DNA of 64,000 nt from Phormidium tenue FACHB-886 (GTDB lineage: Bacteria; Cyanobacteriota; Cyanobacteriia; Elainellales; Elainellaceae), in NCBI RefSeq assembly GCF_014764505.1, contig NZ_JACXWX010000019.1:1-64000 (forward strand), in the 5' to 3' direction. Of this stretch, positions 1 through 64,000 are shown in pieces. Within the stretch, counting starts at the first letter, position 1. Each line of letters opens with the position of its first letter. The notes beneath the pieces were generated by a model that was given only the letters and a program-made list of their open reading frames with translations, was not told the DNA's origin and made no database searches. The position numbers were made by a program, and so were the translations under genes.

Positions 1-89
1 ATTGGAGCCACGCCTGTAGCTAGAACAGACGGATACGAGAGAGTCACAAAAATGCCTGCGTCCCTGACTACATAACTATTCTAGCTAAT

Positions 90-755
90 CTACAACTGTA
101 GTACTAGGTTTAAACCTTTGTCCTTAACTGTCTGCTGAAAGGTTTCAGTTTCAGACTTACTAAACGCATCATTTTGGGCAAAGAATACCGCCACATTTTT
201 AATTTGGGGATTTTGCTTGAGCGCTGTTTCGACAGCATTGGGCGCAACCACCGCAACCGGAGCTGAGACGCGAGCGATATACTCGCCAATCTGCGGAACT
301 CCTTTAGCCGTGTTGGAGGGAGCAAGCACGGGCACTTTAGCCCGTTCGGCAATGGGGTCAGCGCCGAAGGCTTGCTGCGATAGGGTAGGACCTACAATAC
401 CCACGACTTTATCTTGAGTGATCAAGGTATTGAAGGCGTTGATCGTCCCCTGTTCATCGCCTGCCGTATCCTGAAACACTAGCTTGATGGGTGTCCCGTT
501 CACGCCACCTTGATCGTTAAAAGTCTGTTCAGCAATTTTGGCTCCAGTCACTTGTTCTTGACCCAACAGCGCTACGTTGCTAGTTTGAGCGACTGCAACG
601 CCGATCGGAATTGCTCCAGATGTCGCTGTATTGGGGGAAGCAGGAGAGGAAACAGTGCCAGGGTTGTTTCCAGGATTGGTCTGAGCGCAGGGAACAATTA
701 GCCCAAACGTGCAGAGAGAAATTAGAATTTGATTTATTACACTTCGCTTAATCAC
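90..755 (-). pseudogene. Branched-chain amino-acid ABC transporter binding lipoprotein, 3'-truncated
   Basis: The 221 residues match the N-terminal lobe of periplasmic Leu/Ile/Val-type substrate-binding proteins (IPIGVAVAQTSNVALLGQE, then a VGIVGPTLSQQA region). The N-terminus has a hydrophobic stretch ending in IVPC, which fits a lipoprotein signal with an atypical Pro before the Cys. Family members are usually about 380-420 residues. This frame stops just after the motif that normally leads into the second lobe, so the hinge and C-terminal lobe are missing. I found no continuation of the family in the 89 bases to the left. It is most likely a broken gene. A gene rejoined by a frameshift beyond the window edge cannot be excluded. 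No permease or ATPase gene is adjacent inside the window. Confidence 0.65.
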
Positions 756-1412
756 TTGTTAAAATCCTCCAATTTCATAGCAGGTTGATTGGATGAAAAT
801 TCTTGAATAGTTGAGCTTTGGAAGCAAAAGCTGTGATGCAAGAATCTAAATTCTATAAACCTGAGCAAAGTAACAGTTTGCCAGTAATCCACCAAAAGTT
901 AAATTGTACTGTACGGGTTCCCAGTAATTGCTTTTAAGTCAAATAAATCAAACAAGTTTTACGAGTTGCACTTTGCAAAACGCCAGTTTCAAAACTTAAT
1001 TAAGCAAAATTAAAAGAACTCTTCAGAAGCACATCTGAGTCAATGAAATGATATAGCTGTCCTACATTCCTCTAGCCGCCTCAAAAAGCTGCTACACGCT
1101 TACCAGACGAACAGCGTTTGTTCCTACAGCACCAATCTTGCTGCCTGCCCTCAGATGTCCTCCATGAACTCTTCATCCTCCCCGCTTGGCATACGATAAA
1201 ATCGCTGATGCTGCTGATTTTAGGGATAGGTCTTGCTTGGGGAATGCGCGAGGCAAACCTGTAGGCATCTAGTGCCCTGGATTAGTAGCGCCAAGGGCGT
1301 TGCCAATTTTGGCGATGAGCTTACAGGTGGGAGCTTCGCTGCCATCTACAGATCCATCCCAGATTGAGCAATCCCCTAAATCGCTCAGGTGAATTTTAAG
1401 AGAGAAAGGTCT
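756..1412. other. Intergenic region upstream of carA, no gene seen
   Basis: About 650 bases between the divergent broken binding protein and carA. The left part is AT-rich and probably held the binding-protein promoter. The right part (about 1040-1390) is GC-richer but shows no convincing reading frame in any phase. A purine-rich AGAGAGAAAGG stretch at the right end serves as the carA ribosome binding site. Confidence 0.5.
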
Positions 1413-2573
1413 ATGGTTACTGGAGTTCAGCCTGCGCTGCTAGTGTTAGCCGATGGCACAGCCTACCGGGGTTGGTCGTTTGGAGCGCTTGGAACGACGA
1501 TCGGCGAAGTGGTATTTAACACCGGGATGACGGGCTATCAGGAGGTGATGACAGATCCAAGCTATCGCGGACAGATTGTCACCTTTACCTATCCAGAGTT
1601 GGGCAATACGGGCGTGAATCCAGAAGATGAAGAATCAAATCGTCCCCATGTTAGAGGCGTGATTGCCCGCAACATCTGCCGTCTGCCCAGCAACTGGCGC
1701 ATGACTCAATCGCTGCCAGATTACCTGAAGCAGTACGGCATTCCTGGAATTTTTGGCATTGACACGCGCGCCCTCACCCGTAAGATTCGCTCTGCCGGGT
1801 CGATGAACGGCGGCATCTCGACTGAAATTCTTGACCCGGTCGATCTGCTGATGCAGGTGCAGCAAGCCCCCAGCATGGCAGGCTTAAACCTGGTACAGGA
1901 AGTCAGCACCCAAACGGTTTATGAGTGGACAGAATCGACAGATAAGGTCTGGGACTACAAGCCAACTGCCGCTCCCACAGGAACAGACAAACCGTTCACT
2001 GTGGTGGCGATCGACTTTGGTATTAAGCGCAATATTCTACGGCGGCTGGCAAGCTATGGTTGTCATGTGATTGTGGTTCCGGCAAACACACCGCCCGAAG
2101 AAATCCTCAAGTACAACCCGGATGGCATTTTCCTCTCGAATGGTCCCGGCGATCCAGCAGTGGTAACAGAAGGGATCGAAACCACCAAAGCACTGTTGAC
2201 TAGCCAAAAACCTGTCTTCGGGATCTGCATGGGGCATCAGATCCTCGGCTTGTCGCTAGGGGCAGATACTTTCAAGCTCAAATACGGGCATCGCGGACTA
2301 AACCAGCCCTGCGGCTTAAAGCAACAGATTGAAATCACAAGCCAAAATCACGGCTTTGCCATCAGCGCTGATTCACTGCCTGATGCCGAGGTAGAAATCA
2401 CTCACCTGAACCTAAACGATCGCACGGTTGCTGGGCTGCGCCACAAAACGCTGCCGCTCTTCTCGGTGCAATACCACCCCGAAGCCAGCCCCGGACCCCA
2501 TGATGCCGATTACCTGTTTGAGAACTTCGTGAAATCGATGCGGCAGCAGCGCCAGCAGACGGTCGGCTCTTAG
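1413..2573 (+). CDS. carA: Carbamoyl-phosphate synthase, small (glutaminase) subunit
   Basis: The protein supplies ammonia from glutamine to the large subunit CarB for carbamoyl phosphate, which feeds arginine and pyrimidine synthesis. Residues 1-150 form the CarA N-terminal domain ([15 protein letters not shown] near the start). The second half is a class I glutamine amidotransferase with the nucleophile Cys272 in [11 protein letters not shown] and His355/Glu357 in QYHPEAS. I chose ATG 1413, giving 386 residues, because [15 protein letters not shown] matches family N-termini. A GTG at 1389 would add eight residues overlapping the purine-rich ribosome site. carB is not in this window, which is common in cyanobacteria. 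A hairpin at 2594-2640 separates it from the next gene. Confidence 0.97.
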
Positions 2574-2593
2574 AGAGAAGGCTCCTAAAAGCA

Positions 2594-2640
2594 TGTTAGG
2601 TTTTTGGGGGTCGGCTTTGCCCAATTCCAAAAACCTAACA
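2594..2640. repeat. 14-bp perfect inverted repeat between carA and bestrophin gene
   Basis: TGTTAGGTTTTTGG (2594-2607) is repeated as its exact reverse complement at 2627-2640, with a 19-base loop. The T-run lies in the left arm and the A-run in the right arm, the reverse of an intrinsic terminator, so termination is doubtful. It spans the first possible start codon of the next frame (2593), which argues that the true start lies further down. Confidence 0.8.
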
Positions 2641-2691
2641 ACTACAGTCTTCGCCACAATGCCTGTGTTGGCGGACAAAAATCAAACTGCG

Positions 2692-3645
2692 ATGTATCTC
2701 AAAAAACAAAAAACCTGGTTCCAGCTCGCTTTTAAGCTGCGGGGATCGGTCGTGCCTTTAGTGCTGCCGCGATCGCTGCTGTGCGGCGGCTTTGGTCTGT
2801 TCGTCTCCTGGCTCTACAGCTTAGGATTGCCGGTGGCATTGCCCGTGATGGCAAGCGTCATTCCTAATATTGTGTTGGGTTTGATGCTGGTCTTTCGGAC
2901 GAACACCGCCTACGAGCGCTATTGGGAAGGGCGACGGCTGTGGGGCAATATTATCAACAGCGTCCGCAATCTGTCGCGTAGCGTCTGGGTTGGCGTTCTT
3001 GAAAAAGATCCGCAAGACCATTCCAATAAAGTTGCGACCTTGCAGCTGATTATGGCGTTTGTAGTGGCAACCAAGCTACACCTGCGTCAACAGACAGTTA
3101 GCACAGAGCTGCAGCCGTTTTTGTCTAAAACGCGCTACACCACGCTAAAGCTGATCGACCACCCCCCGCTGGAAATTTCGGTGTGGATTCAAGACTACCT
3201 GCAGCAGCAGTTTCAGCAGCAGCGGTTAGATGGCTACCAGCTCAACGCCATGCTGCAGCTCTTGGATAGCATGGTGGATAGTCTAGGTGGCTGCGAACGC
3301 ATTTTGAAAACACCAATGCCGCTCGCTTATGCTATTCATTTAAAGCAATTATTGCTAATTTATTGCATGGCTCTGCCATTTACATTTGTTCAAGAGCTGC
3401 ACTGGTGGACAGGGGCAATCGTCACTTTAATTAGCTTTACGCTGTTTGGAATTGAAGAGATTGGCATTGAAATTGAAAACCCCTTTGGTAGAGATTCAAA
3501 CGATCTGCCGCTGGATAGTTTCTCCAAAACAATTGAGCGCAATATCAACGACATCATGCGGCTGGAACCATATAGCGCCAAGGGCTTGGTGCAGGAGAAG
3601 CGATCGCCCATCTCAGAATTTGAGGATTTACAATCTGCAACTTGA
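2692..3645 (+). CDS. Bestrophin-like (UPF0187) membrane channel
   Basis: The signature FRTNTAYERYWEGRRLWG at residues 69-86 and the C-terminal EEIGIEIENPFG-x-NDLPLD segment identify the bacterial bestrophin family, inner-membrane pentameric ion channels. Hydrophobic segments near residues 25-65 and two further ones near the C-terminal third fit the fold. ATG 2692 gives 317 residues. ATG 2659 (328 residues) is an alternative, while the upstream ATG at 2593 falls in a hairpin and is unlikely. The family conducts anions or cations depending on the member, and some algal bestrophins carry bicarbonate, but the substrate here cannot be read from sequence. The position after carA, a bicarbonate-using enzyme subunit, is suggestive only. 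Confidence 0.85.
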   Translation: MYLKKQKTWFQLAFKLRGSVVPLVLPRSLLCGGFGLFVSWLYSLGLPVALPVMASVIPNIVLGLMLVFRTNTAYERYWEGRRLWGNIINSVRNLSRSVWVGVLEKDPQDHSNKVATLQLIMAFVVATKLHLRQQTVSTELQPFLSKTRYTTLKLIDHPPLEISVWIQDYLQQQFQQQRLDGYQLNAMLQLLDSMVDSLGGCERILKTPMPLAYAIHLKQLLLIYCMALPFTFVQELHWWTGAIVTLISFTLFGIEEIGIEIENPFGRDSNDLPLDSFSKTIERNINDIMRLEPYSAKGLVQEKRSPISEFEDLQSAT

Positions 3646-3909
3646 TAATTAGAAATATTCAGCAAGTTTCAAAATTTTTCAAATTAAAAATTCCCAGATT
3701 TCAAAGCTTACGTTGATTCACTGTGCGAATTACTTCTAATAGGCAGTTTTGGCGAGTTGACTTCTGTGTTTTTGCTCGATACTTTAAGGGGAGAGACACT
3801 GAAATTTAAACGTCGAAATTGCAATCAAGGTGACGTTTGACTAAAGAGGTAAATGGAGAGATACACAGTACCCCATCTGCCCGTCCCTTGAGACCCACAG
3901 GAGAATACT

Positions 3910-4467
3910 ATGCCGACCACTGAAACTTTGCTTCAACCGTTTGATCAAGTCCGCGATAACCCAATTCTGCTAGAAACAAACGTCACGAAGGCAATTTGTG
4001 ATGGGCTGAATGTAGTGCTGGCAAGCTTCCAGGCGCTGTATCTGCAGTACCAAAAGCATCACTTTGTGGTAGAAGGCGCTGAGTTCTACCAGCTACATCA
4101 GTTTTTTAACGAGGCGTATGAAGAAGTGCAGGAGCACGTCCATGAGGTGGGTGAGCGCCTGAATGGATTGGGCGGCATCCCGGCGGCAGGCTTTGCCAAG
4201 CTGGCGGAGCTTTGCTGCTTTGAGCAGGAGCCAGACGGTGGATTTGGCTGCCGCTCGATGGTGAAGCACGATCTGCAGGCTGAGCAAGCCATCATCAAAG
4301 TCATCCGGCAGCAGGCATCGCAGGCAGAGAGCTTGGGCGATCGCGCCACTCGTCTGCTCTACGAAAAAATCTTGCTGGAAACGGAAGATCGGGCATTCCA
4401 CCTCGATCACTTCCTGGTACACGACAGCCTCACGCCTGCCTTCAACCTGGCAAACGCCAACAACTAG
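3910..4467 (+). CDS. dps: Dps family ferritin-like DNA-protection protein
   Basis: This is a 185-residue Dps protein, which forms a 12-subunit cage that oxidises and stores iron using peroxide and protects DNA. The ferroxidase region is recognisable: His50/His51, then EFYQLHQFF (His63) and [14 protein letters not shown]. In canonical Dps the last block reads with an Asp four residues before the conserved Glu. Here that Asp is His78, with Glu82 kept. As I recall, a His-type ferroxidase centre has been described for a Nostoc Dps4, so this may be the same subtype. A run of extra Cys residues occurs mid-protein ([15 protein letters not shown]). The start ATG has GGAG eight bases upstream. An intrinsic terminator follows. 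Confidence 0.9.
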
Positions 4468-4488
4468 GACTTGACGCTGTGAATTTTG

Positions 4489-4529
4489 AGCGGGAGGTGC
4501 GGAGAGCGCATCTCCCGCTTGTTGTTTTT
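4489..4529 (+). terminator. Intrinsic terminator after dps
   Basis: AGCGGGAG (4489-4496) pairs with CTCCCGCT (4512-4519), with further pairing inside, followed by the T-rich TGTTGTTTTT. It lies 20 bases beyond the dps stop and just before the convergent gene. Confidence 0.85.
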
Positions 4530-4563
4530 AAGGCTGAGGTTTCAAGGCTGACCCACTTGTAGT

Positions 4564-7197
4564 TTAGCGATCGCTGCCATCGCCTTCCTCCTCTAGCTGT
4601 TGTTTGAGCGCCTCACACTCTTTGACTAAGGGAATCCCCAACTCAGTCGCAATTGCCAACGCCCGAGCGCACTCCTGCCGCGCTAATTCGATCGATCCTA
4701 TTTTTTGGTGCAGTTCTGCTAACCTTAGAAGCGCTTCAGCCTCACCTTCTCGATCACCAATTTCTTGGAAAATCTCTAGCGAGGCTTGCAGATACTCCAA
4801 AGCTTCTGAACACTGCTCTAGTCTGATTAACGTGCATCCCCAATTTACAAGCGCATTGCCTTCGCCTTGTCGATTGCCAATCTCACGGGCAATGGCTAAG
4901 TGTTGCTGATGGTACTCGATCGCCTCGGTATAGTTGCCCAAGCTGTAGTAAGCAATTCCCAGATTGCCTAAGGCATTGCCTTCTCCTCGTCGATCGCCAA
5001 TGTCACGGGCAATCGCTAAGCTTTGCTGATGGTACTCGATCGCCTCGGTATAGTCGCCCAAGCTGTCGTAAGCAATTCCCAGATTGCCTAAGGCATTGCT
5101 TTCTCCTCGTCGATCACTAATGTCACGGGCAATCGCTAAGCTTTGCTGATGGTACTCGATCGCCTCGGTATAGTTGCCCAATTTATAGTAAGCAAGTCCC
5201 AGATTGCCTAACGCAATGCCTTCACCCTGTCGATCGGCAATCTCATGGGCAACAAATAGACGCTTATTGTGGAGCGGAATTAGTTTTCGGTAGTATCCCC
5301 AAATGAAAAGCTGCCAGTATACTTCGTTCTTGGTTTCTAGGAGCCGGTAAGGAATTTCATGGGCGATTTGATAGTCTTTTACATCGCAATAGTGATCGAA
5401 CGCCTCCAAATAACCCCGTACCTTCTCTAGATTCGCCACTTCTGGCGCAGCCTCATAGTGATTCAACCACTGCTCTGCGGCCCTGCGTTCCGCCGCTTGC
5501 CAAATCGCCTCATCTGCTTTTAGCCGCTCATATCCCACACTGCGAATGAGGTTGTGCTGCCGCAGCGGTATTTCGTCATCTGCTCCGAGCCAAGCCCCTT
5601 CCTCCCACTCTTCTTCTGCCAATCCTCGCGCCTTCAGCAGCTCCAGTGCAGTTTCCGGCTCCGATTGCTCCGGCAGCATCGCCAGCCAAAACGCTTCCGG
5701 GACGGGACGACGATACACCGAACTGCGGCAAAGCAACTGCAAAGCATCCTCCGGCAATCGTGCCAGCGCCTCTTTTACCCGTTGCTTCACCTCTAGCTGG
5801 AACTTGCGCCGTGAGATCTGTGCTGGACGGTTGTCTTCCAATTGGTCAAACTTGCCCCGCTGCCAATAGCGCTGTACATTGCCGCCACAGGCTTTGATAT
5901 CTTCGGCAATCACCCGCAGGACTAGAGGATGTCCGTCATACAGCTTGCCGATACGGCGGAGATAGTCGGTGTTCTTCTCGAATAAACCCCGCTTGGTAAA
6001 CAGTTCCAACTGTTCAGCTTCGCTTAGCCCCCGAATCGGTTCACAATACCACCGCTGCGGATAGCGCGACCCTATGATCTCCAACTCTTCCGGCAAGTCT
6101 TGCGTCGTCAGAATGATCTGGCTCTGGCAGTCATTTCCTGTTAAGAGCTGCTGTAAGAGATCGAGCCACAGTGGATCAGCAAACTCACTCCAGCCCTGTC
6201 GATCGTCTCCCTCTAGCAACCGTTCCATCGAATCGATCTGCACTCGGTAGGGCTGAATCCGCAGCAGTTCCAGCAGATGCGCCAACAAGTTTTGGGGGTC
6301 TTGCTGGTCTGCTAGCGTCGGTTCTTCGCCCCAAGATCGCAGCAACGCCGCCCCACTGCTGGCGAATTCCGCCGTGATGCCGCCCTCATCCAGATTCAGC
6401 CGAGAGAATTGCCGTTCATCTTGCAGTTCTGCGATCAATCGTTCTGCCAATGCCGTCTTACCAATTCCCGTGATTCCCGTCAGTGCCAACACACGACAAC
6501 TTCCTTGCAGAACTTGCACCAGCGGTTCTGTCACATCGGATCGCTCTACCCAAGTTGAGGCGTTGTAGATCGCCGGGCTGAAGGGCTGGGAAGAGGTGGG
6601 AGCAAATTTCACCGACCGATCTGCATTTGGCTGTTTCTTCAGCACGGGCTTCAAGTCGTTCTCGCCGGATAGCTGCGCCGCACTACAGCCGAACTGATAG
6701 GCAAACTCAATGTCTCGTCCTGCCCCCAGCGCATCATAAAAACCTACGACAAACTCGATCGCTGCTTGCTCGTCGATCGCCTGACTCATGCCAATCACAT
6801 AGGGAATATGACGAGCGATCGCTTCCGCCTGCGCTTCCGAATAGCAAGCATTCAGCACCACGCACCGCAGCCGATCGGTAAACAGCTTAAACAACCCTGT
6901 CAAGGCTTCGGCATCAATCAGCTTTGCCTGACCCATCTCATCCTCAAACACCAATCCCGCTTCTGCCTCACCCTGCCCAGAAAAATGCACAATTTGCGGA
7001 TTCAGATCGAGCATGGCTCGCTGCAAATCTCTCGGACGAACGGCAGATTTTGTTTCCAACTGAAACTGATCGCGGTGGCGAGAGAGGCGTAACCCTTCTG
7101 CAATGTCTCGTTTTTCCTGCTCCAGTCGATGAGACGAAATGCCCGTGGGGCTGGCGCTCAGCATCAAGATGGTAGTGACGGGAAGGGACTGGCTCAT
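4564..7197 (-). CDS. CHAT protease - STAND NTPase - TPR protein
   Basis: This is an 877-residue three-part signalling protein. Residues 1-175 form a CHAT domain, a caspase-like peptidase, with the expected His71 in PQIVHFSGQGE and Cys118 in VVLNACYSE. Residues about 215-520 form a STAND/NB-ARC-like NTPase with a P-loop GITGIGKT at 241-248 and a downstream helical region. Residues about 650-870 contain at least five tetratricopeptide repeats. The first three share near-identical DNA. The architecture resembles NLR-type sensors in which TPRs sense a ligand, the NTPase oligomerises and the CHAT protease acts. In other bacteria CHAT proteases cut gasdermins or other partners, but no such partner is visible here. 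It stands alone, convergent with dps. Its substrate and trigger are unknown. Confidence 0.9.
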   Translation of the reverse strand: MSQSLPVTTILMLSASPTGISSHRLEQEKRDIAEGLRLSRHRDQFQLETKSAVRPRDLQRAMLDLNPQIVHFSGQGEAEAGLVFEDEMGQAKLIDAEALTGLFKLFTDRLRCVVLNACYSEAQAEAIARHIPYVIGMSQAIDEQAAIEFVVGFYDALGAGRDIEFAYQFGCSAAQLSGENDLKPVLKKQPNADRSVKFAPTSSQPFSPAIYNASTWVERSDVTEPLVQVLQGSCRVLALTGITGIGKTALAERLIAELQDERQFSRLNLDEGGITAEFASSGAALLRSWGEEPTLADQQDPQNLLAHLLELLRIQPYRVQIDSMERLLEGDDRQGWSEFADPLWLDLLQQLLTGNDCQSQIILTTQDLPEELEIIGSRYPQRWYCEPIRGLSEAEQLELFTKRGLFEKNTDYLRRIGKLYDGHPLVLRVIAEDIKACGGNVQRYWQRGKFDQLEDNRPAQISRRKFQLEVKQRVKEALARLPEDALQLLCRSSVYRRPVPEAFWLAMLPEQSEPETALELLKARGLAEEEWEEGAWLGADDEIPLRQHNLIRSVGYERLKADEAIWQAAERRAAEQWLNHYEAAPEVANLEKVRGYLEAFDHYCDVKDYQIAHEIPYRLLETKNEVYWQLFIWGYYRKLIPLHNKRLFVAHEIADRQGEGIALGNLGLAYYKLGNYTEAIEYHQQSLAIARDISDRRGESNALGNLGIAYDSLGDYTEAIEYHQQSLAIARDIGDRRGEGNALGNLGIAYYSLGNYTEAIEYHQQHLAIAREIGNRQGEGNALVNWGCTLIRLEQCSEALEYLQASLEIFQEIGDREGEAEALLRLAELHQKIGSIELARQECARALAIATELGIPLVKECEALKQQLEEEGDGSDR
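4861..5220 (-). repeat. Three 120-bp direct repeats encoding TPR units
   Basis: Three consecutive 120-base units (4861-4980, 4981-5100, 5101-5220) each encode one 40-residue TPR such as GNLGIAYDSLGDYTEAIEY. The second and third units differ at only a handful of positions, and the first is slightly more diverged. Such DNA-level identity suggests recent duplication or ongoing gene conversion, which can change repeat number. Confidence 0.9.
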
Positions 7198-7428
7198 CTG
7201 ACGATCACCCTGAGATAAGCGTTATATCGGTCTTGACATCTAGCAATTGCGCTCTAACCTCCGCCTTTCTCCTACAAAGTGGCAGCTAAAACCTACGAGT
7301 GGAGCAAGCCGCATCTGCGCCCAATGCTCCCGAGAAAGTCGTCATCGCCCTCAACCGCCTGACGAATTGACGAGAAGATAGCTAGGAAATTCCATATTCC
7401 CATTAGGGATTAGGATCGGCATAAGAGA

Positions 7429-8277
7429 ATGTCTGAAAAGTTTTCTTCCGGGCCGCTTTTCAAACATCCTCCGACATTAGGAGTTTCGATCGCTCAGGAG
7501 TTCGCTTTGCAATCCGCCTACCTTTTAGTAACCCATGGCAGCCGCGATCCACGCCCGCAGCAGATGTTAGAGCAATTGGCAGCACTCGTTCAGCAGGAGT
7601 TGGCACGGCTTCCTTCTCTGGCGGCTGCTCGCCCCACTCTGCCAAACGCTGCATCTTTAGAGCACTCTGCACCGCTGGTGGGCACTGCCGTTCTAGAGCT
7701 AGCTTCGCTGCCGCTGCATGAGCAGATCCAGCAGTTTGCCATCGCCGCGATCGCCGCCGGATATTCGCAGGTCAAAATTCTGCCGCTGTTTTTGCTGCCC
7801 GGTGTGCATGTAATGGAAGACATTCCGGCAGAAGTGGCGATCGCCCAACGCCATCTGGAAGGCAGCACCGAGCCTCTCTCGTTGACCCTCGCCCCGCACC
7901 TCGGCAGTTTTCCCCTAACTTCGGTGCTGTATGAAACGCCAATCGCCAACCGCATCCTGATCGCGCATGGCAGCCGCCGGACTGGTGCAAATCAGCCGAT
8001 CGAAGCCGTTGCTAACGCCTTGGAAGCGTTGCCTGCCTACTGGTCAGTCTCTCCTAGCCTAGAAGAACAGGTGACCAAGCTGGTCGAACAGGGCTGTCTG
8101 GAAATTGCCATTGTGCCGTATTTTCTGTTTGCCGGCAGCATCACAGACGCGATCGCCCAACAGGTGAGTCAACTCACACAGCAATTTCCCTATACGCGCT
8201 TAGAATTGGGAGAGCCGATTGGGGCAACGCCCGCCCTTGCTAAGCTAATTGTCAATCAGGTTGCCTTGTCAGATTAA
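7429..8277 (+). CDS. Sirohydrochlorin chelatase, CbiX-like two-domain form
   Basis: The protein inserts Co2+ or Fe2+ into sirohydrochlorin for cobalamin or sirohaem synthesis. Both halves look like CbiX domains. The N-terminal half has LLVTHGSRDPRP (His36) and LLPGVHVMEDIP (His127), the usual metal-inserting pair. The C-terminal half has ILIAHGSRRTGANQP (His180) and a degenerate partner region (VPYFLFAGSITDAI) without the second His. One active site is therefore likely. Length 282. The start is uncertain because the first 28 residues are not conserved-looking and no clear ribosome site precedes ATG 7429. Confidence 0.88.
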   Translation: MSEKFSSGPLFKHPPTLGVSIAQEFALQSAYLLVTHGSRDPRPQQMLEQLAALVQQELARLPSLAAARPTLPNAASLEHSAPLVGTAVLELASLPLHEQIQQFAIAAIAAGYSQVKILPLFLLPGVHVMEDIPAEVAIAQRHLEGSTEPLSLTLAPHLGSFPLTSVLYETPIANRILIAHGSRRTGANQPIEAVANALEALPAYWSVSPSLEEQVTKLVEQGCLEIAIVPYFLFAGSITDAIAQQVSQLTQQFPYTRLELGEPIGATPALAKLIVNQVALSD

Positions 8278-8354
8278 TTGCTGGCAGCCTCTTCCCTCCA
8301 CATGGCAGAATTTAGATAAATTTAAGCTTCATTAGACGTTATTTCTTGCCAACC

Positions 8355-11300
8355 ATGACCGCATCGATCCCAACGCTCGCCAGCCAATATGATTCCGCTG
8401 CCACCGAAGCCAAATGGCAGCAAGCCTGGGAAGAAAATCAGGTCTTCAAGGCAGACCCTGACCACGGCGGGGAGCCATTCACTGTCGTCATTCCGCCGCC
8501 CAACGTCACCGGCAGCCTGCACATGGGACATGCCTTTGAGATGTCCTTGATTGACGCAGTAGTGCGCTATCAGCGCATGCTGGGCAAAAACACGCTGTGG
8601 CTACCCGGCACCGACCATGCCAGCATCGCAGTCCAAACGATTCTAGAGCGGGAGCTGCGCGAGCAAGGCAAGCACCGAGACGATGTGGGGCGCGAGGCGT
8701 TTTTACAGCGGGCTTGGGAGTGGAAAGCTGAGTCTGGCGGCAAGATCGTCGGTCAGCTGCGGCGGCTGGGTGTCTCAGTGGACTGGACGCGAGAGCGCTT
8801 CACGATGGATGAGGGCTTATCCGCCGCTGTCCTGACTGCCTTCAAACAGCTTTACCAGGAAGGCTTGATCTATCGCGGCAAGTACATGGTCAACTGGTGC
8901 CCTGCTAGCCAGTCGGCGGTATCTGACTTGGAAGTGGAAAACAAAGAGGTGAACGGACACCTCTGGCACTTCCGCTATCCGCTCACCGATGGCTCCGGCT
9001 TTGTGGAGGTAGCAACTACCCGGCCCGAGACGATGCTGGGCGATACAGCAGTTGCGGTCAACCCAAACGACGATCGCTACAAGCATCTGGTCGGCAAAAC
9101 CCTGATGCTGCCGCTGATGAACCGTGAGATCCCCATCATTGCCGATGACTATGTGGATGCCAGCTTTGGCACGGGCTGCGTCAAAATTACCCCTGCCCAC
9201 GACCTCAACGACTTCGAAATGGGCAAGCGGCACAACCTGCCGATGATTAATATCCTCAACAAGGACGGCACTCTCAACGAGAATGCCGGAGAGTTTCAGG
9301 GGCAAGATCGCTTCGTCGCCCGCAAAAATGTAGTCAGTCGCCTGGAAGCAGAGGGTTTCCTGGTGAAGGTGGAAGACCACAAGCACACCGTTCCCTACAG
9401 CGATCGCGGCAAAGTGCCCATAGAACCGCTGCTCTCTACCCAGTGGTTTGTCAAAATTCGTCCGCTTGCCGATCGCGCCCTTGAGTTTTTAGACCAGCGC
9501 AATGACCCGGTGTTTCTGCCCGATCGCTGGACAAAGGTGTACCGAGACTGGCTAGTCAGCCTGCGCGACTGGTGCATTTCGCGACAGCTCTGGTGGGGAC
9601 ATCAGATTCCGGCATGGTACGCCATCAGCGAAACGAATGGCGAAATCACTGACGATACGCCCTTTGTGGTCGCTACTAGCGAAGCAGAAGCTCGAGAGCA
9701 GGCGATCGCCCGCTTTGGCGCAAAGGTGCAGCTGGTGCAAGACCCGGATGTGCTAGACACCTGGTTTTCTTCGGGTCTGTGGCCCTTCTCCACCCTGGGC
9801 TGGCCTGAGCAAACACGTGATCTAGAAACCTACTATCCCACGACTACGCTCGTCACCGGGTTTGACATCATCTTTTTCTGGGTTGCCCGCATGACCATGA
9901 TGGCGGGACACTTCACAGGCAAGATGCCGTTCCAGACTGTCTACATTCACGGTCTGGTGCGGGATGAAAATGGCAAAAAGATGTCGAAGTCTGCCAACAA
10001 TGGCATCGATCCGCTGCTGCTGATTAACAAGTACAGTACTGATGCCCTGCGCTTCACGCTGACCCGAGAAGTGGCGGGGGCGGGGCAAGACATCAGCCTG
10101 GAATACGATCGCCGAACTGATGAATCTACCTCGGTCGAAGCCTCGCGCAACTTCACCAACAAAATTTGGAATGCGTCCCGGTTTGTGATGCTAAACCTGG
10201 AAGGCCAAACGCCTGCTCAGCTAGGAGCGCCAAAGGCGGCAGATCTAGAGCTAGCCGATCGCTGGATTTTGTCGCGCTACCACCAAGTCGTGCAGCAAAC
10301 GCGCAGCTATCTGGACAACTACGGCTTGGGCGAAGCCGCTAAAGGGCTGTACGAGTTTTTCTGGGGTGACTTCTGTGATTGGTACATCGAGCTGGTGAAA
10401 TCGCGGCTTCAGCAAAAAGGCATCTCTGGCAAAGTGGCGCAGCAGGTGTTGGCGCAAGTGCTGGAGGGAACTCTGCGGCTGCTGCACCCCTTCCTGCCTC
10501 ACGTCACCGAAGAAGTTTGGCACACCCTGACCCAAGCCAGTAGCGACACCTATCTAGCGCTGCAAGCCTACCCAACTGCCGATCCCAGCCTGATCGATGC
10601 CGATCTAGACCAGCAGTTTGAGCAGCTGATTAGCACTATCCGCGCTATTCGCAATCTGCGCGCTGAGGCAGGCGTTAAACCAGGGATCAAAATCCAGACG
10701 ATTCTGGAAACCGAAAGCGAGCGCGAACGCGAAATTTTCCAAGCTGGACAAACTTACATCCAAGACTTGGCAAAAGTAGAGCGGTTGACGATCGCTGCGC
10801 CTGCCCCCCTAGTCGTTACAGGGACAGGCAAACCCGTCTCCGCGCCCAGCATTCCGCAGCCGCTTGCAGCAAACCGCACTGCAGCAGACGAGATCAACTG
10901 GCGGGAAAAGCCCGTTGTGGTGCTGCTGATGCTGGTGTTGCTGGGCGGGATTGCCCTGAATATAGTGATTCATCTGCTGGCATTGGGCAAGCTGATTTGG
11001 GATCTAACTGTGGCAAAGAAACAGGTAACGGTGAAGCCGCGCCGCAAACCGCCCACTCTGCCACCCACCACTATCACGGTTGCCTCTACACCCGTCACAG
11101 AGTTACCCCAGCCCGCCCGATTGCCCAGCGCCTCGGCTGAGCAGCTTTTTGCAGGCGTAGTTGGCACCACCCAAGTGCTGATTCCGCTGGCAGGGGTGGT
11201 GGATGTAGAAGCTCTGAAAACTAAGCTCCAGAAAGATATGGGCAAGGCTGAAGCTGAAATTCAATCGTTGACGCAGCGCCTCAACAATCCTAAGTTTGTA

Positions 11301-11399
11301 GATAAAGCGCCTGCCGACGTGGTGCAGAATGCACGAGATGCCCTGGCAGAAGCGCAAAAACAGTCGGAAATTTTGCGCGATCGCCTCGATCGGCTTTAG
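8355..11399 (+). CDS. valS: Valyl-tRNA synthetase with internal membrane segment
   Basis: This class I synthetase of 1014 residues charges tRNA-Val. The HMGH signature is at residues 56-59 in [14 protein letters not shown] and KMSKS at 542-546. The editing and anticodon-binding domains lie between and after them, and the usual C-terminal coiled coil ([17 protein letters not shown] and on) closes the protein. Between the anticodon domain and the coiled coil sits an extra segment of about 110 residues. It holds a long hydrophobic stretch near residues 850-882 ([20 protein letters not shown]) flanked by Pro-rich and basic sequence. This is the position where some cyanobacterial synthetases carry the CAAD membrane-anchor domain, but only one hydrophobic stretch is evident, so it may be a reduced or divergent form. 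I chose ATG 8355; a TTG three codons upstream is possible. Confidence 0.95.
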
Positions 11400-11417
11400 G
11401 AGCCGCTGTCATTCCAC

Positions 11418-11442
11418 TTTAGGGGAGTGGCATTCCCCTAAA
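11418..11442. repeat. 8-bp hairpin after valS
   Basis: TTTAGGGG (11418-11425) and CCCCTAAA (11435-11442) form a stem 18 bases beyond the valS stop. No T-run follows, so it is only a weak terminator candidate. Confidence 0.5.
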
Positions 11443-11527
11443 TGATCCTGCTAGCTTAGAAGAAGACAGTTTTCCAGCAGCGAAGCAGATATACTTTCTC
11501 TCAAGGATCTATGACCTTTCCAAGGAA

Positions 11528-12034
11528 ATGCTGCATCTAGCTCAGGTGAAGAAGAAAAACCTTGAGGGCAAGGTAATGCTACAGTTGCTTGCTCAGCAAA
11601 AGGCTGAGTTCGCTTGGGCAACTTTACCAGACGAAGCTGGGACGCTGTGGCTCGAAGACGAGCGTTTTACCGGAAACGGCTACCCCGAAGGCAGCCTCGT
11701 CTTGGTTGAGCTAACTGCAACTCGCCAGGTGCAGCAGATTCAGGATGCTACCGGCTGGGTGTTGGAGCTGATTGAGCAGTACTTGGCGACAGGCATCACA
11801 CCGACCTTACTGCAAGAGGAAGTCCAACGCGCCGAGCAATGGCGGCAGTCACTAACGTTGCAAAGTCAAGAGCTTGGGCGTCGATCGCTAGAAATTGAAG
11901 CTCGCCATGACAAGCTTCAGGATCTGGAAGAAAAATTAAAGATAGAGAAAAAGAAGCTGGAGTCAATGGCATACCAGCTCAAAGAAGAAAAGAACGGTGC
12001 ACCACCACCCAAGCAATCTCCGGAAGGAATATAG
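11528..12034 (+). CDS. Coiled-coil hypothetical protein
   Basis: A 168-residue protein I do not recognise. The first 85 residues look globular and acidic (FAWATLPDEAGTLWLEDERF). Residues about 95-155 are a strongly charged predicted coiled coil rich in Glu, Lys and Leu. The tail is Pro-rich and flexible. There is no signal peptide or membrane segment. AAGGA lies five bases before ATG 11528, supporting this start; an internal ATG at 11576 is an alternative. It is downstream of valS on the same strand after a 130-base gap. A strong bidirectional terminator follows. Confidence 0.75.
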   Translation: MLHLAQVKKKNLEGKVMLQLLAQQKAEFAWATLPDEAGTLWLEDERFTGNGYPEGSLVLVELTATRQVQQIQDATGWVLELIEQYLATGITPTLLQEEVQRAEQWRQSLTLQSQELGRRSLEIEARHDKLQDLEEKLKIEKKKLESMAYQLKEEKNGAPPPKQSPEGI

Positions 12035-12083
12035 AATTCTGGGTATTGCACAGCTTCGTATTGCACAACTGCAAACTTTCCAC

Positions 12084-12122
12084 ATTCAACAAAAGCTGCG
12101 CGAGGCGCAGCTTTTGTTGAAT
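12084..12122. terminator. Bidirectional terminator, 18-bp perfect stem
   Basis: An 18-base arm (12084-12101) pairs perfectly with 12105-12122 around a three-base loop. The core AAAAGCTGCGC/GCGCAGCTTTT has an A-run before and a T-run after the GC stem, so it reads as an intrinsic terminator on both strands. It sits between two convergent genes. Confidence 0.92.
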
Positions 12123-12144
12123 CTATCAGCTCACAATCGCCACT

Positions 12145-14172
12145 TTACTCTTGCTGCGCCAGCAGCCGCTCTACTACCTTATCTGGCACTTCCTGTAGAT
12201 GATCGAACTTCCAGCGGAACGTGCCGACTCCCATCGTCAGCGATCGCAGCTCCACAATCAAGTTTTGCATCTCAGCCTGCGGTAGGTTGGCTTGCACCTC
12301 ATCCCAGCCGCGCCAGTTGGGTTTGGCTTCGTAGCCCAACACCTGCCCCCGATGTCCACTAATTAACCGCAGTACATTTGCCGTAAAATTGGTGGGAACC
12401 GAAATGACGATCGCCAAAATTGGCTCCAGCAAACTCGGCTGGCATTTCGCCATGCCTTCCTGCATTGCCAGCCGTGCCGCTTGCTTGAAGGCTTGCTCAG
12501 AGCTATCTACCGTGTGATAGGAGCCGTTGGTCAGCGTTACCGCTACATCCACAACCGGGAAGCCCAGCGGACCTTGACTGAGATATTCTCGGATACCTGT
12601 TTCTACACCCGGAATATACTGGCGCGGCACCACACCGCCAACGATCTTTTCATTGAAACTGAAGCCTGTGCCGCGCGGCATTGGTTTAATGTCGAGATAC
12701 ACATCGCCAAACTGCCCATGTCCACCCGTTTGTCGCTTATAGCGTCCGTGAATTGAGCTGGCATCGCGGCGGATCGTTTCCTTGTACGGGATTTGCGGCA
12801 CATGCGTCGTCATTGGCAGCCCGTATTTGCGGCGCAGGCGATCGAGCGCGACCTGCAAATGAATTTCGCCTTGTCCCCAAAGAATCACTTCGTGGGTGTC
12901 GCCGTGCTGTTCCCAATGGAGCGATCGATCTTCTTCCATCAGCTTTGTGAGGGCGCTGCTTAGCTTCACCTCATCGCTGCGTTTTTCCGGCATGATGGCA
13001 AGGGCATAAACAGGCTCCATGACTTCCGCTTTGGGCAGCGTGTCTACCAAACTAGCATCCGGGCTGAGAGTGTCGCCCGTTTTGATGCCTTCCATGCGGG
13101 CAAGGGCAACGATCGACCCAGCGCTAGCAGCCTGCAGGCTCTGCTGCTGCTGTCCGCACAGGCGATATAAACCGCCGGCCCGCACTCCATTCAGCGTCAT
13201 ATTGTCGGTGAGGGTTCCCTGCCAGACGCGCACCAGCGAGAGTTTGCCACCTTGGGATGTGGAGCAGGTTTTGAGGACTTGGGCGAGCGGCATGGTTTCA
13301 TTGCCCAGCGAGATGCCGCGCCGCTCAACGGTCACAGAAGGTTCTGGCGCTTCACGTAGGAGCGCTTCCAGCAATGGCCGCACTCCGAAATCCTGCTCAG
13401 CAATACCAATCAGCACCGGCACAATCAAATCTGCGCCCAGCTCCATCTTCAAATCTTTTAAGATTTCCTCTTGGGATGGCTCGATGTCTTCTAGCAATTC
13501 CTCCAGCAGATGATCATCATAATCTGCTAGGGTTTCCAGCATTTCTGCACGAGCGGCTTGTTCTTGGGTCTTGAGGTGATCGGGCAGCAAAATCGGGTCG
13601 GCAGGCGCACCAGCATGATATTGATAGGCTTGCTCAGTCACTAAATCGATGAAGCCAGTTAGAGTTTCGTCCTGCCAAATTGGATAATGGTGCGGCACCA
13701 ACGGACGATTAGAAACGGATTTCAGCGCCTCCAGGATTTCTGCATAGGAAGCGTGGGCGCGATCCATCTTGTTGAGAAAAACGAGGTGCGGGATCTCCCA
13801 ATCATCTAAAAATTGAAACAGCGGCGCGAGGGTGAGGACACGCTCGCAATCGGGTTCACATACCACGATCGCCGCATCCACGCCCACCAGCGCATCATAC
13901 GTCTCTTGAGCAAATTCTACAGAACCAGGGCAGTCTACCACCGTAAACTGAACGCCGCCATACTCAAGGCAGGCGGCGTTCACTTCTACACTCATTTGGC
14001 GATCGCGGGCTTCGGGCGATGTATCCCCTACCGAGTTGCCGTCTACCACCCGCCCCTTGCGCGTGGTTACACCAGTCACCGACAGCAGGCTTTCCAACAG
14101 GGTGGTTTTGCCGCTCAGGTAGGGACCCACGATCGCCACATTTCGTGAGCCAGAAAACACGTTTTCACTCAT
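12145..14172 (-). CDS. EF-G-like translational GTPase, variant G3 motif
   Basis: This 675-residue protein has the full EF-G domain order: GTPase with P-loop GPYLSGKT (16-23) and NKMD (134-137), domain II, then domains III-V (RRKYGLPMTTHVPQIPYKET and GYEAKPNW). The G3 motif reads DCPGSVEF, so the catalytic His of standard EF-G (DTPGH) is Ser84. This places it with the EF-G2-type paralogues rather than the main elongation factor. Such paralogues are known but their role is often unclear. ATG 14172 is chosen because MSENVFSGSRNVAIVG fits the family and GTGAG lies eight bases upstream. The open frame extends 39 codons further with a non-homologous hydrophobic sequence. Confidence 0.88.
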   Translation of the reverse strand: MSENVFSGSRNVAIVGPYLSGKTTLLESLLSVTGVTTRKGRVVDGNSVGDTSPEARDRQMSVEVNAACLEYGGVQFTVVDCPGSVEFAQETYDALVGVDAAIVVCEPDCERVLTLAPLFQFLDDWEIPHLVFLNKMDRAHASYAEILEALKSVSNRPLVPHHYPIWQDETLTGFIDLVTEQAYQYHAGAPADPILLPDHLKTQEQAARAEMLETLADYDDHLLEELLEDIEPSQEEILKDLKMELGADLIVPVLIGIAEQDFGVRPLLEALLREAPEPSVTVERRGISLGNETMPLAQVLKTCSTSQGGKLSLVRVWQGTLTDNMTLNGVRAGGLYRLCGQQQQSLQAASAGSIVALARMEGIKTGDTLSPDASLVDTLPKAEVMEPVYALAIMPEKRSDEVKLSSALTKLMEEDRSLHWEQHGDTHEVILWGQGEIHLQVALDRLRRKYGLPMTTHVPQIPYKETIRRDASSIHGRYKRQTGGHGQFGDVYLDIKPMPRGTGFSFNEKIVGGVVPRQYIPGVETGIREYLSQGPLGFPVVDVAVTLTNGSYHTVDSSEQAFKQAARLAMQEGMAKCQPSLLEPILAIVISVPTNFTANVLRLISGHRGQVLGYEAKPNWRGWDEVQANLPQAEMQNLIVELRSLTMGVGTFRWKFDHLQEVPDKVVERLLAQQE

Positions 14173-14637
14173 AAAATACTCACTTTTGCATTCGCAACTA
14201 AACCGCAAATGAAAGAATCTAGTATTCAGATAGATGAAGCTCAATCCGAATACAAATTGAATGATGAAATGTACCAACTGAAGCAGCACGTCCTAACGGC
14301 TGCACCTGAGGAGATTCAGATGGGATGGCGCTTTTGAAAGAGAAGCTCCAACTGAAAGACACGGAGCGATCGACAGTCTACGGCTAGCCATCTGCACAGA
14401 AAAGAGAAGAAGCGCGGATTTCTGTAAAGTGGACAGGCGGATGGCGTGGAATGAGTTGTAAATCGCAGTCGTGTAATAAACTACCGTTTGGCTGCTTTAA
14501 GTTTAGATTAACGTGTCTTTGTAGCTGAGCGAGGACTCAGTTAGGAAAATTTATCTTGCTACAATCGCGTGATTTGCTGTTGCAAACCGCAATACTTATT
14601 CACTACTTGTTCACGTTTCGTTCATCACAGCAGTCTT
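14173..14637. other. Intergenic region, no gene seen
   Basis: About 460 bases between the EF-G-like gene start and the 3' end of the anion transporter gene. It probably holds the EF-G-like promoter. CTGAG-N6-CTCAG near 14527 is a short inverted repeat. No reading frame is convincing. Confidence 0.45.
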
Positions 14638-15837
14638 CTACCTGAGCCACAGAAAGGCGATCGCCAGTGTCAGCAGCGTCAACGGTAGCCCAAACCGCAA
14701 ATGATCCAGAAAAGTCAGCCGATAGCCCTGCTTGCCTGCTGCCTCTGCCACAATCAAGTTGGCAACCGAGCCAAACAGCGTCAAATTGCCCGCCAGCGTT
14801 GAGCTAGCGGCTAACAGCAGCCAAGCCCGCGAATCTGCTGGCGGAATCAGCGGCTGCAGCAGCAACACGGCAGGTACATTAGAAATTAGATTCGACAAGA
14901 TGACGGTAACGATCGTCAACCCGCCTGCCGAATCGACCCAGCCCGTAAACAGATGCAGCAAGTTTAATGCTTCGGTACAGCGTGTCAGCACAAACAACCC
15001 CGAAAACATCACCAGTAGGTTCCAATCAACTTCTCGCAAAACCCGCTCAGGCTTAATGCGGCGCGTAATCAGCAGCAGCGCTGCCGCTACAAAAGCAGCC
15101 TCAGCAAGCGGAACGCCAACCACAAAAGACATCAGCAGGACGATCGAAATCAGCAGCGTTTTGGCAAACAGGGGCTTATAGATCCAAGCGGAAATTGCCG
15201 GATCGCCCGCCGCAGGCTTGAGTGACCGCACCTCCGGATACAGCAACGCCAGCAGCCCCACCTGAATGACCAAGCCCATCAGCGCTACAGGCGTGAGTGC
15301 CTGAGCAAATGCTAGATAAGAAATATGCGAAAAAGAACCAATCAGGATATTTTGTGGATTCCCGCTGATCGTTGCCACCGAACCTAAATTGGTTGCACTC
15401 GCTACCGCTAGTAGATAAGGAATGGGATTGATCCGTACTGCCTGCGTCAGGCTCAGCGTTAGGGGAGTAAAGATAATGGCGATCGTGTCATTCAGAAAAA
15501 ACGCGGACAAAATACCGCTGCCAAATGTCAGTAGCGTGACCAATCCGAAAGGGCTGCGGGTAATTTGCGTCAGCCGAGCTAGCGCCATCCGAAAAAAGCC
15601 AGAATACGCCAGATTCGCATTCACTATCATCATGCTCAGCAGAAATACTATCGTCGTCGCATCAATTGCCTGCCAAGCTTCCTCCACGCTTAGCAGCCCT
15701 GAGCTAACCAGCAAGGCCGAACCAGCAAGGGCGATTGTGGCTCGGTTCATCCGCAGCCCTGGCAAATAACCCAACGCCAAGCCCACATAGCTAGCCGTCA
15801 ACACCAGATACTGAAAAGTCAGCAAAACGAGCTTCAT
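14638..15837 (-). CDS. ArsB/NhaD-type (IT superfamily) anion or ion transporter
   Basis: This 399-residue integral membrane protein has about ten to twelve hydrophobic helices. Family signatures are SGNPQNILIG and SATNLGSVATISGNPQN in the middle, with a pseudo-repeat of them near the C-terminus (STLAGNLTLFGSVANLIVAE), and SNLISNVPAVLLL. These belong to the DASS/ArsB/NhaD group, whose members move dicarboxylates, sulfate, arsenite or sodium. The exact substrate cannot be told. The start MKLVLLTFQYLVL at 15837 begins directly with the first helix; the 17 codons upstream look non-coding. Confidence 0.85.
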   Translation of the reverse strand: MKLVLLTFQYLVLTASYVGLALGYLPGLRMNRATIALAGSALLVSSGLLSVEEAWQAIDATTIVFLLSMMIVNANLAYSGFFRMALARLTQITRSPFGLVTLLTFGSGILSAFFLNDTIAIIFTPLTLSLTQAVRINPIPYLLAVASATNLGSVATISGNPQNILIGSFSHISYLAFAQALTPVALMGLVIQVGLLALLYPEVRSLKPAAGDPAISAWIYKPLFAKTLLISIVLLMSFVVGVPLAEAAFVAAALLLITRRIKPERVLREVDWNLLVMFSGLFVLTRCTEALNLLHLFTGWVDSAGGLTIVTVILSNLISNVPAVLLLQPLIPPADSRAWLLLAASSTLAGNLTLFGSVANLIVAEAAGKQGYRLTFLDHLRFGLPLTLLTLAIAFLWLR

Positions 15838-16052
15838 GCTTGATGGCGCTTGGCGCTCCAATGAAGAGGGATGCTGCGCGTAGCGCAATCCATCACAAAA
15901 ATCCTAATACGTTAGGCGACTGGCAATTGCCACAAAGGATGCTGATGCCTGAGATGCATCAATGTTCTAAACCTTTTTGTAAAGGCTGCTTATACCAAAA
16001 ACTATTGAACCAGCCAGAACTATCGAACCAGCTAGCGTTAAGACTATAGCTG

Positions 16053-17039
16053 CTATTGGCTGGTATAAATTCCTCGCTGCCGGAGCTGCTGCACAAAAAA
16101 TTCTTCCAGTGACGGCCGCGACAAATTCATGCTTATCAATTGAGCGTTCATCAGCTGCAGCGATGCCATGAAATCCTGGAAGTCGCCTTTTAAGTGCCCC
16201 TGCCACAGCCCGTCTTGCAGCTCAAGGTCTGGAACCCATTGCCGCAGCACTTCGGGATTGCCGCCTTTGATTTTTACCTGATATAGATCAGCACTGCCCA
16301 ATAGCGACTGCAGCGAACCGATGCAGAGCAGTTCACCCCGGGCAAGAATGGCAACTCGATCGCAAATCTTCTCCACATCCGACAGGACATGGCTGTTGAA
16401 GAAGATCGTCTTGCCTTGCGCCTTCAGCGATAGAATGATCTCGCGGATCTGATAACGTCCGAGTGGGTCAAGCCCAGACATTGGCTCGTCTAGAAACACC
16501 ACTTCCGGGTCGTTGATCAAGGCTTGCGCCATACCTATGCGCTGCAGCATTCCTTTGGAATATTGCCGGAGCTGCTTTTTGCGGGCTGCCGACTGCGCCA
16601 AGCCCACCATCTCTAGCAGTTCTGGAATCCGCTGCTTTTGGACCGCTGCCGGAATCTGAAATAAGCCTGCGGTATATTGCAAAAACTCCCAGCCCGTCAG
16701 ATAGGTATAAAAATAGGGATTTTCCGGCAAATAGCCGACGCGCTGCTTCACGGCTCGATCGCCCAAAGGTTTACCTAACAGCGTCCCCCGTCCCGATGAT
16801 GGGCGGATAATGCCCAGCAGTGTTTTCAGCAGCGTGGTTTTGCCTGCCCCGTTCGGACCCAGCAGCCCAAAGGTTTCGCCCTGAAATACCTGTAGCGAAC
16901 AGCCTTGCAGCGTAGTCACCTTTTGATTCAGCCAAAAGCCCGTCCGATAGACCTTCTTGAGATCGACTGTGTGCACGACGATCGGCAGATCGCCCTGTTT
17001 CGCATTTATTGGCACCACTGATTCACTACTGCCCAGCAT
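16053..17039 (-). CDS. ABC-2-type transporter ATP-binding protein
   Basis: A 328-residue ATPase with Walker A GPNGAGKTT, a variant signature YSKGMLQR and Walker B VVFLDEPMSGLDP, followed by the His switch NSHVLSDVE. The C-terminal extension of about 90 residues is typical of CcmA/NatA-type exporters. No permease gene is next to it; the following gene on the strand is an unrelated secondary transporter, so the membrane partner must be elsewhere. The substrate is unknown. Confidence 0.92.
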   Translation of the reverse strand: MLGSSESVVPINAKQGDLPIVVHTVDLKKVYRTGFWLNQKVTTLQGCSLQVFQGETFGLLGPNGAGKTTLLKTLLGIIRPSSGRGTLLGKPLGDRAVKQRVGYLPENPYFYTYLTGWEFLQYTAGLFQIPAAVQKQRIPELLEMVGLAQSAARKKQLRQYSKGMLQRIGMAQALINDPEVVFLDEPMSGLDPLGRYQIREIILSLKAQGKTIFFNSHVLSDVEKICDRVAILARGELLCIGSLQSLLGSADLYQVKIKGGNPEVLRQWVPDLELQDGLWQGHLKGDFQDFMASLQLMNAQLISMNLSRPSLEEFFVQQLRQRGIYTSQ

Positions 17040-17240
17040 CTCTCTAAACTAGCCCTAGTAGTTTTTTAATAGTTTGCCCACTTTCGCGGTTGTGTTCTAT
17101 CACCTATTGAAACACTGCCGCAAGCTCAAATAGATTTTGTATGCCTACACCCGCTCCCCGAAACAAAAATGTCCCTGTTCTACCTGTTGTAGCGGTTGCA
17201 ATATGTCAGGCTAGAGAAAGAATCAAGCGAGAAAGCCACC

Positions 17241-17432
17241 ATGGATCGAAAAAAACTCATTGCAATTATTACCGGGGCGATCGCCCTCATCCTTAGCCTT
17301 GCTTATCTTTTAGTGGTGCAGCTTTTAGATTTTCGGGGGGAGATGGTGCCCGCGCCAATCGATTTGTCGCAGCAGGCAGGGATAGCGATCGCCCAAGCGC
17401 TGACTTGCCCGCTAGGGACATTGGGAGGCTGA
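17241..17432 (+). CDS. Small single-span membrane protein, hypothetical
   Basis: A 63-residue protein with MDRKKL followed by one hydrophobic helix (about residues 7-27) and a short tail. ATG 17241 is preceded by GAGAAAG. I know of no function. It lies 96 bases before the oligopeptidase gene on the same strand and may be co-transcribed. Confidence 0.6.
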   Translation: MDRKKLIAIITGAIALILSLAYLLVVQLLDFRGEMVPAPIDLSQQAGIAIAQALTCPLGTLGG

Positions 17433-17528
17433 TTGCGCTCTCTAGAAAATGCTGTGGCTCCGGTTTGCTAGAGTGAGAAAACAAGCTTCAATAACCTCTC
17501 TTCACTGAACTTTCTTTCCTAGTTTGAT

Positions 17529-19625
17529 ATGAATGCGATCGCTGTAACTCCCGAAAATCCGCTGCTGATTGGTGAAGGTCTACCGCCGTTTCAACACATT
17601 CAGCCCGATCATGTGGTGCCTGCCATCACGCAAATCCTGGCAGAACTCGAAGACCAGCTCGCTCAGCTAGAGGCGAATGTGGTTCCTACTTGGGAAGGCT
17701 TGGTGAAGCCGCTAGAGCAAATCGAAGAGCGAATTTCCTGGAGCTGGGGGATTGTCGGGCATTTGATGGGTGTTAAAAATAGCCCCGAACTGCGGCAGGC
17801 ATACGAAACGATGCAGCCAGAGGTGGTGAAATTTTGGAACCGGATGAGCCAAAGTCAACCGCTCTATGAAGGCTTCAAGGCGCTGAAAAGCGGCGAGGAT
17901 TGGAGCCAGCTAGAAGAAAGCCAGCAGCGAATTGTTGATTCAGCGCTACGGGACGCCGAGCTGTCGGGTGTGGGACTACAAGGGGAAGCAAAAGATCGCT
18001 TCAACCAAATCCAGCTGCAGCTTGCCGAGCTTTCAACGCGCTTCTCTAACAACGTCTTAGATGCAACCAAAGCCTTTAGCCTGACGCTGACCCAGCCCGC
18101 TGAAGTAGAAGGACTGCCAGAGAGCTGGAAGGCGCTCGCCGCCCAAGCTGCCCGCGCTAATGGAGCTGAAAATGCTACGCCGGAAGCTGGTCCCTGGCGG
18201 CTGACGCTAGATTTTCCCAGTTATCTACCGTTCATGCAGCATAGCCGCCGCCGTGATCTGCGGGAGCAGGTCTATCGAGCATTCATCAGCCGTGCCTCTA
18301 GCGGCGAGTTTGACAATAAGCCACTGATTGAACAGATTTTGGGGCTACGGCAAGAAGAAGCACAGCTTTTGGGCTATAGCAGCTACGCTGAAGCGAGCCT
18401 TGCAGCCAAGATGGCTCCTAGCGTTGAGGCAGTTGAGCAACTGCTAGAAGAACTGCGGGCAGCTAGCTATAATGCGGCTAAGAAAGAGCTGCTAGAACTA
18501 GACGACTATGCCCTCTCTAAAGGCGAAGCCGCCGATCTCCAGCACTGGGATATTCCTTTCTGGTCAGAGCGGCTACGCGAAGAAAAGTTTGACTTCAATG
18601 CCGAAGAGCTACGCCCCTACTTCCCGTTGGATCAAGTGCTGAGCGGCTTATTTGACTTATCCAAACGGATTTTTGGCGTTGTAATCACCCCAGCAGATGG
18701 GCAAGCTCCGGTCTGGCATCCGGATGTGCGCTACTTCCAGGTGACCGATGAGGCAAGCAAGCCGATCGCCCACTTCTACCTCGATCCTTATAGCCGTCCG
18801 GCAGAGAAGCGGGGTGGAGCCTGGATGGACGACTGCGTCAGCCGTGCCAAGGTGTTTAAGAACGGTAGATCAGATGTGCGCTTGCCGGTTGCCTACTTAG
18901 TCTGCAACCAAACGCCGCCCGTAGATGACAAGCCCAGCCTCATGACCTTCAACGAAGTGGAAACACTGTTCCACGAGTTTGGGCATGGCTTGCACCACAT
19001 GCTGACTCGCGTAGACTACGCCAAAGCTGCCGGAACTCGCAATGTGGAATGGGACGCGGTGGAGCTACCCAGTCAGTTCATGGAAAACTGGTGCTACGAT
19101 CGCCCCACCTTGCTTAGCCTCGGCAAGCACTACCAAACTGGCGAACCCCTCCCCGAACACTATTACCAAAAGCTGCTGGCTGCCCGCACCTTCATGAGCG
19201 GCAGTATCATGCTACGGCAAATTCACTTTAGCTGGGTTGATATTGAACTGCACCATCGCTATCGTCCGGGTCAGGGTGAAACGGCAGCAGACGTGCGCCA
19301 GCGGATCGCCAAAACAACGACCGTGATGCCGCCGCTGCCCGAAGATTCTTTCCTGTGTGCTTTTGGTCATATCTTTGCGGGCGGCTATGCGGCTGGATAC
19401 TACAGCTATAAGTGGGCAGAAGTGCTGAGCGCCGATGCTTTTGCCGCCTTTGAAGAAGCCGGGCTGGGTGACCCAGAGGCGATCGCCCAAGTGGGACGAC
19501 GCTATCGCGAGACGGTGTTGGCATTTGGTGGTAGCAAGCATCCTATGGAGGTCTTTAAGGCATTTCGAGGACGCGAACCCAACACTACGGCATTACTCCG
19601 CCATAGTGGATTGGTTGCAGCTTAG
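17529..19625 (+). CDS. prlC: Oligopeptidase A (M3 zinc metallopeptidase)
   Basis: This cytosolic enzyme degrades peptides of about 8-20 residues, including cleaved signal peptides. It has 698 residues, normal for the family. The zinc site HEFGH is at 482-486 inside ETLFHEFGHGLHHML, with the downstream third ligand in the ELPSQFMENW region. The C-terminal substrate-binding part (FAGGYAAGYYSYKWAEV) is well conserved. gpsA starts 11 bases after its stop, so the two genes are probably one transcript. Confidence 0.95.
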   Translation: MNAIAVTPENPLLIGEGLPPFQHIQPDHVVPAITQILAELEDQLAQLEANVVPTWEGLVKPLEQIEERISWSWGIVGHLMGVKNSPELRQAYETMQPEVVKFWNRMSQSQPLYEGFKALKSGEDWSQLEESQQRIVDSALRDAELSGVGLQGEAKDRFNQIQLQLAELSTRFSNNVLDATKAFSLTLTQPAEVEGLPESWKALAAQAARANGAENATPEAGPWRLTLDFPSYLPFMQHSRRRDLREQVYRAFISRASSGEFDNKPLIEQILGLRQEEAQLLGYSSYAEASLAAKMAPSVEAVEQLLEELRAASYNAAKKELLELDDYALSKGEAADLQHWDIPFWSERLREEKFDFNAEELRPYFPLDQVLSGLFDLSKRIFGVVITPADGQAPVWHPDVRYFQVTDEASKPIAHFYLDPYSRPAEKRGGAWMDDCVSRAKVFKNGRSDVRLPVAYLVCNQTPPVDDKPSLMTFNEVETLFHEFGHGLHHMLTRVDYAKAAGTRNVEWDAVELPSQFMENWCYDRPTLLSLGKHYQTGEPLPEHYYQKLLAARTFMSGSIMLRQIHFSWVDIELHHRYRPGQGETAADVRQRIAKTTTVMPPLPEDSFLCAFGHIFAGGYAAGYYSYKWAEVLSADAFAAFEEAGLGDPEAIAQVGRRYRETVLAFGGSKHPMEVFKAFRGREPNTTALLRHSGLVAA

Positions 19626-19636
19626 CGGTTGTTGAA

Positions 19637-20689
19637 ATGAACGATCCCTCGATACCGATGCATCCTCACCCTCGCCCTCCGGTGAAGGGCGAGGGTGGTG
19701 AGGCGTTACCTCCTCCAATAGCCGAAAAGAGGACTAGAAATGTAGCACAGCTGCCGCAATCACTTGCCCTTACAGCCGTCACTATTTTAGGGACGGGGGC
19801 ATGGGGGTCGGTCTTAGCCGAGCTAGCGTTAGTGGGCGGTCACCAGGTGCGGCAATGGTCGCGGCGCAGTCAACAGACGATCGAAGAAGCAATAGCAGGA
19901 ACCGATATGGTGGTATCGGCTGTCTCTATGAAAGGTGTACCGGCAACGGTCGAGCGCCTCAAAGCTGCGCCACTGCCCGCCGAATTGACGATTGTCAGTG
20001 CCACCAAAGGGCTAGACCCGGAGACTCGTTGCACCGCCGCCCAGATCTGGCAGGCAGCTTTTCCAGCCCATCCTGTTGTAGTACTATCGGGTCCTAATTT
20101 GTCGGAAGAGATCCGACAAGGGCTGCCCACTGCCACGGTTGTGGCAAGTCGGGATGTGGCAGCAGCTCAGCGGGTGCAGCAGGTATTCGCTTCCGAGCGC
20201 TTCCGGGTCTATACCAACACTGACCCATTGGGTACAGAGCTAGGCGGCACGCTGAAAAACGTGATTGCGATCGCTGCTGGCATTTGCGATGGGCTATGCT
20301 TGGGCACTAATGCTAAATCTGCCTTGATCACCCGTGCCCTTGCGGAAGTCATTCGAATTGGCATTCATTTGGGGGCCCGTCCAGAAACTTTTTTTGGGCT
20401 ATCTGGCTTGGGCGATCTACTGGCAACTTGCAGCAGCGCCCTCAGCCGCAACTACCGGGTCGGCTATGAGCTAGCGCAGGGAAAACCCCTGCAGCAAATT
20501 CTGGACGAGCTGCAGGGCACTGCTGAAGGCGTTAGCACGACGCGAGTGCTGATTGATTTGGCAGAGCGAGAGCAGATCCTAGTGCCGGTCTGCTGGCAGG
20601 TTTACCAAGTTTTGAATAGTCAAACCACTCCTCAAAAGGCACTGGAAGCGCTAATGGATCGCGACCTGAAGGGAGAAGCTAATCTGTAG
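19637..20689 (+). CDS. gpsA: Glycerol-3-phosphate dehydrogenase [NAD(P)+]
   Basis: It reduces dihydroxyacetone phosphate to sn-glycerol 3-phosphate for phospholipid synthesis. The Rossmann motif ILGTGAWG appears at about residues 50-57. KGLDPET, LSGPNLSEEI, the catalytic Lys in GTLKNVIAIAAG, and GLSGLGDLLATCSS follow. The catalytic part is of normal length, but about 46 residues precede the Rossmann motif, where family members have only a few. Part of this extension is encoded by a palindromic repeat (19664-19697). Possible starts are ATG 19637, ATG 19658 and GTG 19682; there is none closer to the Rossmann fold. Confidence 0.93.
   Translation: MNDPSIPMHPHPRPPVKGEGGEALPPPIAEKRTRNVAQLPQSLALTAVTILGTGAWGSVLAELALVGGHQVRQWSRRSQQTIEEAIAGTDMVVSAVSMKGVPATVERLKAAPLPAELTIVSATKGLDPETRCTAAQIWQAAFPAHPVVVLSGPNLSEEIRQGLPTATVVASRDVAAAQRVQQVFASERFRVYTNTDPLGTELGGTLKNVIAIAAGICDGLCLGTNAKSALITRALAEVIRIGIHLGARPETFFGLSGLGDLLATCSSALSRNYRVGYELAQGKPLQQILDELQGTAEGVSTTRVLIDLAEREQILVPVCWQVYQVLNSQTTPQKALEALMDRDLKGEANL
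19664..19703. repeat. Palindromic repeat inside the 5' end of gpsA
   Basis: CACCCTCGCCCT (19667-19678) pairs with AGGGCGAGGGTG (19686-19697) around a seven-base loop, and partial symmetry continues outward. It is translated as the N-terminal PHPRPPVKGEGGEALPP extension of GpsA. It looks like a small dispersed palindrome that was absorbed in frame. Confidence 0.8.
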
Positions 20690-20778
20690 CATCTGCCGCA
20701 AAGTCAAGCTGAATCTCGCAGCTAGCATTTTGCGGTAAGCCTTCTGCAGCTTCTCCAACTACTGCCAGAGTCCGAAAT

Positions 20779-21534
20779 TCAGACTGCTTCCGGAGGAACT
20801 TCGCTGGCTGAGGGGGATGCAGCCGATGGAGCAGTGGTTGGCAGCTCTAAACAATAGCCTGCACCATAAACGGTCTTGATATAGCGGGGATGACGCGGAT
20901 CAGGCTCTAGCTTGGTTCGTAGGTGGCGGACATGCACGCGGATCGTCTCTATGTCGTCGTTGGGATCGTAGCCCCAGACTTCTTTGAGAATTTCGCTCGG
21001 TGAAACGGTTTGCCCATGACGCTGCAGCAAACAATGGAGCAATTCAAACTCCAGATGCGTCAGCTTCACAGTCTGGTCAAACCAGATAGCCTCCAGACGC
21101 TCCGGTACTAGAGTCAGTGGGCCAAAATTGAGAATTTCGGTGTGTTTGGCAGCCTGAGGGATGCGATCGGTTCGGCGCAGCAACGCCCGCACCCGTGCCA
21201 GCATTTCTTCAATCTCGAAGGGCTTCGTCAGGTAGTCATCTGCGCCAGAGTTAAAGCCTTCCACCTTATCGGACGTTTGACCAAGGGCAGTCAGCATCAA
21301 AACCGGAATATCTGCTGTGCGTTCATCCCGCCGCAGGCGCTGGCAAACGGTAAACCCGTCTACCTTAGGCAGCATCAGGTCAAGCATGACCAAATCAGGT
21401 AGGAGCTGGAGGGCTAGCGCCTGACCTTTGATGCCATCCGGAGCCTGACTGACATCATAGCCAGCCATCTCTAAATTGACGGCGACTAGCTCCGAAATGG
21501 CGGGATCATCATCGATGACAAGTATACGAGGCAT
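20779..21534 (-). CDS. rpaA: OmpR-family response regulator RpaA
   Basis: The sequence is near the RpaA family over its whole length: [20 protein letters not shown], phospho-acceptor Asp52 in [11 protein letters not shown], Lys in [10 protein letters not shown], and a winged-helix domain ending [14 protein letters not shown]. In cyanobacteria RpaA is the output regulator of the circadian clock, phosphorylated by SasA and dephosphorylated by CikA, and controls many rhythmic genes. ATG 21534 gives 251 residues; a GTG directly before it would add one. No clear Shine-Dalgarno precedes. It diverges from trpA across an AT-rich region of about 410 bases. Confidence 0.9.
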
Positions 21535-21951
21535 CACTAAATTGGAATTGAATAAACATTATTGGCTGAAGGGACTACTGAGAGCTGCAAGGGACTATTG
21601 AGAGCTGCGAAGATTCCTGTACAGATTATAAGCAAGGACTTTAAATTATTTCTAAGAAAACTAAATCTCGCTTATTTATGTAGAAACTTAAACATATTTT
21701 AATAAAATATCTTAAAAGATTACCATAAATTCTGAGCCGCAAAAAAAGATTTTTACAAGTTAAAAATAATGAACTTCATCTATATTCTCCTTAACAGAGC
21801 AAAAATTTAGATCGTGGTTCATCCACAAATTCATAGGGCATCGAGAAAGAAGCTCAGTTTAGGCTTGCAGAAGCATCTCAGCGCTTCTGCAAGAATCCAG
21901 TTGTTCTGTAGAATGAGGGACGGTCAACCCCACATTTTTACAACGAGGGCT
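21535..21951. other. Divergent rpaA/trpA promoter region
   Basis: About 415 AT-rich bases. Next to the rpaA start is a 20-base tandem duplication (21571-21590 and 21591-21610). The frame upstream of trpA stays open to 21814 but its translation does not resemble TrpA. No separate gene is seen. Confidence 0.55.
21571..21610. repeat. 20-bp tandem repeat upstream of rpaA
   Basis: GGGACTACTGAGAGCTGCAA is followed at once by GGGACTATTGAGAGCTGCGA, with two mismatches. It lies 37-76 bases upstream of the rpaA start, where it could be part of the leader or promoter. Confidence 0.85.
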
Positions 21952-22749
21952 ATGGTATCGGTTTCTAGCTGTCTGGCGAGACTGCGCGATCGCGGTCAGT
22001 GCGCGTTAATTCCCTTCATTACCGCAGGCGATCCCGGCCTGGAGACCACTGCTCAAGCCCTTGAGCTGCTCGATCGCAGCGGAGCTGATTTGATTGAATT
22101 AGGCGTTCCTTATTCTGATCCGCTTGCCGATGGGCCTGTAATTCAAGCTGCCGCTACTCGCGCCCTCCAGCGGGGAACGCGCCTAGAAGATATTTTGGCA
22201 ATGCTGAAGACTGTTAGCCCCCGCCTCAAGTCTCCGGTCATCCTGTTCACCTACTACAATCCCATCTTGAATCGTGGCGTCGACGCCTTTATGCAGGCGA
22301 TCGCTGCAGCAGGCGCAAGTGGGCTAGTTGTGCCCGATCTGCCCTTAGAAGAAGTTGAGGGGGTGGTGCAGGCGGCAACCAAGGCGGGAATTGAGGTGGT
22401 CTTACTCGTAGCGCCCACCTCGCCTAAAGAACGAATTGAGGCAATTGCCAAACAGTCTCAGGGTTTTATTTATCTTGTCAGCGTTACGGGCGTTACCGGA
22501 ATGCGGACCCAAATTCAGTCGAGGGTGCAGGATCTGTTAACGGATTTGCGCGGCATCACCGATAAACCGATCGGCGTTGGCTTTGGCATTTCTCAGCCGG
22601 GGCAAGCAAAACAGGTAATGGAATGGGGCGCAGATGCAGTCATTGTGGGCAGTGCATTTGTGAAACGCTTAGCAGAGGGCGCACCAGAACAAGGACTACA
22701 GGCGATCGAAACTTTCTGCCGCAGTTTGAAAGCTGCCCTTAGCGACTGA
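21952..22749 (+). CDS. trpA: Tryptophan synthase alpha subunit
   Basis: It cleaves indole-3-glycerol phosphate to indole and glyceraldehyde 3-phosphate in tryptophan synthesis. Signature [19 protein letters not shown] holds the catalytic Glu and Asp, and the phosphate-binding VGFGIS and IVGSAFV loops are present. ATG 21952 gives 265 residues, the family length, and CGAGGG lies four bases upstream. trpB and other trp genes are not adjacent, as is usual in cyanobacteria. Confidence 0.96.
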
Positions 22750-22755
22750 TCGCAT

Positions 22756-23190
22756 TCAGCGCCAGAAAAAATTTATACAGGTTTGTAGCGTCTCTGCTTC
22801 TTGTGCCGAAACGTCATGCTCAACGGGTTGGTAGCCTGTTAGGTCGAGCGTTTCGCCTGAGTGCAGCGGTGAATCGGGCTGGTAGGGCGGCAGCACACGT
22901 GTGGCGTTAATAATGCGATCGCCTTCAATGAATCCGCGAAAGCAAGCAGGTTCGGCTGCCGACCGGTGATCAAAGCCGATCACAGTGGTTCCAGCTTTTC
23001 GCAGCAGCACAAAGCTCCGGCGCTTTAGGTTGGCAGATGCTTCAGGTGATGCATAGTAATAACGGCCGGTGGGAAGCTGTTCGAGCGATATGGCTGTCGG
23101 CAAGCTGGCGGAATGAGTTTGGTGATTGGTAGGCGCAACCAAATTGTTCGTCCCAGATAAAAGAATTAATGTTCCTAAAACCCAACTCAT
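22756..23190 (-). CDS. Secreted hypothetical protein
   Basis: A 144-residue protein with a short hydrophobic N-terminus (WVLGTLILLSG) that may be a signal peptide. The body contains LPTGRYYYASPEAS, FVLLRKAGTTVIGFD and two Cys, similar in feel to conserved cyanobacterial exported proteins of unknown function. It is convergent with trpA, the two stops being only six bases apart. A 15-bp inverted repeat lies just upstream of its start. Confidence 0.7.
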   Translation of the reverse strand: MSWVLGTLILLSGTNNLVAPTNHQTHSASLPTAISLEQLPTGRYYYASPEASANLKRRSFVLLRKAGTTVIGFDHRSAAEPACFRGFIEGDRIINATRVLPPYQPDSPLHSGETLDLTGYQPVEHDVSAQEAETLQTCINFFWR

Positions 23191-23199
23191 AAGCTGTAT

Positions 23200-23248
23200 T
23201 TTTAATCGCTAGTTTTTTATACCCTACTGTTATAACTAGCGATTAAAA
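23200..23248. promoter_or_regulatory. 15-bp perfect inverted repeat upstream of the 22756-23190 gene
   Basis: TTTTAATCGCTAGTT (23200-23214) is exactly reverse-complemented at 23234-23248 with a 19-base spacer. It begins ten bases upstream of the start codon on the minus strand. It could be an operator for a dimeric regulator or a 5' leader hairpin. The polarity of T and A runs does not fit a terminator. Confidence 0.6.
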
Positions 23249-24098
23249 TTTTTCTTCAAACTAGAAAATCTGTTATCAGAAACATTATTTCAAATTTGTA
23301 TTTGAAATTACTGAACTTATCTAAAAGCTCCTAAGAAATAGAATTTATTTTGCAATTGCACCTAATCAATAGAGCATTATCTTTTAATAGGTTAATTAGC
23401 CAAACATCTCATCCTATCGGGTGATTCGATCGGGTAATTTTTCTTTCAAAATGCAGAATGAATTTTGAACGCACATCATTCCTAAAACTTTGTCAGAGAA
23501 ATTTCTTGTGTACAAAGTTGGAAATTGAGCTGATTGAGTTCTGCTTAATTTTTTCGATACAGAACTACTTTTAACCTTAGTAAGGAGCAAATTTTTGTAT
23601 CACAATTAAGCAGAATTGATGCTTTTAAAGTGGTAGTCTATGTGCTGCACTCTTATGAGAACTGGAAAATTAGCACTGCCTAACTAGCCCTCTGCATTCA
23701 GCTTGCAAAAGCTGAAGAAGTAAACTAGGCACACATTTTTAGTAGTTTATAAAACTTTTCAGGTAGCTTTGCTATTTTGAAAAGCCTGATTTTTGCTCGT
23801 TTGAATTAGCGTTAGTGCGCCAATATTTTGCGCGGATTGATCCGATGAAAGCACTTTTTCATTAAGGGTTTGTCCTGCTTTTTAGCGCATTCAAACTACT
23901 GCGATCTTCCCACCTGCCTGTCCCTTTGGATCGAGCACAGTTTCTGGTGCGCTTTTAGTGAGTGGTTTTTATTTTGAAGCCTTTACCAAAAGATTTCAGC
24001 CCTGCAATTAGGCTGTATTACTCCAGAAGCAATTACTAATCCTTTCCAAACAGGCATTGATGTTCGATTCACCGATTTAACGTTTGACGCCGAAAACT
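23249..24098. other. Long AT-rich intergenic region
   Basis: About 850 bases with no credible reading frame in either direction and many short T- and A-runs. It probably carries the promoter and a long leader of the M14 carboxypeptidase gene. GATCGGGTAATTTTTC and similar AT-rich stretches are not assignable. Confidence 0.5.
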
Positions 24099-26624
24099 AT
24101 GACATCTGCCTCCACTTCTACAACGCAAGCCACCGTATTCATTGACGAAGATTTTGCCGATGCCAGCGGCAGTACACCACCCTCGGGTTGGACGAACGAA
24201 GTGCTGGAAGGTAATTCGGAAACTGACCAGTGGCGCTTTGATAATCCTGGCAGACGCTCGATCGAGCTAGCCGCACCCTTTGCCGTATATGACAGCGACG
24301 CCCTGTCTGACGATAACCAAGATGAAAACATCGCATTTGAAACTCCTGTCTTCAATGCTTCTCAGGCAAAGGGAGTTTTTCTGCAGTTCGATCAAGACTA
24401 TCGCGGCATTGCTGGCGGTGAGAATGCTAGCCGCGTGTATATAGAGGCATACAACGGCAGCGAGTGGAAAGAGGTTTACACAACTGTTGACGATGCAACG
24501 GGCACAACATTGCTGGATTTGACAGATGCCTTGGCAGGTATTGAGCAGGCACAAGTCCGCTTCCGGTTTGACGGCAACTGGTCGTTTTTGTGGGCGATCG
24601 ACAATGTCAAGATTGTGGACTATCTCGATCCTGGTGTGACGGCGCCGACTGGAAACGTTGGCACTAGCGAGAGTAGTGTGCCTGACCCGCTCGATTTCAA
24701 GTTCTCCCTCCAGAGCCGCCCCTCCTCAGATGTAACGCTGTCGTTTCAGGTAGACGGCAGCCAACTCAACTCGATCCAATCGCTTACCTTTACGCCTGAA
24801 AACTGGAATATTGCTCAAACCTCAGTTGTCAGCGCTGTTCCAGACGGCATTGAGGAAGGCGAAAATCAGACCAGCAATGTGAAAGTGGTCGTCACCAGCG
24901 ATGATCCCAACTACAACGGGCTAACACTTGAGGATGTGCCCGTCCAAATTACCGACGGGACGATTCCCGGCTTCACCAGCTATCGGACGGTTGACGAGAC
25001 CTACAAAGATCTATCCAATCTGGTAGCAGCCAACCCAACTTTGGCAAGCTGGGTAGATATTGGCGATAGCTATGACAAAGCAACGCCAGGCGGCAACGGT
25101 GGCTATGATATCTACTCGCTAGAAATCACCAACAAAGAAACGACAGGTGAAGTAGACAAGCCCGTTTTGTTTGTGCAAGGTTCAATTCACGCTCGTGAAT
25201 ACGCTACTGCTGAAGTCGTTACTCGCTTTGCCGAACAGCTAGTCAACGAATATGGTGAAGACCCAGACATCACCTGGCTCCTGGATCACGTAGACATTCG
25301 AGTTGTGCCAATCGCCAACCCTGATGGGCGCAAGTTCGCAGAGCAGGGCTACTCCTGGCGCAAAAATACTAACCCAAATGTCCCTGAAGGCTCAGAGCCC
25401 GCTTCCTTCCCCAACTATGGGGTCGATCTTAACCGCAACTACGCTTCTAAGTGGGGAGAAGTTGAAGGCGGAGCTAGCACCGATCCGGCTGATTTGACCT
25501 ATCAGGGTCCTGCACCGTTCTCTGAGCCTGAAAGCCAGGCTTTGCGCGACTATTTGCTGAGAACCTTTCCTGATCAAAAAGGCGAAAGTGACTCTGATCC
25601 GGCTCCTGATGACGCAACTGGCGTTTACCTCGATGTACACAGCTTCGGCAACCTCGTGCTTTATCCGTTTGGCTGGACAAATGAACCCGCCCCCAACCGC
25701 GAAGGCTTGCGGAACCTGGGGCTGAAGTTCGGCTACTTCACCGAGCGCACCGATGGAGAAGCTTACGATGTACAGCAGTCGATCGGTCTCTATCCCACGT
25801 CTGGAACCACAGACGACTGGGTGTACGATACCTTTGGCACTGCCGCCTATACGCTGGAGCTAGGCAACGAGTTTTTTGAGCAGAGCGATTATTTTGAGGA
25901 GACGATCGACCCTGAAATTATTCCGACGCTGCTGTACGCAGCCAAAGCCGCTCGTCGTCCTTACCAAACCCCAGAAGGACCTGACTCTACAGAAGTGACG
26001 GTCACAACAGACGACAAAGGCGCAATTAAGCTTGAGGCGACCGCAGATGCAACCCGCTACGCCGACGGCAACCTCAGCTCTGAGGGCATTACTGAAGGGC
26101 TGGATCTGCCTAATCTCAAAGACATTGCGGGCGCACGCTACACCTTCGACAATCCTTCCTGGATCGAAGGCACGCCGACCTATGAGCTAACAGCAAGCGA
26201 TGGCACCTTTGATAGCACGGTGGAGCGGCTAACAGCAACCGTGGATACTAGCGGTCTGTCTGTGGGTCGTCATACCCTCTTTGTGGAGAGCGTAGACTCA
26301 GAGGGAAACTATGGCGTTCCCACGGCAGTGTTTCTGGAGGTGTCTGAGTCGGCTTCAGATAGCCTGACCGGGGTGCAGGCTGGCAAAGTTTTGGCAGGCG
26401 GTACTGCAGATGATCTCACCAATCGCACGACGCAGACGATCGAGCTAGCCGAGGCTGGGTCAGCATCCCAGATCAGCAAAACCCAACTGGGAGGCTCTAA
26501 CGATCTCAGCGTCGATCGCAGTTCTCTATTGCAGGCATCGACCCTGGTGGGCAGCGAAGCCGATGTCCTCACCAAACTTGGTAATGCTAACGGGCTGGCT
26601 GAGCTAGCAGTCACGCATCTTTAA
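24099..26624 (+). CDS. M14 zinc carboxypeptidase, extracellular multidomain
   Basis: This protein has 841 residues from ATG 24099. Residues about 15-180 form a beta-rich domain (DEDFADASGSTPPSGWTNE) like those anchoring surface proteins. Residues about 185-285 resemble a Calx-beta-like module. The M14 catalytic domain has GSIHAREYATAEV with zinc ligands His364 and Glu367, DLNRNYASKWG for the C-terminal carboxylate, third zinc ligand His514 in DVHSFG and catalytic Glu587 in YTLELGNEFF. Two more beta-type stretches follow. There is no Sec signal peptide, and the acidic, Cys-poor composition suggests type I secretion. A C-terminal RTX repeat is not obvious, so the route is an inference. Confidence 0.88.
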   Translation: MTSASTSTTQATVFIDEDFADASGSTPPSGWTNEVLEGNSETDQWRFDNPGRRSIELAAPFAVYDSDALSDDNQDENIAFETPVFNASQAKGVFLQFDQDYRGIAGGENASRVYIEAYNGSEWKEVYTTVDDATGTTLLDLTDALAGIEQAQVRFRFDGNWSFLWAIDNVKIVDYLDPGVTAPTGNVGTSESSVPDPLDFKFSLQSRPSSDVTLSFQVDGSQLNSIQSLTFTPENWNIAQTSVVSAVPDGIEEGENQTSNVKVVVTSDDPNYNGLTLEDVPVQITDGTIPGFTSYRTVDETYKDLSNLVAANPTLASWVDIGDSYDKATPGGNGGYDIYSLEITNKETTGEVDKPVLFVQGSIHAREYATAEVVTRFAEQLVNEYGEDPDITWLLDHVDIRVVPIANPDGRKFAEQGYSWRKNTNPNVPEGSEPASFPNYGVDLNRNYASKWGEVEGGASTDPADLTYQGPAPFSEPESQALRDYLLRTFPDQKGESDSDPAPDDATGVYLDVHSFGNLVLYPFGWTNEPAPNREGLRNLGLKFGYFTERTDGEAYDVQQSIGLYPTSGTTDDWVYDTFGTAAYTLELGNEFFEQSDYFEETIDPEIIPTLLYAAKAARRPYQTPEGPDSTEVTVTTDDKGAIKLEATADATRYADGNLSSEGITEGLDLPNLKDIAGARYTFDNPSWIEGTPTYELTASDGTFDSTVERLTATVDTSGLSVGRHTLFVESVDSEGNYGVPTAVFLEVSESASDSLTGVQAGKVLAGGTADDLTNRTTQTIELAEAGSASQISKTQLGGSNDLSVDRSSLLQASTLVGSEADVLTKLGNANGLAELAVTHL

Positions 26625-26670
26625 CGCTAGCTCGTTAAGATTTTCCGTGCGCTGAAAGCAGTTTCTAAAA

Positions 26671-26709
26671 GAATGGTGAGTGTCGCACTCTTTGTAACAC
26701 TCACCATTC
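26671..26709. repeat. 13-bp inverted repeat after carboxypeptidase gene
   Basis: GAATGGTGAGTGT (26671-26683) matches ACACTCACCATTC (26697-26709) perfectly, with a 13-base loop. No T-run follows, so it may terminate weakly or act as a processing site. Confidence 0.65.
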
Positions 26710-26765
26710 GCTTTAAAACCGTCATAATTTGAGTAGTTCCTGCTGAGTTTGGATTCCTACTTGCC

Positions 26766-27656
26766 ATGGCAGCCTCAAAGGACACTATCTTTGAACGGTT
26801 TTTAGCTCCTATCTTCCAGAATTTTCTAATTGATCGGGCTGCTCTGATTGACTACTACAAAGGTCGCGACTGGGAAAAAGAAAGCGATCGCTTTCGCCAG
26901 CCCAATTTTGTTTACCCTGCCTACTACGAATCGCAAAACTTTCACGGCATTGAGAAAGGCTATCTGGCACTGGGCGCGGCCATCTCCTATGACCCAATTA
27001 CGCAATATCTGCTGCCGCCCAACGAACAATGGGTGCGGCAGGCGTTGGTCGATCGGATTTACTGCCGGCCGCGTCGCATTCTTGATTTGGGCTGCGGTAC
27101 AGGCTCCACTACACGGCTGCTAAAACGCCAGTTTCCTGAAGCTGAGGTGATTGGACTCGATCTTTCTCCCTACATGCTGGCAGTTGCCGATGACAAAGCT
27201 CATACTGCGGGTTTGTCTATCCAATTCCAGCAGGGGAACGGCGAGCAAACTGGCTTTGAGAGCGGCAGCTTTGATTTAGTCACAGCTTCTTTGCTGTTTC
27301 ATGAAACACCACCTTATGTTGCTCGTCGGATTCTACGCGAGTGCTTCCGGTTGCTCAAGTCGGGTGGCGAAGTCCTGATTCTGGATGGCAACCAGGTGAC
27401 TTTACGCCAAACAGAATGGCTGACCGAGATTTTTGAAGAGCCTTACATCAAAGACTATGCTGCAGGTAGCACCGATGACTGGATGCGGGCGGCTGGCTTT
27501 GGCAAAGTGCAGACTGAGACACTCTGGTGGGTGCAGCAGGTGACGCGAGGCGTGAAGCCGTTGCCGCAGCAAGACAGTCTGCAGCAAGATAGTTTGCAGC
27601 AAGATAGTCTGCTCGATCTGGCAGAACCAGAAGCAGGCTTGCCGCAGTGGGCATAA
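26766..27656 (+). CDS. Class I SAM-dependent methyltransferase
   Basis: A 296-residue protein. Motif I ILDLGCGTGSTTRLL, motif post-I VIGLDLSPYML and FDLVTASLLFHE define the Rossmann methyltransferase fold. An N-terminal part of about 95 residues precedes it (FLIDRAALIDYYKGRDWEK), typical of a conserved cyanobacterial group. The substrate is unknown. The C-terminus contains three LQQDS-type repeats from a 15-bp tandem array. Confidence 0.85.
   Translation: MAASKDTIFERFLAPIFQNFLIDRAALIDYYKGRDWEKESDRFRQPNFVYPAYYESQNFHGIEKGYLALGAAISYDPITQYLLPPNEQWVRQALVDRIYCRPRRILDLGCGTGSTTRLLKRQFPEAEVIGLDLSPYMLAVADDKAHTAGLSIQFQQGNGEQTGFESGSFDLVTASLLFHETPPYVARRILRECFRLLKSGGEVLILDGNQVTLRQTEWLTEIFEEPYIKDYAAGSTDDWMRAAGFGKVQTETLWWVQQVTRGVKPLPQQDSLQQDSLQQDSLLDLAEPEAGLPQWA
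27566..27610 (+). repeat. Three 15-bp tandem repeats in methyltransferase C-terminus
   Basis: Units GCAGCAAGACAGTCT, GCAGCAAGATAGTTT and GCAGCAAGATAGTCT are contiguous and in frame, encoding QQDSL repeats. A change in unit number would keep the reading frame. Confidence 0.9.
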
Positions 27657-27720
27657 AAGTTAGTAGGCATGAGGGCTGGGTGTAGCGCTAGCTAGCACCC
27701 GAAATCCCTACCTCTTGCGG

Positions 27721-28248
27721 CTATCCATCACAGCCGCAGTCTGGTTCTACTCGGGCATCATTCACCGTAATAGAAAGTCTGTATTGCGTTTCACCCGACG
27801 ATCGACTCAGGAGTTTCACGAAATAAGTACCGGGACGAATGCGGCGATAGGTATTATCGATCGCTTCGCGGGGTTTGAGGCTGCCGGTTTGCCGCTGCCG
27901 CTTGGACGTTAGCACCTTACCATCTTCAAATAGCACCGTCCGGCTGAGGGCATTCTCGCGAGACTGATTAGAGAGCTGAATCCGCACATTGCTCACCGTA
28001 CTGAGAGTGAAGCTGTAAAAATCTACATCTTGTGAGCTGACGCTATCCCGCAGGCTGCGGCTGCCCGGAAACGTGCCCAAGGGCGTAGCGGCTGGGCGAG
28101 AATTGCCCGCCTGATCGCGGGCTCGCCCTAATAGACGGGCATCCCTTGCTGAGGAAAAGGGAGTCTGATGCGATCGGGCAGTGTGGCTGTCGAAAAACTG
28201 ACCCCGCTGCAGAGGTACAGACAAAGCTGTGTGGTTATCCTGTGACAT
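27721..28248 (-). CDS. PPC-domain (bacterial pre-peptidase C-terminal) protein
   Basis: A 175-residue protein. Residues about 70-165 form a PPC-type beta-sandwich (VDFYSFTLSTVSNVRIQLSN and RIRPGTYFVKLLSRSSGETQYRLSI). The first 60 residues are polar and lack a signal peptide, and the protein ends PDCGCDG. In cyanobacteria such leaderless PPC proteins are often type I secreted, but that is inference. It is convergent with the methyltransferase. Confidence 0.75.
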   Translation of the reverse strand: MSQDNHTALSVPLQRGQFFDSHTARSHQTPFSSARDARLLGRARDQAGNSRPAATPLGTFPGSRSLRDSVSSQDVDFYSFTLSTVSNVRIQLSNQSRENALSRTVLFEDGKVLTSKRQRQTGSLKPREAIDNTYRRIRPGTYFVKLLSRSSGETQYRLSITVNDARVEPDCGCDG

Positions 28249-28363
28249 GAAATGCCTCTATCAGTGCAAAATTATTCATTCTATAGCTTGCCCTGATCCT
28301 GTTTTGCCCTCCAACGCCAAAACCCTTACAAAACAAAAAGTGGCATTGCTGCATGAAGGAGTG

Positions 28364-28408
28364 ATTTTTGTGTGAGAGGGACATCCCGCGCCCCTCTCAC
28401 ACAAAAAT
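28364..28408. repeat. 17-bp perfect inverted repeat
   Basis: ATTTTTGTGTGAGAGGG (28364-28380) is exactly reverse-complemented at 28392-28408 with an 11-base loop. T-run left and A-run right is the opposite of terminator polarity. It lies between two divergent genes for small exported proteins, so it may be a regulatory or dispersed palindrome. Confidence 0.8.
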
Positions 28409-28495
28409 TACCTCGGAAATTAGTTTTGGCAACCCGTGCGGCACAAAAGCCCGTACAGCCCAGTCTCAAGCTAGATCGTGGTGTAGAGTATAACC

Positions 28496-29020
28496 GTGTT
28501 GAAGTTCCTGATAGCCCAATTCTGCATACAGCCCGTCCAAAAACGATTGGCCTGCTCGCCTTTGTCAATCGGCTTCTTGAGCACTCTAGTCCTAACAGGC
28601 AGCGCAATCGCTGCCAACCCTATGTCTAGCAAGCAGCCGTCTGTGCCGCAGCCCAGCCGTGCTGCCTTTACCCTCGCGCCAGGGTTCTCGCCTGACCCAC
28701 AGGTGGGCATGGGCAAGTCGGGGGGCACCCGGCAAACTGAGTGTGGCTATGTGCAGGCAGAAACCCAGCCCAATCATGTGATTATCCTGAGTCAGCCTTT
28801 TGAGTTCTTAAAGGCTTCTCTGCAAGCAGAGGGCGATGTCACCCTGCTGATTAAAACTCCCGATGGGCGATCGATCTGCTCGGACGATGTTAACGGGTTG
28901 ATGCCGGAAATTTCTGGGGAGGCTCCTGCCGGAACCTACAGAATTTGGATCGGCGACTATATTGGCAAACCAGAAGGCAGCTACCCCTATCAGCTAAAGC
29001 TGACAGAGCAGCAGAATTAG
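28496..29020 (+). CDS. Secreted PPC-like hypothetical protein
   Basis: A 174-residue protein from GTG 28496; TTG 28499 is an alternative start. A signal peptide is plausible up to GSAIA near residue 39 (SPLSIGFLSTLVLTGSAIAA). The mature part has FEFLKASLQAEGDVTLLIKTPDGR and GTYRIWIGDYIGKPEG, a beta-sandwich pattern like PPC or related periplasmic domains, with two Cys. I do not know its role. A 13-bp hairpin follows the stop. Confidence 0.72.
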   Translation: MLKFLIAQFCIQPVQKRLACSPLSIGFLSTLVLTGSAIAANPMSSKQPSVPQPSRAAFTLAPGFSPDPQVGMGKSGGTRQTECGYVQAETQPNHVIILSQPFEFLKASLQAEGDVTLLIKTPDGRSICSDDVNGLMPEISGEAPAGTYRIWIGDYIGKPEGSYPYQLKLTEQQN

Positions 29021-29026
29021 AGGGGT

Positions 29027-29061
29027 GAACAGTGATCGCAGCAGTTCAGCGATCACTGTTC
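29027..29061. terminator. 13-bp hairpin after 28496-29020 gene
   Basis: GAACAGTGATCGC (29027-29039) pairs with GCGATCACTGTTC (29049-29061). It begins seven bases after the stop, but no T-run follows, so terminator activity is only likely. Confidence 0.55.
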
Positions 29062-29076
29062 CTGCAGTGCCAGTTT

Positions 29077-29148
29077 TATAGCGCTACGCGTATTTGTTAG
29101 GACATTTATTTCTATGAAAGAATCTCGATCCAGGTGCGTAGCGCCATA
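29077..29148. repeat. Dispersed palindromic element, copy A
   Basis: Terminal inverted repeats TATAGCGCTACGC (29077-29089) and GCGTAGCGCCATA (29136-29148), one mismatch, enclose TTGTTAGGACA and ATCCAGG blocks. The same ends and inner blocks recur near 60451-60517, and related ends at 55751 and 60546. It has no coding capacity and resembles a miniature mobile or foldback element. Confidence 0.8.
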
Positions 29149-29192
29149 AGGTCCAGTTTTAAGTACAAGTTTTAGCCATACTCAACCTGCTT

Positions 29193-30359
29193 TTACAGCC
29201 GGGCTTTCACAAACGTTGCCAACCGCTCAATGCCGCGCTCAATGTTGTCAATGTTGGTGGCGTAGGACAGGCGGATGCAGCCTTCTGCACCAAACGCTAA
29301 CCCTGGAACTGTGGCAACCTGCTGTTCTTCGAGCAAAGCCTCACAGAAATCGAGTGATTTCATACCTAGCCTGCTGATATCCGCGAACACATAAAACGCG
29401 CCATTTGGGGTGGGGCAGCTTACGCCCGGAATGGCATTGAGCCGCTCCAGGATCACTTGCCGTCGCTTGCTGAAGGCTTGTACCATTTCTCGCACACAGT
29501 CTTGAGGGCTGTCGTAAGCAGCGATCGCGCCATATTGAGCGAAGGTACAAACGTTAGAAGTGCTATGCCCCTGAATTGTGGCAACCGCTTTGACAATCGA
29601 CGGCGGAGCCGCCAAGAAGCCGATGCGCCAGCCTGTCATCGCGTAGGTTTTGGCAAAGCCGCTGCTGACGATCGTTCGCTCGAAGGCTTCGGGGCTAACT
29701 GCACCAATGCTGAGATGCTCGGCTCCGTCGTAGAGAATCTTTTCGTAGATCTCGTCAGCAAGCACCCAAATGTCGTGCTCCGCTACAACTTGGGCGATCG
29801 CCCGCACTTCATCGGGCGTATAAACCATCCCCGTCGGATTGGAGGGCGAATTGAAGATGAAAATTTTGGTGCGGGGTGTAATTGCCTGCTGGAGCTGCTC
29901 CGGCGTAACTTTAAAATTTGCGGCGGCTGTGGTGGGAATAATCACAGGCGTAGCACCTGTCAGCTTCACCATTTCCGGATAGCTGACCCAATAGGGAGCA
30001 GGAATAATTACCTCGTCTCCCGCTTCCACCATCGCCATCAGCACGTTATAAAGTGATTGCTTGCCGCCATTCGTGACAATCACATTTTCTGCCCCATAGC
30101 AAAGCAGATTGTCTCGCTGCAGCTTCTGGGCGATCACCTCCCGCAGTCGCGCCTCACCTGCCGTTGCACCATAGCGGGTTTTGCCTGCCTCCAGCGCTGC
30201 TTCCGCTGCCGCCCGAATGTGAGCGGGCGTGTCAAAATCTGGCTCTCCCACACTGAAGCTAATCACATCCAGGCCGTCTGCCTTCATCGCTTTGGCTTTG
30301 GCATCGATCGCCAAGGTCAGGGACGGCGTAACATGCTCCAATCGTGCTGCCAGTTTCAT
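29193..30359 (-). CDS. Aspartate aminotransferase (class I, subgroup Ib-like)
   Basis: A 388-residue PLP enzyme exchanging amino groups between aspartate and 2-oxoglutarate. [44 protein letters not shown] and the PLP Lys in [16 protein letters not shown] are all present, and the Arg in CIRLSYA binds the substrate carboxylate. The start [16 protein letters not shown] is typical of the cyanobacterial and thermophilic subgroup. It stands alone. Confidence 0.94.
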
Positions 30360-30626
30360 GATCTTCTCTCGACAACGCTACATCACCCGATCCAAGCAGC
30401 TTCTATATCGAACCTGCCCAAACGGTATTGAATCTTTATCATCCAATGTAGTGCAAATCTTTGGTAGGCAGAGGGAGAATGTTAGGCGATCGATACATAG
30501 GAAGCTCTTTACTCTCTTTGACTCATGTAGAACGGTTTACGGGTGAAAAAGTGAGATTTCCTGTCGATCGATTGCGGATAAGGGGAGTAATGCCCGATAT
30601 ATAGGGAGGAAGAATCAATCACAACT

Positions 30627-31073
30627 ATGAGTTTGCAATGCAGCGCGGTGTTTGTGGCATTGGCGGATCCGGACGGTAAGACGCTGGTGCAGTTTTATCG
30701 AGCGCTGTTTGGGCAGGAACCAGCGTTATATCAGGTGGGAGTGTATGCGGAGTTTCACCTGCCAGGGTTGCGGTTGGGCATTTTTAAGCCAAAGCTAAGT
30801 CATGCTTTGGAATTTGCCGCGCAGGCAGGCAGCATGAGTTTGTGTTTAGAGGTAGAGCAACTGGAGGCAGCGATCGCCGCGATCGAGCAAGCTTACCTCG
30901 ATACCCCGTTGACTGCCTTCAACTATCTACTGCCCGAAGAAATCACCACAACCTCACACGGTCGAGAAGTCTATGCTTATGACCCTGCTGGCAATCGGTT
31001 GATCCTACATGAAACCAAAAAAGCTGAAAACAAGGAAAAAGCTGAGAATAAGCAAAAGAACAAGAAGAAGTAA
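30627..31073 (+). CDS. Glyoxalase/VOC-superfamily protein
   Basis: A 148-residue protein with one vicinal-oxygen-chelate fold: PDGKTLVQFYRALFGQ near the start and REVYAYDPAGNRLILHE near the end. The usual metal ligands are only partly evident, so catalysis is uncertain. The last 20 residues are a Lys/Glu/Asn-rich tail (KKAENKEKAENK and on). AGGGAGGA lies upstream but is rather far from ATG 30627. Confidence 0.78.
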   Translation: MSLQCSAVFVALADPDGKTLVQFYRALFGQEPALYQVGVYAEFHLPGLRLGIFKPKLSHALEFAAQAGSMSLCLEVEQLEAAIAAIEQAYLDTPLTAFNYLLPEEITTTSHGREVYAYDPAGNRLILHETKKAENKEKAENKQKNKKK

Positions 31074-31242
31074 ATGTTTAACGATAGTAGGTTAGTCGAA
31101 CCATCTGCAGTGGCGCTATGTATCTAAATTGCAATTCAATTACAATTCTTTCAGCGGTGGGCAAATAATTCGCGAATCAACTTTGGGAAAAGGCGCAGCA
31201 TTCTCAGTCGTAATCCTGTGCTAATGCGCTGCTTCTCAAAGT

Positions 31243-33873
31243 TTATTTCTCGGTCATTGTCCAGACTCCATCTTCCCATTTTTCTTCAGAGGGTGGATGG
31301 GTGAGCCAGTACTCACAGCGGTTGAAATACAGCTCAGCAGCTTTATCAGCCGGGTCTATTTCCGCTAGAATTTTGCAGAAAGCAGCCTTGGCGCGGATAA
31401 ACTGCCGATTGAGATAGTATGCTCTGCCCTGCTGATATAGGTCGCTCGCTCGCTGTTTAGTGGCTGGAAGCTGCTCAGTTGCTAGCCCGATCAGCTCATA
31501 GATGCTAACAGGTTTGTGTTTGCCTTTAACCCGGATGCAGTCTAGCTCACGTACGTGGATGCGATCGCGACAGGACTGATAGGTCGTCTCGCTAATCACA
31601 ATATCGCAGCCATAGTGTTTGCTGGCTCCTTCCAACCGAGCACCCAAGTTCACCCCATCGCCAATCGCTGTAAACTCCATGCGTTTGCTAGAGCCAATAT
31701 TGCCGCTAATCACACTGTCTGAATTAATGCCAATCCCAATGCGAATCTTATGAGATTCCGGGCGCGAAGCATTGAACTGAGCAAGGCGGTGACGCATTTC
31801 TACTGCAGTTTGAACTGCCATCCAAGCGTGGTCTTGCAGCGGCAGCGGCGACCCATAGACCGCCATGATCGCATCTCCAATATATTTGTCTAAGGTGCCT
31901 TTGTAGGTGAAGACAGCTTCCACCATCGTCTCGAAGTAAGTATTGAGCATGGCGACGACTTCTTCGGCTTCCATATTCTCAGTCAGCGTCGTGTAGCCGC
32001 GAATGTCGGAGAATAGCACTGAAACGTCTTTGCGATCGCCCCCCAGTTTGGTATCGCCGCTGTTGAGCAACTGCTCAGCGAGTTCCTGGGTCATGTAGCG
32101 ATACATCGTACTTTTTAGCCGTTTCTCATCGCTGATGTCATCCATCACCACGAGTGCGCCTGAGATATTTTGGCAGTCAGCGGCATCGGCGATCGTGTTG
32201 ATCGACAGGTGGATGCTGTGCTGTTCTTGCCCTTTCACAGACTGGAGGGTTTGGTCGGGGTAGTATTGCTGGCGGCTCCTGTCGTCGTGGGCTTGCAGTG
32301 CCACATTAAACCAGCGTGGGAAATCGCCCTTTTCCAGACGAATGAAATCAACAACGGGCTTTCCTTCCAACGCATCATGCATGTTCAAGCCCAACAGCGT
32401 TCTGGCGCTTTCGTTGACAGCAATGATTTTGCCGTCTTTATCAGTCGAAATAACTCCATTGGAGAGCGATCGCAGAATGTCCCGCTGCATTTGCTCTTGC
32501 TGCTTGACGGTAGCAAATAGCTGCGCGTTTTGCAGCGCCACGCCTGCCTGGATATTGAAAGCCTTCATGAACTCTTCATCGTTGCGGTTGAAGCTGGCTC
32601 TCCAGCATTCAGGCGCTTCCGGGTAGGTGGTGGGGTCGTAGAGTGGGAAGTCGCCGTGGCGCTTTTTGTTGATAAGCTGCGTTACAGCAATCAGCTGATT
32701 GTCGGCGTTAAACACGGGCATACACAGCATACTGCAGGTGCGATAGCCCGTTTTTTGGTCGGTTTCTTTGGACGTGGCAGAGTTAGGGTGATCATAAAGA
32801 TCGAAGGGAATCAACAGCGGCTCTTCCGATTGGACTACCTGCCCCGCAAAGCCTGCATGCATTGGAATGCGGATTTCTTCTAGCCTGCCGTTGACGGGCA
32901 ACTTTGTCCAAAGCTGGTGTTGATCGCGGTCGAGCAGCCACAGGGTGCTGCGATCGGCTTGCATCAACGCTTTGGCCTCGTCCATCACCTTGCTGAGGGT
33001 TTCTTCTAGATCAAGGCTGCTCTGGCTCAAAGCTTTAGTCGCTTTCATTAAGGCAGAGGCAGCTCTTTGCTGCTGCGCCGCTTTATAGAATGATCGCGAT
33101 GATTCCAGGATCAGCCGGATCGAGGGTGCAAAGTCGCAGAAAACTTGCTCATCATGTTTTGTAAAGCCGTTTAAGTCAATCCGATCGTTTAGCAGGGCGT
33201 TGGGGTTGTGGTTTGGCTTAAGCTTATTGATCAGCTGCACTACAGCAACCAAATCACCTTGATCGTTCAGCAGCGGCATCGCCAGGATGGTGTAGGTGCG
33301 GTAGTTATTTTTCTTATCGATCGCTTGGGCTGCTTGAGAGCGGGGATCAGTATAGAAATCGTGAGGAATGTTGATGCCCTGCTTGGTGGTGGCGACCTCT
33401 CCGGCAATGCCAACGGTTTTTGGAATGCGAAGCTCTAGGTTTTTGCCGTTTTTGTCTTCGGCAACAATCGCCCAGAGTTCGTCTCTCTCTTCGTCTAACA
33501 GAAAAATGGTGGTGCGATCGGCGTTGAGCAATTCGCCCGTTTTGTGGGTGATCGATCGCAGCATCTCGTTGAGGATGGCATCAAATCCCTGCGAATCCAA
33601 GACGCTATCCAGCATTGACAGCGTTTGATTAACGATCTGCAGCTTTTGTTCAACCTCAGTGACGACCTGCTTGAAGGTGTCTTGTTTGAGCGGTGCCAGA
33701 AAGGAGGAAAATGCACCCCTAATGGGGGTGAGAGCGTGCGTGGGCAGGCTAGTGGCAACTGGCTCGCAAATTTCCACGGTAACTGATGACACCGCTTCAT
33801 CAAATAGCGGGGATGGATTAGCAGCCTGACAGGGAGGATCGAATCCGCGTGGGTGGGAGGATGCAGCCGTCAT
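31243..33873 (-). CDS. Adenylate cyclase, GAF-GAF-PAS-cyclase-TPR (CyaB type)
   Basis: An 876-residue class III cyclase producing cAMP. Two GAF domains (about residues 80-265 and 280-470) each keep an NKFDE-type set: INK with a later F-x3-DE. A PAS domain follows (NGVISTDKDGKIIAVNE), then the catalytic domain with metal Asp in VLFSDIRGYT and DAIMAVYG. The Lys in LDKYIGDA and the Thr in EFTAIGDG are the pair expected for ATP rather than GTP. A TPR-like tail ends the protein. The order matches Anabaena CyaB1/CyaB2, whose GAF domain binds cAMP. It diverges from a TrkA-N channel-like gene. Confidence 0.93.
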   Translation of the reverse strand: MTAASSHPRGFDPPCQAANPSPLFDEAVSSVTVEICEPVATSLPTHALTPIRGAFSSFLAPLKQDTFKQVVTEVEQKLQIVNQTLSMLDSVLDSQGFDAILNEMLRSITHKTGELLNADRTTIFLLDEERDELWAIVAEDKNGKNLELRIPKTVGIAGEVATTKQGINIPHDFYTDPRSQAAQAIDKKNNYRTYTILAMPLLNDQGDLVAVVQLINKLKPNHNPNALLNDRIDLNGFTKHDEQVFCDFAPSIRLILESSRSFYKAAQQQRAASALMKATKALSQSSLDLEETLSKVMDEAKALMQADRSTLWLLDRDQHQLWTKLPVNGRLEEIRIPMHAGFAGQVVQSEEPLLIPFDLYDHPNSATSKETDQKTGYRTCSMLCMPVFNADNQLIAVTQLINKKRHGDFPLYDPTTYPEAPECWRASFNRNDEEFMKAFNIQAGVALQNAQLFATVKQQEQMQRDILRSLSNGVISTDKDGKIIAVNESARTLLGLNMHDALEGKPVVDFIRLEKGDFPRWFNVALQAHDDRSRQQYYPDQTLQSVKGQEQHSIHLSINTIADAADCQNISGALVVMDDISDEKRLKSTMYRYMTQELAEQLLNSGDTKLGGDRKDVSVLFSDIRGYTTLTENMEAEEVVAMLNTYFETMVEAVFTYKGTLDKYIGDAIMAVYGSPLPLQDHAWMAVQTAVEMRHRLAQFNASRPESHKIRIGIGINSDSVISGNIGSSKRMEFTAIGDGVNLGARLEGASKHYGCDIVISETTYQSCRDRIHVRELDCIRVKGKHKPVSIYELIGLATEQLPATKQRASDLYQQGRAYYLNRQFIRAKAAFCKILAEIDPADKAAELYFNRCEYWLTHPPSEEKWEDGVWTMTEK

Positions 33874-34250
33874 AACTTCTAAGTGGGGGCTTTCAGGTTA
33901 ACGGGAGTTGAACGTGAGCATGTTCTCAATGAGCTAGCTGTAGATCCCTGACTGGCGTAACCTCATAGTTCCCAAGATCTTGAAGAGAGTAGCAACAGAA
34001 TTTACCCATCGAGCTGCAGTTGCGCCTCTAAGAGCATCATCCCTCTAATCCACCCCACTCAGAGTCGTGGTTCAAATGTGTTAACGTTAATCTCCTAACA
34101 GAGCAACAAATCTCAGCAGACCTCTATTAACAGACCCCAAATATTTTCTGAAAGTTTCACTTTTGCCACATCGTGTAGCCAGCTACAGTTCAACGCTTCT
34201 AAGTCGCGGACAATGAGAACTCACCAAGCGAGCGCGTAGAACTGCTGACC
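33874..34250. other. Divergent promoter region, cyclase / channel-like gene
   Basis: About 375 bases with no gene. It must hold both divergent promoters. A GTTAACGTTAAT element near 34079 is symmetric. I see no full CRP-type TGTGA-N6-TCACA site. Confidence 0.45.
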
Positions 34251-36008
34251 ATGAAGCCTCGAATTATTGTCTGTGGACTGGGTCGGACTGGGTACAAAGT
34301 TTTTTGTTTGCTGAAACAGCAGGGCGCAAAGGTGGTGGGCATTCACGATCGCCCCTTGCCCCATCATGAATTCTCGGCGGATATTTTGATTGATGATTTT
34401 TGCTCGGCAGCAGCGCTGGAGGCGGCGGGCATCCAGGAAGCCCAGACTTTAGTGCTAACCGCCAGCGATGATGCCCAGAACTTGGCGGCGTTGACGCAGG
34501 CACGCGTGCTCAATCCCCAGATCCGCATTGTGAATCGATTGTTCAATTCGAGCTTGGGGGATCGGCTCGATCAGACCTTGCTCGATCATTGGTCGATGAG
34601 TGTAGCGGCACTGTCGGCTCCGGTTTTTACATTTGCGGCATTGGGCAATCGGGCGATCGGGCAGCTACAGCTTTTCAACCAGATGTGGGCAATTCGTGAG
34701 GAGTATATTGACGAGTTTCATGCTTGGCGCGGGCGCAAGCTCAGCGATCTTTGGGAAGATCGATCGCGAATGCTGATCTACTATTTGCCCGCCCATACCC
34801 AGCCTGCCTACAGTCATGCGGTGCAGGGGCATGTTCCTAGCCAGCCTGTGAATAGCCCAACCGATCTGGTGTCGGCGGTGGTGAGCAACAAGCATTTGCA
34901 GGTGGGCGATCGGATTATTGTTGCTAGCAAGCCAGAAGTGAGAACGTCTCAGCGATCGCTGCACCAGAAGTTTTTTGGGCTTTTAGCGGGCATGCGACAT
35001 TTCCAGGAGCACATCCGTCCAACGGTGGTGATTACGCTGGTGCTGCTGCTGATTATTTTTATCGCTACGTTTACCTATACCACTGCAAACGCCAGCGTTT
35101 CGCCGATCGACGCGCTCTACTTCTCGGTGGGGATGATTACAGGTGCGGGCGGCGATGATGCCATCCTGGCTCGCGCCCCGCTGGACATTAAAGTGTTTAC
35201 GGTCGTGATGATGCTGGTGGGAGCAGCCGTAATCGGTCTATTTTATGCGCTGCTGAATGATTTTGTGCTGGGCAGCCGCATTCAGCAGCTTTGGAATACG
35301 GCGAGAGTGCCGCAGCGCCACCATTACATTATTTGTGGCTTAGGTGGAGTTGGAATTCAAATTATTCAGCAGCTCAAAGATAGCGGCTGTGAAGTAGTGG
35401 CGATCGAACGCGATGCCAACAATCGCTTCTTAAGCACGGCGCGATCGCTGCGGGTGCCGGTAATTCAGGGTGAAGCCAACCTGGCTACAACGCTGCAAGC
35501 TGCCCGCATTACCGGAGCCAGCGCCTTAATTGCTGTTACTAAGGACGATGTGACCAATCTGGAGATCTCGCTGACTGCGAAGGGACTCGCACCAAAGCTG
35601 CCGGTAATCGTTCGCAGCCAAAACCCCAAATTTGCGCCCTTGGCTCAGCATGTCTTCGAGTTTGAGGCGGTTCTCAGTCCGGCAGATTTGGCGGCTCCTT
35701 CTTTTGCAGCGGCGGCGTTGGGCGGGCGAATCTTGGGCAATGGCATGACGGCAGATATTTTGTGGGTGGCGATCGCTACCATCATCACTGCCAATCATCC
35801 ATTCTGCGGCAAGCGGCTTAAGACAGTGGCAATGGATGCTGATTTTGTGCCGCTTTACCTGGAAACTCAGCAAAGAACGCTGCACGGCTGGACGCTGCTG
35901 GATGTGGAGCTGTATGAGGGAGACGTGCTGTATTTGACGATTCCGGCTAAGAACCTGGAGCTGTTGTGGCGTGCAGATACAATCTCGTTAGCGCAGCAGC
36001 TGAATTGA
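34251..36008 (+). CDS. TrkA-N / pore / TrkA-N ion-channel-like protein
   Basis: A 585-residue protein with two NAD-binding TrkA-N (RCK) domains, GLGRTGYKVFCLL near residue 9 and CGLGGVGIQIIQQL near residue 363. They flank a two-helix pore module (helices about 262-280 and 316-335, pore loop between). The pore loop reads FSVGMITGAGGDDA, Thr297 to Asp302, where K+ channels have TVGYGD. The canonical K+ filter is therefore absent although the overall layout is that of a Kch/TrkA hybrid. C-terminal residues fit a TrkA-C domain. Selectivity is unknown. It diverges from an adenylate cyclase. Confidence 0.85.
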   Translation: MKPRIIVCGLGRTGYKVFCLLKQQGAKVVGIHDRPLPHHEFSADILIDDFCSAAALEAAGIQEAQTLVLTASDDAQNLAALTQARVLNPQIRIVNRLFNSSLGDRLDQTLLDHWSMSVAALSAPVFTFAALGNRAIGQLQLFNQMWAIREEYIDEFHAWRGRKLSDLWEDRSRMLIYYLPAHTQPAYSHAVQGHVPSQPVNSPTDLVSAVVSNKHLQVGDRIIVASKPEVRTSQRSLHQKFFGLLAGMRHFQEHIRPTVVITLVLLLIIFIATFTYTTANASVSPIDALYFSVGMITGAGGDDAILARAPLDIKVFTVVMMLVGAAVIGLFYALLNDFVLGSRIQQLWNTARVPQRHHYIICGLGGVGIQIIQQLKDSGCEVVAIERDANNRFLSTARSLRVPVIQGEANLATTLQAARITGASALIAVTKDDVTNLEISLTAKGLAPKLPVIVRSQNPKFAPLAQHVFEFEAVLSPADLAAPSFAAAALGGRILGNGMTADILWVAIATIITANHPFCGKRLKTVAMDADFVPLYLETQQRTLHGWTLLDVELYEGDVLYLTIPAKNLELLWRADTISLAQQLN

Positions 36009-36034
36009 GAGAACGCTATAGGGCAGTGATATCA

Positions 36035-36060
36035 TACAGACATTCAGTACAGACATTCAG
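36035..36060. repeat. 13-bp perfect tandem duplication
   Basis: TACAGACATTCAG occurs twice in a row (36035-36047 and 36048-36060) in the short gap between the convergent channel-like and response regulator genes. Confidence 0.9.
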
Positions 36061-36069
36061 CAATGCCGC

Positions 36070-36519
36070 CTACAGAGAGTTGGTCTGGGGTTTTTCGTTG
36101 TAGAGAATCCAGTGCAGATCGAGTGTTTTAATGATATCTACCAAGTTGTCGAAGCTAGGCGGTTTGGCGATATAAGCGTTTGCACCTAAATCATATATTC
36201 GATTGATATCTACAAGTTCTCTGGAGGAGGTCAGCACCACGACAGGCAACCGCCGCAGCGCAGGCTGCTGGCGAATCCACTGCAACACCTCAGCACCAGA
36301 GCGGCGAGGCAATTTTAGATCGAGCAAAAGCAGATCGGGGAAGGGATAGACAGCCCGATCTCCATAGGGAGCTTCTCCTGATAAATATTGCACAGCAGCA
36401 TCCCCATCGCTGACGATTTGTAGCGGTGTGACAACTGCCGCTTTGCGAAATGCCCGCTGGATCAAAAAAACATCTTTAGCATTATCTTCTACAAGCAGAA
36501 TAGTGTGATCGAGGCTCAT
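36070..36519 (-). CDS. Rcp1-like single-domain response regulator
   Basis: A 149-residue protein consisting of one receiver domain: ILLVEDNAKDVFLIQRAF, acceptor Asp in LLLLDLKLPRRSG, and Lys in YIAKPPSF. The insertion between the third and fourth elements (LSGEAPYGDRAVYPFPD) is typical of the Rcp1/phytochrome-partner group. ATG 36519 with GGAGAG eight bases upstream is the start. Its start overlaps by ATGA the stop of a decayed histidine kinase fragment, suggesting its original partner was lost. The intact kinase 183 bases upstream may now serve. Confidence 0.9.
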   Translation of the reverse strand: MSLDHTILLVEDNAKDVFLIQRAFRKAAVVTPLQIVSDGDAAVQYLSGEAPYGDRAVYPFPDLLLLDLKLPRRSGAEVLQWIRQQPALRRLPVVVLTSSRELVDINRIYDLGANAYIAKPPSFDNLVDIIKTLDLHWILYNEKPQTNSL

Positions 36520-36645
36520 ACTGACTCTCCGGCGGGTAATTCGATCCAAAAGCGGCTGCCCTGCTTGAGATTTTACCCCAACCCGTCCCTTTATCTTTTG
36601 GACAACACGCCGGACAATGCCAAGTTAATGCTTCTGCCGTTTGCA
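36516..36645 (-). pseudogene. 3' remnant of a histidine kinase
   Basis: Reading the minus strand in changing frames gives LA, then IVRRVVQKIKGRVGVKSQAGQ split across one frame and GSRFWIELPAGESV-stop in the next. This is the C-terminal G2 region of a HATPase domain. At least two frame changes and no upstream catalytic sequence show it is a decayed end. It overlaps the start of the response regulator by ATGA, the arrangement of a translationally coupled kinase/regulator pair. The intact neighbouring kinase ends in the paralogous VGVESQPGQGSRFWLTLP. Confidence 0.75.
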
Positions 36646-36701
36646 GGTATATCTCATGATGTATCTAAGTCTACTCGCGAAAGTATATCGGAGGGGAGAT
36701 T

Positions 36702-38489
36702 CTAACGGTTGCTTTTGGCTTTCGGCAAGGTTAGCCAGAAGCGGCTTCCTTGCCCTGGTTGGGATTCTACACCTACTTGCCCACCCATGCGCTCCATACC
36801 TTTGCGAACAATTGCCAACCCGATCCCTGTACCGGGGTAGCTTTCGATCCCGTGCAGACGCTCGAACACACGAAAAATCCGCTGCTGATGCTCTGGAGCG
36901 ATCCCAATTCCATTGTCTGCGATCCAGAGTCGGACATGCGTTTGATGATGGGGATCATCTTCAGCAAAAACTTCAACCTGGGGGCGCACACCTGAGTCAA
37001 CGAACTTAATCGCATTGCTTAACAGGTTGGTGATTACCTGTGTGAGGATCGATCGCTGCGCCACCACCTGCGGTAGATTTGGAGAAATGTTAATGCTTGC
37101 TTGTTTTTCTTGTATCTGGGCACTAATTTGCCGCAGAGCTTCTGCCAGCACGGCTGCGAGGTCAACTGGCTGTAAACTGATCTGGCTGCGGCTGAGGCGG
37201 CTGTAGTTCAGCAGATCGCTGATCAGCCCTTCCATTTGCATAGAATCTTCCAAAATGGATTCAATGTAGCTGACGCCGATCTCGTCAAGCTGATCGCCAA
37301 AGTCTTCCTGCAGGGCTTGGGCGAAGCCTTGCATTGTGCGGAGTGGCGCTCTCAGATCGTGCGAAACAGAATAGGTGAAGGCTTCTAGCTCATGGTTAAT
37401 ATCTTGTAGCTGGGCGGTACGTTCTTGAACACGCTGCTCTAGGGTGACGTTAAGCGCTTGCAGCTCAGCTTCAGCGCGTTTGCGATCGGTGATATCCGTT
37501 GAAATGCCGCAGATCGCATAAATCTCGTTGTCTAGATGCCGCAGCGGAAACTTCACCGACAGATATGTATGTAGCCCCTCTGATTGCGGCACAACTTCTT
37601 CCGAAAAAATAGGCTTGCCCGTCTGCAGCACCAGCAGATCGTTTTCCCGCACAGCATCGGCAACCGCTTGGGAAAACAAGTCGTAGTCTGTTTTGCCTTG
37701 AACTGCCGCTCGTTCTACCTGAAACAGCGTCTCAAACTGGTGATTGACAAAGACGAATCGACCGCTCAGGTCTTTGGTGTAGATCACCGCTGGAGAAGTA
37801 TTGAGGATTTCCTGGAGCCGCGTTTCGCTCTCTTGTAAGGCGGTTGCCTCACGCTGCCGCAGCCAGCGATCGCGCCGAATCAGGTAATCTACTAGCGCTA
37901 ACAGCAGCAGATTCAACCCTGTCGCAATTGTCAGCGTCAGCAAAGTTTCCTGAATGCTCCTTTGGGCGGTTTCTCGTCGCTGCTGGAGGAGAGCGGATTC
38001 TTCACGGGCAATTACAGCCGTTTGCCGCCGCACCTCATCCATCAACAGTTTGCCGCGATCGGTATTGACGATCGCCGCCGCAGCAGCAAACCCCTGCTGC
38101 TGCCGCAGTTCGATCGTTTGCCGCAGTTCATCCCGTTTCTGCTCGATCACCTGCTGGAGCTGTTGAATCCGCTGCTGCTGTAGAAGGTTATCGCTCGTCA
38201 GGCGCTGGAGCTGTTCGATCTCCTGGTCAAGCTGGGCGTTTGCTTGCTCGTAGGGTTCTAGGTAGTCCGTTCTGCCTGTGATCAAATAGCCGCGCTGCCC
38301 GGTTTCGGCATCTTTGAGAGTAGACAGCACCCCCTCCAAACGATTCAATACCTGCTGCGTATGGCTGACCCACTGCTCATTTTGAAACGCTCTGCGGATA
38401 TTGGTATAGGACACAATCGTATTCAGGACTAACAGCAGCAGCGTCAGTCCGAGACCCCACGTGATGGGATTGGTAAACGATCGCTTCAT
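36702..38489 (-). CDS. CHASE3-PAS histidine kinase
   Basis: A 595-residue membrane sensor kinase. TM1 is at about 12-30, followed by an extracytoplasmic CHASE3 domain (TGQRGYLITGRTDYLEPYE), TM2 at about 186-205, and a PAS domain (NTSPAVIYTKDLSGRFVFVN). The HisKA phospho-acceptor His lies near 376 in YSVSHDLRAPLR. The HATPase_c domain has NLLSNAIKF, WIADNGIGIA and GTGIGLAIV. The helix arrangement resembles bacteriophytochrome-type kinases that pair with Rcp1-like regulators. The regulator gene follows downstream on the same strand after a decayed kinase remnant. Confidence 0.93.
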   Translation of the reverse strand: MKRSFTNPITWGLGLTLLLLVLNTIVSYTNIRRAFQNEQWVSHTQQVLNRLEGVLSTLKDAETGQRGYLITGRTDYLEPYEQANAQLDQEIEQLQRLTSDNLLQQQRIQQLQQVIEQKRDELRQTIELRQQQGFAAAAAIVNTDRGKLLMDEVRRQTAVIAREESALLQQRRETAQRSIQETLLTLTIATGLNLLLLALVDYLIRRDRWLRQREATALQESETRLQEILNTSPAVIYTKDLSGRFVFVNHQFETLFQVERAAVQGKTDYDLFSQAVADAVRENDLLVLQTGKPIFSEEVVPQSEGLHTYLSVKFPLRHLDNEIYAICGISTDITDRKRAEAELQALNVTLEQRVQERTAQLQDINHELEAFTYSVSHDLRAPLRTMQGFAQALQEDFGDQLDEIGVSYIESILEDSMQMEGLISDLLNYSRLSRSQISLQPVDLAAVLAEALRQISAQIQEKQASINISPNLPQVVAQRSILTQVITNLLSNAIKFVDSGVRPQVEVFAEDDPHHQTHVRLWIADNGIGIAPEHQQRIFRVFERLHGIESYPGTGIGLAIVRKGMERMGGQVGVESQPGQGSRFWLTLPKAKSNR

Positions 38490-38523
38490 GCGAGAACAGG
38501 GAGAGTGCTTTTTTTGAGCTTTC

Positions 38524-39732
38524 TTAGGCTTGTACCATTTCCATCTTTAACACGTTTGCCATCCGTTTAACCGCTTCCTTTAGAATGGATGGCTCATGCA
38601 CCAGCGCAAAGCGAACATAGCCCTCACCCGCTTTACCAAACCCAGCGCCCGGAGAAGCTGCTACGCCCGTCTGCTCCACCAGCGCCCGACAAAAGCCGAT
38701 CGAATCGGTTGCCCAAGGCGCTGGCAGTTTTGCCCACACGTATAGAGCCGCCTTGGGCAGCGGCACCTGCCAGCCAATCTGGTGCAGCGCTTCCACAAAA
38801 GCATCTCGCCGCTGACGAAACGTTTCCACTGCCGCTGCCACAGGTGCCTGTGAACCGTTCAGCGCTGCCACTGCCCCATTCAAAATACCGAGGTACTGAT
38901 TAAAGTCGATCGCAGCCTTCACCTGCCGCAGTGCCCGAATCAGCGCTGCATTGCCGATCGCGTAGCCCACCCGAAAGCCGCCCATGTTGTAGGACTTAGA
39001 CATTGTGAAGAACTCGATCGACACCGTTTTCTGGCGATCGGCTTGCAGCACCGAGGGCGGCTGCTCTGTGCTGAACACCATATCGGGGTAGGGAAAGTCA
39101 TGCGCCAGCACCAAGTGATGCTGCTGACAAAACGCAACTGCTTCTTGAAAGAAAGCGAGCGGAGCCGTGGCCGTGGTGGGATTGTGGGGATAGCTCAACA
39201 CCATTAGCCGTGCCTGCGTCAGCACAGATTCTGGAATATCTGCAAACACAGGCAAAAAGCCGTTTTCTGCAAGCAGCGGCATCGGGTATACCTGCCCCCC
39301 TGCCAAATACACCCCACCTGCATGAGATGGATAGCCCGGATCAGCTAGCAGTGCAAAGTCTCCCGGATTCAGCACAGCCAGCGGCAAATGTCCCGTTCCT
39401 TCCTGCGACCCAATCAGCGGCAGCACTTCTGTTTCGGGGTCAACCGCCAAGCCAAACTTGCGCTCATACCACTGGGCTGCCGCCTGTCGAAACGATCGCG
39501 TTCCATGAAACAGCAGGTAGCCATGCGTTGAGGTATCTGACAGCGACTGAGCGATCGCCTCCAGCACATGTGGCGGCGTTGGCAAATCAGACGATCCCAA
39601 CGACAGGTCAATCACGTCAAGTCCGGTAGCTCTTGCCCTTGCTTTCGCCTGATCCATATCGGCAAACACGTTAGACTGAAGCGCACTGAGGCGATCGGCA
39701 AGGCGAAGCGAAGCAGGCTGAACGACAGACAT
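38524..39732 (-). CDS. Class I/II aminotransferase (DapL/aspartate aminotransferase-like)
   Basis: A 402-residue PLP enzyme. DLSLGSSDLPTPPHVLEA, GSQEGTGHLPLAVLNPGD, LSYPHNPTTATAP and the PLP Lys in FFTMSKSYNMGGFRVG are diagnostic; the C-terminal Arg is in YVRFALVHE. It is often annotated as LL-diaminopimelate aminotransferase-like, but its N-terminus differs from true DapL, so the substrate is open. It lies 35 bases upstream of the CHASE3 kinase on the same strand, so they may share a transcript. Confidence 0.85.
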   Translation of the reverse strand: MSVVQPASLRLADRLSALQSNVFADMDQAKARARATGLDVIDLSLGSSDLPTPPHVLEAIAQSLSDTSTHGYLLFHGTRSFRQAAAQWYERKFGLAVDPETEVLPLIGSQEGTGHLPLAVLNPGDFALLADPGYPSHAGGVYLAGGQVYPMPLLAENGFLPVFADIPESVLTQARLMVLSYPHNPTTATAPLAFFQEAVAFCQQHHLVLAHDFPYPDMVFSTEQPPSVLQADRQKTVSIEFFTMSKSYNMGGFRVGYAIGNAALIRALRQVKAAIDFNQYLGILNGAVAALNGSQAPVAAAVETFRQRRDAFVEALHQIGWQVPLPKAALYVWAKLPAPWATDSIGFCRALVEQTGVAASPGAGFGKAGEGYVRFALVHEPSILKEAVKRMANVLKMEMVQA

Positions 39733-39874
39733 TGTTTTAATAGAGTGAAAGGGTAAAGACGGGCAATCCCACTAAATTTACTCTAGCAGGGCGGCGAAGG
39801 CAGAAGGCAGCCTCAACTTCCCTCACTGCTTTCTGCCTCTTCAACCCGATCGTAGTTGTCTGACTCATCTAAGT

Positions 39875-40504
39875 TCAAGGCTGTAAGTTAAGCTGCCATT
39901 CCTGCGTGGCTGCATTCCAAAGGGGTAAGGCCGTTTTACCCGCTATGAATGGACCCCAATAGCGCCGGGAGCCATCTTGTGCAAAGGCAACCAGCACATC
40001 ACCAGCCTCAATTTGCAGATCATCCTCCGGCAGGGAGAGCTTTAGCCCTTTGGTGCTGCCTTCATTGGGTGCAAAATCCCAATGAACCGGTTGAGCGTCA
40101 ATTTTCTGGGAGTTTGCTTGCTCCGGCGCAGCTTTTGGTGCTGTGGAGTTTGACAGCGGCAGTAGCGCAACTCGGACAGGGTAGATAGTTTGGTTACTGA
40201 CCCGCAAGCTGCCTGCAGTTCCTGCCGGCACGGCTGCGGGTGTTGCAAGGGGCGTTGGAGTAGATGAAGCAACAGGAGCTGGAGCTACCGGAGCGGGTGG
40301 AGCGGGTGAATTGCGATCGGTTGCTCTATCTGCATCAGAGCTGGGGCGATCGATTAACGGGGCAGATTCAGTAAAGATTTGCACTTCAAAGCGGGAAAGC
40401 AGTGAAGCCAGCAAACACAGCCCCAGCACCCCAATTACAGCAGGATAGATTTTTAGCTTGAGGTCGTTTGATAATTCCCGTCCTTTGGGCATTTCTTTAG
40501 GCAT
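39875..40504 (-). CDS. Single-span membrane protein, hypothetical
   Basis: A 209-residue protein with one membrane helix at about 19-37 (YPAVIGVLGLCLLASLL). A Pro/Ala/Thr-rich linker follows (about 60-98), then a periplasmic domain with a Trp/Phe-rich pattern (VHWDFAPNEGSTKGLKLSLPE, RRYWGPFIAGKTALPLW). I do not recognise it beyond a conserved cyanobacterial look. Confidence 0.7.
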   Translation of the reverse strand: MPKEMPKGRELSNDLKLKIYPAVIGVLGLCLLASLLSRFEVQIFTESAPLIDRPSSDADRATDRNSPAPPAPVAPAPVASSTPTPLATPAAVPAGTAGSLRVSNQTIYPVRVALLPLSNSTAPKAAPEQANSQKIDAQPVHWDFAPNEGSTKGLKLSLPEDDLQIEAGDVLVAFAQDGSRRYWGPFIAGKTALPLWNAATQEWQLNLQP

Positions 40505-40933
40505 AAATTTAGATATTTTTGTATAAGTTGTTAGATATTTGTCCGGATATTTAAAGTGTTGCCGCTGCCCGCGAAATCGCTATTCTGACTATCAGCAACG
40601 CCCAATACAATTACTTCTACTCTAGTGAGTGTCGCTGATCTTGGGGGGAATTCCAACGAACTTCTTAAGCTGGCTGCAAGGGATCGCCGTTGAGGCACAA
40701 TCTCGTTAACAAAAACTTGTGAAACTCCGTTAAACTACTGGACTCAATTTTTAAACTCCAATAAAGTTTTGTACGATCGTCCTGAGAATTACGGGGTTGC
40801 CTGTGAAAAGGAAGCACAAGCCCGTAAATAAAGTGAATATGCAACAGAGTGTATGTCTACTGTGGCTCACTCCTGCTTTTGGTATCAGTGCGGATTGTCC
40901 ACTCGTACGCCCAATCGTTGAGTGAGGAGCACG
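40505..40933. other. Intergenic region upstream of SGNH hydrolase gene
   Basis: About 430 bases between divergent genes. A short frame from ATG 40839 to TGA 40925 encodes 28 residues (MQQSVCLLWLTPAFGISA and on) with a signal-peptide-like look, ending just before the hydrolase start. I do not call it a gene. The remainder shows nothing. Confidence 0.4.
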
Positions 40934-41881
40934 ATGAGTAACCTGTGTTTGATTGCGGCTAGTTTAGTATCACAAGGGCAAGCCCCCGGTTGGCAGCTTG
41001 CGGTTCCCCCTTCAGAAGTCCCTAAATACACCCCTCTGGCTACGAGCGTGGCGATCTCCCGGCTCTGCGAATCGCAGCCTGCCTATCGTCCGGTCAACCC
41101 CACTGTGGAAGCACACCTGCCAGAGCGGAGCCGGTCGTTACCCGACTATGTTAATCCCGATCTGCTAATTCCCGGTCGCACCCGTCCCGGCTCTGGAAGC
41201 CAGCTGTTTCAGCAGCGCTGGGCAGCTCTTAGAGCCGGAACCCTTTACACTCGCCTGTCTACCGATCGCTTCCGGGCCGCCTGGATCAATGCGACTAAGC
41301 AGCCTACCTATAACCAATGGATCGATCTACTGGGTCGAGAAGCGCGGGTAGTGGCAAAGGGGCAAGGAGCAAACCGTTTGACGGTGCTGGTAGGAGATTC
41401 AATTGCCCTCTGGTATCCACCCAACCAGATGAGAAACGATCGCTATTGGCTGAATCAAGGCATTTCTGGTGACACCACGACTGGCGTTTTGAATCGGCTG
41501 TCGCTGTTTGACAAAACACAGCCCAACACAATCCACATCATGGTAGGGATCAACGACCTGCGGCGGGGTGCAACCGATGTCGAAATTGTCAGCAACATGA
41601 CTCAAATCATGCGCAATCTTAAGCGCAACCATCCCACCGCCAAGATTTTCGTTCACTCTATTTTGCCCACCCGCCTCGCCGCCATCCCCAATAGCCGCGT
41701 CCGCTGGCTTAACTACAACATCTCTGCGGCTGCCCGCCAAGAGAACGTTAGTTTTCTCAACCTGCAGCCCGCCTTTAGCGACGTGACAGGCAATTTGCGC
41801 CGAGACTTGACCACCGATGGACTTCATCTCAGCGACCAAGGATACCGCGCTTGGGAAGCGGCGATCGCCCCAGTGCTGTAG
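40934..41881 (+). CDS. SGNH/GDSL-family hydrolase
   Basis: A 315-residue protein with the four SGNH blocks: VLVGDSIALW with nucleophile Ser156, GISGDTTTG with Gly, MVGINDLRRG with Asn, and TTDGLHLSDQG with Asp/His. An N-terminal region of about 140 residues precedes them. The family hydrolyses esters or acyl groups; the substrate is unknown. ATG 40934 follows GAGGAG by four bases. The N-terminus has a weak hydrophobic segment only, so export is uncertain. Confidence 0.88.
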   Translation: MSNLCLIAASLVSQGQAPGWQLAVPPSEVPKYTPLATSVAISRLCESQPAYRPVNPTVEAHLPERSRSLPDYVNPDLLIPGRTRPGSGSQLFQQRWAALRAGTLYTRLSTDRFRAAWINATKQPTYNQWIDLLGREARVVAKGQGANRLTVLVGDSIALWYPPNQMRNDRYWLNQGISGDTTTGVLNRLSLFDKTQPNTIHIMVGINDLRRGATDVEIVSNMTQIMRNLKRNHPTAKIFVHSILPTRLAAIPNSRVRWLNYNISAAARQENVSFLNLQPAFSDVTGNLRRDLTTDGLHLSDQGYRAWEAAIAPVL

Positions 41882-41905
41882 CTACGTTACGCGCAGAGGC
41901 TAAGG

Positions 41906-41960
41906 CAAAATCTTTTATGCAAAAGCCGCGCATTGCGCGGCTTTTGCATAAAAGATTTTG
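41906..41960. terminator. 26-bp perfect hairpin, bidirectional terminator
   Basis: The 26-base arm at 41906-41931 pairs without mismatch with 41935-41960 around ATT. The core AAAAGCCGCGC/GCGCGGCTTTT has proper A/T polarity for termination on both strands. It lies 25 bases after the hydrolase stop. Confidence 0.92.
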
Positions 41961-42083
41961 GTCGTGGAGGTGCAGAGCGCATCCACAAAATTGTCTTGAG
42001 CATATTGCCTTGAGCATCATTGAGACACCAGGCAGCACAGCTTCGGTACACTAAACTCTAAAGATGCAAACACCAGACGATCG

Positions 42084-43013
42084 ATGCCTCCTCACTTCCC
42101 CGTCTTCTATTCTCCCGAATTTCTCGACCACGACACTGGCTCCTACCACCCGGAGCGGTCGGGACGGCTCACCGCTATTACCCAAATCCTAAAGGCACAA
42201 CCTTGGGCAGACCAGCTAGAGTGGCGATCGCCCACTCCAATCAAGCAGCAGCCCGATCGGATTGCAACTGCCCTGCACGCCGTCCATCCTCAGCGCTATG
42301 TTGAGGCAGTACAGCATTTGGCAAAATCGGGCGGCGGCTACATCGATCCTGACACCGTTGCCTCGCCGCGCAGCTATGACGTGGCACTGCTAGCAGTCAG
42401 CGCTTGGCTCGATGGCGTGGATCAAGTGTTGTCTTCTGGAGCGCCTGCGTTTGTGGCAGCTCGCCCACCCGGACACCACGCCCTGCCAGAACGAGGCATG
42501 GGCTTTTGTATCTTTGCCAATGCAGCGATCGCGGCTGGCTATGCGCTGCAGCAACCAGGGGTTGAGCGTGTCGCCATCCTGGACTGGGATGTGCATCATG
42601 GCAACGGCACTCAGGCAATTGTCGAGTCGAATCCGGCGATCGCCTTCTGTTCGCTGCATGAATCTCCCCAATATCCTGGAACTGGCTCTACGCGAGAGCG
42701 CGGCAAATACAACAACGTCCTCAACTTCCCCATGGCAGCAGGCAGCACGATCGTCGACTACCTGCCCCACTTTGAAGAGCACATTATTCCCTTCCTGCAG
42801 CACTTCCAGCCTGATCTGCTGATCGTCAGCGCTGGGTATGACGCCAATGCTGCCGATCCGCTGGCTGGCATCGCCTTGCAGCCGCAAGACTACGGGGCGC
42901 TCACCGATCGCTGCCTGCAGGTGACCCGTCGAATTTTGTTTGGGCTGGAAGGGGGATATGATTTTGAGGCACTGGGGCAATCAGTTGCGGCAACGATTGC
43001 CCGGTGCCTGTAG
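42084..43013 (+). CDS. Histone deacetylase-family (AcuC/HdaH-like) protein
   Basis: A 309-residue zinc deacetylase. RPPGHHA with the catalytic His pair, DWDVHHGNGTQ with zinc Asp/His, SAGYDANAADPL with the second zinc Asp, and GLEGGYD with the transition-state Tyr region are all present. Bacterial members deacetylate acetyl-lysine, polyamines or other amides; the substrate is not evident. Start ATG 42084, with HFPVFYSPEFLDHD directly after it typical of the family. Confidence 0.92.
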   Translation: MPPHFPVFYSPEFLDHDTGSYHPERSGRLTAITQILKAQPWADQLEWRSPTPIKQQPDRIATALHAVHPQRYVEAVQHLAKSGGGYIDPDTVASPRSYDVALLAVSAWLDGVDQVLSSGAPAFVAARPPGHHALPERGMGFCIFANAAIAAGYALQQPGVERVAILDWDVHHGNGTQAIVESNPAIAFCSLHESPQYPGTGSTRERGKYNNVLNFPMAAGSTIVDYLPHFEEHIIPFLQHFQPDLLIVSAGYDANAADPLAGIALQPQDYGALTDRCLQVTRRILFGLEGGYDFEALGQSVAATIARCL

Positions 43014-43131
43014 GCTGTTAGGGTCTCCTGTTAAATCTGTAGCGCGATCGTTCCCCCGAAGCCTTAGACTAGAGGATGCGCTATTTTGCATTCAGCTTTA
43101 GTTTGCGTTCACCTTTAATTACTGAGTCACC

Positions 43132-43863
43132 GTGCGTAAGGTTATCATCGCTGGCAACTGGAAAATGTATAAAACTCGGGCAGAAGCGCAAGAGTTTTTA
43201 CACGGCTTTCTCGATCACACGGCAGAAACGCCTGACGATCGAGAGATTGTGCTTTGTGCCCCCTTCACTGCCCTAAGTGCCCTCTCTCGCAATTTACACG
43301 GCACTCGTATTAGAGTTGGGGCGCAAAACGTCCATTGGGAAGCGGAAGGAGCCTACACGGGCGAAGTTTCGGCTCCCATGCTGACCGAAATCGGTGTCCG
43401 CTATGTAGTAGTAGGGCACAGCGAACGGCGTCAGTATTTTGGTGAAACTGATGCCACTGTCAACCTGCGCTTAAAAGCAGCTCAGGCCTTTGGGTTAACG
43501 CCTATTCTGTGTGTAGGTGAAACCAAGCAGCAGCGAGACTTTGGCGAAACAGAAGCTTTGATCTTCAACCAGCTTGCAAAGGATTTGGTAGACATTGACC
43601 AAGCTAATCTAGTCATTGCCTATGAGCCGATTTGGGCGATCGGCACAGGCGACACCTGCGATGCCAAAGAAGCAAACCGCATCATCGGGCTCATTCGCAG
43701 CCGTCTCGATACCCAGAACGTCACCATTCAATACGGCGGCTCCGTCAAACCGGGCAATGTCGATGAAATTATGGCACAACCCGAAATAGACGGTGCGCTT
43801 GTCGGCGGTGCTAGCCTCAACCCCAAAGATTTCGCCCGGATTGTTAACTACAAGGCACTTTAA
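43132..43863 (+). CDS. tpiA: Triosephosphate isomerase
   Basis: It interconverts dihydroxyacetone phosphate and glyceraldehyde 3-phosphate in glycolysis and the Calvin cycle. GNWKMYKT has the catalytic Lys, VVGHSERR the His, and [11 protein letters not shown] the Glu. [10 protein letters not shown] binds phosphate. The length of 243 is normal. The start is GTG 43132, giving [12 protein letters not shown]; no ATG is suitably placed. No strong ribosome site is seen. Confidence 0.97.
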
Positions 43864-43932
43864 GCTAGCTGCAGCAATGCGTCTCTCCGCTAAGCTGCAC
43901 CTATATATCGATCCTATTTGAGTGGTGAAATA

Positions 43933-43979
43933 GTTTGTGAAAGGTGGGGCGGGCTTCGCCCGCCCCACCTTTCACAAAC
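43933..43979. terminator. 22-bp perfect GC-rich hairpin after tpiA
   Basis: 43933-43954 pairs perfectly with 43958-43979 around a three-base loop; the core is AAAGGTGGGGCGGGC and its complement. A-run before and T-run after within the stem give bidirectional terminator polarity. It begins 69 bases after the tpiA stop. Confidence 0.88.
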
Positions 43980-44404
43980 CCTTTAGGATTGCTATATATT
44001 CCTCAGTCATCCTCTAGAATTGACCAACAGATGCTAGTGAAGAGTGAACAGTGGTTTGTTCTTCACTCGTATTGCCGCAATCAAATTTTTAGGCTCTGAG
44101 ATTTTTAGGTGGCTCTGAGAGTCTTGATGCCTGATTGACGGCGCACTTGCAGATGGCACCTATTCCTAAAAACTAAGAAAGTCTGTCATGGAAAATACTG
44201 CAGACAGAATTGTTGCATTTCTTTACCGCTAATTTTTCTAAATTTGCAGATTGAAGCGAGCGATGACCCTTTAAGCTGTAAACACACAAGCGAACTATAG
44301 GACACAAACCCGTAATCTGTGCAATCTAGCCGGAGATGTATGACAGCTCGTGATCCCCGAACATACTCTACTGAGACAAGCCTTTAGTATTCGCTACGTG
44401 GAAT
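43980..44404. other. Intergenic region between tpiA and sugar ABC operon
   Basis: No reading frame is credible. AGTGAAGA (44036-44043) and TCTTCACT (44060-44067) form a short hairpin. The rest is AT-rich and ends in two hairpins and a T-run (next entry), so a small RNA or a long leader may be encoded. Confidence 0.4.
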
Positions 44405-44467
44405 GGCTTTATGGCTAAAGCCGCAATCGCTGCAACAGACGCTGCTGGTTTAGCGATTGTATTTTTT
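44405..44467 (+). terminator. Double hairpin plus T-run upstream of the sugar-binding protein gene
   Basis: GGCTTT/AAAGCC (44405-44410, 44417-44422) is followed by CAATCGCT/AGCGATTG (44424-44431, 44452-44459) and then TATTTTTT. It reads as an intrinsic terminator 44 bases before the start codon of the ABC operon. It could end a small RNA or attenuate the operon. Confidence 0.65.
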
Positions 44468-44510
44468 AAATCAGGGTTAAATGTAACCTAATTTTTCATA
44501 CATCTTACCC

Positions 44511-45845
44511 ATGAAAGGGAATCAATTAACTCAAATTTGGTCACGGGGTTGGTCACTGCTGTTGGGGCGGCGAGCGGCCCAACGACGCTGGCGCTGGCTG
44601 GGCATAGCGATCGCCTGCTTCTTCTGCATAGTCCTAAGCGGCACTGTTGCCGCACAGCAGCCCGTGCGGCTGGCGCTTCTTACAACCGCGCTAGACGCCC
44701 AAGGTGGACAGTCGCTGGCGAGGGAGTTTGAGCAGAAGAATCCAGGTATCAAAGTGGATGTAATCGAAGGACCAAACGCCTCCAACCTGATTGAGGATTT
44801 GTATACTTCTTCTTTTCTGCTGGGCGAATCGCCGTATGACCTGATTTTGATGGACATTGTCTGGCTGCCCAAGTTTGCGGCAGCAGGCTGGCTGCTGGAT
44901 CTAACCGATCGCATTCCGGCGGATCAGCTCCAAGCTTTCTACCCGGCTGACTTAGAAGGTGGGCGTTATGAGGGGCGGCTATATCGTCTGCCCATGCGAT
45001 CGGATGCAGGCTTGCTGTACTATCGCCAGGATCTGCTAGAGCAGGCAGGCTTGAAGCCGCCAGAAACATTTGATGAGTTGATTGAAGAGTCCAAGCAATT
45101 GCAGCAGTCAGATGCAGTGCCTTGGGGCTATGTTTGGCAGGGGCGGCAGTATGAAGGACTATCTGCCATGTTTGTGGAAGTGCTGGCGGGTTCTGGCGGG
45201 TTCTGGGTTAATCCCGAAACATTAGAAGTGGGACTCGATCGCCCCGAAGCGATTCAAGCCGTCAACTTCTTGCGCAGGACTATGCAAGAAGGCATTTCGC
45301 CGCCCGGCGTCACAACTTATCAGGAAGAAGAAGCCCGTCGTCTATTCCAGAGTGGACAAGTAGCGTTTATGCGGAGCTGGCCCTACGCTTATCCGCTGGG
45401 TAATGCTGAGGATTCACCGATTAGAGGCAAGTTTGCGATCAAGCCGATGGTGCATGCCGCCGGGTTAAATCCGGCGGCATGCTTGGGCGGCTGGGGGCTG
45501 GGCATCTCAAAAACGAGCCGCAATCCTGATGCTGCTCTGCGCGTAGTGCAGTATTTTGCCAGCGTCGAAGGGCAGCGCTTCACTATTTTAGAAAATGGCT
45601 ATTTGCCGACCCGTCCCTCGCTCTACAGCGATCAGCAAATTATCGACAAGTACAGCTATTTTCCCAGTATGCAAACGGTGGCAGAACAAGCCGTTTTGCG
45701 TCCGCCTGTGGCTCAGTACGCTCAAGTATCTGACATTTTGCAGCGGTATTTGAGTGCTGCCTTAACCGATCGCACTTCTGTGGAAGCGGCGATGCAGGCG
45801 GCGGCAGCAGAAACTCGTCGACTGTTGGATACGAATCAGGCTTAA
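44511..45845 (+). CDS. Sugar ABC transporter substrate-binding protein
   Basis: A 444-residue family 1 binding protein. A signal peptide runs to about residue 49 (WLGIAIACFFCIVLSGTVAA). The LAREFEQKNPGIKVDVIEGP start and FAAAGWLLDLTDRIP resemble ThuE/LpqY trehalose and GgtB glucosylglycerol binders. Two permease genes and an ATPase gene follow on the same strand, making a complete importer; a compatible solute or disaccharide substrate is likely but unproven. A 12-bp palindrome at 45452-45482 encodes AAGLNPAA in a loop before LGGWGLGIS. Confidence 0.92.
   Translation: MKGNQLTQIWSRGWSLLLGRRAAQRRWRWLGIAIACFFCIVLSGTVAAQQPVRLALLTTALDAQGGQSLAREFEQKNPGIKVDVIEGPNASNLIEDLYTSSFLLGESPYDLILMDIVWLPKFAAAGWLLDLTDRIPADQLQAFYPADLEGGRYEGRLYRLPMRSDAGLLYYRQDLLEQAGLKPPETFDELIEESKQLQQSDAVPWGYVWQGRQYEGLSAMFVEVLAGSGGFWVNPETLEVGLDRPEAIQAVNFLRRTMQEGISPPGVTTYQEEEARRLFQSGQVAFMRSWPYAYPLGNAEDSPIRGKFAIKPMVHAAGLNPAACLGGWGLGISKTSRNPDAALRVVQYFASVEGQRFTILENGYLPTRPSLYSDQQIIDKYSYFPSMQTVAEQAVLRPPVAQYAQVSDILQRYLSAALTDRTSVEAAMQAAAAETRRLLDTNQA
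45452..45482. repeat. 12-bp palindrome inside the sugar-binding protein gene
   Basis: GCATGCCGCCGG (45452-45463) pairs with CCGGCGGCATGC (45471-45482) around GTTAAAT. It is translated in frame as HAAGLNPAAC. The family has a variable loop here, so the palindrome seems to have been inserted or to have replaced native sequence. Confidence 0.85.
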
Positions 45846-45903
45846 TCGTTTAATTAACCAGGCGTAGTGCTTTTCGCCGCTATCATCAATCTCCTGACTT
45901 GCT

Positions 45904-46806
45904 ATGACTGCTTCTCTTGAATCTCGTGAACGGCGGGCGGGCTGGATTTTAATCATTCCGGCGCTACTGCTGCTGGCGCTGGTCTATGCTTATCCAATTG
46001 GGCGATCGCTCTGGCTCAGTTTATTCAATCAAAACCTGGGAACAGAGCTGCAGCAGGTGTTTACGGGGCTAGACAACTATGGGCGTATGGTTGGGGATGG
46101 GCGTTTTTGGCAAAGTTTGTGGAACACCGTAGTTTTTACAGTCTGTTCGGTGGTGCTAGAGCTGATCATCGGCATGGGGATTGCGCTGGTGTTGAACCAG
46201 TCGTTTCGGGGACGGGGTGTGGTGCGCACGATCGCCATTCTGCCTTGGGCATTGCCCACTGCCCTAATCGCTACAACCTGGGCATGGATTTTTAACGATC
46301 AGGCGGGGGTTGTGAATGATATTCTGCTGCGGCTAGGGTTAATCGAAACGGGTATTAATTGGCTTGGCAATCCACTGCCTGCGATGCTGTCGGTAATCAT
46401 TGCGGATGTCTGGAAAACAACACCCTTCATCAGCATTTTGCTGCTGGCAGGGCTGCAGTCCATTCCGGGCGATCTATATGAAGCGCATTTGATTGATGGA
46501 GCAACTCCCTGGCAAAGCTTTCGGCAAATTACACTGCCGCTGCTGATGCCGCAGATTTTGGTCGCAGGACTGTTCCGCTTTGCTCAGGCGTTTGGCATCT
46601 TTGACTTAATCCAGGTGATGACCAGCGGTGGACCCGGCGGCGCTACAGAAACGGTATCGATTTATATCTATGCAACGGTAATGCGCTATCTCGATTTTGG
46701 GTACGGCGCAGCGCTAGTCGTCGTCACTTTTCTGATTCTGGTGCTAGCCGTTGCCCTCTCTGCCTTGCTCCTTTCTAAACTACGAACCGCCACAGGGGGA
46801 CGCTAA
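45904..46806 (+). CDS. Sugar ABC transporter permease (MalF/UgpA type)
   Basis: A 300-residue inner-membrane protein with six hydrophobic helices. The EAA loop reads EAHLIDGATPWQSFRQITLPLLMP, which contacts the ATPase. The gene starts 58 bases after the binding protein stop and ends five bases before the next permease start, so the genes are one operon. Confidence 0.94.
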   Translation: MTASLESRERRAGWILIIPALLLLALVYAYPIGRSLWLSLFNQNLGTELQQVFTGLDNYGRMVGDGRFWQSLWNTVVFTVCSVVLELIIGMGIALVLNQSFRGRGVVRTIAILPWALPTALIATTWAWIFNDQAGVVNDILLRLGLIETGINWLGNPLPAMLSVIIADVWKTTPFISILLLAGLQSIPGDLYEAHLIDGATPWQSFRQITLPLLMPQILVAGLFRFAQAFGIFDLIQVMTSGGPGGATETVSIYIYATVMRYLDFGYGAALVVVTFLILVLAVALSALLLSKLRTATGGR

Positions 46807-46810
46807 AGCG

Positions 46811-47695
46811 ATGGCTACAGTTACATCATCCTCTGCCCAAGTAAGATCGGCTCCCTCGCCTAAGCCAATCTCACTGACCAAAATTCTGTTGCCGATCGCG
46901 GCTGCCCTGGTAGTGATCTTCAGCCTCGCGCCGATTCTCTGGCAGGTGCTGACCTCAGTCAAAACCAACGCAGATATCGCTGCTGTTCCCAACGTGTACT
47001 TTCCAACCCGGTTCACTCTGGAACACTATGTAGAAATCTTTCGCCGCCGTCCGTTTTTTAGCTATATGCTGAATAGCTTCCTGGTGGCGTCGCTGTCTAC
47101 GCTGCTCTGTTTGCTGCTGGGAACACCTGCTGCCTACGCGCTGGCGCGGCTGAAGCTGCCCGGAGAGCGAGCCATCCTGGCGATCGTTCTCATCGTGACG
47201 CTGTTTCCCTATATCCTGCTGTTCCTGGGGCTGCTGGAGATCGTTCGCGCATTTGGTCTTGCCAACAATTATCTAGCGCTGATCGTCCCTTATACAGCGA
47301 TCAACGTACCGCTTACCATTCTGGTAATGCGGAGCTTCTTTCAGCAGTTGCCCCGCGATCTAGAAGACTCTGCCAAAGTCGATGGCTACGGCACGTGGCA
47401 AATGCTAGCTCAAATTCTCGTTCCGCTAACTGTGCCTGCCCTTGTCACAACAGGCATTCTCACTTTCATCTCTGCCTGGAACGAATTTCTATTCGCCCTC
47501 ACCTTCATCACCCGCGAATCACTCAAAACAATTCCGGTTGCGGTTGCTCAGCTCAGCGGTACTGCTGCCTTTGAAATTCCTTATGGAGCGCTGGCGGCTG
47601 CCACCGTCGTCGGTACAATTCCCTTGGTGCTGCTTGTTCTGCTGTTCCAACGCCGCATTGTACAGGGCTTAACGGCAGGAGCCGTGAAGGGGTAA
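46811..47695 (+). CDS. Sugar ABC transporter permease (MalG/UgpE type)
   Basis: A 294-residue second permease with six helices. The EAA loop is EDSAKVDGYGTWQMLAQILVPLTVP. ATG 46811 is chosen, four bases after the previous stop; a longer in-frame opening overlaps the upstream gene and is not needed. It pairs with the preceding MalF-type subunit. Confidence 0.94.
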   Translation: MATVTSSSAQVRSAPSPKPISLTKILLPIAAALVVIFSLAPILWQVLTSVKTNADIAAVPNVYFPTRFTLEHYVEIFRRRPFFSYMLNSFLVASLSTLLCLLLGTPAAYALARLKLPGERAILAIVLIVTLFPYILLFLGLLEIVRAFGLANNYLALIVPYTAINVPLTILVMRSFFQQLPRDLEDSAKVDGYGTWQMLAQILVPLTVPALVTTGILTFISAWNEFLFALTFITRESLKTIPVAVAQLSGTAAFEIPYGALAAATVVGTIPLVLLVLLFQRRIVQGLTAGAVKG

Positions 47696-47774
47696 AGAAG
47701 CGGAATGCGGGATGCATGGGGATATAGACAAGCACAAAACCTCAAAGCATCGCAGTTCACAGTAAGTTTGATAG

Positions 47775-47890
47775 CTCTTTCCCGCTCCTTGCTTTTCTCA
47801 TTCTTCTCTTATTTCTCATTCTTTTGCGTTCCTTTATCCTTCTATTTTCTCGTTCACTTCTCGTTTTCCATTCCTACATTCCCCCCGTTC
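47775..47890 (+). promoter_or_regulatory. Pyrimidine-rich leader before the sugar ABC ATPase gene
   Basis: About 116 bases are roughly 86 percent C or T by hand count, ending CATTCCCCCCGTTCT directly at the start codon. No purine-rich ribosome site exists before ATG 47892. Translation must begin without a Shine-Dalgarno, perhaps through ribosomal protein S1. Confidence 0.75.
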
Positions 47891-47891
47891 T

Positions 47892-48962
47892 ATGGCAAAA
47901 CTCGAATTAATTCATCTAAACAAGACCTACACCCCAAAAGTCATTCCCGTAAAGGACTTGAGCATCTACGTAGAGGACGGAGAATTTCTGACGCTATTGG
48001 GTCCATCGGGCTGTGGTAAATCTACAACCCTGCGGATGATTGCTGGATTAGACCAGCCGACGCGAGGCGAGGTGCGGATCGGTGGGCAGAATGTGACGCA
48101 ACGCTCCGCAGGCGATCGCAACATTGCCATGGTGTTTCAGAGCTACGCACTCTATCCGCACATGACCGTGTATGAAAACATGGCATCAGGACTGAAGCTG
48201 AAGAAAACGCCATCCGAAGAGATTCGCCGCCGGATCGCCGAAGTGGGCAATTTTTTAGGCTTGAAGGAACTGCTCGATCGCAAACCGGGACAGCTTTCGG
48301 GTGGGCAACGGCAGCGGGTGGCGCTGGGGCGGGCACTAGTGCGCCAGCCGGATGTGTTTCTGCTAGATGAACCGCTCTCTAACCTGGACGCCCTGCTGCG
48401 AGAGCAGGTGCGAGCTGAACTGAAGCAAATCTTTGATGCCCAGCAAACGCCCGTCGTTTATGTGACGCACGACCAAACAGAGGCAATGACGCTCTCGACC
48501 AAAGTCGCCGTGCTGTTTGATGGCTATCTACAGCAGCTCGATGCGCCCCAGCACATCTACAGCCAGCCTGCCAATCGCTTTGTGGCAGGTTTTATCGGCA
48601 GTCCTCAGATGAATTTGCTGGATTTGCCCTGTCAGGGTAACTTTGTCGTGCTGGGCGATCATAAAATTCCGATGCCCCCATACGTTTCATCGCTGTCGAA
48701 GGTGACATTAGGCATCCGTCCAGAACATGTCCGCTTGGCACAGCCGAACGACAAAGTGACGGTGCAAGGCAGCGTTATTTTGGTTGAGAACCTGGGGATG
48801 AGCCACCTAGTCAGTGTGCGTGTGGCTGGCTCCGATCGCATCTTGCGAGCATTGCTGCCCACCGAAGCAACTTGGCAAAACAACCAGGTGACGCTATCCC
48901 TACCGCCCGAACACACCCACTGGTTTCACACCGAAACAGGCGATCGGCTGATGGCACATTAA
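47892..48962 (+). CDS. Sugar ABC transporter ATP-binding protein (MalK/UgpC/GgtA type)
   Basis: A 356-residue ATPase with Walker A GPSGCGKST, signature LSGGQRQRVALGRAL, Walker B VFLLDEPLSNLDA and H-loop VTHDQTEAM, followed by the C-terminal TOBE regulatory domain (LGIRPEHVRLA). It completes the importer encoded from 44511, after a gap of 196 bases occupied by a pyrimidine-rich tract. Confidence 0.95.
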   Translation: MAKLELIHLNKTYTPKVIPVKDLSIYVEDGEFLTLLGPSGCGKSTTLRMIAGLDQPTRGEVRIGGQNVTQRSAGDRNIAMVFQSYALYPHMTVYENMASGLKLKKTPSEEIRRRIAEVGNFLGLKELLDRKPGQLSGGQRQRVALGRALVRQPDVFLLDEPLSNLDALLREQVRAELKQIFDAQQTPVVYVTHDQTEAMTLSTKVAVLFDGYLQQLDAPQHIYSQPANRFVAGFIGSPQMNLLDLPCQGNFVVLGDHKIPMPPYVSSLSKVTLGIRPEHVRLAQPNDKVTVQGSVILVENLGMSHLVSVRVAGSDRILRALLPTEATWQNNQVTLSLPPEHTHWFHTETGDRLMAH

Positions 48963-48977
48963 GCCGCACCCGGCATT

Positions 48978-49007
48978 GCTGGCGACCTCACTGCTAGCGA
49001 CCTCACT
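48978..49007. repeat. 15-bp tandem duplication
   Basis: GCTGGCGACCTCACT followed by GCTAGCGACCTCACT, one mismatch. It overlaps the 3' end of the small convergent gene, whose stop codon falls within the second copy. Confidence 0.88.
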
Positions 49008-49260
49008 GCTGGTTTATTTCCTGCTGCAGCCATTCATCCACAGGCTGACCGTCTTTGCGCTGCAGATCGATAACGACCGTCATCACTGAACTAGAGCCAG
49101 GAGGCGCGGGCATCTGCCGAAAGGAGATGTTGTAATCATTTGGGTCTTGCTGGTGTGCCCGGAGCCACTCTTCTACTTTGGCAGTTGCAAAGAAGGCTTG
49201 CCCTTGCTCAAACAGGCGAGAAATTTGGAGTTGGAGGCTGTAGGGATCGAATCGAGGCAT
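49003..49260 (-). CDS. Small conserved-looking hypothetical protein
   Basis: An 85-residue soluble protein (FDPYSLQLQISRLFEQGQAFF, then SSVMTVVIDLQRKDGQPVDEWLQQEI). A helix-strand-strand-helix pattern is likely. No function is recognised. It is convergent with the sugar ABC ATPase gene. Confidence 0.65.
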   Translation of the reverse strand: MPRFDPYSLQLQISRLFEQGQAFFATAKVEEWLRAHQQDPNDYNISFRQMPAPPGSSSVMTVVIDLQRKDGQPVDEWLQQEINQQ

Positions 49261-49434
49261 AAAATCATTGCAACAAGTTCAGCAAAAAATTTAGCAGTAT
49301 AGCGATTCTCAAGCTTGTAGAGGTTTGCACCAAACCGCTTTCCTTGAGTCCATGCTATAGCCTCTCTATGGTAATTGCTTTAGTGTATGGGTGGAACGGA
49401 CAACGATCGCATCTTATTTGAAGAGGTGAACACC

Positions 49435-51150
49435 ATGAATCAATGGTTGAAAGCCTACCGACCTCTGTTTGTCGGGTTTCTCCTAGCAGCTCTACTTTTG
49501 CTCCATCTAATGGGCTGGACTGAAATTGCGATCGCCCAAACTCTAGATGATCACACCGGACAGAGCGGCAATGTTCCGAACCCTACAGTGCCGCTATTTG
49601 AGCATTTAGGAAACTACAGCCATCCCATTTCTACCCAGAATCCGCAAGCCCAGCGCTACTTTGACCAAGGGTTAATCTTAGCTTACGGATTCAACCATGC
49701 AGAAGCACTGCATTCCTTCCAACACGCTGCCGAACTCGATCGCACCTGCGCTATCTGCTATTGGGGGATGGCATATGTCCTTGGACCCAATATCAACGCG
49801 GCAATGGAAGATGGAGCCGTGCCAACCGCTTGGCAAACTATTGAACAGGCAATCCAGTTAAGCGATTACGCCAACCCCAAAGAGCAAGCTTACATCCAGG
49901 CACTGGCAACCCGCTACAAGGCTGAACCTGTAGCCGATCGGGCTGCTCTCAATCTGGACTACGCCAATGCCATGCGCGACGTTGCACAGCGTTACCCGGA
50001 TGACCCAGACGCACTTACCCTATATGCTGAAGCGCTGATGGATACGACACCCTGGAACTACTGGCAGGAAAATGGTGAACCGAATGCGGCTGGGGCGATC
50101 ATTCTTGCCACTCTAGAATCGGTGCTGCAAGAGCATCCTGATCATGCTGGGGCGCTGCATCTCTATATTCACGCGGTAGAAGCCGAACATCCAGAATTAG
50201 CAGCGGCAGCTGCCGATCGTCTGCGTGACCTCAACATCAGCGCTGGACACCTGATTCACATGCCGGGTCACATTTACATCCGGGTCGGACGCTATCAAGA
50301 CGCTGTGGTTGCCAATCAGCTAGCGGCAGCAGCAGATGCCCAGTATGCTCAGCAGCAGCATCCAGAAGGTCTGTATCCACTCGGCTACATGCCGCACAAC
50401 CATCATTTTCTTTGGTATGCAGCAGTAATGTCAGGGCAGCAAGCTGTGGCGCTGCAGGCGGCTCATCAAACTGCAGCGCTGGTGGATCAGTCTTTAATCC
50501 GGGAAGTAGGGTACGGCACCTTGCAGCATTACGCTGTAATTCCGCTCTACAACTCCATTAAGTTCGGCAGGTGGAATGAAATTTTGGCACAGCCTGCTCC
50601 AGCTGAAGATCTAGTGTATCCAACTGGCGTGTGGCACTTTGCACGCGGCATGGCCTATACTGCCCAAGGTCAGCTCCCAGAGGCAACCCAAGAGCTAGAG
50701 GTATTAAAAACGATCGCTGCTGATCCTGCTCTGCAGGAGGTGACGCTTTGGGAGATCAATACTACTGCCCATCTGCTGCAAATTGGGTCTGAAGTGCTGG
50801 CAGGTGAACTGGCGGCAAAGCAGGGAGAGTTTGAGGAAGCGATCGCGTCTTTGAAACGTGGTATTGAGCTAGAAGACAGCCTCAACTACGATGAACCAGC
50901 TCCCTGGTATTCGCCTGTGCGTCAAGCGTTGGGCGCTGTTCTGCTGCAGGCAAACCGCCCTGCTGCTGCAGAACAAACCTATCGAGAAGATCTGGAGTTT
51001 TACCCTGAAAACGGTTGGTCGCTGTATGGGCTGGCACAGAGCCTGGAGGCACAAGGCAAAACGATAGACGCTCGAGCAGTGCGGCAGAGATTTGAGCAGG
51101 CTTGGGCATCTGCAGATACGCAGCTAACGGCTTCCAGCTTTGATAGCTAA
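49435..51150 (+). CDS. Secreted TPR-repeat protein
   Basis: A 571-residue protein. A signal peptide spans about residues 12-36 (FVGFLLAALLLLHLMGWTEIAIAQ). YFDQGLILAYGFNHAEALHSF with CAICYWGMAYVLGPN marks a widespread bacterial family of TPR proteins with a conserved Cys pair. HMPGHIYIRVGRY and YMPHNHHFLWYAAVM are His-rich conserved stretches, perhaps metal- or haem-related, which is unproven. ATG 49435 follows GAGGTG. The upstream 16 codons are likely not translated. Confidence 0.85.
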   Translation: MNQWLKAYRPLFVGFLLAALLLLHLMGWTEIAIAQTLDDHTGQSGNVPNPTVPLFEHLGNYSHPISTQNPQAQRYFDQGLILAYGFNHAEALHSFQHAAELDRTCAICYWGMAYVLGPNINAAMEDGAVPTAWQTIEQAIQLSDYANPKEQAYIQALATRYKAEPVADRAALNLDYANAMRDVAQRYPDDPDALTLYAEALMDTTPWNYWQENGEPNAAGAIILATLESVLQEHPDHAGALHLYIHAVEAEHPELAAAAADRLRDLNISAGHLIHMPGHIYIRVGRYQDAVVANQLAAAADAQYAQQQHPEGLYPLGYMPHNHHFLWYAAVMSGQQAVALQAAHQTAALVDQSLIREVGYGTLQHYAVIPLYNSIKFGRWNEILAQPAPAEDLVYPTGVWHFARGMAYTAQGQLPEATQELEVLKTIAADPALQEVTLWEINTTAHLLQIGSEVLAGELAAKQGEFEEAIASLKRGIELEDSLNYDEPAPWYSPVRQALGAVLLQANRPAAAEQTYREDLEFYPENGWSLYGLAQSLEAQGKTIDARAVRQRFEQAWASADTQLTASSFDS

Positions 51151-51213
51151 CCTTGAAACAGTTTTTGCAATGCGAGAGGTTCAGCAGGTTGCAAAGCTGC
51201 TCTACCTTCTTGA

Positions 51214-51243
51214 GTTTTTCGCCGCACTTGCGCGGCGAAAAAC
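51214..51243. repeat. 12-bp hairpin, reversed polarity
   Basis: GTTTTTCGCCGC (51214-51225) pairs with GCGGCGAAAAAC (51232-51243). The T-run precedes and the A-run follows the GC core, so it is not a standard terminator. Confidence 0.75.
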
Positions 51244-51314
51244 CTATTTGCGATCGATTGAGGCTACCAGTACGATAAATTGGTGCAGTCCTTCAAATTG
51301 AGGCTATAGCGTTT

Positions 51315-51926
51315 ATGGTGGCTGGGATAGAAGAATATTTGCAGGTTAGTGAAGTGATCGACTGGCAACATCCCGAAATCATGGAACGGGCTAAACAAAT
51401 TGCAACGGGATGTGAAACGCCAGTAGCAATCGCAAAAGCCTGTTTTGAATGGGTGCGTGATGAAATTTGCCACAGCTATGATTACCAAATGAACCCTGTA
51501 ACCTGCCGAGCTTCTGATGTTCTTCACCATAAGACAGGATATTGCTATGCCAAAAGTCATTTACTGGCGGCGTTGCTGCGGGCAAACCATATTCCCGCTG
51601 GATTTTGCTATCAGCGATTGAGTATTAATGATCAAGGTGCGCCATACAGCCTACATGGCTTCAATGCTATCTATTTAGTTGAAACTGGCTGGTATCGTGT
51701 TGATGCCAGAGGAAACCGAGCAGGCGTTGATGCTCAGTTCACCCCGCCCATAGAGCAGCTAGCGTTTAAGATTCAGTTTCCTGAAGAGGCAGATTTTCAA
51801 ACCATTTTTGCTGAACCGCTGCAAGTCGTTGTAGAGGCATTGCAAGCTCAAAGCACATGGGATAGTTTGCTTTGTAATCTGCCAGATGTTCCCTTAGAGT
51901 CTGCCCAAAGCTATAGTCTGCTGTGA
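51315..51926 (+). CDS. Transglutaminase-like cysteine peptidase-fold protein
   Basis: A 203-residue protein with a transglutaminase core. The triad is Cys77 in HKTGYCYAKSHL, His114 in YSLHGFNAIYL and Asp130 in WYRVDARGN. In bacteria such proteins often act as peptidases or amidases. No signal peptide is seen. Substrate unknown. Start ATG 51315. Confidence 0.85.
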   Translation: MVAGIEEYLQVSEVIDWQHPEIMERAKQIATGCETPVAIAKACFEWVRDEICHSYDYQMNPVTCRASDVLHHKTGYCYAKSHLLAALLRANHIPAGFCYQRLSINDQGAPYSLHGFNAIYLVETGWYRVDARGNRAGVDAQFTPPIEQLAFKIQFPEEADFQTIFAEPLQVVVEALQAQSTWDSLLCNLPDVPLESAQSYSLL

Positions 51927-52595
51927 TATCAACACAAAGCTTCTATCGCAACTACCGCAGCGGCTGGGGTAGGGACGTTTGGCGGCTGTGCTCCGTGCGG
52001 CACACCACAAAAACTGGCTCTGACGTATGCACGTAGCGCAATATTAGGACGATCGCACTTACAAAAGGGTTAAGTAAATGTGCTTGCCTAACTAACGAAA
52101 GTGAGTTGGGGTTACTGTCTTTTGTTGATGGATGAGTCAAGACGTTTTTCAGAGGTTCTGGATCGCTTGAATTCATAAGATAAGTGCATTAGGGAAACGA
52201 AAAGGTTCTTGAACCCGAGCAGGGTTAAGTCCAATTCCAGTTCAGGATAGCTCTTATTCTCGTTCATCAATGCATGTAGTGCAACGGTTTAAAACAGCGC
52301 TCAAGAGCGTTTACCCACGCATGTCTGTTATGAGTTCTGTGGATGCGTTGACGTGGGAAGCACTGATGGTTTCCAAAAGGCAAAAATTAGGCGTTCAGCG
52401 CATGAATTAGCGGTGGCAAATTGCCGATCGCATTAGCAAAATTACTCGCCAGATTACAAAAGTGGGTAGGGTGGGCACTGCCCGCTCTACCGACTAATCA
52501 AACACCAATCCATTTACCCGAAACAGAACCAGATAAAGGAGAACAACCCTGTCTAAGCTATCGATCACCACATCCGTCCTCAGCCACGGTACTGA
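51927..52595. other. Intergenic region with palindrome fragment and possible small ORF
   Basis: A GCACGTAGCGCAATATTAGG stretch near 52029-52048 resembles one end of the dispersed palindromic element. A 46-codon frame (52270-52410, MHVVQRFKTALKSVYPRM and on) has no recognised match and no clear ribosome site. A GGGTAGGGTGGGCACTGCCC stretch near 52463 is a partial hairpin. Nothing else stands out. Confidence 0.4.
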
Positions 52596-52856
52596 AACCT
52601 GGCGGGTATTGCAACCCGTACGCTTGTCGAGAAGCCGCTTCCGAGCGTTGGCAGCGTTGGCGAACTAGTTGGCATTCAGCAGGTGTTGAAGGATGGTAAC
52701 TTTTATCAAGGCGGCGTGGATGAAGAGTTTGGCTCAAAAACCAAAGTGGCAGTTAGAGCACTTCAGTCCAATTGCCAACTGCCCGTTGATGGAATCATCG
52801 GCAACGATACTTGGCAAGCGCTCGTAGAGTTTGCTCGTATTCTGACTACCATTTAA
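52596..52856 (+). pseudogene. Peptidoglycan-binding domain (PG_binding_1) fragment
   Basis: The frame encodes VGELVGIQQVLKDGNFYQGG, then VDEEFGSKTKVAVRALQ, LPVDGIIGNDTWQALV and a stop at 52854. This is a clear peptidoglycan-binding repeat, with the usual DG-x-x-G-x-x-TW signature. A stop at 52593 closes the frame upstream, and no ATG, GTG or TTG precedes the domain core. It therefore looks like the 3' end of a frameshifted or truncated gene; a related frame (LSKLSITTSVLSHGTETWRV) just upstream may be the lost N-terminal part. Confidence 0.75.
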
Positions 52857-52895
52857 AGCAGTACATCTGCAAACCCCTAACTCAACTAACCTGCA

Positions 52896-53333
52896 ATGCT
52901 CAATCAACTCCCAAAATTTTCAACGGCGATCGCCAGTTTCGCTTTCGGCGCAACCTTGATCGCCAGCCCAGTCCAAGCCGCTATCGTTACCTACAACTTC
53001 ACCGTTAATGTAACTGAAGGCGCACTGGCAGGACAATCCTACCGCGGCACCTTTAGCTACGATGATTCGATGCTCAAAGGTACTGGAGCCGAAACGTTGG
53101 GCGTTGATCAGGGCTTAACGGTCTGCATGAATTACTTCGGACAGAATTACACAGCAGCAAACGATCGTGATTATCCCAACTTTCCAAAGCTTGCGTTTGA
53201 AAATGGCGAGATTGAATACCTAGACTTCTGGGTACAGCCAAACGATCGAGTGGTTTGGTGGAACTTACCAGGATGGGAAGTCGATCTATCCTTGCGGCAA
53301 TCCGAGGCTGACACTGTTAACTGTCAGGAATAA
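52896..53333 (+). CDS. Secreted hypothetical protein, PEP-CTERM-like N-terminus
   Basis: A 145-residue protein with a signal peptide (IASFAFGATLIASPVQA, cleavage near residue 28). AAIVTYNFTVNVTEGALAG and SYRGTFSYDDSML follow, the pattern seen at the start of many PEP-CTERM proteins. No C-terminal PEP motif or anchor helix is present, so it is either a free exported protein or a shortened relative. Confidence 0.72.
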   Translation: MLNQLPKFSTAIASFAFGATLIASPVQAAIVTYNFTVNVTEGALAGQSYRGTFSYDDSMLKGTGAETLGVDQGLTVCMNYFGQNYTAANDRDYPNFPKLAFENGEIEYLDFWVQPNDRVVWWNLPGWEVDLSLRQSEADTVNCQE

Positions 53334-53360
53334 TGAAGCATATTAGGATGCTTAAATATG

Positions 53361-53460
53361 GCGATCCACGCTTAGATTGAAATCTTTTTCTGTGTAAAAG
53401 TCCTGTGTAGCGGGGCTTTTACACAGAAACTTGTGCGGGCGTATGTGCGTAGTGTGATCA
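53361..53460. repeat. Dispersed palindromic element, copy E, with terminator hairpin
   Basis: A 17-bp stem (53387-53403 with 53413-53429; core AAAAGTCC/GGGCTTTT, one G-U pair) is flanked outward by GATCCACGC and GCGTAGTGTGATC, weak inverted ends like those of the TAGCGCTACGC family. The inner hairpin has proper terminator polarity, with A-run before and T-run after. Confidence 0.65.
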
Positions 53461-53479
53461 GATGTAGCCCTTTAGTTTT

Positions 53480-53510
53480 GATTAGAAGCCGCTTTGAGCG
53501 GCTTCTAATC
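53480..53510. terminator. 14-bp hairpin between convergent genes
   Basis: GATTAGAAGCCGCT (53480-53493) pairs with AGCGGCTTCTAATC (53497-53510) around TTG. It sits just before the pirin stop codon end and would serve both strands. Confidence 0.8.
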
Positions 53511-53542
53511 GACCCGTTCATCTGAGCAACTAGCGCCATGGC

Positions 53543-54247
53543 TTATGCTGCCATATCAAACAGCAGCACCTCTGCCTCACTAGAAGCCCCCTGCAGTGTG
53601 AGCAGATCTTCATTAGAGATCGCTGCCCCATCTCCTGCAGAAAGTAGTTGATCGTTCAGCAGCACCGCTCCCCGTGCTACTTGCAGCCAAGCAACTCGTC
53701 CTGCAGCTAAGGTATGGCTTAGCTCTGTGCCGTCTTGCAATGAAGCCGCATAGAGATCGACATCTTGATGAATGGTAACTGAGCCATCCCGGCCGTCGCG
53801 AGAGCCAACTAAGCGCAGCGTATTGCGTTTTTCGGCTTCGCTGAAGGTTTTCTGCTCATAGCCTGGCTCAATGCCTTGCTGCTCTGGCAAAATCCAGATT
53901 TGCAGAAAATGGACGGGATCGCTCGTAGAGGCGTTAAATTCGCTGTGCATAATGCCAGTTCCCGCCGACATCCGCTGCACATCGCCGGGGCGAATCACCG
54001 AGCCGTTGCCGATATTGTCTTTGTGCTGTAAGGCTCCCTCCAGGACATAGGAAATAATTTCCATATCCCGATGCCCATGGGTTCCAAACCCTTTGCTAGG
54101 AGTCACTTTGTCTTCGTTAATCACTCTTAGATTGGCAAACCCCATATGCTTGGGATCGTAGTAGTTGCCAAATGAAAAAGTGTGACGGCTATCGAGCCAA
54201 CCAAAGTTTGCAGCACCGCGTTCTTGAGCCGATCGGATGGTAATCAT
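53543..54247 (-). CDS. Pirin-family (quercetinase-like) protein
   Basis: A 234-residue bicupin. Metal ligands are His57 and His59 in [11 protein letters not shown], and His101 and Glu103 in GIMHSEFN. Bacterial pirins such as YhhW open flavonols and respond to stress; the natural substrate is uncertain. ATG 54247 is preceded by GGAGGA nine bases away. It diverges from a LysR gene, the common arrangement for a regulator and its target. Confidence 0.9.
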
Positions 54248-54313
54248 TTTGCATTCCTCCAGTTGAGTGGGCAAATTGCAGGAACACTATTATTATGAAT
54301 TGAATCTTCAAAA

Positions 54314-54347
54314 AAGACAATATGCTATTTTAGAAACTAATTGTCTT
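54314..54347. promoter_or_regulatory. Inverted repeat in pirin/LysR intergenic region
   Basis: AAGACAAT (54314-54321) and ATTGTCTT (54340-54347) are exact complements with an 18-base spacer. It lies between the two divergent starts, where a LysR regulator would be expected to bind. Confidence 0.6.
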
Positions 54348-54372
54348 CATTTAGTCTACAATACTGGAAGAG

Positions 54373-55302
54373 ATGGATAAGTTTGATAGCCTCCGTGCCT
54401 TTACTCAAGTCGTGACTGCAGGCGGGTTTGCGGCAGCAGCAAGAGAGATGGGGTTGTCTCGATCGGCAGTCAACAAACTCGTCATTGCCTTGGAGAACGA
54501 ACTGGGCGTACAGCTTTTGCACCGCAGTACAAGGGTGGTGACGCCAACCGAGACTGGACTGGCGTTCTATGAACGCTGCGTGGAGATTCTGGCAAGCCTT
54601 GAAGAAGCAGAGCAGGCAATCACGCAGCTTCACGAAGAACCAAGGGGAAGACTGCGAGTGAATGCGCCCATGACGTTTGGAACGATGCACCTGTCTCCAG
54701 CTCTAGCCGAGTTTCTAGCACAATATCCCGATCTACAGGTGCAGCTAACGCTAAGCGATCGCTTCATTGACCCCATTGAAGAAGGCTTTGATGTTACAGT
54801 GCGGATTGCCAAACCGCAAGAAAGCGCTAGTTTAATCGTGCATTCGTTAGCACCCGCTCAACGAGTTCTGTGTGCAGCCCCGTCTTATCTAAAATCTCAT
54901 GGGGTTCCGGCTCACCCAAGCGATCTTCATGCCCATTCCTGTTTGCACTACGGTCAGCTTGCGGTTGAAAATCAGTGGACGATAGCTGGGACAGATGGAG
55001 AGTTTACGATTTCAGTGAATGGCGTATTGTGTTCCAACAACGGGGAAGTGCTTAAAGATGCGGCGGTTCGCGGTCTGGGAATTACGCTCCTTCCTAAATT
55101 TATTATTGAACCAGAACTCCAACAGGGAACGCTGCAGATAGTCCTGCCGGATTATCATCCATCTGAGCTTTCAATTTACGTAATTTACCCTGTCAATCGA
55201 CATCTTTCTACTAAAATCCGGCTGCTGGTTAGCTTCCTTCAGGAACGGTTTGGTGATCCAGCCAAAGCTACCTCTTTGGAAAAGGCAGAGTCAGATGAAT
55301 AA
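54373..55302 (+). CDS. LysR-family transcriptional regulator
   Basis: A 309-residue protein. The helix-turn-helix is at about 17-40 ([20 protein letters not shown]), then [17 protein letters not shown]. Residues from 90 on form the periplasmic-binding-like effector domain. It likely controls the divergent pirin gene and itself. The effector is unknown. Confidence 0.92.
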
Positions 55303-56088
55303 CTTGCTTAAGATAATAGAGTTTCTGAAAGGATTTTGTGAGACCCTGATAAAAACTGGAAAGAGCTTTCTGGCACAAGCTCTGCCTCAGGCGATCGTCT
55401 CATGCTTACTATGCTTCACCCCTGATGCATCTAATAAAGACGGGGACTGGCTTTTCGTAAAATTTGGCATCTCTGCCCGGCAGGTTTGGCAGAGCCAGTA
55501 CACTGAGCCTTTACGAATGTGACGCAGAAGTGCATCGGAACAACAAGGACAAGCGTTCATATATCAAAGAATTGAGTAAGCGGTTTGAAGTTGCTTCTCT
55601 GAAGCTGTGCAGCTTTGAGATTAACCTGCCGAAGTTGAGGAAAGTGTGAGGGTGTTGGCAATATTGCGTTCTCTTAAAAATTAGATACACTTTGCAACAC
55701 TCAAGCCACCCCTTTTGCCCAAAAAACGCTTTTCGTTTGCTGCTGCTGTCATAGCGCTACGTGCATTCGTTAGGGATAAATCCTTTTTATGTAGAAACTG
55801 CGCGTAACGAGGCTTCTATATCAAAAATCTCGATTTAGGCGCGTAGTGCCATACATCTAAAAGTGATAGGTGCCGATCGCGCTGCCATGCTCAGCTCCCG
55901 CTCTTCTACTGGCATTCACTCAAAACGCTGCCAAAAGCTGCCTCTTCAGCCAGGCTTCAGGATTTAAGTATATTAAGATCATCTAAGTTTGCTGAGTCTG
56001 CTAAGTCTGCTTCGAGCTTGCCTTGAATTGGCTTCTTGATTTGGTCATTTCATCTGCCGCTTCACTGCTCAAAGGAGAGCCTGACGCT
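55303..56088. other. Intergenic region, no recognised gene
   Basis: Several short frames (for example 55464-55649, RNNKDKRSYIKELSKRFEV) have no recognisable family and may be remnants. A copy of the dispersed palindromic element lies at 55751-55853. The right end holds AAAGGAGAG, the ribosome site of the next gene. Confidence 0.45.
55751..55853. repeat. Dispersed palindromic element, copy C
   Basis: The ends ATAGCGCTACGTGCATTCGTTAGG and GGCGCGTAGTGCCATAC (approximate inverted repeats) enclose an imperfect TAGAA/TTCTA hairpin. The left TAGCGCTACG and GTTAGG blocks match copies at 29077 and 60451. Confidence 0.75.
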
Positions 56089-58443
56089 ATGAGAATCCTG
56101 GTTGTAGAAGATGACAAACTGATTGCCAGTGCCTTAACGGAAATTCTCTCTAGCCAGAGCTATGCGGTTGAAGTTGCCACTGATGGTCAAGCTGGCTTAG
56201 CGCTTGTTGAGGCGTTTGAGTATGACCTAATACTGTTAGATGTGATGCTGCCCAAGCTAGATGGCATTAGCTTTTGTCGACAGGTGCGATCGCAAGGTTA
56301 CTCTATGCCGATTCTGCTGCTAACGGGTCGAGAAAGCCATCACGATAGAGCAGTTGGGCTGGATGCAGGTGCTGACGATTACTTAGTAAAACCGTTTGAT
56401 GTAGAAGAGCTGGTTGCTCGCATCCGCGCTCTTTTGCGTCGAGCCAGTTCCACCTCCCAGCCTGTGTTGGGATGGGGCGATCTTCAGCTTGATCCAAGCC
56501 TTCGTGAAGTTACTTATGCAGGCAAATCGCTGTCGTTAACGCCCAAAGAGTATGCACTGTTAGAATTATTCTTGCGAAATAGCCACCGGGTTTTTAGCTG
56601 TGGGGCGATCTTGGAGCATCTGTGGACTTATGAAGACGCTCCTGGGGAAGAGGCAGTTAGAACTCACATCAAAGGGCTACGGCAACGGCTCAAATCAGGG
56701 GGTGCTCCTGCTGATTTTGTTGAGACGGTGTATGGTATCGGCTATCGTCTAAAACCACTGCATGCCGAACCTAAGTCTACAGCAAAAAATTCAGAGATCG
56801 CAAAAGCTAACGAACCGTTTCAACAGCAAGCGTTAATCAACTTAGACAATGTTTGGAGCCGATTTAAGGAGCAAGTAAGCGAACAGATCACCGTTCTGGA
56901 GCAAGCTGCCTTGCCAAATCCCTTGAGTCAAGAACTGCAACAGCAAGCAAAGCAGGAGGCTCACAGTCTGGCGGGTTCTTTGGGAACGTTTGGGCTCTCA
57001 GAAGGTTCACAGCTTGCTCGAAATATTGAGCACTTACTCAAGACTGACAAGATCTTAGACTCTCAGCGGATGCAATTCCGAGAATGGGTGTCTGCTTTAC
57101 GTCAAACCATTGAGCACCCTTCTGAAACGGAGACAATATCTCCATCCCCTGCGCTAGATGAGCGTCCACTGCTGTTGGTAGTCGATCACGATCGACAGCT
57201 GGCAGCAGCATTAGTCAATGAAGCAGAAGGCTGGGGGTTTCAAGGGGTGATCGCGTCTAGCCTGTACATGGCGCAGGATAAACTCTATCGCCATAATCCT
57301 AGTGTGGTTTTGCTTGATCCTAGTTTCTCTTCTACGCTTGAGGACAGCCTGACGCTGCTGAGAGACCTAGACAGTCGTAAACCTCCCGTGCCTGCGATCG
57401 TTCTGAGTTCCCAGACAGGGCTGATCGAGCGGGTTAAGCTGACCCGGCAGGGCGGAAAAACCTTCTTGCAGAAGCCTGTTCCAGTGGCGCAGGTGCTAGA
57501 AGCGGTGGCGCATCTGGCGCAACAAGCTATCCCTGAAACAGCTACAGTGCTAGCAGTCGATGACGACCCAAAAATTCTGGCGATGCTGCAAACCTTGCTC
57601 ACTCCTTGGGGCTTGAAGGTGGTAACGTTGAACGACCCCAGAAAATTCTGGGAGATGCTGGAGGTTTATTCACCCGATCTGCTTGTTCTAGATATCGAGA
57701 TGCCTTATTTGTCTGGCATTGATCTTTGCCAAGTGGTACGAAGCGATGCTCGCTGGGGTGGGTTGCCTGTCCTGTTTCTGACAGCGCACACTGAGTCCAC
57801 GGTTGTAAATCAAGTTTTTGCGGTAGGGGCAGATGATTTTGTCAGTAAGCCGATCGTAGGACCAGAGCTTGTAACCCGCATTGTGAACCGTTTGGAGCGC
57901 ATTCGGCTGCTGCGTCACATGGCTGAAACTGACCCGCTGACTAAAGTCGCTAACCGTCATAAGTCAACCCAGGATCTAGAAGAATTTTTGCGTCTTGCCA
58001 AACGCCAAAACCAGTCGTTATGCCTGGCTATTTTGGATGTGGATTACTTTAAGCAAGTGAACGATCGCTACGGACACACGATGGGAGATGCCGTGCTGCG
58101 GCAGATAGGAGGATTGCTGCTACAGTTTTTTCGGAGTGAGGATGTGGTGGCACGCTGGGGTGGAGATGAGTTTATCATCGGGCTGTATGGCGCAACGTTA
58201 GACGATGCAACTCAGCGATTAACACGGTTGCTCAACGCACTGCGGCAGAGAGATTTTATGGCTCTAGACCCCAGCATAAAGATAACGGGTACGGCAGGGA
58301 TAGCTCAATATCCCAAAGATGGGGCTGATTTACAATCGCTCTATAGAGCCGCAGATACAGCACTTTACCGAGCTAAACAGGCAGGACGCGATCGCGTTTT
58401 TTCAACTGATGCAACACCAGAACTGAGCTTTGTAGAAGGGTAA
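56089..58443 (+). CDS. Multi-module regulator: REC - winged HTH - HPt - REC - REC - GGDEF
   Basis: This is a 784-residue protein from ATG 56089, preceded by AAAGGAGAG. REC1 (1-120) has Asp51 in LLDVMLPK. An OmpR-type DNA-binding domain (about 128-222) ends VETVYGIGYRLKP. An HPt domain (about 255-345) has His292 in EAHSLAGSLGTFG. REC2 (about 365-475) is degenerate in its acidic pair (VDHD) but keeps an Asp. REC3 (about 485-600) is typical (LAVDDDPK, LVLDIEMPY, SKPI). The C-terminal GGDEF domain (about 610-775) has WGGDEF at 690-695 and an RSED inhibitory site, so it should make cyclic di-GMP. Having DNA binding and second-messenger output in one chain is unusual. Confidence 0.92.
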   Translation: MRILVVEDDKLIASALTEILSSQSYAVEVATDGQAGLALVEAFEYDLILLDVMLPKLDGISFCRQVRSQGYSMPILLLTGRESHHDRAVGLDAGADDYLVKPFDVEELVARIRALLRRASSTSQPVLGWGDLQLDPSLREVTYAGKSLSLTPKEYALLELFLRNSHRVFSCGAILEHLWTYEDAPGEEAVRTHIKGLRQRLKSGGAPADFVETVYGIGYRLKPLHAEPKSTAKNSEIAKANEPFQQQALINLDNVWSRFKEQVSEQITVLEQAALPNPLSQELQQQAKQEAHSLAGSLGTFGLSEGSQLARNIEHLLKTDKILDSQRMQFREWVSALRQTIEHPSETETISPSPALDERPLLLVVDHDRQLAAALVNEAEGWGFQGVIASSLYMAQDKLYRHNPSVVLLDPSFSSTLEDSLTLLRDLDSRKPPVPAIVLSSQTGLIERVKLTRQGGKTFLQKPVPVAQVLEAVAHLAQQAIPETATVLAVDDDPKILAMLQTLLTPWGLKVVTLNDPRKFWEMLEVYSPDLLVLDIEMPYLSGIDLCQVVRSDARWGGLPVLFLTAHTESTVVNQVFAVGADDFVSKPIVGPELVTRIVNRLERIRLLRHMAETDPLTKVANRHKSTQDLEEFLRLAKRQNQSLCLAILDVDYFKQVNDRYGHTMGDAVLRQIGGLLLQFFRSEDVVARWGGDEFIIGLYGATLDDATQRLTRLLNALRQRDFMALDPSIKITGTAGIAQYPKDGADLQSLYRAADTALYRAKQAGRDRVFSTDATPELSFVEG

Positions 58444-58690
58444 TGTAGAAGGGTGAGAATGGGTGCGATCGCGGCCTGTAGAGATTGAAATTGCTATAGA
58501 TCGATGCGGCTGGAGGATTAGGCAATGATCGGCTAGGTTTGGGCATTTAGAACACTGGGTCTAATCTGTAGGATGAAAACATCTCAACAGAAGCTGTCAA
58601 AAAATAAGTCTGTGATCGACAGCGGCGAGAGATCACGACAGCGACCGAAAACAGTTGACTCAAACCAACCTTAACAGGACAATAATCCCC

Positions 58691-59428
58691 ATGTTTAACG
58701 TAGAAAATAAAGTCATTGTCATCACTGGAGCCAGTAGCGGCATTGGTGAAGCGACTGCCAAATTGTTGGCAAAGAATGGAGCAAGCGTGGTTCTGGGTGC
58801 ACGTCGCGCCGATCGCCTAGAAACTATCGCCAAGGACATTCACGCTGAGGGTGGAACAGTCGAATATCAAACGCTCGATGTGACCCAACGCAGCCAACTA
58901 GAGGCGATCGTACAATTTGCCCAGCACAAGTTCGGTCGTGTCGATGTGATCATCAACAATGCAGGCATCATGCCGCTATCCGCCCTTGACCAACTGAAAG
59001 TGGACGAATGGGATCGGATGATTGATGTGAATATCAAAGGAGTCTTATACGGTATCGCTGCCGCACTTCCCATTATGAAAGCCCAGAGAACGGGTCAGAT
59101 TATCAATATCTCCTCGATCGGCGGGCATGCTGTGTCTCCCACTGCGGCAGTTTACTGTGCAACAAAATTCGCGGTTAATGCGATCTCAGAAGGACTAAGA
59201 CAAGAAGTAGGGGGTGACATTCGAGTGACCGTTATTTCGCCAGGCGTGACGAAATCTGAATTAGCCGACAGCATTACTGATGAAGCTGCCAGAAAAGGAA
59301 TGCAAGAATACCGCAGATTATCCATTCCGGCTGAGGCGATCGCCAATGCAATTTTATTTGCGATCGCACAACCGGATGATGTTGATGTCAGTGAAATCAT
59401 CGTCAGACCCACAGCCAGTCCTTACTAA
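58691..59428 (+). CDS. Short-chain dehydrogenase/reductase
   Basis: A 245-residue NAD(P)-dependent oxidoreductase. TGASSGIGE (12-20) binds the cofactor, INNAGIMP is conserved, and the catalytic Tyr155/Lys159 lie in YCATK after ISS. LGARRADR after the second strand suggests NADP preference. It resembles clavulanate dehydrogenase/YdfG-like SDRs; the substrate is unknown. ATG 58691 is chosen. Confidence 0.93.
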   Translation: MFNVENKVIVITGASSGIGEATAKLLAKNGASVVLGARRADRLETIAKDIHAEGGTVEYQTLDVTQRSQLEAIVQFAQHKFGRVDVIINNAGIMPLSALDQLKVDEWDRMIDVNIKGVLYGIAAALPIMKAQRTGQIINISSIGGHAVSPTAAVYCATKFAVNAISEGLRQEVGGDIRVTVISPGVTKSELADSITDEAARKGMQEYRRLSIPAEAIANAILFAIAQPDDVDVSEIIVRPTASPY

Positions 59429-59474
59429 ATAGCTGGCTGTAATTAAACTTGAAGATAATTTTGGGGAGGAGGCT

Positions 59475-59495
59475 TCGGCGTAAGTGCTTCGCCGA
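59475..59495. repeat. Short hairpin in a GC-rich intergenic repeat
   Basis: TCGGCG (59475-59480) and CGCCGA (59490-59495) form a stem within a GGGGAGGAGGCTTCGGC stretch that reads like a dispersed repeat. A further GGGCGAAGCCCC hairpin follows near 59514-59525. Confidence 0.55.
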
Positions 59496-59590
59496 GAGGA
59501 CAACCCCAATCTAAGGGCGAAGCCCCAAACCCTCTTCCAATGATGCTAATGCCCCTGAGTTGACAATTGCGACTAACCCTTTGCTAACTC

Positions 59591-60388
59591 ATGATTAATT
59601 CCATGAACGCTCACATTTTGCTGATTGCAGCAGACCCTCATTTATCTCAATTGGTCGAGTTAGAGCTGTTGGATTCGCCAGAGGATCCTGTAGACTTCAC
59701 TCAGACAAACCAATATCGCTATAGCCTCAGCGTTGCTCATAACGGCATAGAAGGGCTGATTACTGCTCGTGAATCGCAACCCGATCTGATTCTTCTAGGC
59801 ATAAATCTTCCAGACTGTTCAGGAGTAGAAATTTGCCGTCGCTTGCGTTCTACAGGCAATCAAGTTCCATTGATTTTGCTGAGTACAGAAGATAAAATTC
59901 TTGACTGTGTTGCGGGTTTAGATGCCGGAGCAAATGACTACATTGTGCAACCCTTTGCGATGGAGGAGCTAAGAGCGAGAATGCGAGCGCGGCTCAGACG
60001 AGTTGCGCTGGAAGCAGAACCTAGCCGTTTACAATTTGAAGATTTAACACTCGATCGCGTCACTAGAGACGTTTATCGTCGTCGGCAAGCGATTGAACTG
60101 ACTGCCAAAGAGTTCACACTGTTGGAATATTTCATGGCTCATCCCCGACAAGTGATGACTCGTGAGCAAATTCTGAATCATGTTTGGAATGATAACCCTG
60201 ATATTGATTCCAACGTCCTCGATGTTTACGTGCGCTACTTACGATTGAAACTGGAACAGCATCACAAGCAGCGACTAATCCATACAGTGCGTGGCGTTGG
60301 CTATGCGTTGCGAGAACCATCATTGAAAAAAGGTTCTCCTGTCAGACTTGCTGGCTTGGCTACTCATTCCAGCCGTTTAGCAGGGTAA
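59591..60388 (+). CDS. OmpR-family regulator with non-phosphorylatable receiver
   Basis: A 265-residue protein (253 if ATG 59603 is used). The receiver lacks key residues: the acidic pair is Ala-Asp (IAADPH), the acceptor Asp is Gly70 in LILLGINLPD, and the conserved Lys is Gln120 in YIVQPF. An insertion of about 12 residues follows the first helix. The winged-helix DNA-binding domain is intact (AIELTAKEFTLLEYFM, IHTVRGVGYALRE). It probably binds DNA independently of phosphorylation, as in the NblR-like atypical group. Confidence 0.9.
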   Translation: MINSMNAHILLIAADPHLSQLVELELLDSPEDPVDFTQTNQYRYSLSVAHNGIEGLITARESQPDLILLGINLPDCSGVEICRRLRSTGNQVPLILLSTEDKILDCVAGLDAGANDYIVQPFAMEELRARMRARLRRVALEAEPSRLQFEDLTLDRVTRDVYRRRQAIELTAKEFTLLEYFMAHPRQVMTREQILNHVWNDNPDIDSNVLDVYVRYLRLKLEQHHKQRLIHTVRGVGYALREPSLKKGSPVRLAGLATHSSRLAG

Positions 60389-60450
60389 AGACAACATCAC
60401 GCATCGAAGGAATCGTAGTGAACGATTTGTTGATGCGTGATGGATAAAGA

Positions 60451-60517
60451 TAGCGCTACGCGCATTGTTAGGACAAATCTTTTGGTGTAAAAGAATTTTA
60501 ATCCAGGTGCGTAACCC
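60451..60517. repeat. Dispersed palindromic element, copy B
   Basis: TAGCGCTACGCGCATTGTTA, then GGACA, and at the other end TTTTAATCCAGGTGCGTAAC correspond block by block to copy A at 29077-29148. The right end is decayed. Confidence 0.75.
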
Positions 60518-60545
60518 TAATAAGGGCGATCGTCTCTTTTGGAGT

Positions 60546-60649
60546 TATGACACTACGTGCTTAAATCAAAATTGTTTTAATGTAAAAGTCTCGCTTTGTG
60601 GGGCTTTTACATTAAAACAATGCCTTAACGTAAGCGCGTAGCGCTATAC
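60546..60649. repeat. Dispersed palindromic element, copy D, with internal terminator
   Basis: The ends TATGACACTACGTGCTTA (60546-60563) and TAAGCGCGTAGCGCTATA (60631-60648) are inverted repeats with four mismatches. Inside, an 18-bp perfect stem (60571-60588 with 60604-60621) extends into AAAAGTCTCGC/GTGGGGCTTTT with terminator polarity. It ends 14 bases before the flavoenzyme stop codon. Confidence 0.82.
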
Positions 60650-60662
60650 AACGCGATCGAGT

Positions 60663-61658
60663 TTACGCTACCGCTTGAGTCGAATTGATGGTTGCTCGTC
60701 GTCCTTCAGTTCGGCGAATATCGCGCCAGATTTGAGTGGCTGCAAGTGCCCCATCTGCAGCAGCAACAATGACCTGATTCATACCCACTTTCAAATCACC
60801 CACAGCAAAGATGCGGCGATGGGAAGTGCGGTTCATTGGGTCAGTGATCAGGTTGCCGCCCTGATACTCTAGCTCAATCCCCTTCAGGTAATCGGCGTGG
60901 TACTTTGAGCCCATCGATACCAGTCCAGCATCGAGCTCTACCATAGAACCATCTGCCAGTTCTACACCTGTCATCTGGTGATCGGCTCCGAGGAACTGTT
61001 TAATCGGTTGCTCAACGAGCTGGTAGCCTTCAGCACTGAAGCGATCGCGTGCTGTTGCACTCACCTCAAATCCACCGTTGGTAAACAACGTGACATGAGG
61101 CGTAAACCATCCAAGTGAAAATGCGACCTCAAGGCTGGCTTCACTGCTAGCAAAAACCCCTACTCGGCGATCGCGCATCTCATAGCCATCACAAATCAAA
61201 CAAACGTGCAGGTTGTGCCCGGCATAGTCAAAGACATTCTGCACATTGTCCAGCATGGGCAGGTGGTCAATAATGCCACTGGCTGCAATTAGATACCGGG
61301 CATGAACAGTTTCGTACACTGGGTTGTTCCGCCCGATGCGAACACGCACCGCAAAAGTATCTCCCTCATCTACTACGTCTTCGACATAAGCATTGAGATA
61401 ATCACCTTCCAGAGACAGGTAATGATCTTTGCCCTGTTTCAGCACATCCTGACCGGATGTATCAGGCGGCAACCCTAGATAGTTGTGCAACTCCTGCATC
61501 CAGAGAGACCGGGCTTTGCCTTTGTCAATAATCAGGGTTGAGAGCAAATAGCGCTGCAGATAGATGCCCGCCGACAGTCCTGCCGGACCGCCACCTACAA
61601 TAAGCACATCGTATACATGACCCGTGCGTTGATTGAGAGTTTGTTTTGAAAGTTTCAT
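60663..61658 (-). CDS. Thioredoxin-reductase-like flavoenzyme lacking NADPH motifs
   Basis: A 331-residue FAD protein. GGGPAGLSAG (22-31) binds FAD, a redox pair CLIC (Cys153, Cys156) sits where TrxR has CATC, and VGDLKVGMNQ closes the FAD site. The region that in TrxR binds NADPH reads VGVFASSEASLE, without the GxGxxG glycines, and the HRRxxxR motif is missing. Cyanobacteria have ferredoxin- or otherwise pyridine-independent TrxR relatives (DTR, DDOR, FFTR), so an unusual electron donor is possible. A TetR operator-like site and three 14-bp repeats lie upstream. Confidence 0.85.
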   Translation of the reverse strand: MKLSKQTLNQRTGHVYDVLIVGGGPAGLSAGIYLQRYLLSTLIIDKGKARSLWMQELHNYLGLPPDTSGQDVLKQGKDHYLSLEGDYLNAYVEDVVDEGDTFAVRVRIGRNNPVYETVHARYLIAASGIIDHLPMLDNVQNVFDYAGHNLHVCLICDGYEMRDRRVGVFASSEASLEVAFSLGWFTPHVTLFTNGGFEVSATARDRFSAEGYQLVEQPIKQFLGADHQMTGVELADGSMVELDAGLVSMGSKYHADYLKGIELEYQGGNLITDPMNRTSHRRIFAVGDLKVGMNQVIVAAADGALAATQIWRDIRRTEGRRATINSTQAVA

Positions 61659-61699
61659 GGAAACCTCCGGTAAGTGAAGGGGTTAATGAGCGGTTAGAT

Positions 61700-61741
61700 A
61701 ACGCAGATTACACAATGCAGATTACGCAATGCAGATTACGC
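61700..61741. repeat. Three 14-bp tandem repeats
   Basis: AACGCAGATTACAC, AATGCAGATTACGC and AATGCAGATTACGC are contiguous, between the operator at 61801 and the flavoenzyme start at 61658. They would lie in the promoter or leader. Confidence 0.92.
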
Positions 61742-61800
61742 AACGTCGAGATGTCCAGTTTTGAGTTAAATCAGCGTGGAGTTTCATTTTCTTATACTGA

Positions 61801-61817
61801 CCTACTAGTAGATAGAT
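61801..61817. promoter_or_regulatory. TetR operator-like site upstream of the flavoenzyme gene
   Basis: CCTACTAGTAGATAGAT is identical to the site upstream of the TetR gene itself (62422-62438); the palindromic core is CTACTAGTAG (61802-61811). It lies about 145 bases upstream of the flavoenzyme start, on the promoter side. Confidence 0.8.
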
Positions 61818-61831
61818 AACAGGGTAAAAAA

Positions 61832-62407
61832 TTAACCGTTTGATGCGAGCGCTGCCAAAAGCTGTTCCAGAAGGCGCTCGAAAGTTGCTTCCCCATCTTT
61901 AGAGGAACGAGCAATTAGCTGCGCTCCTTGCAGCGTAGCCAAGACCAGCGCTGCCTCAGTCGTTGATGAAATGCGAGGCTTCAATCGTCCCGTTTCAAGC
62001 CCTCGTTGTAGCACACCAGCAAGCCATGCTTCGGTTTCCGAGAAAAATGCTTCAATTTCACATTGCACAGTTTCAGGTAAAACAGAAACTTCAGCCGATA
62101 AGATCCCGCATAGACACATCTGTTTGTGATGCACTCCATTCTGATAAAGACGGCAGAACTGTATCAGTTGCTCTTGAGGGTCAGATGCTGTTTGCTCAAT
62201 GTGCTGCAGCACTTGTCGAACTGTTTCTCGATAGCGAATCACCAGCTCTTTGGCTAACTCCTCTTTTGAAGAGAAGTGATAGTGGATACTGGCTTTGCGA
62301 ATACCCACTTGCTCTGAAATATCGGCATAACTGAAGGCGCTATACCCTCGGCTTCGCACAAGATTTTGAGCCACGTCTAGAATTTGTTGAGCAGTTTCTC
62401 CTTTCAT
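61832..62407 (-). CDS. TetR/AcrR-family repressor
   Basis: A 191-residue protein. The HTH is YADISEQVGIRKASIHYHFS at about residues 27-46, then the ligand domain with several Cys (MCLCGILSAEVS). The subgroup resembles repressors of oxidoreductase or efflux genes that sense electrophiles. The gene and the flavoenzyme gene are on one strand, and each has a matching palindrome upstream, so it likely represses both. Confidence 0.9.
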   Translation of the reverse strand: MKGETAQQILDVAQNLVRSRGYSAFSYADISEQVGIRKASIHYHFSSKEELAKELVIRYRETVRQVLQHIEQTASDPQEQLIQFCRLYQNGVHHKQMCLCGILSAEVSVLPETVQCEIEAFFSETEAWLAGVLQRGLETGRLKPRISSTTEAALVLATLQGAQLIARSSKDGEATFERLLEQLLAALASNG

Positions 62408-62416
62408 GCTTTTATT

Positions 62417-62438
62417 ATCTACCTACTAGTAGATAGAT
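62417..62438. promoter_or_regulatory. TetR autoregulatory operator
   Basis: A 22-base near-perfect palindrome centred on CTACTAGTAG, with ATCTA and TAGAT at its ends (one mismatched pair), lies ten bases upstream of the TetR start codon. Its 17-base right part is repeated exactly at 61801-61817. Confidence 0.85.
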
Positions 62439-62463
62439 GTCAACTAGGACGATCGCAATGCGA

Positions 62464-62487
62464 CTGGTTCGACGAAAGTCGAACCAG
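62464..62487. repeat. 10-bp hairpin with GAAA tetraloop
   Basis: CTGGTTCGAC (62464-62473) and GTCGAACCAG (62478-62487) form a perfect stem closed by a GAAA loop. It lies between TetR and GST genes; no T-run follows. Confidence 0.7.
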
Positions 62488-62590
62488 CTACGAAAGCAAG
62501 ACTTGCCCCCTCAGTCAGCGTAATTGGAGCGGTACTCTTAGCCGGAACCTAGAAGCACTGCACGATCGCCCTTCTCCTGGCTTGCCAGAA

Positions 62591-63214
62591 CTAAACACCG
62601 ATAGTGTTTAATGCAACCGCGATTCGCATTGGTGCCTTTGGTCGAGCGTACATTCGTTTCATATAGGCTACCAAAGTGGGAAAAGGATCGAGTAGCTGAA
62701 TTTCGTTTGCCCAATCCAGCGTGTAAGCGAGCACAAAATCAGCTACCGTGACCTGTTCGCCAACCACAAACTGCCGACCCAACATATGGTTTTCCAGAAC
62801 GACAGCCATGCTCGTGAAGTCTTGCCGAGCTAGAGGGATCTCGGCAGGCAATTTTAACTTTTCTGGATACAAAGCAGTGTGGCGAGTGACACGCCAAAGC
62901 GGTTGTTCTAGCTCAGTGGCAGTAAAGAAAAGCCAGCGATAGAGCTGTGCTCGCAACGTTAGGTCTGTGGGTATGAAGTTACGGTCTGGGTACTTCTCGG
63001 CAAGATACAGAGCGATAGCCACGGATTCAGTGATTGTATGTTCACCATCAACTAATATGGGGAGTTTGCCAGCAGGATTGCTTGCGAGGAAGGCAGGTGC
63101 ACGGTGTTCACCTGCCTGCAGGTTGATGGGAATTGCTTCAAATGCCACCTCAAGTTCTTGGAGTACCCAGCGCACCCGAATGGATCGAGTTGGAGCAAAT
63201 TCGTAGAGCTTCAT
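62591..63214 (-). CDS. Glutathione S-transferase
   Basis: A 207-residue protein. The N-terminal thioredoxin-fold domain (MKLYEFAPTRSIRVRWVLQE, NPAGKLPILVDG, TESVAIALYL) binds glutathione, and the all-helical C-terminal domain follows. It conjugates or reduces electrophilic substrates; the true substrate is unknown. It is upstream of the TetR gene on the same strand with a 183-base gap. Confidence 0.93.
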   Translation of the reverse strand: MKLYEFAPTRSIRVRWVLQELEVAFEAIPINLQAGEHRAPAFLASNPAGKLPILVDGEHTITESVAIALYLAEKYPDRNFIPTDLTLRAQLYRWLFFTATELEQPLWRVTRHTALYPEKLKLPAEIPLARQDFTSMAVVLENHMLGRQFVVGEQVTVADFVLAYTLDWANEIQLLDPFPTLVAYMKRMYARPKAPMRIAVALNTIGV

Positions 63215-63722
63215 AAATCAACCTCGGTGATGTACGGGACCCCGTTAATATTCTTGGGCGTTGCAGATGAACGACCAGCGGAAAGGTGTTGAAGTTTGAG
63301 CGAGCTAATACAGGCTCAAGCCGCGTGTTTGCATTTGATCATCTAGGGTATGCCGAACTGAATCGATCAGCGTCCCAAACCAGCCAAACTAAGAGGTTTG
63401 CTCGATCGGCATCTTGACTTTGCCCTCCGGCAACCCTGCGACTTCAATCATGGGTGGATTTCGACAGTGCCGACTCGTGCTTTTGGCATACGATCGAGCC
63501 TGACCTCCTTGGATTCCTTTTGTTAGTAAGTCGAATGGCGTTGACTCAAATCGACATCCCAGCCAAAAATTTTTAGAGATTTTTGATCGTTCGCTATGTT
63601 TTCAAGCGCAAACTTGGAGTTCAGGCAGCTTTTGCGTATGCTGCCTCAGAAGAGAATCCTCACCTAGCGCCAGATTCCTGTTTTCAGGAGCAGCCGGAAT
63701 TATCACGATGCGTTGACTCAGG
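63215..63722. other. Intergenic region, possible small remnant frames
   Basis: On the minus strand near 63420-63510, MPKARVGTVEIHP follows an AAGGAGG-like site and overlaps a second short frame (MIEVAGLPEGKVKMPIEQTS). Both are too short and unrecognised to call genes. The rest shows no coding signal. Confidence 0.4.
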
Positions 63723-64000
63723 TTAGCAATTCTCAGCTGGCTGTGCCGGACTAAAACGAGTTGCTAGAAAATCTACGAAAGTACTGACTTTAGGCAATAA
63801 GTATCGTCGACTCGTGTAGATGGCATAAAGCGAGGAAGCTGGCCAACTGTAGTTTGGCATTAGCACTTCTAATCGTCGCGAGGTGAGCGCATCTTGAATT
63901 AACCACTCAGGCAAAAACGCCAGCCCCATCCCGGCTATAGCCGCCTGATACGTCATACCTGTGTTATTTGAACGCATTGAAGCTGCTAACTTCACTCGCT
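63723..64000 (-). CDS. LysR-family regulator, C-terminal part (gene runs off the window)
   Basis: The 92 visible residues (MRSNNTGMTYQAAIAGMGLAF, then LPEWLIQDALTSRRLEVLMP and PKVSTFVDFLATRF) are the end of a LysR effector domain. The reading frame stays open to the window edge. The N-terminal HTH must lie beyond 64000. Confidence 0.9.
   Translation of the reverse strand, partial: RVKLAASMRSNNTGMTYQAAIAGMGLAFLPEWLIQDALTSRRLEVLMPNYSWPASSLYAIYTSRRYLLPKVSTFVDFLATRFSPAQPAENC

Follow-up and report, generated by a model that had tools for sequence, protein, structure and literature searches.

A STAND NTPase-TPR protein of Phormidium tenue FACHB-886 carries a CHAT domain with glutamine at the catalytic histidine position

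Does the caspase-like CHAT domain of a STAND receptor in Phormidium tenue FACHB-886 still work as a protease? The question is raised by a gene in the window, the 64,000-nucleotide stretch of DNA that was analysed. The gene (4564..7197, minus strand, as are all its features below) encodes 877 amino acids in an open frame with zero internal stops. As originally predicted, a CHAT domain, a STAND NTPase and TPRs lie on one chain, which the frame and the Pfam and PADLOC domains confirmed. The CHAT (caspase-fold) domain occupies residues 8-188 (6634..7176) according to Pfam PF12770, a PDB profile, AlphaFold2 and Foldseek, and the match of the domain searches spans residues 26-164. It was detected at 8e-8 by Pfam in the whole protein, at 2.3e-9 by PF12770 on the domain alone and at 2.4e-18 by the PADLOC chat model. 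The STAND NTPase follows at residues ~205-480 (5758..6585), with the P-loop at 241-248 and the Walker B residues D322 and E325. AAA_22 (1.5e-6) is the sole NTPase model of Pfam above its curated cut-off in this protein; similarity extends to AAA_16, NB-ARC and NACHT, and NB-ARC is above cut-off in relatives. The next region, helical and winged-helix-like (residues ~480-640; 5278..5760), bears a conserved RQHNLIR (MHD-like) motif in which Q547, H548 and R552 are invariant. TPR repeats fill residues ~640-875 (4573..5280), as indicated by TPR_12 (3e-50), with domain matches from residue ~660 onwards, and by regular helix pairs modelled with high confidence in the full-length structure. Within them, Tandem Repeats Finder detected a tandem repeat with a 120-bp unit, 3.3 copies and 89% match (4853..5252). 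Named anti-phage STAND systems (Avs and others, PADLOC-DB 2023) gave no match over most of the protein; PADLOC returned only generic TPR, chat (for the N-terminal domain) and weak partial matches, and the PDB sequence search only generic domain matches.

The original prediction had taken His71 and Cys118 as an intact catalytic pair, and the protein as a protease with its target encoded elsewhere. Alignments overturned the first claim and do not support the second: they place the catalytic histidine position at Gln75 and leave the named pair misplaced for catalysis, an outcome that the prediction itself had listed as refuting it. The motif of the window protein is PQIVH71-F-S-G-Q75-G, giving HFSGQG where the family motif is HFSGHG. 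Three comparisons identify Gln75 (6973..6975) with the catalytic position, which is His in 144 of 158 relatives. It aligns with the His of HFIGHG in SAVED-CHAT 8tl0, the only close solved relative. Same-type CHAT paralogues in the same genome keep the His, at least seven of them with an intact HF[CS]GHG...LNAC site. In Csx29 the experimentally mutated dyad, His615/Cys658, is separated by 43 residues (PMC10028731), which is the distance from Gln75 to Cys118, while His71 and Cys118 are 47 residues apart. The codon, CAG, differs from a His codon in the third base only, and it was read from one sequence of this CHAT allele, so that it may have arisen by mutation only recently or stem from a fault in the assembly. 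His71 (6985..6987) is invariant in a 53-sequence alignment alongside the catalytic His; since active-type members carry both, His71 is not the dyad histidine. The tempting misreading of the HFSG histidine as the catalytic one would lead to the wrong mutant at the bench. Cys118, at the catalytic Cys position of LNAC (6844..6846), is retained; it is (nearly) invariant in CHAT relatives, and 13 of the 14 His-less relatives keep it. In 13 or more of the genome's TPR-type CHAT proteins the two-histidine layout recurs as H-x-x-x-H-G, mostly HLATHG. In all, the genome gave 38 CHAT-family matches, including at least 13 TPR-CHAT proteins that have HG and SAC motifs.

Judged from its residues, this chain is unlikely to cleave proteins itself. 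For an active protease sensor, some other residue, such as His71, would have to activate Cys118, and the substrate would have to come from another locus. The kept Cys118, the invariant His71 and a CHAT fold predicted with good confidence would agree with such a sensor. It is nevertheless regarded as very improbable, because Gln stands in place of the dyad His, Asp143 and Leu23 have been replaced as well, His71 accompanies the catalytic His in active-type members and the H615A/C658A double mutant of Csx29 is inactive (PMC10028731).

The isolated CHAT domain was modelled by AlphaFold2 with a pLDDT of 87. In Foldseek the model matched 8tl0 with a TM score of 0.83 and caspases with ~0.6, and the PDB profile match to 8tl0 was 1.6e-25 at ~24% identity. 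Matches of armadillo proteins to the CHAT query had low scores and were dismissed as chance. The full-length model reached a mean pLDDT of 78.6 and a pTM of 0.60, with low confidence in the linker 164-217. Its best match in the structure search was the STAND-TPR protein 6mfv, with Apaf-1, CED-4 and plant NLRs lower in the list.

Loss of the catalytic histidine was surveyed in the CHAT domains most similar to that of the window, taken from 380 genomes of the class. Among the 158 distinct near-full-length cyanobacterial domains, which were selected by similarity to the window and so do not give frequencies valid for CHAT domains in general, 144 have His in the catalytic column and 14 another residue. 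The His-less domains have Tyr (six, including one near-identical pair), Gln (two) or Asn, Arg, Phe, Ala, Glu and Gly (one each), and retain Cys and the majority of the other conserved positions. The CHAT tree places ten changes at this column, at least seven of them forced by supported branches. Two further positions are lost together with the His when 177 columns are scanned. The near-invariant Asp143 is lost in 11 of 14 His-less domains compared with 7 of 144 His-bearing ones (Fisher p 4e-10, top of the 177 columns), and the near-invariant Leu23 in 10 of 14 compared with 8 of 144 (p 2e-8, second), p values that ignore relatedness; the third-ranked column reached only 3e-4. In independent pairs the direction of co-loss was nearly always the same, with only five pairs on supported branches, too few for significance. 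The window domain has all three changes, with His23 (7129..7131) in place of Leu, Gln75, and Glu143 (6769..6771) in place of Asp, and keeps 96% of 46 other conserved positions. The His75/Asp143/Leu23 signature offers a simple way to tell CHAT domains of cyanobacterial conflict proteins that are probably active from those that are probably not. In one genome two genes close to each other both combine an EAD10-like stretch with a CHAT domain, one with HFCGHG/LNAC and the other with HFCGEAG/LNAY (L110 1-3201, G025), making a pair of active-type and dead CHAT.

The NTPase is in a different state. The P-loop had been described as intact, and it is: G241, G244, G246, K247, T248, D322, E325, H423-L425, Q547 and H548 are invariant in 23 homologues. 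When a second copy in the genome was compared, dN/dS came to ~0.12 in the NTPase, to 0.11 in the CHAT tail present in both copies and to 0.33 in the TPRs, so the NTPase is under purifying selection, and the value of the TPRs together with their 120-bp tandem repeat marks the sensor end as the fastest-changing. NTPase cores 43-73% identical to that of the window carry N-terminal CHAT, TIR_2, Trypsin_2 or short helical domains. In the core tree the two copies of this genome fall in a supported clade of four, the other two members of which have a short helical domain instead of CHAT, and at least three changes of the CHAT label are needed. The closest CHAT domains, ~60-70% identical, are mostly joined to TIR; others are joined to NACHT or AAA_35 or stand by themselves, and CHAT therefore behaves as a mobile module. 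Both the CHAT half and the NTPase half are, by these comparisons, exchangeable modules, as expected of conflict-system receptors.

The gene is flanked by dpsA and cbiX, beyond which lie bestrophin-like and carA-like genes, and the claim that no gasdermin or other obvious effector gene is adjacent held. In relatives carA-like, bestrophin-like, dpsA and cbiX form one block. In 10 of the 13 relatives examined the dpsA-cbiX gap is ~5-430 bp, with no space for a CHAT-STAND-TPR gene, and since dpsA and cbiX are adjacent in these ten the gene is a lineage-specific insertion. A search for conserved neighbours, which the original prediction had proposed, found no conserved neighbour or partner gene of this gene in the 13 relatives. 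The genome has no TIR_2 match, which rules out here the CHAT-TIR recruitment seen in relatives. The second copy (L205, contig C22 of G000, 3052-6659) is ~76% identical where aligned and begins at about residue 130, within CHAT, directly after pieces of a frameshifted ISAzo13 transposase. A CHAT protein with both dyad residues and an N-terminal stretch without assigned domain is encoded on another contig (L206, contig C135 of G000, 2210-3235, minus strand); it is ~68% identical to the window CHAT over residues 78-194 and is a candidate trans partner.

This setting suits a decaying receptor, a mobile CHAT-STAND-TPR gene inserted between dpsA and cbiX and losing function, with the His-to-Gln change as an early step. 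Such decay is a serious rival of a binding role for CHAT, and possible, though rather unlikely in our estimate. The insertion is absent from ten relatives; the sister copy, truncated at codon 130 beside the transposase, has lost most of its CHAT domain next to an IS element, which fits decay and speaks against the binding role; and upstream of the window gene no match to a sigma-70-like promoter was found, a weak test. On the other side, the frame is full-length, the dN/dS values for the NTPase and shared CHAT tail are low, nearly all CHAT-conserved positions are kept, and the same residues were lost together in independent lineages, which is not expected of random decay. An intact frame, purifying selection and the recurrence of the co-loss in separate lineages are the reasons for preferring a binding role.

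The sequence comparisons give good support to an NLR-like STAND sensor. The NLR-like layout first proposed has stood up: STAND motifs are intact, N-termini are swapped, the gene is inserted into a block of housekeeping genes, and a STAND-TPR protein and Apaf-1 are among the best structural matches of the whole chain. That its CHAT domain is a pseudo-protease serving as a binding module is the reading we favour tentatively, giving it close to an even chance. The protein would then be an ATPase for signalling, resembling NLRs and Apaf-1, in a cyanobacterium of filamentous type. That it works as a switch, signals without proteolysis, has a partner and takes part in immunity or cell death is our inference. 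A ligand, for instance a protein of an invader or a signal of cellular stress, would probably be sensed by the C-terminal TPRs, and the NTPase would then probably exchange nucleotide and oligomerise. CHAT without its catalytic His would act as a platform that recruits or regulates a partner instead of as a protease, and this partner may be a catalytically intact CHAT protein encoded elsewhere in the same genome. Against this reading stand the lack of an adjacent partner gene, of a conserved neighbourhood and of a TIR_2 match in the genome. More generally, cyanobacteria may repeatedly turn CHAT proteases that are part of signalling proteins into non-catalytic modules, with His75, Asp143 and Leu23 lost and Cys kept, that join active CHAT in trans, a doubtful proposal at present. 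If true, it would be a bacterial counterpart of the Apaf-1/caspase or cFLIP/caspase-8 pairing, with the caspase fold itself as adaptor, and bacterial caspase-fold domains would be assembly modules as well as proteases. The same partners could also be restrained. As a dominant-negative decoy, the pseudo-protease receptor would cap or titrate active CHAT/STAND proteins and hold back cell death. In favour, the genome has the seven or more paralogues of the same CHAT type with intact sites, one relative encodes active-type and dead EAD10-CHAT proteins close together, and dominant-negative or peptide-binding roles have been proposed for inactive caspases in related systems (Kaur et al., PMC7159879). 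Since no evidence ties the receptor, physically or genetically, to any one active CHAT protein, and the intact NTPase suggests that switching is retained, we hold the decoy to be unlikely.

The protein was originally called part of a little-described system, which is only partly so. Papers of 2020-2021 had already covered TPR-bearing STAND NTPases, caspase-like effectors and the presence of inactive caspases in systems of this kind; in one class about 70% of caspases in effector positions are inactive, with dominant-negative or peptide-binding roles proposed (PMC7159879, PMC8195603). The novelty is modest, as modular STAND/caspase proteins and inactive caspases were already described; the present analysis adds a signature of three residues specific to CHAT, together with its occurrence on a STAND-TPR receptor. 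With bacterial STAND (AP-ATPase/NB-ARC, NACHT) conflict proteins the window protein shares the central NTPase, the TPR C-terminus, the swappable N-terminus and a cyanobacterial host (PMC7159879, PMC8195603), but it is stand-alone, its effector is a CHAT domain without catalytic His and no partner gene is linked. SAVED-CHAT 8tl0, the closest solved CHAT domain, has a SAVED domain and intact HFIGHG instead of STAND-TPR and HFSGQG. Csx29 (TPR-CHAT) of Craspase has the CHAT fold, TPRs and the 43-residue dyad spacing in common with it, but is an active protease under control of Cas7-11 and target RNA, lacks an NTPase and has His615 (PMC10028731). Cyanobacterial pseudo-orthocaspases, already described, likewise combine a caspase fold with a substituted catalytic dyad, but are of p20 type and mostly Tyr-Ser, whereas the window has a CHAT domain with Gln-Cys fused to STAND-TPR (PMC6426788). 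PH0952 STAND-TPR (6mfv) and Apaf-1 (1z6t), among the best whole-chain structural matches, share the NTPase switch and repeats and have other N-terminal domains, Apaf-1 having CARD and also WD40. In CHAT-gasdermin modules the gasdermin is adjacent, unlike here.

Elsewhere in the window, a valyl-tRNA synthetase-like ORF (8346-11399, plus strand) has a C-terminal extension with a hydrophobic, membrane-like segment. The extension resembles the CAAD-type extensions of some cyanobacterial aminoacyl-tRNA synthetases.
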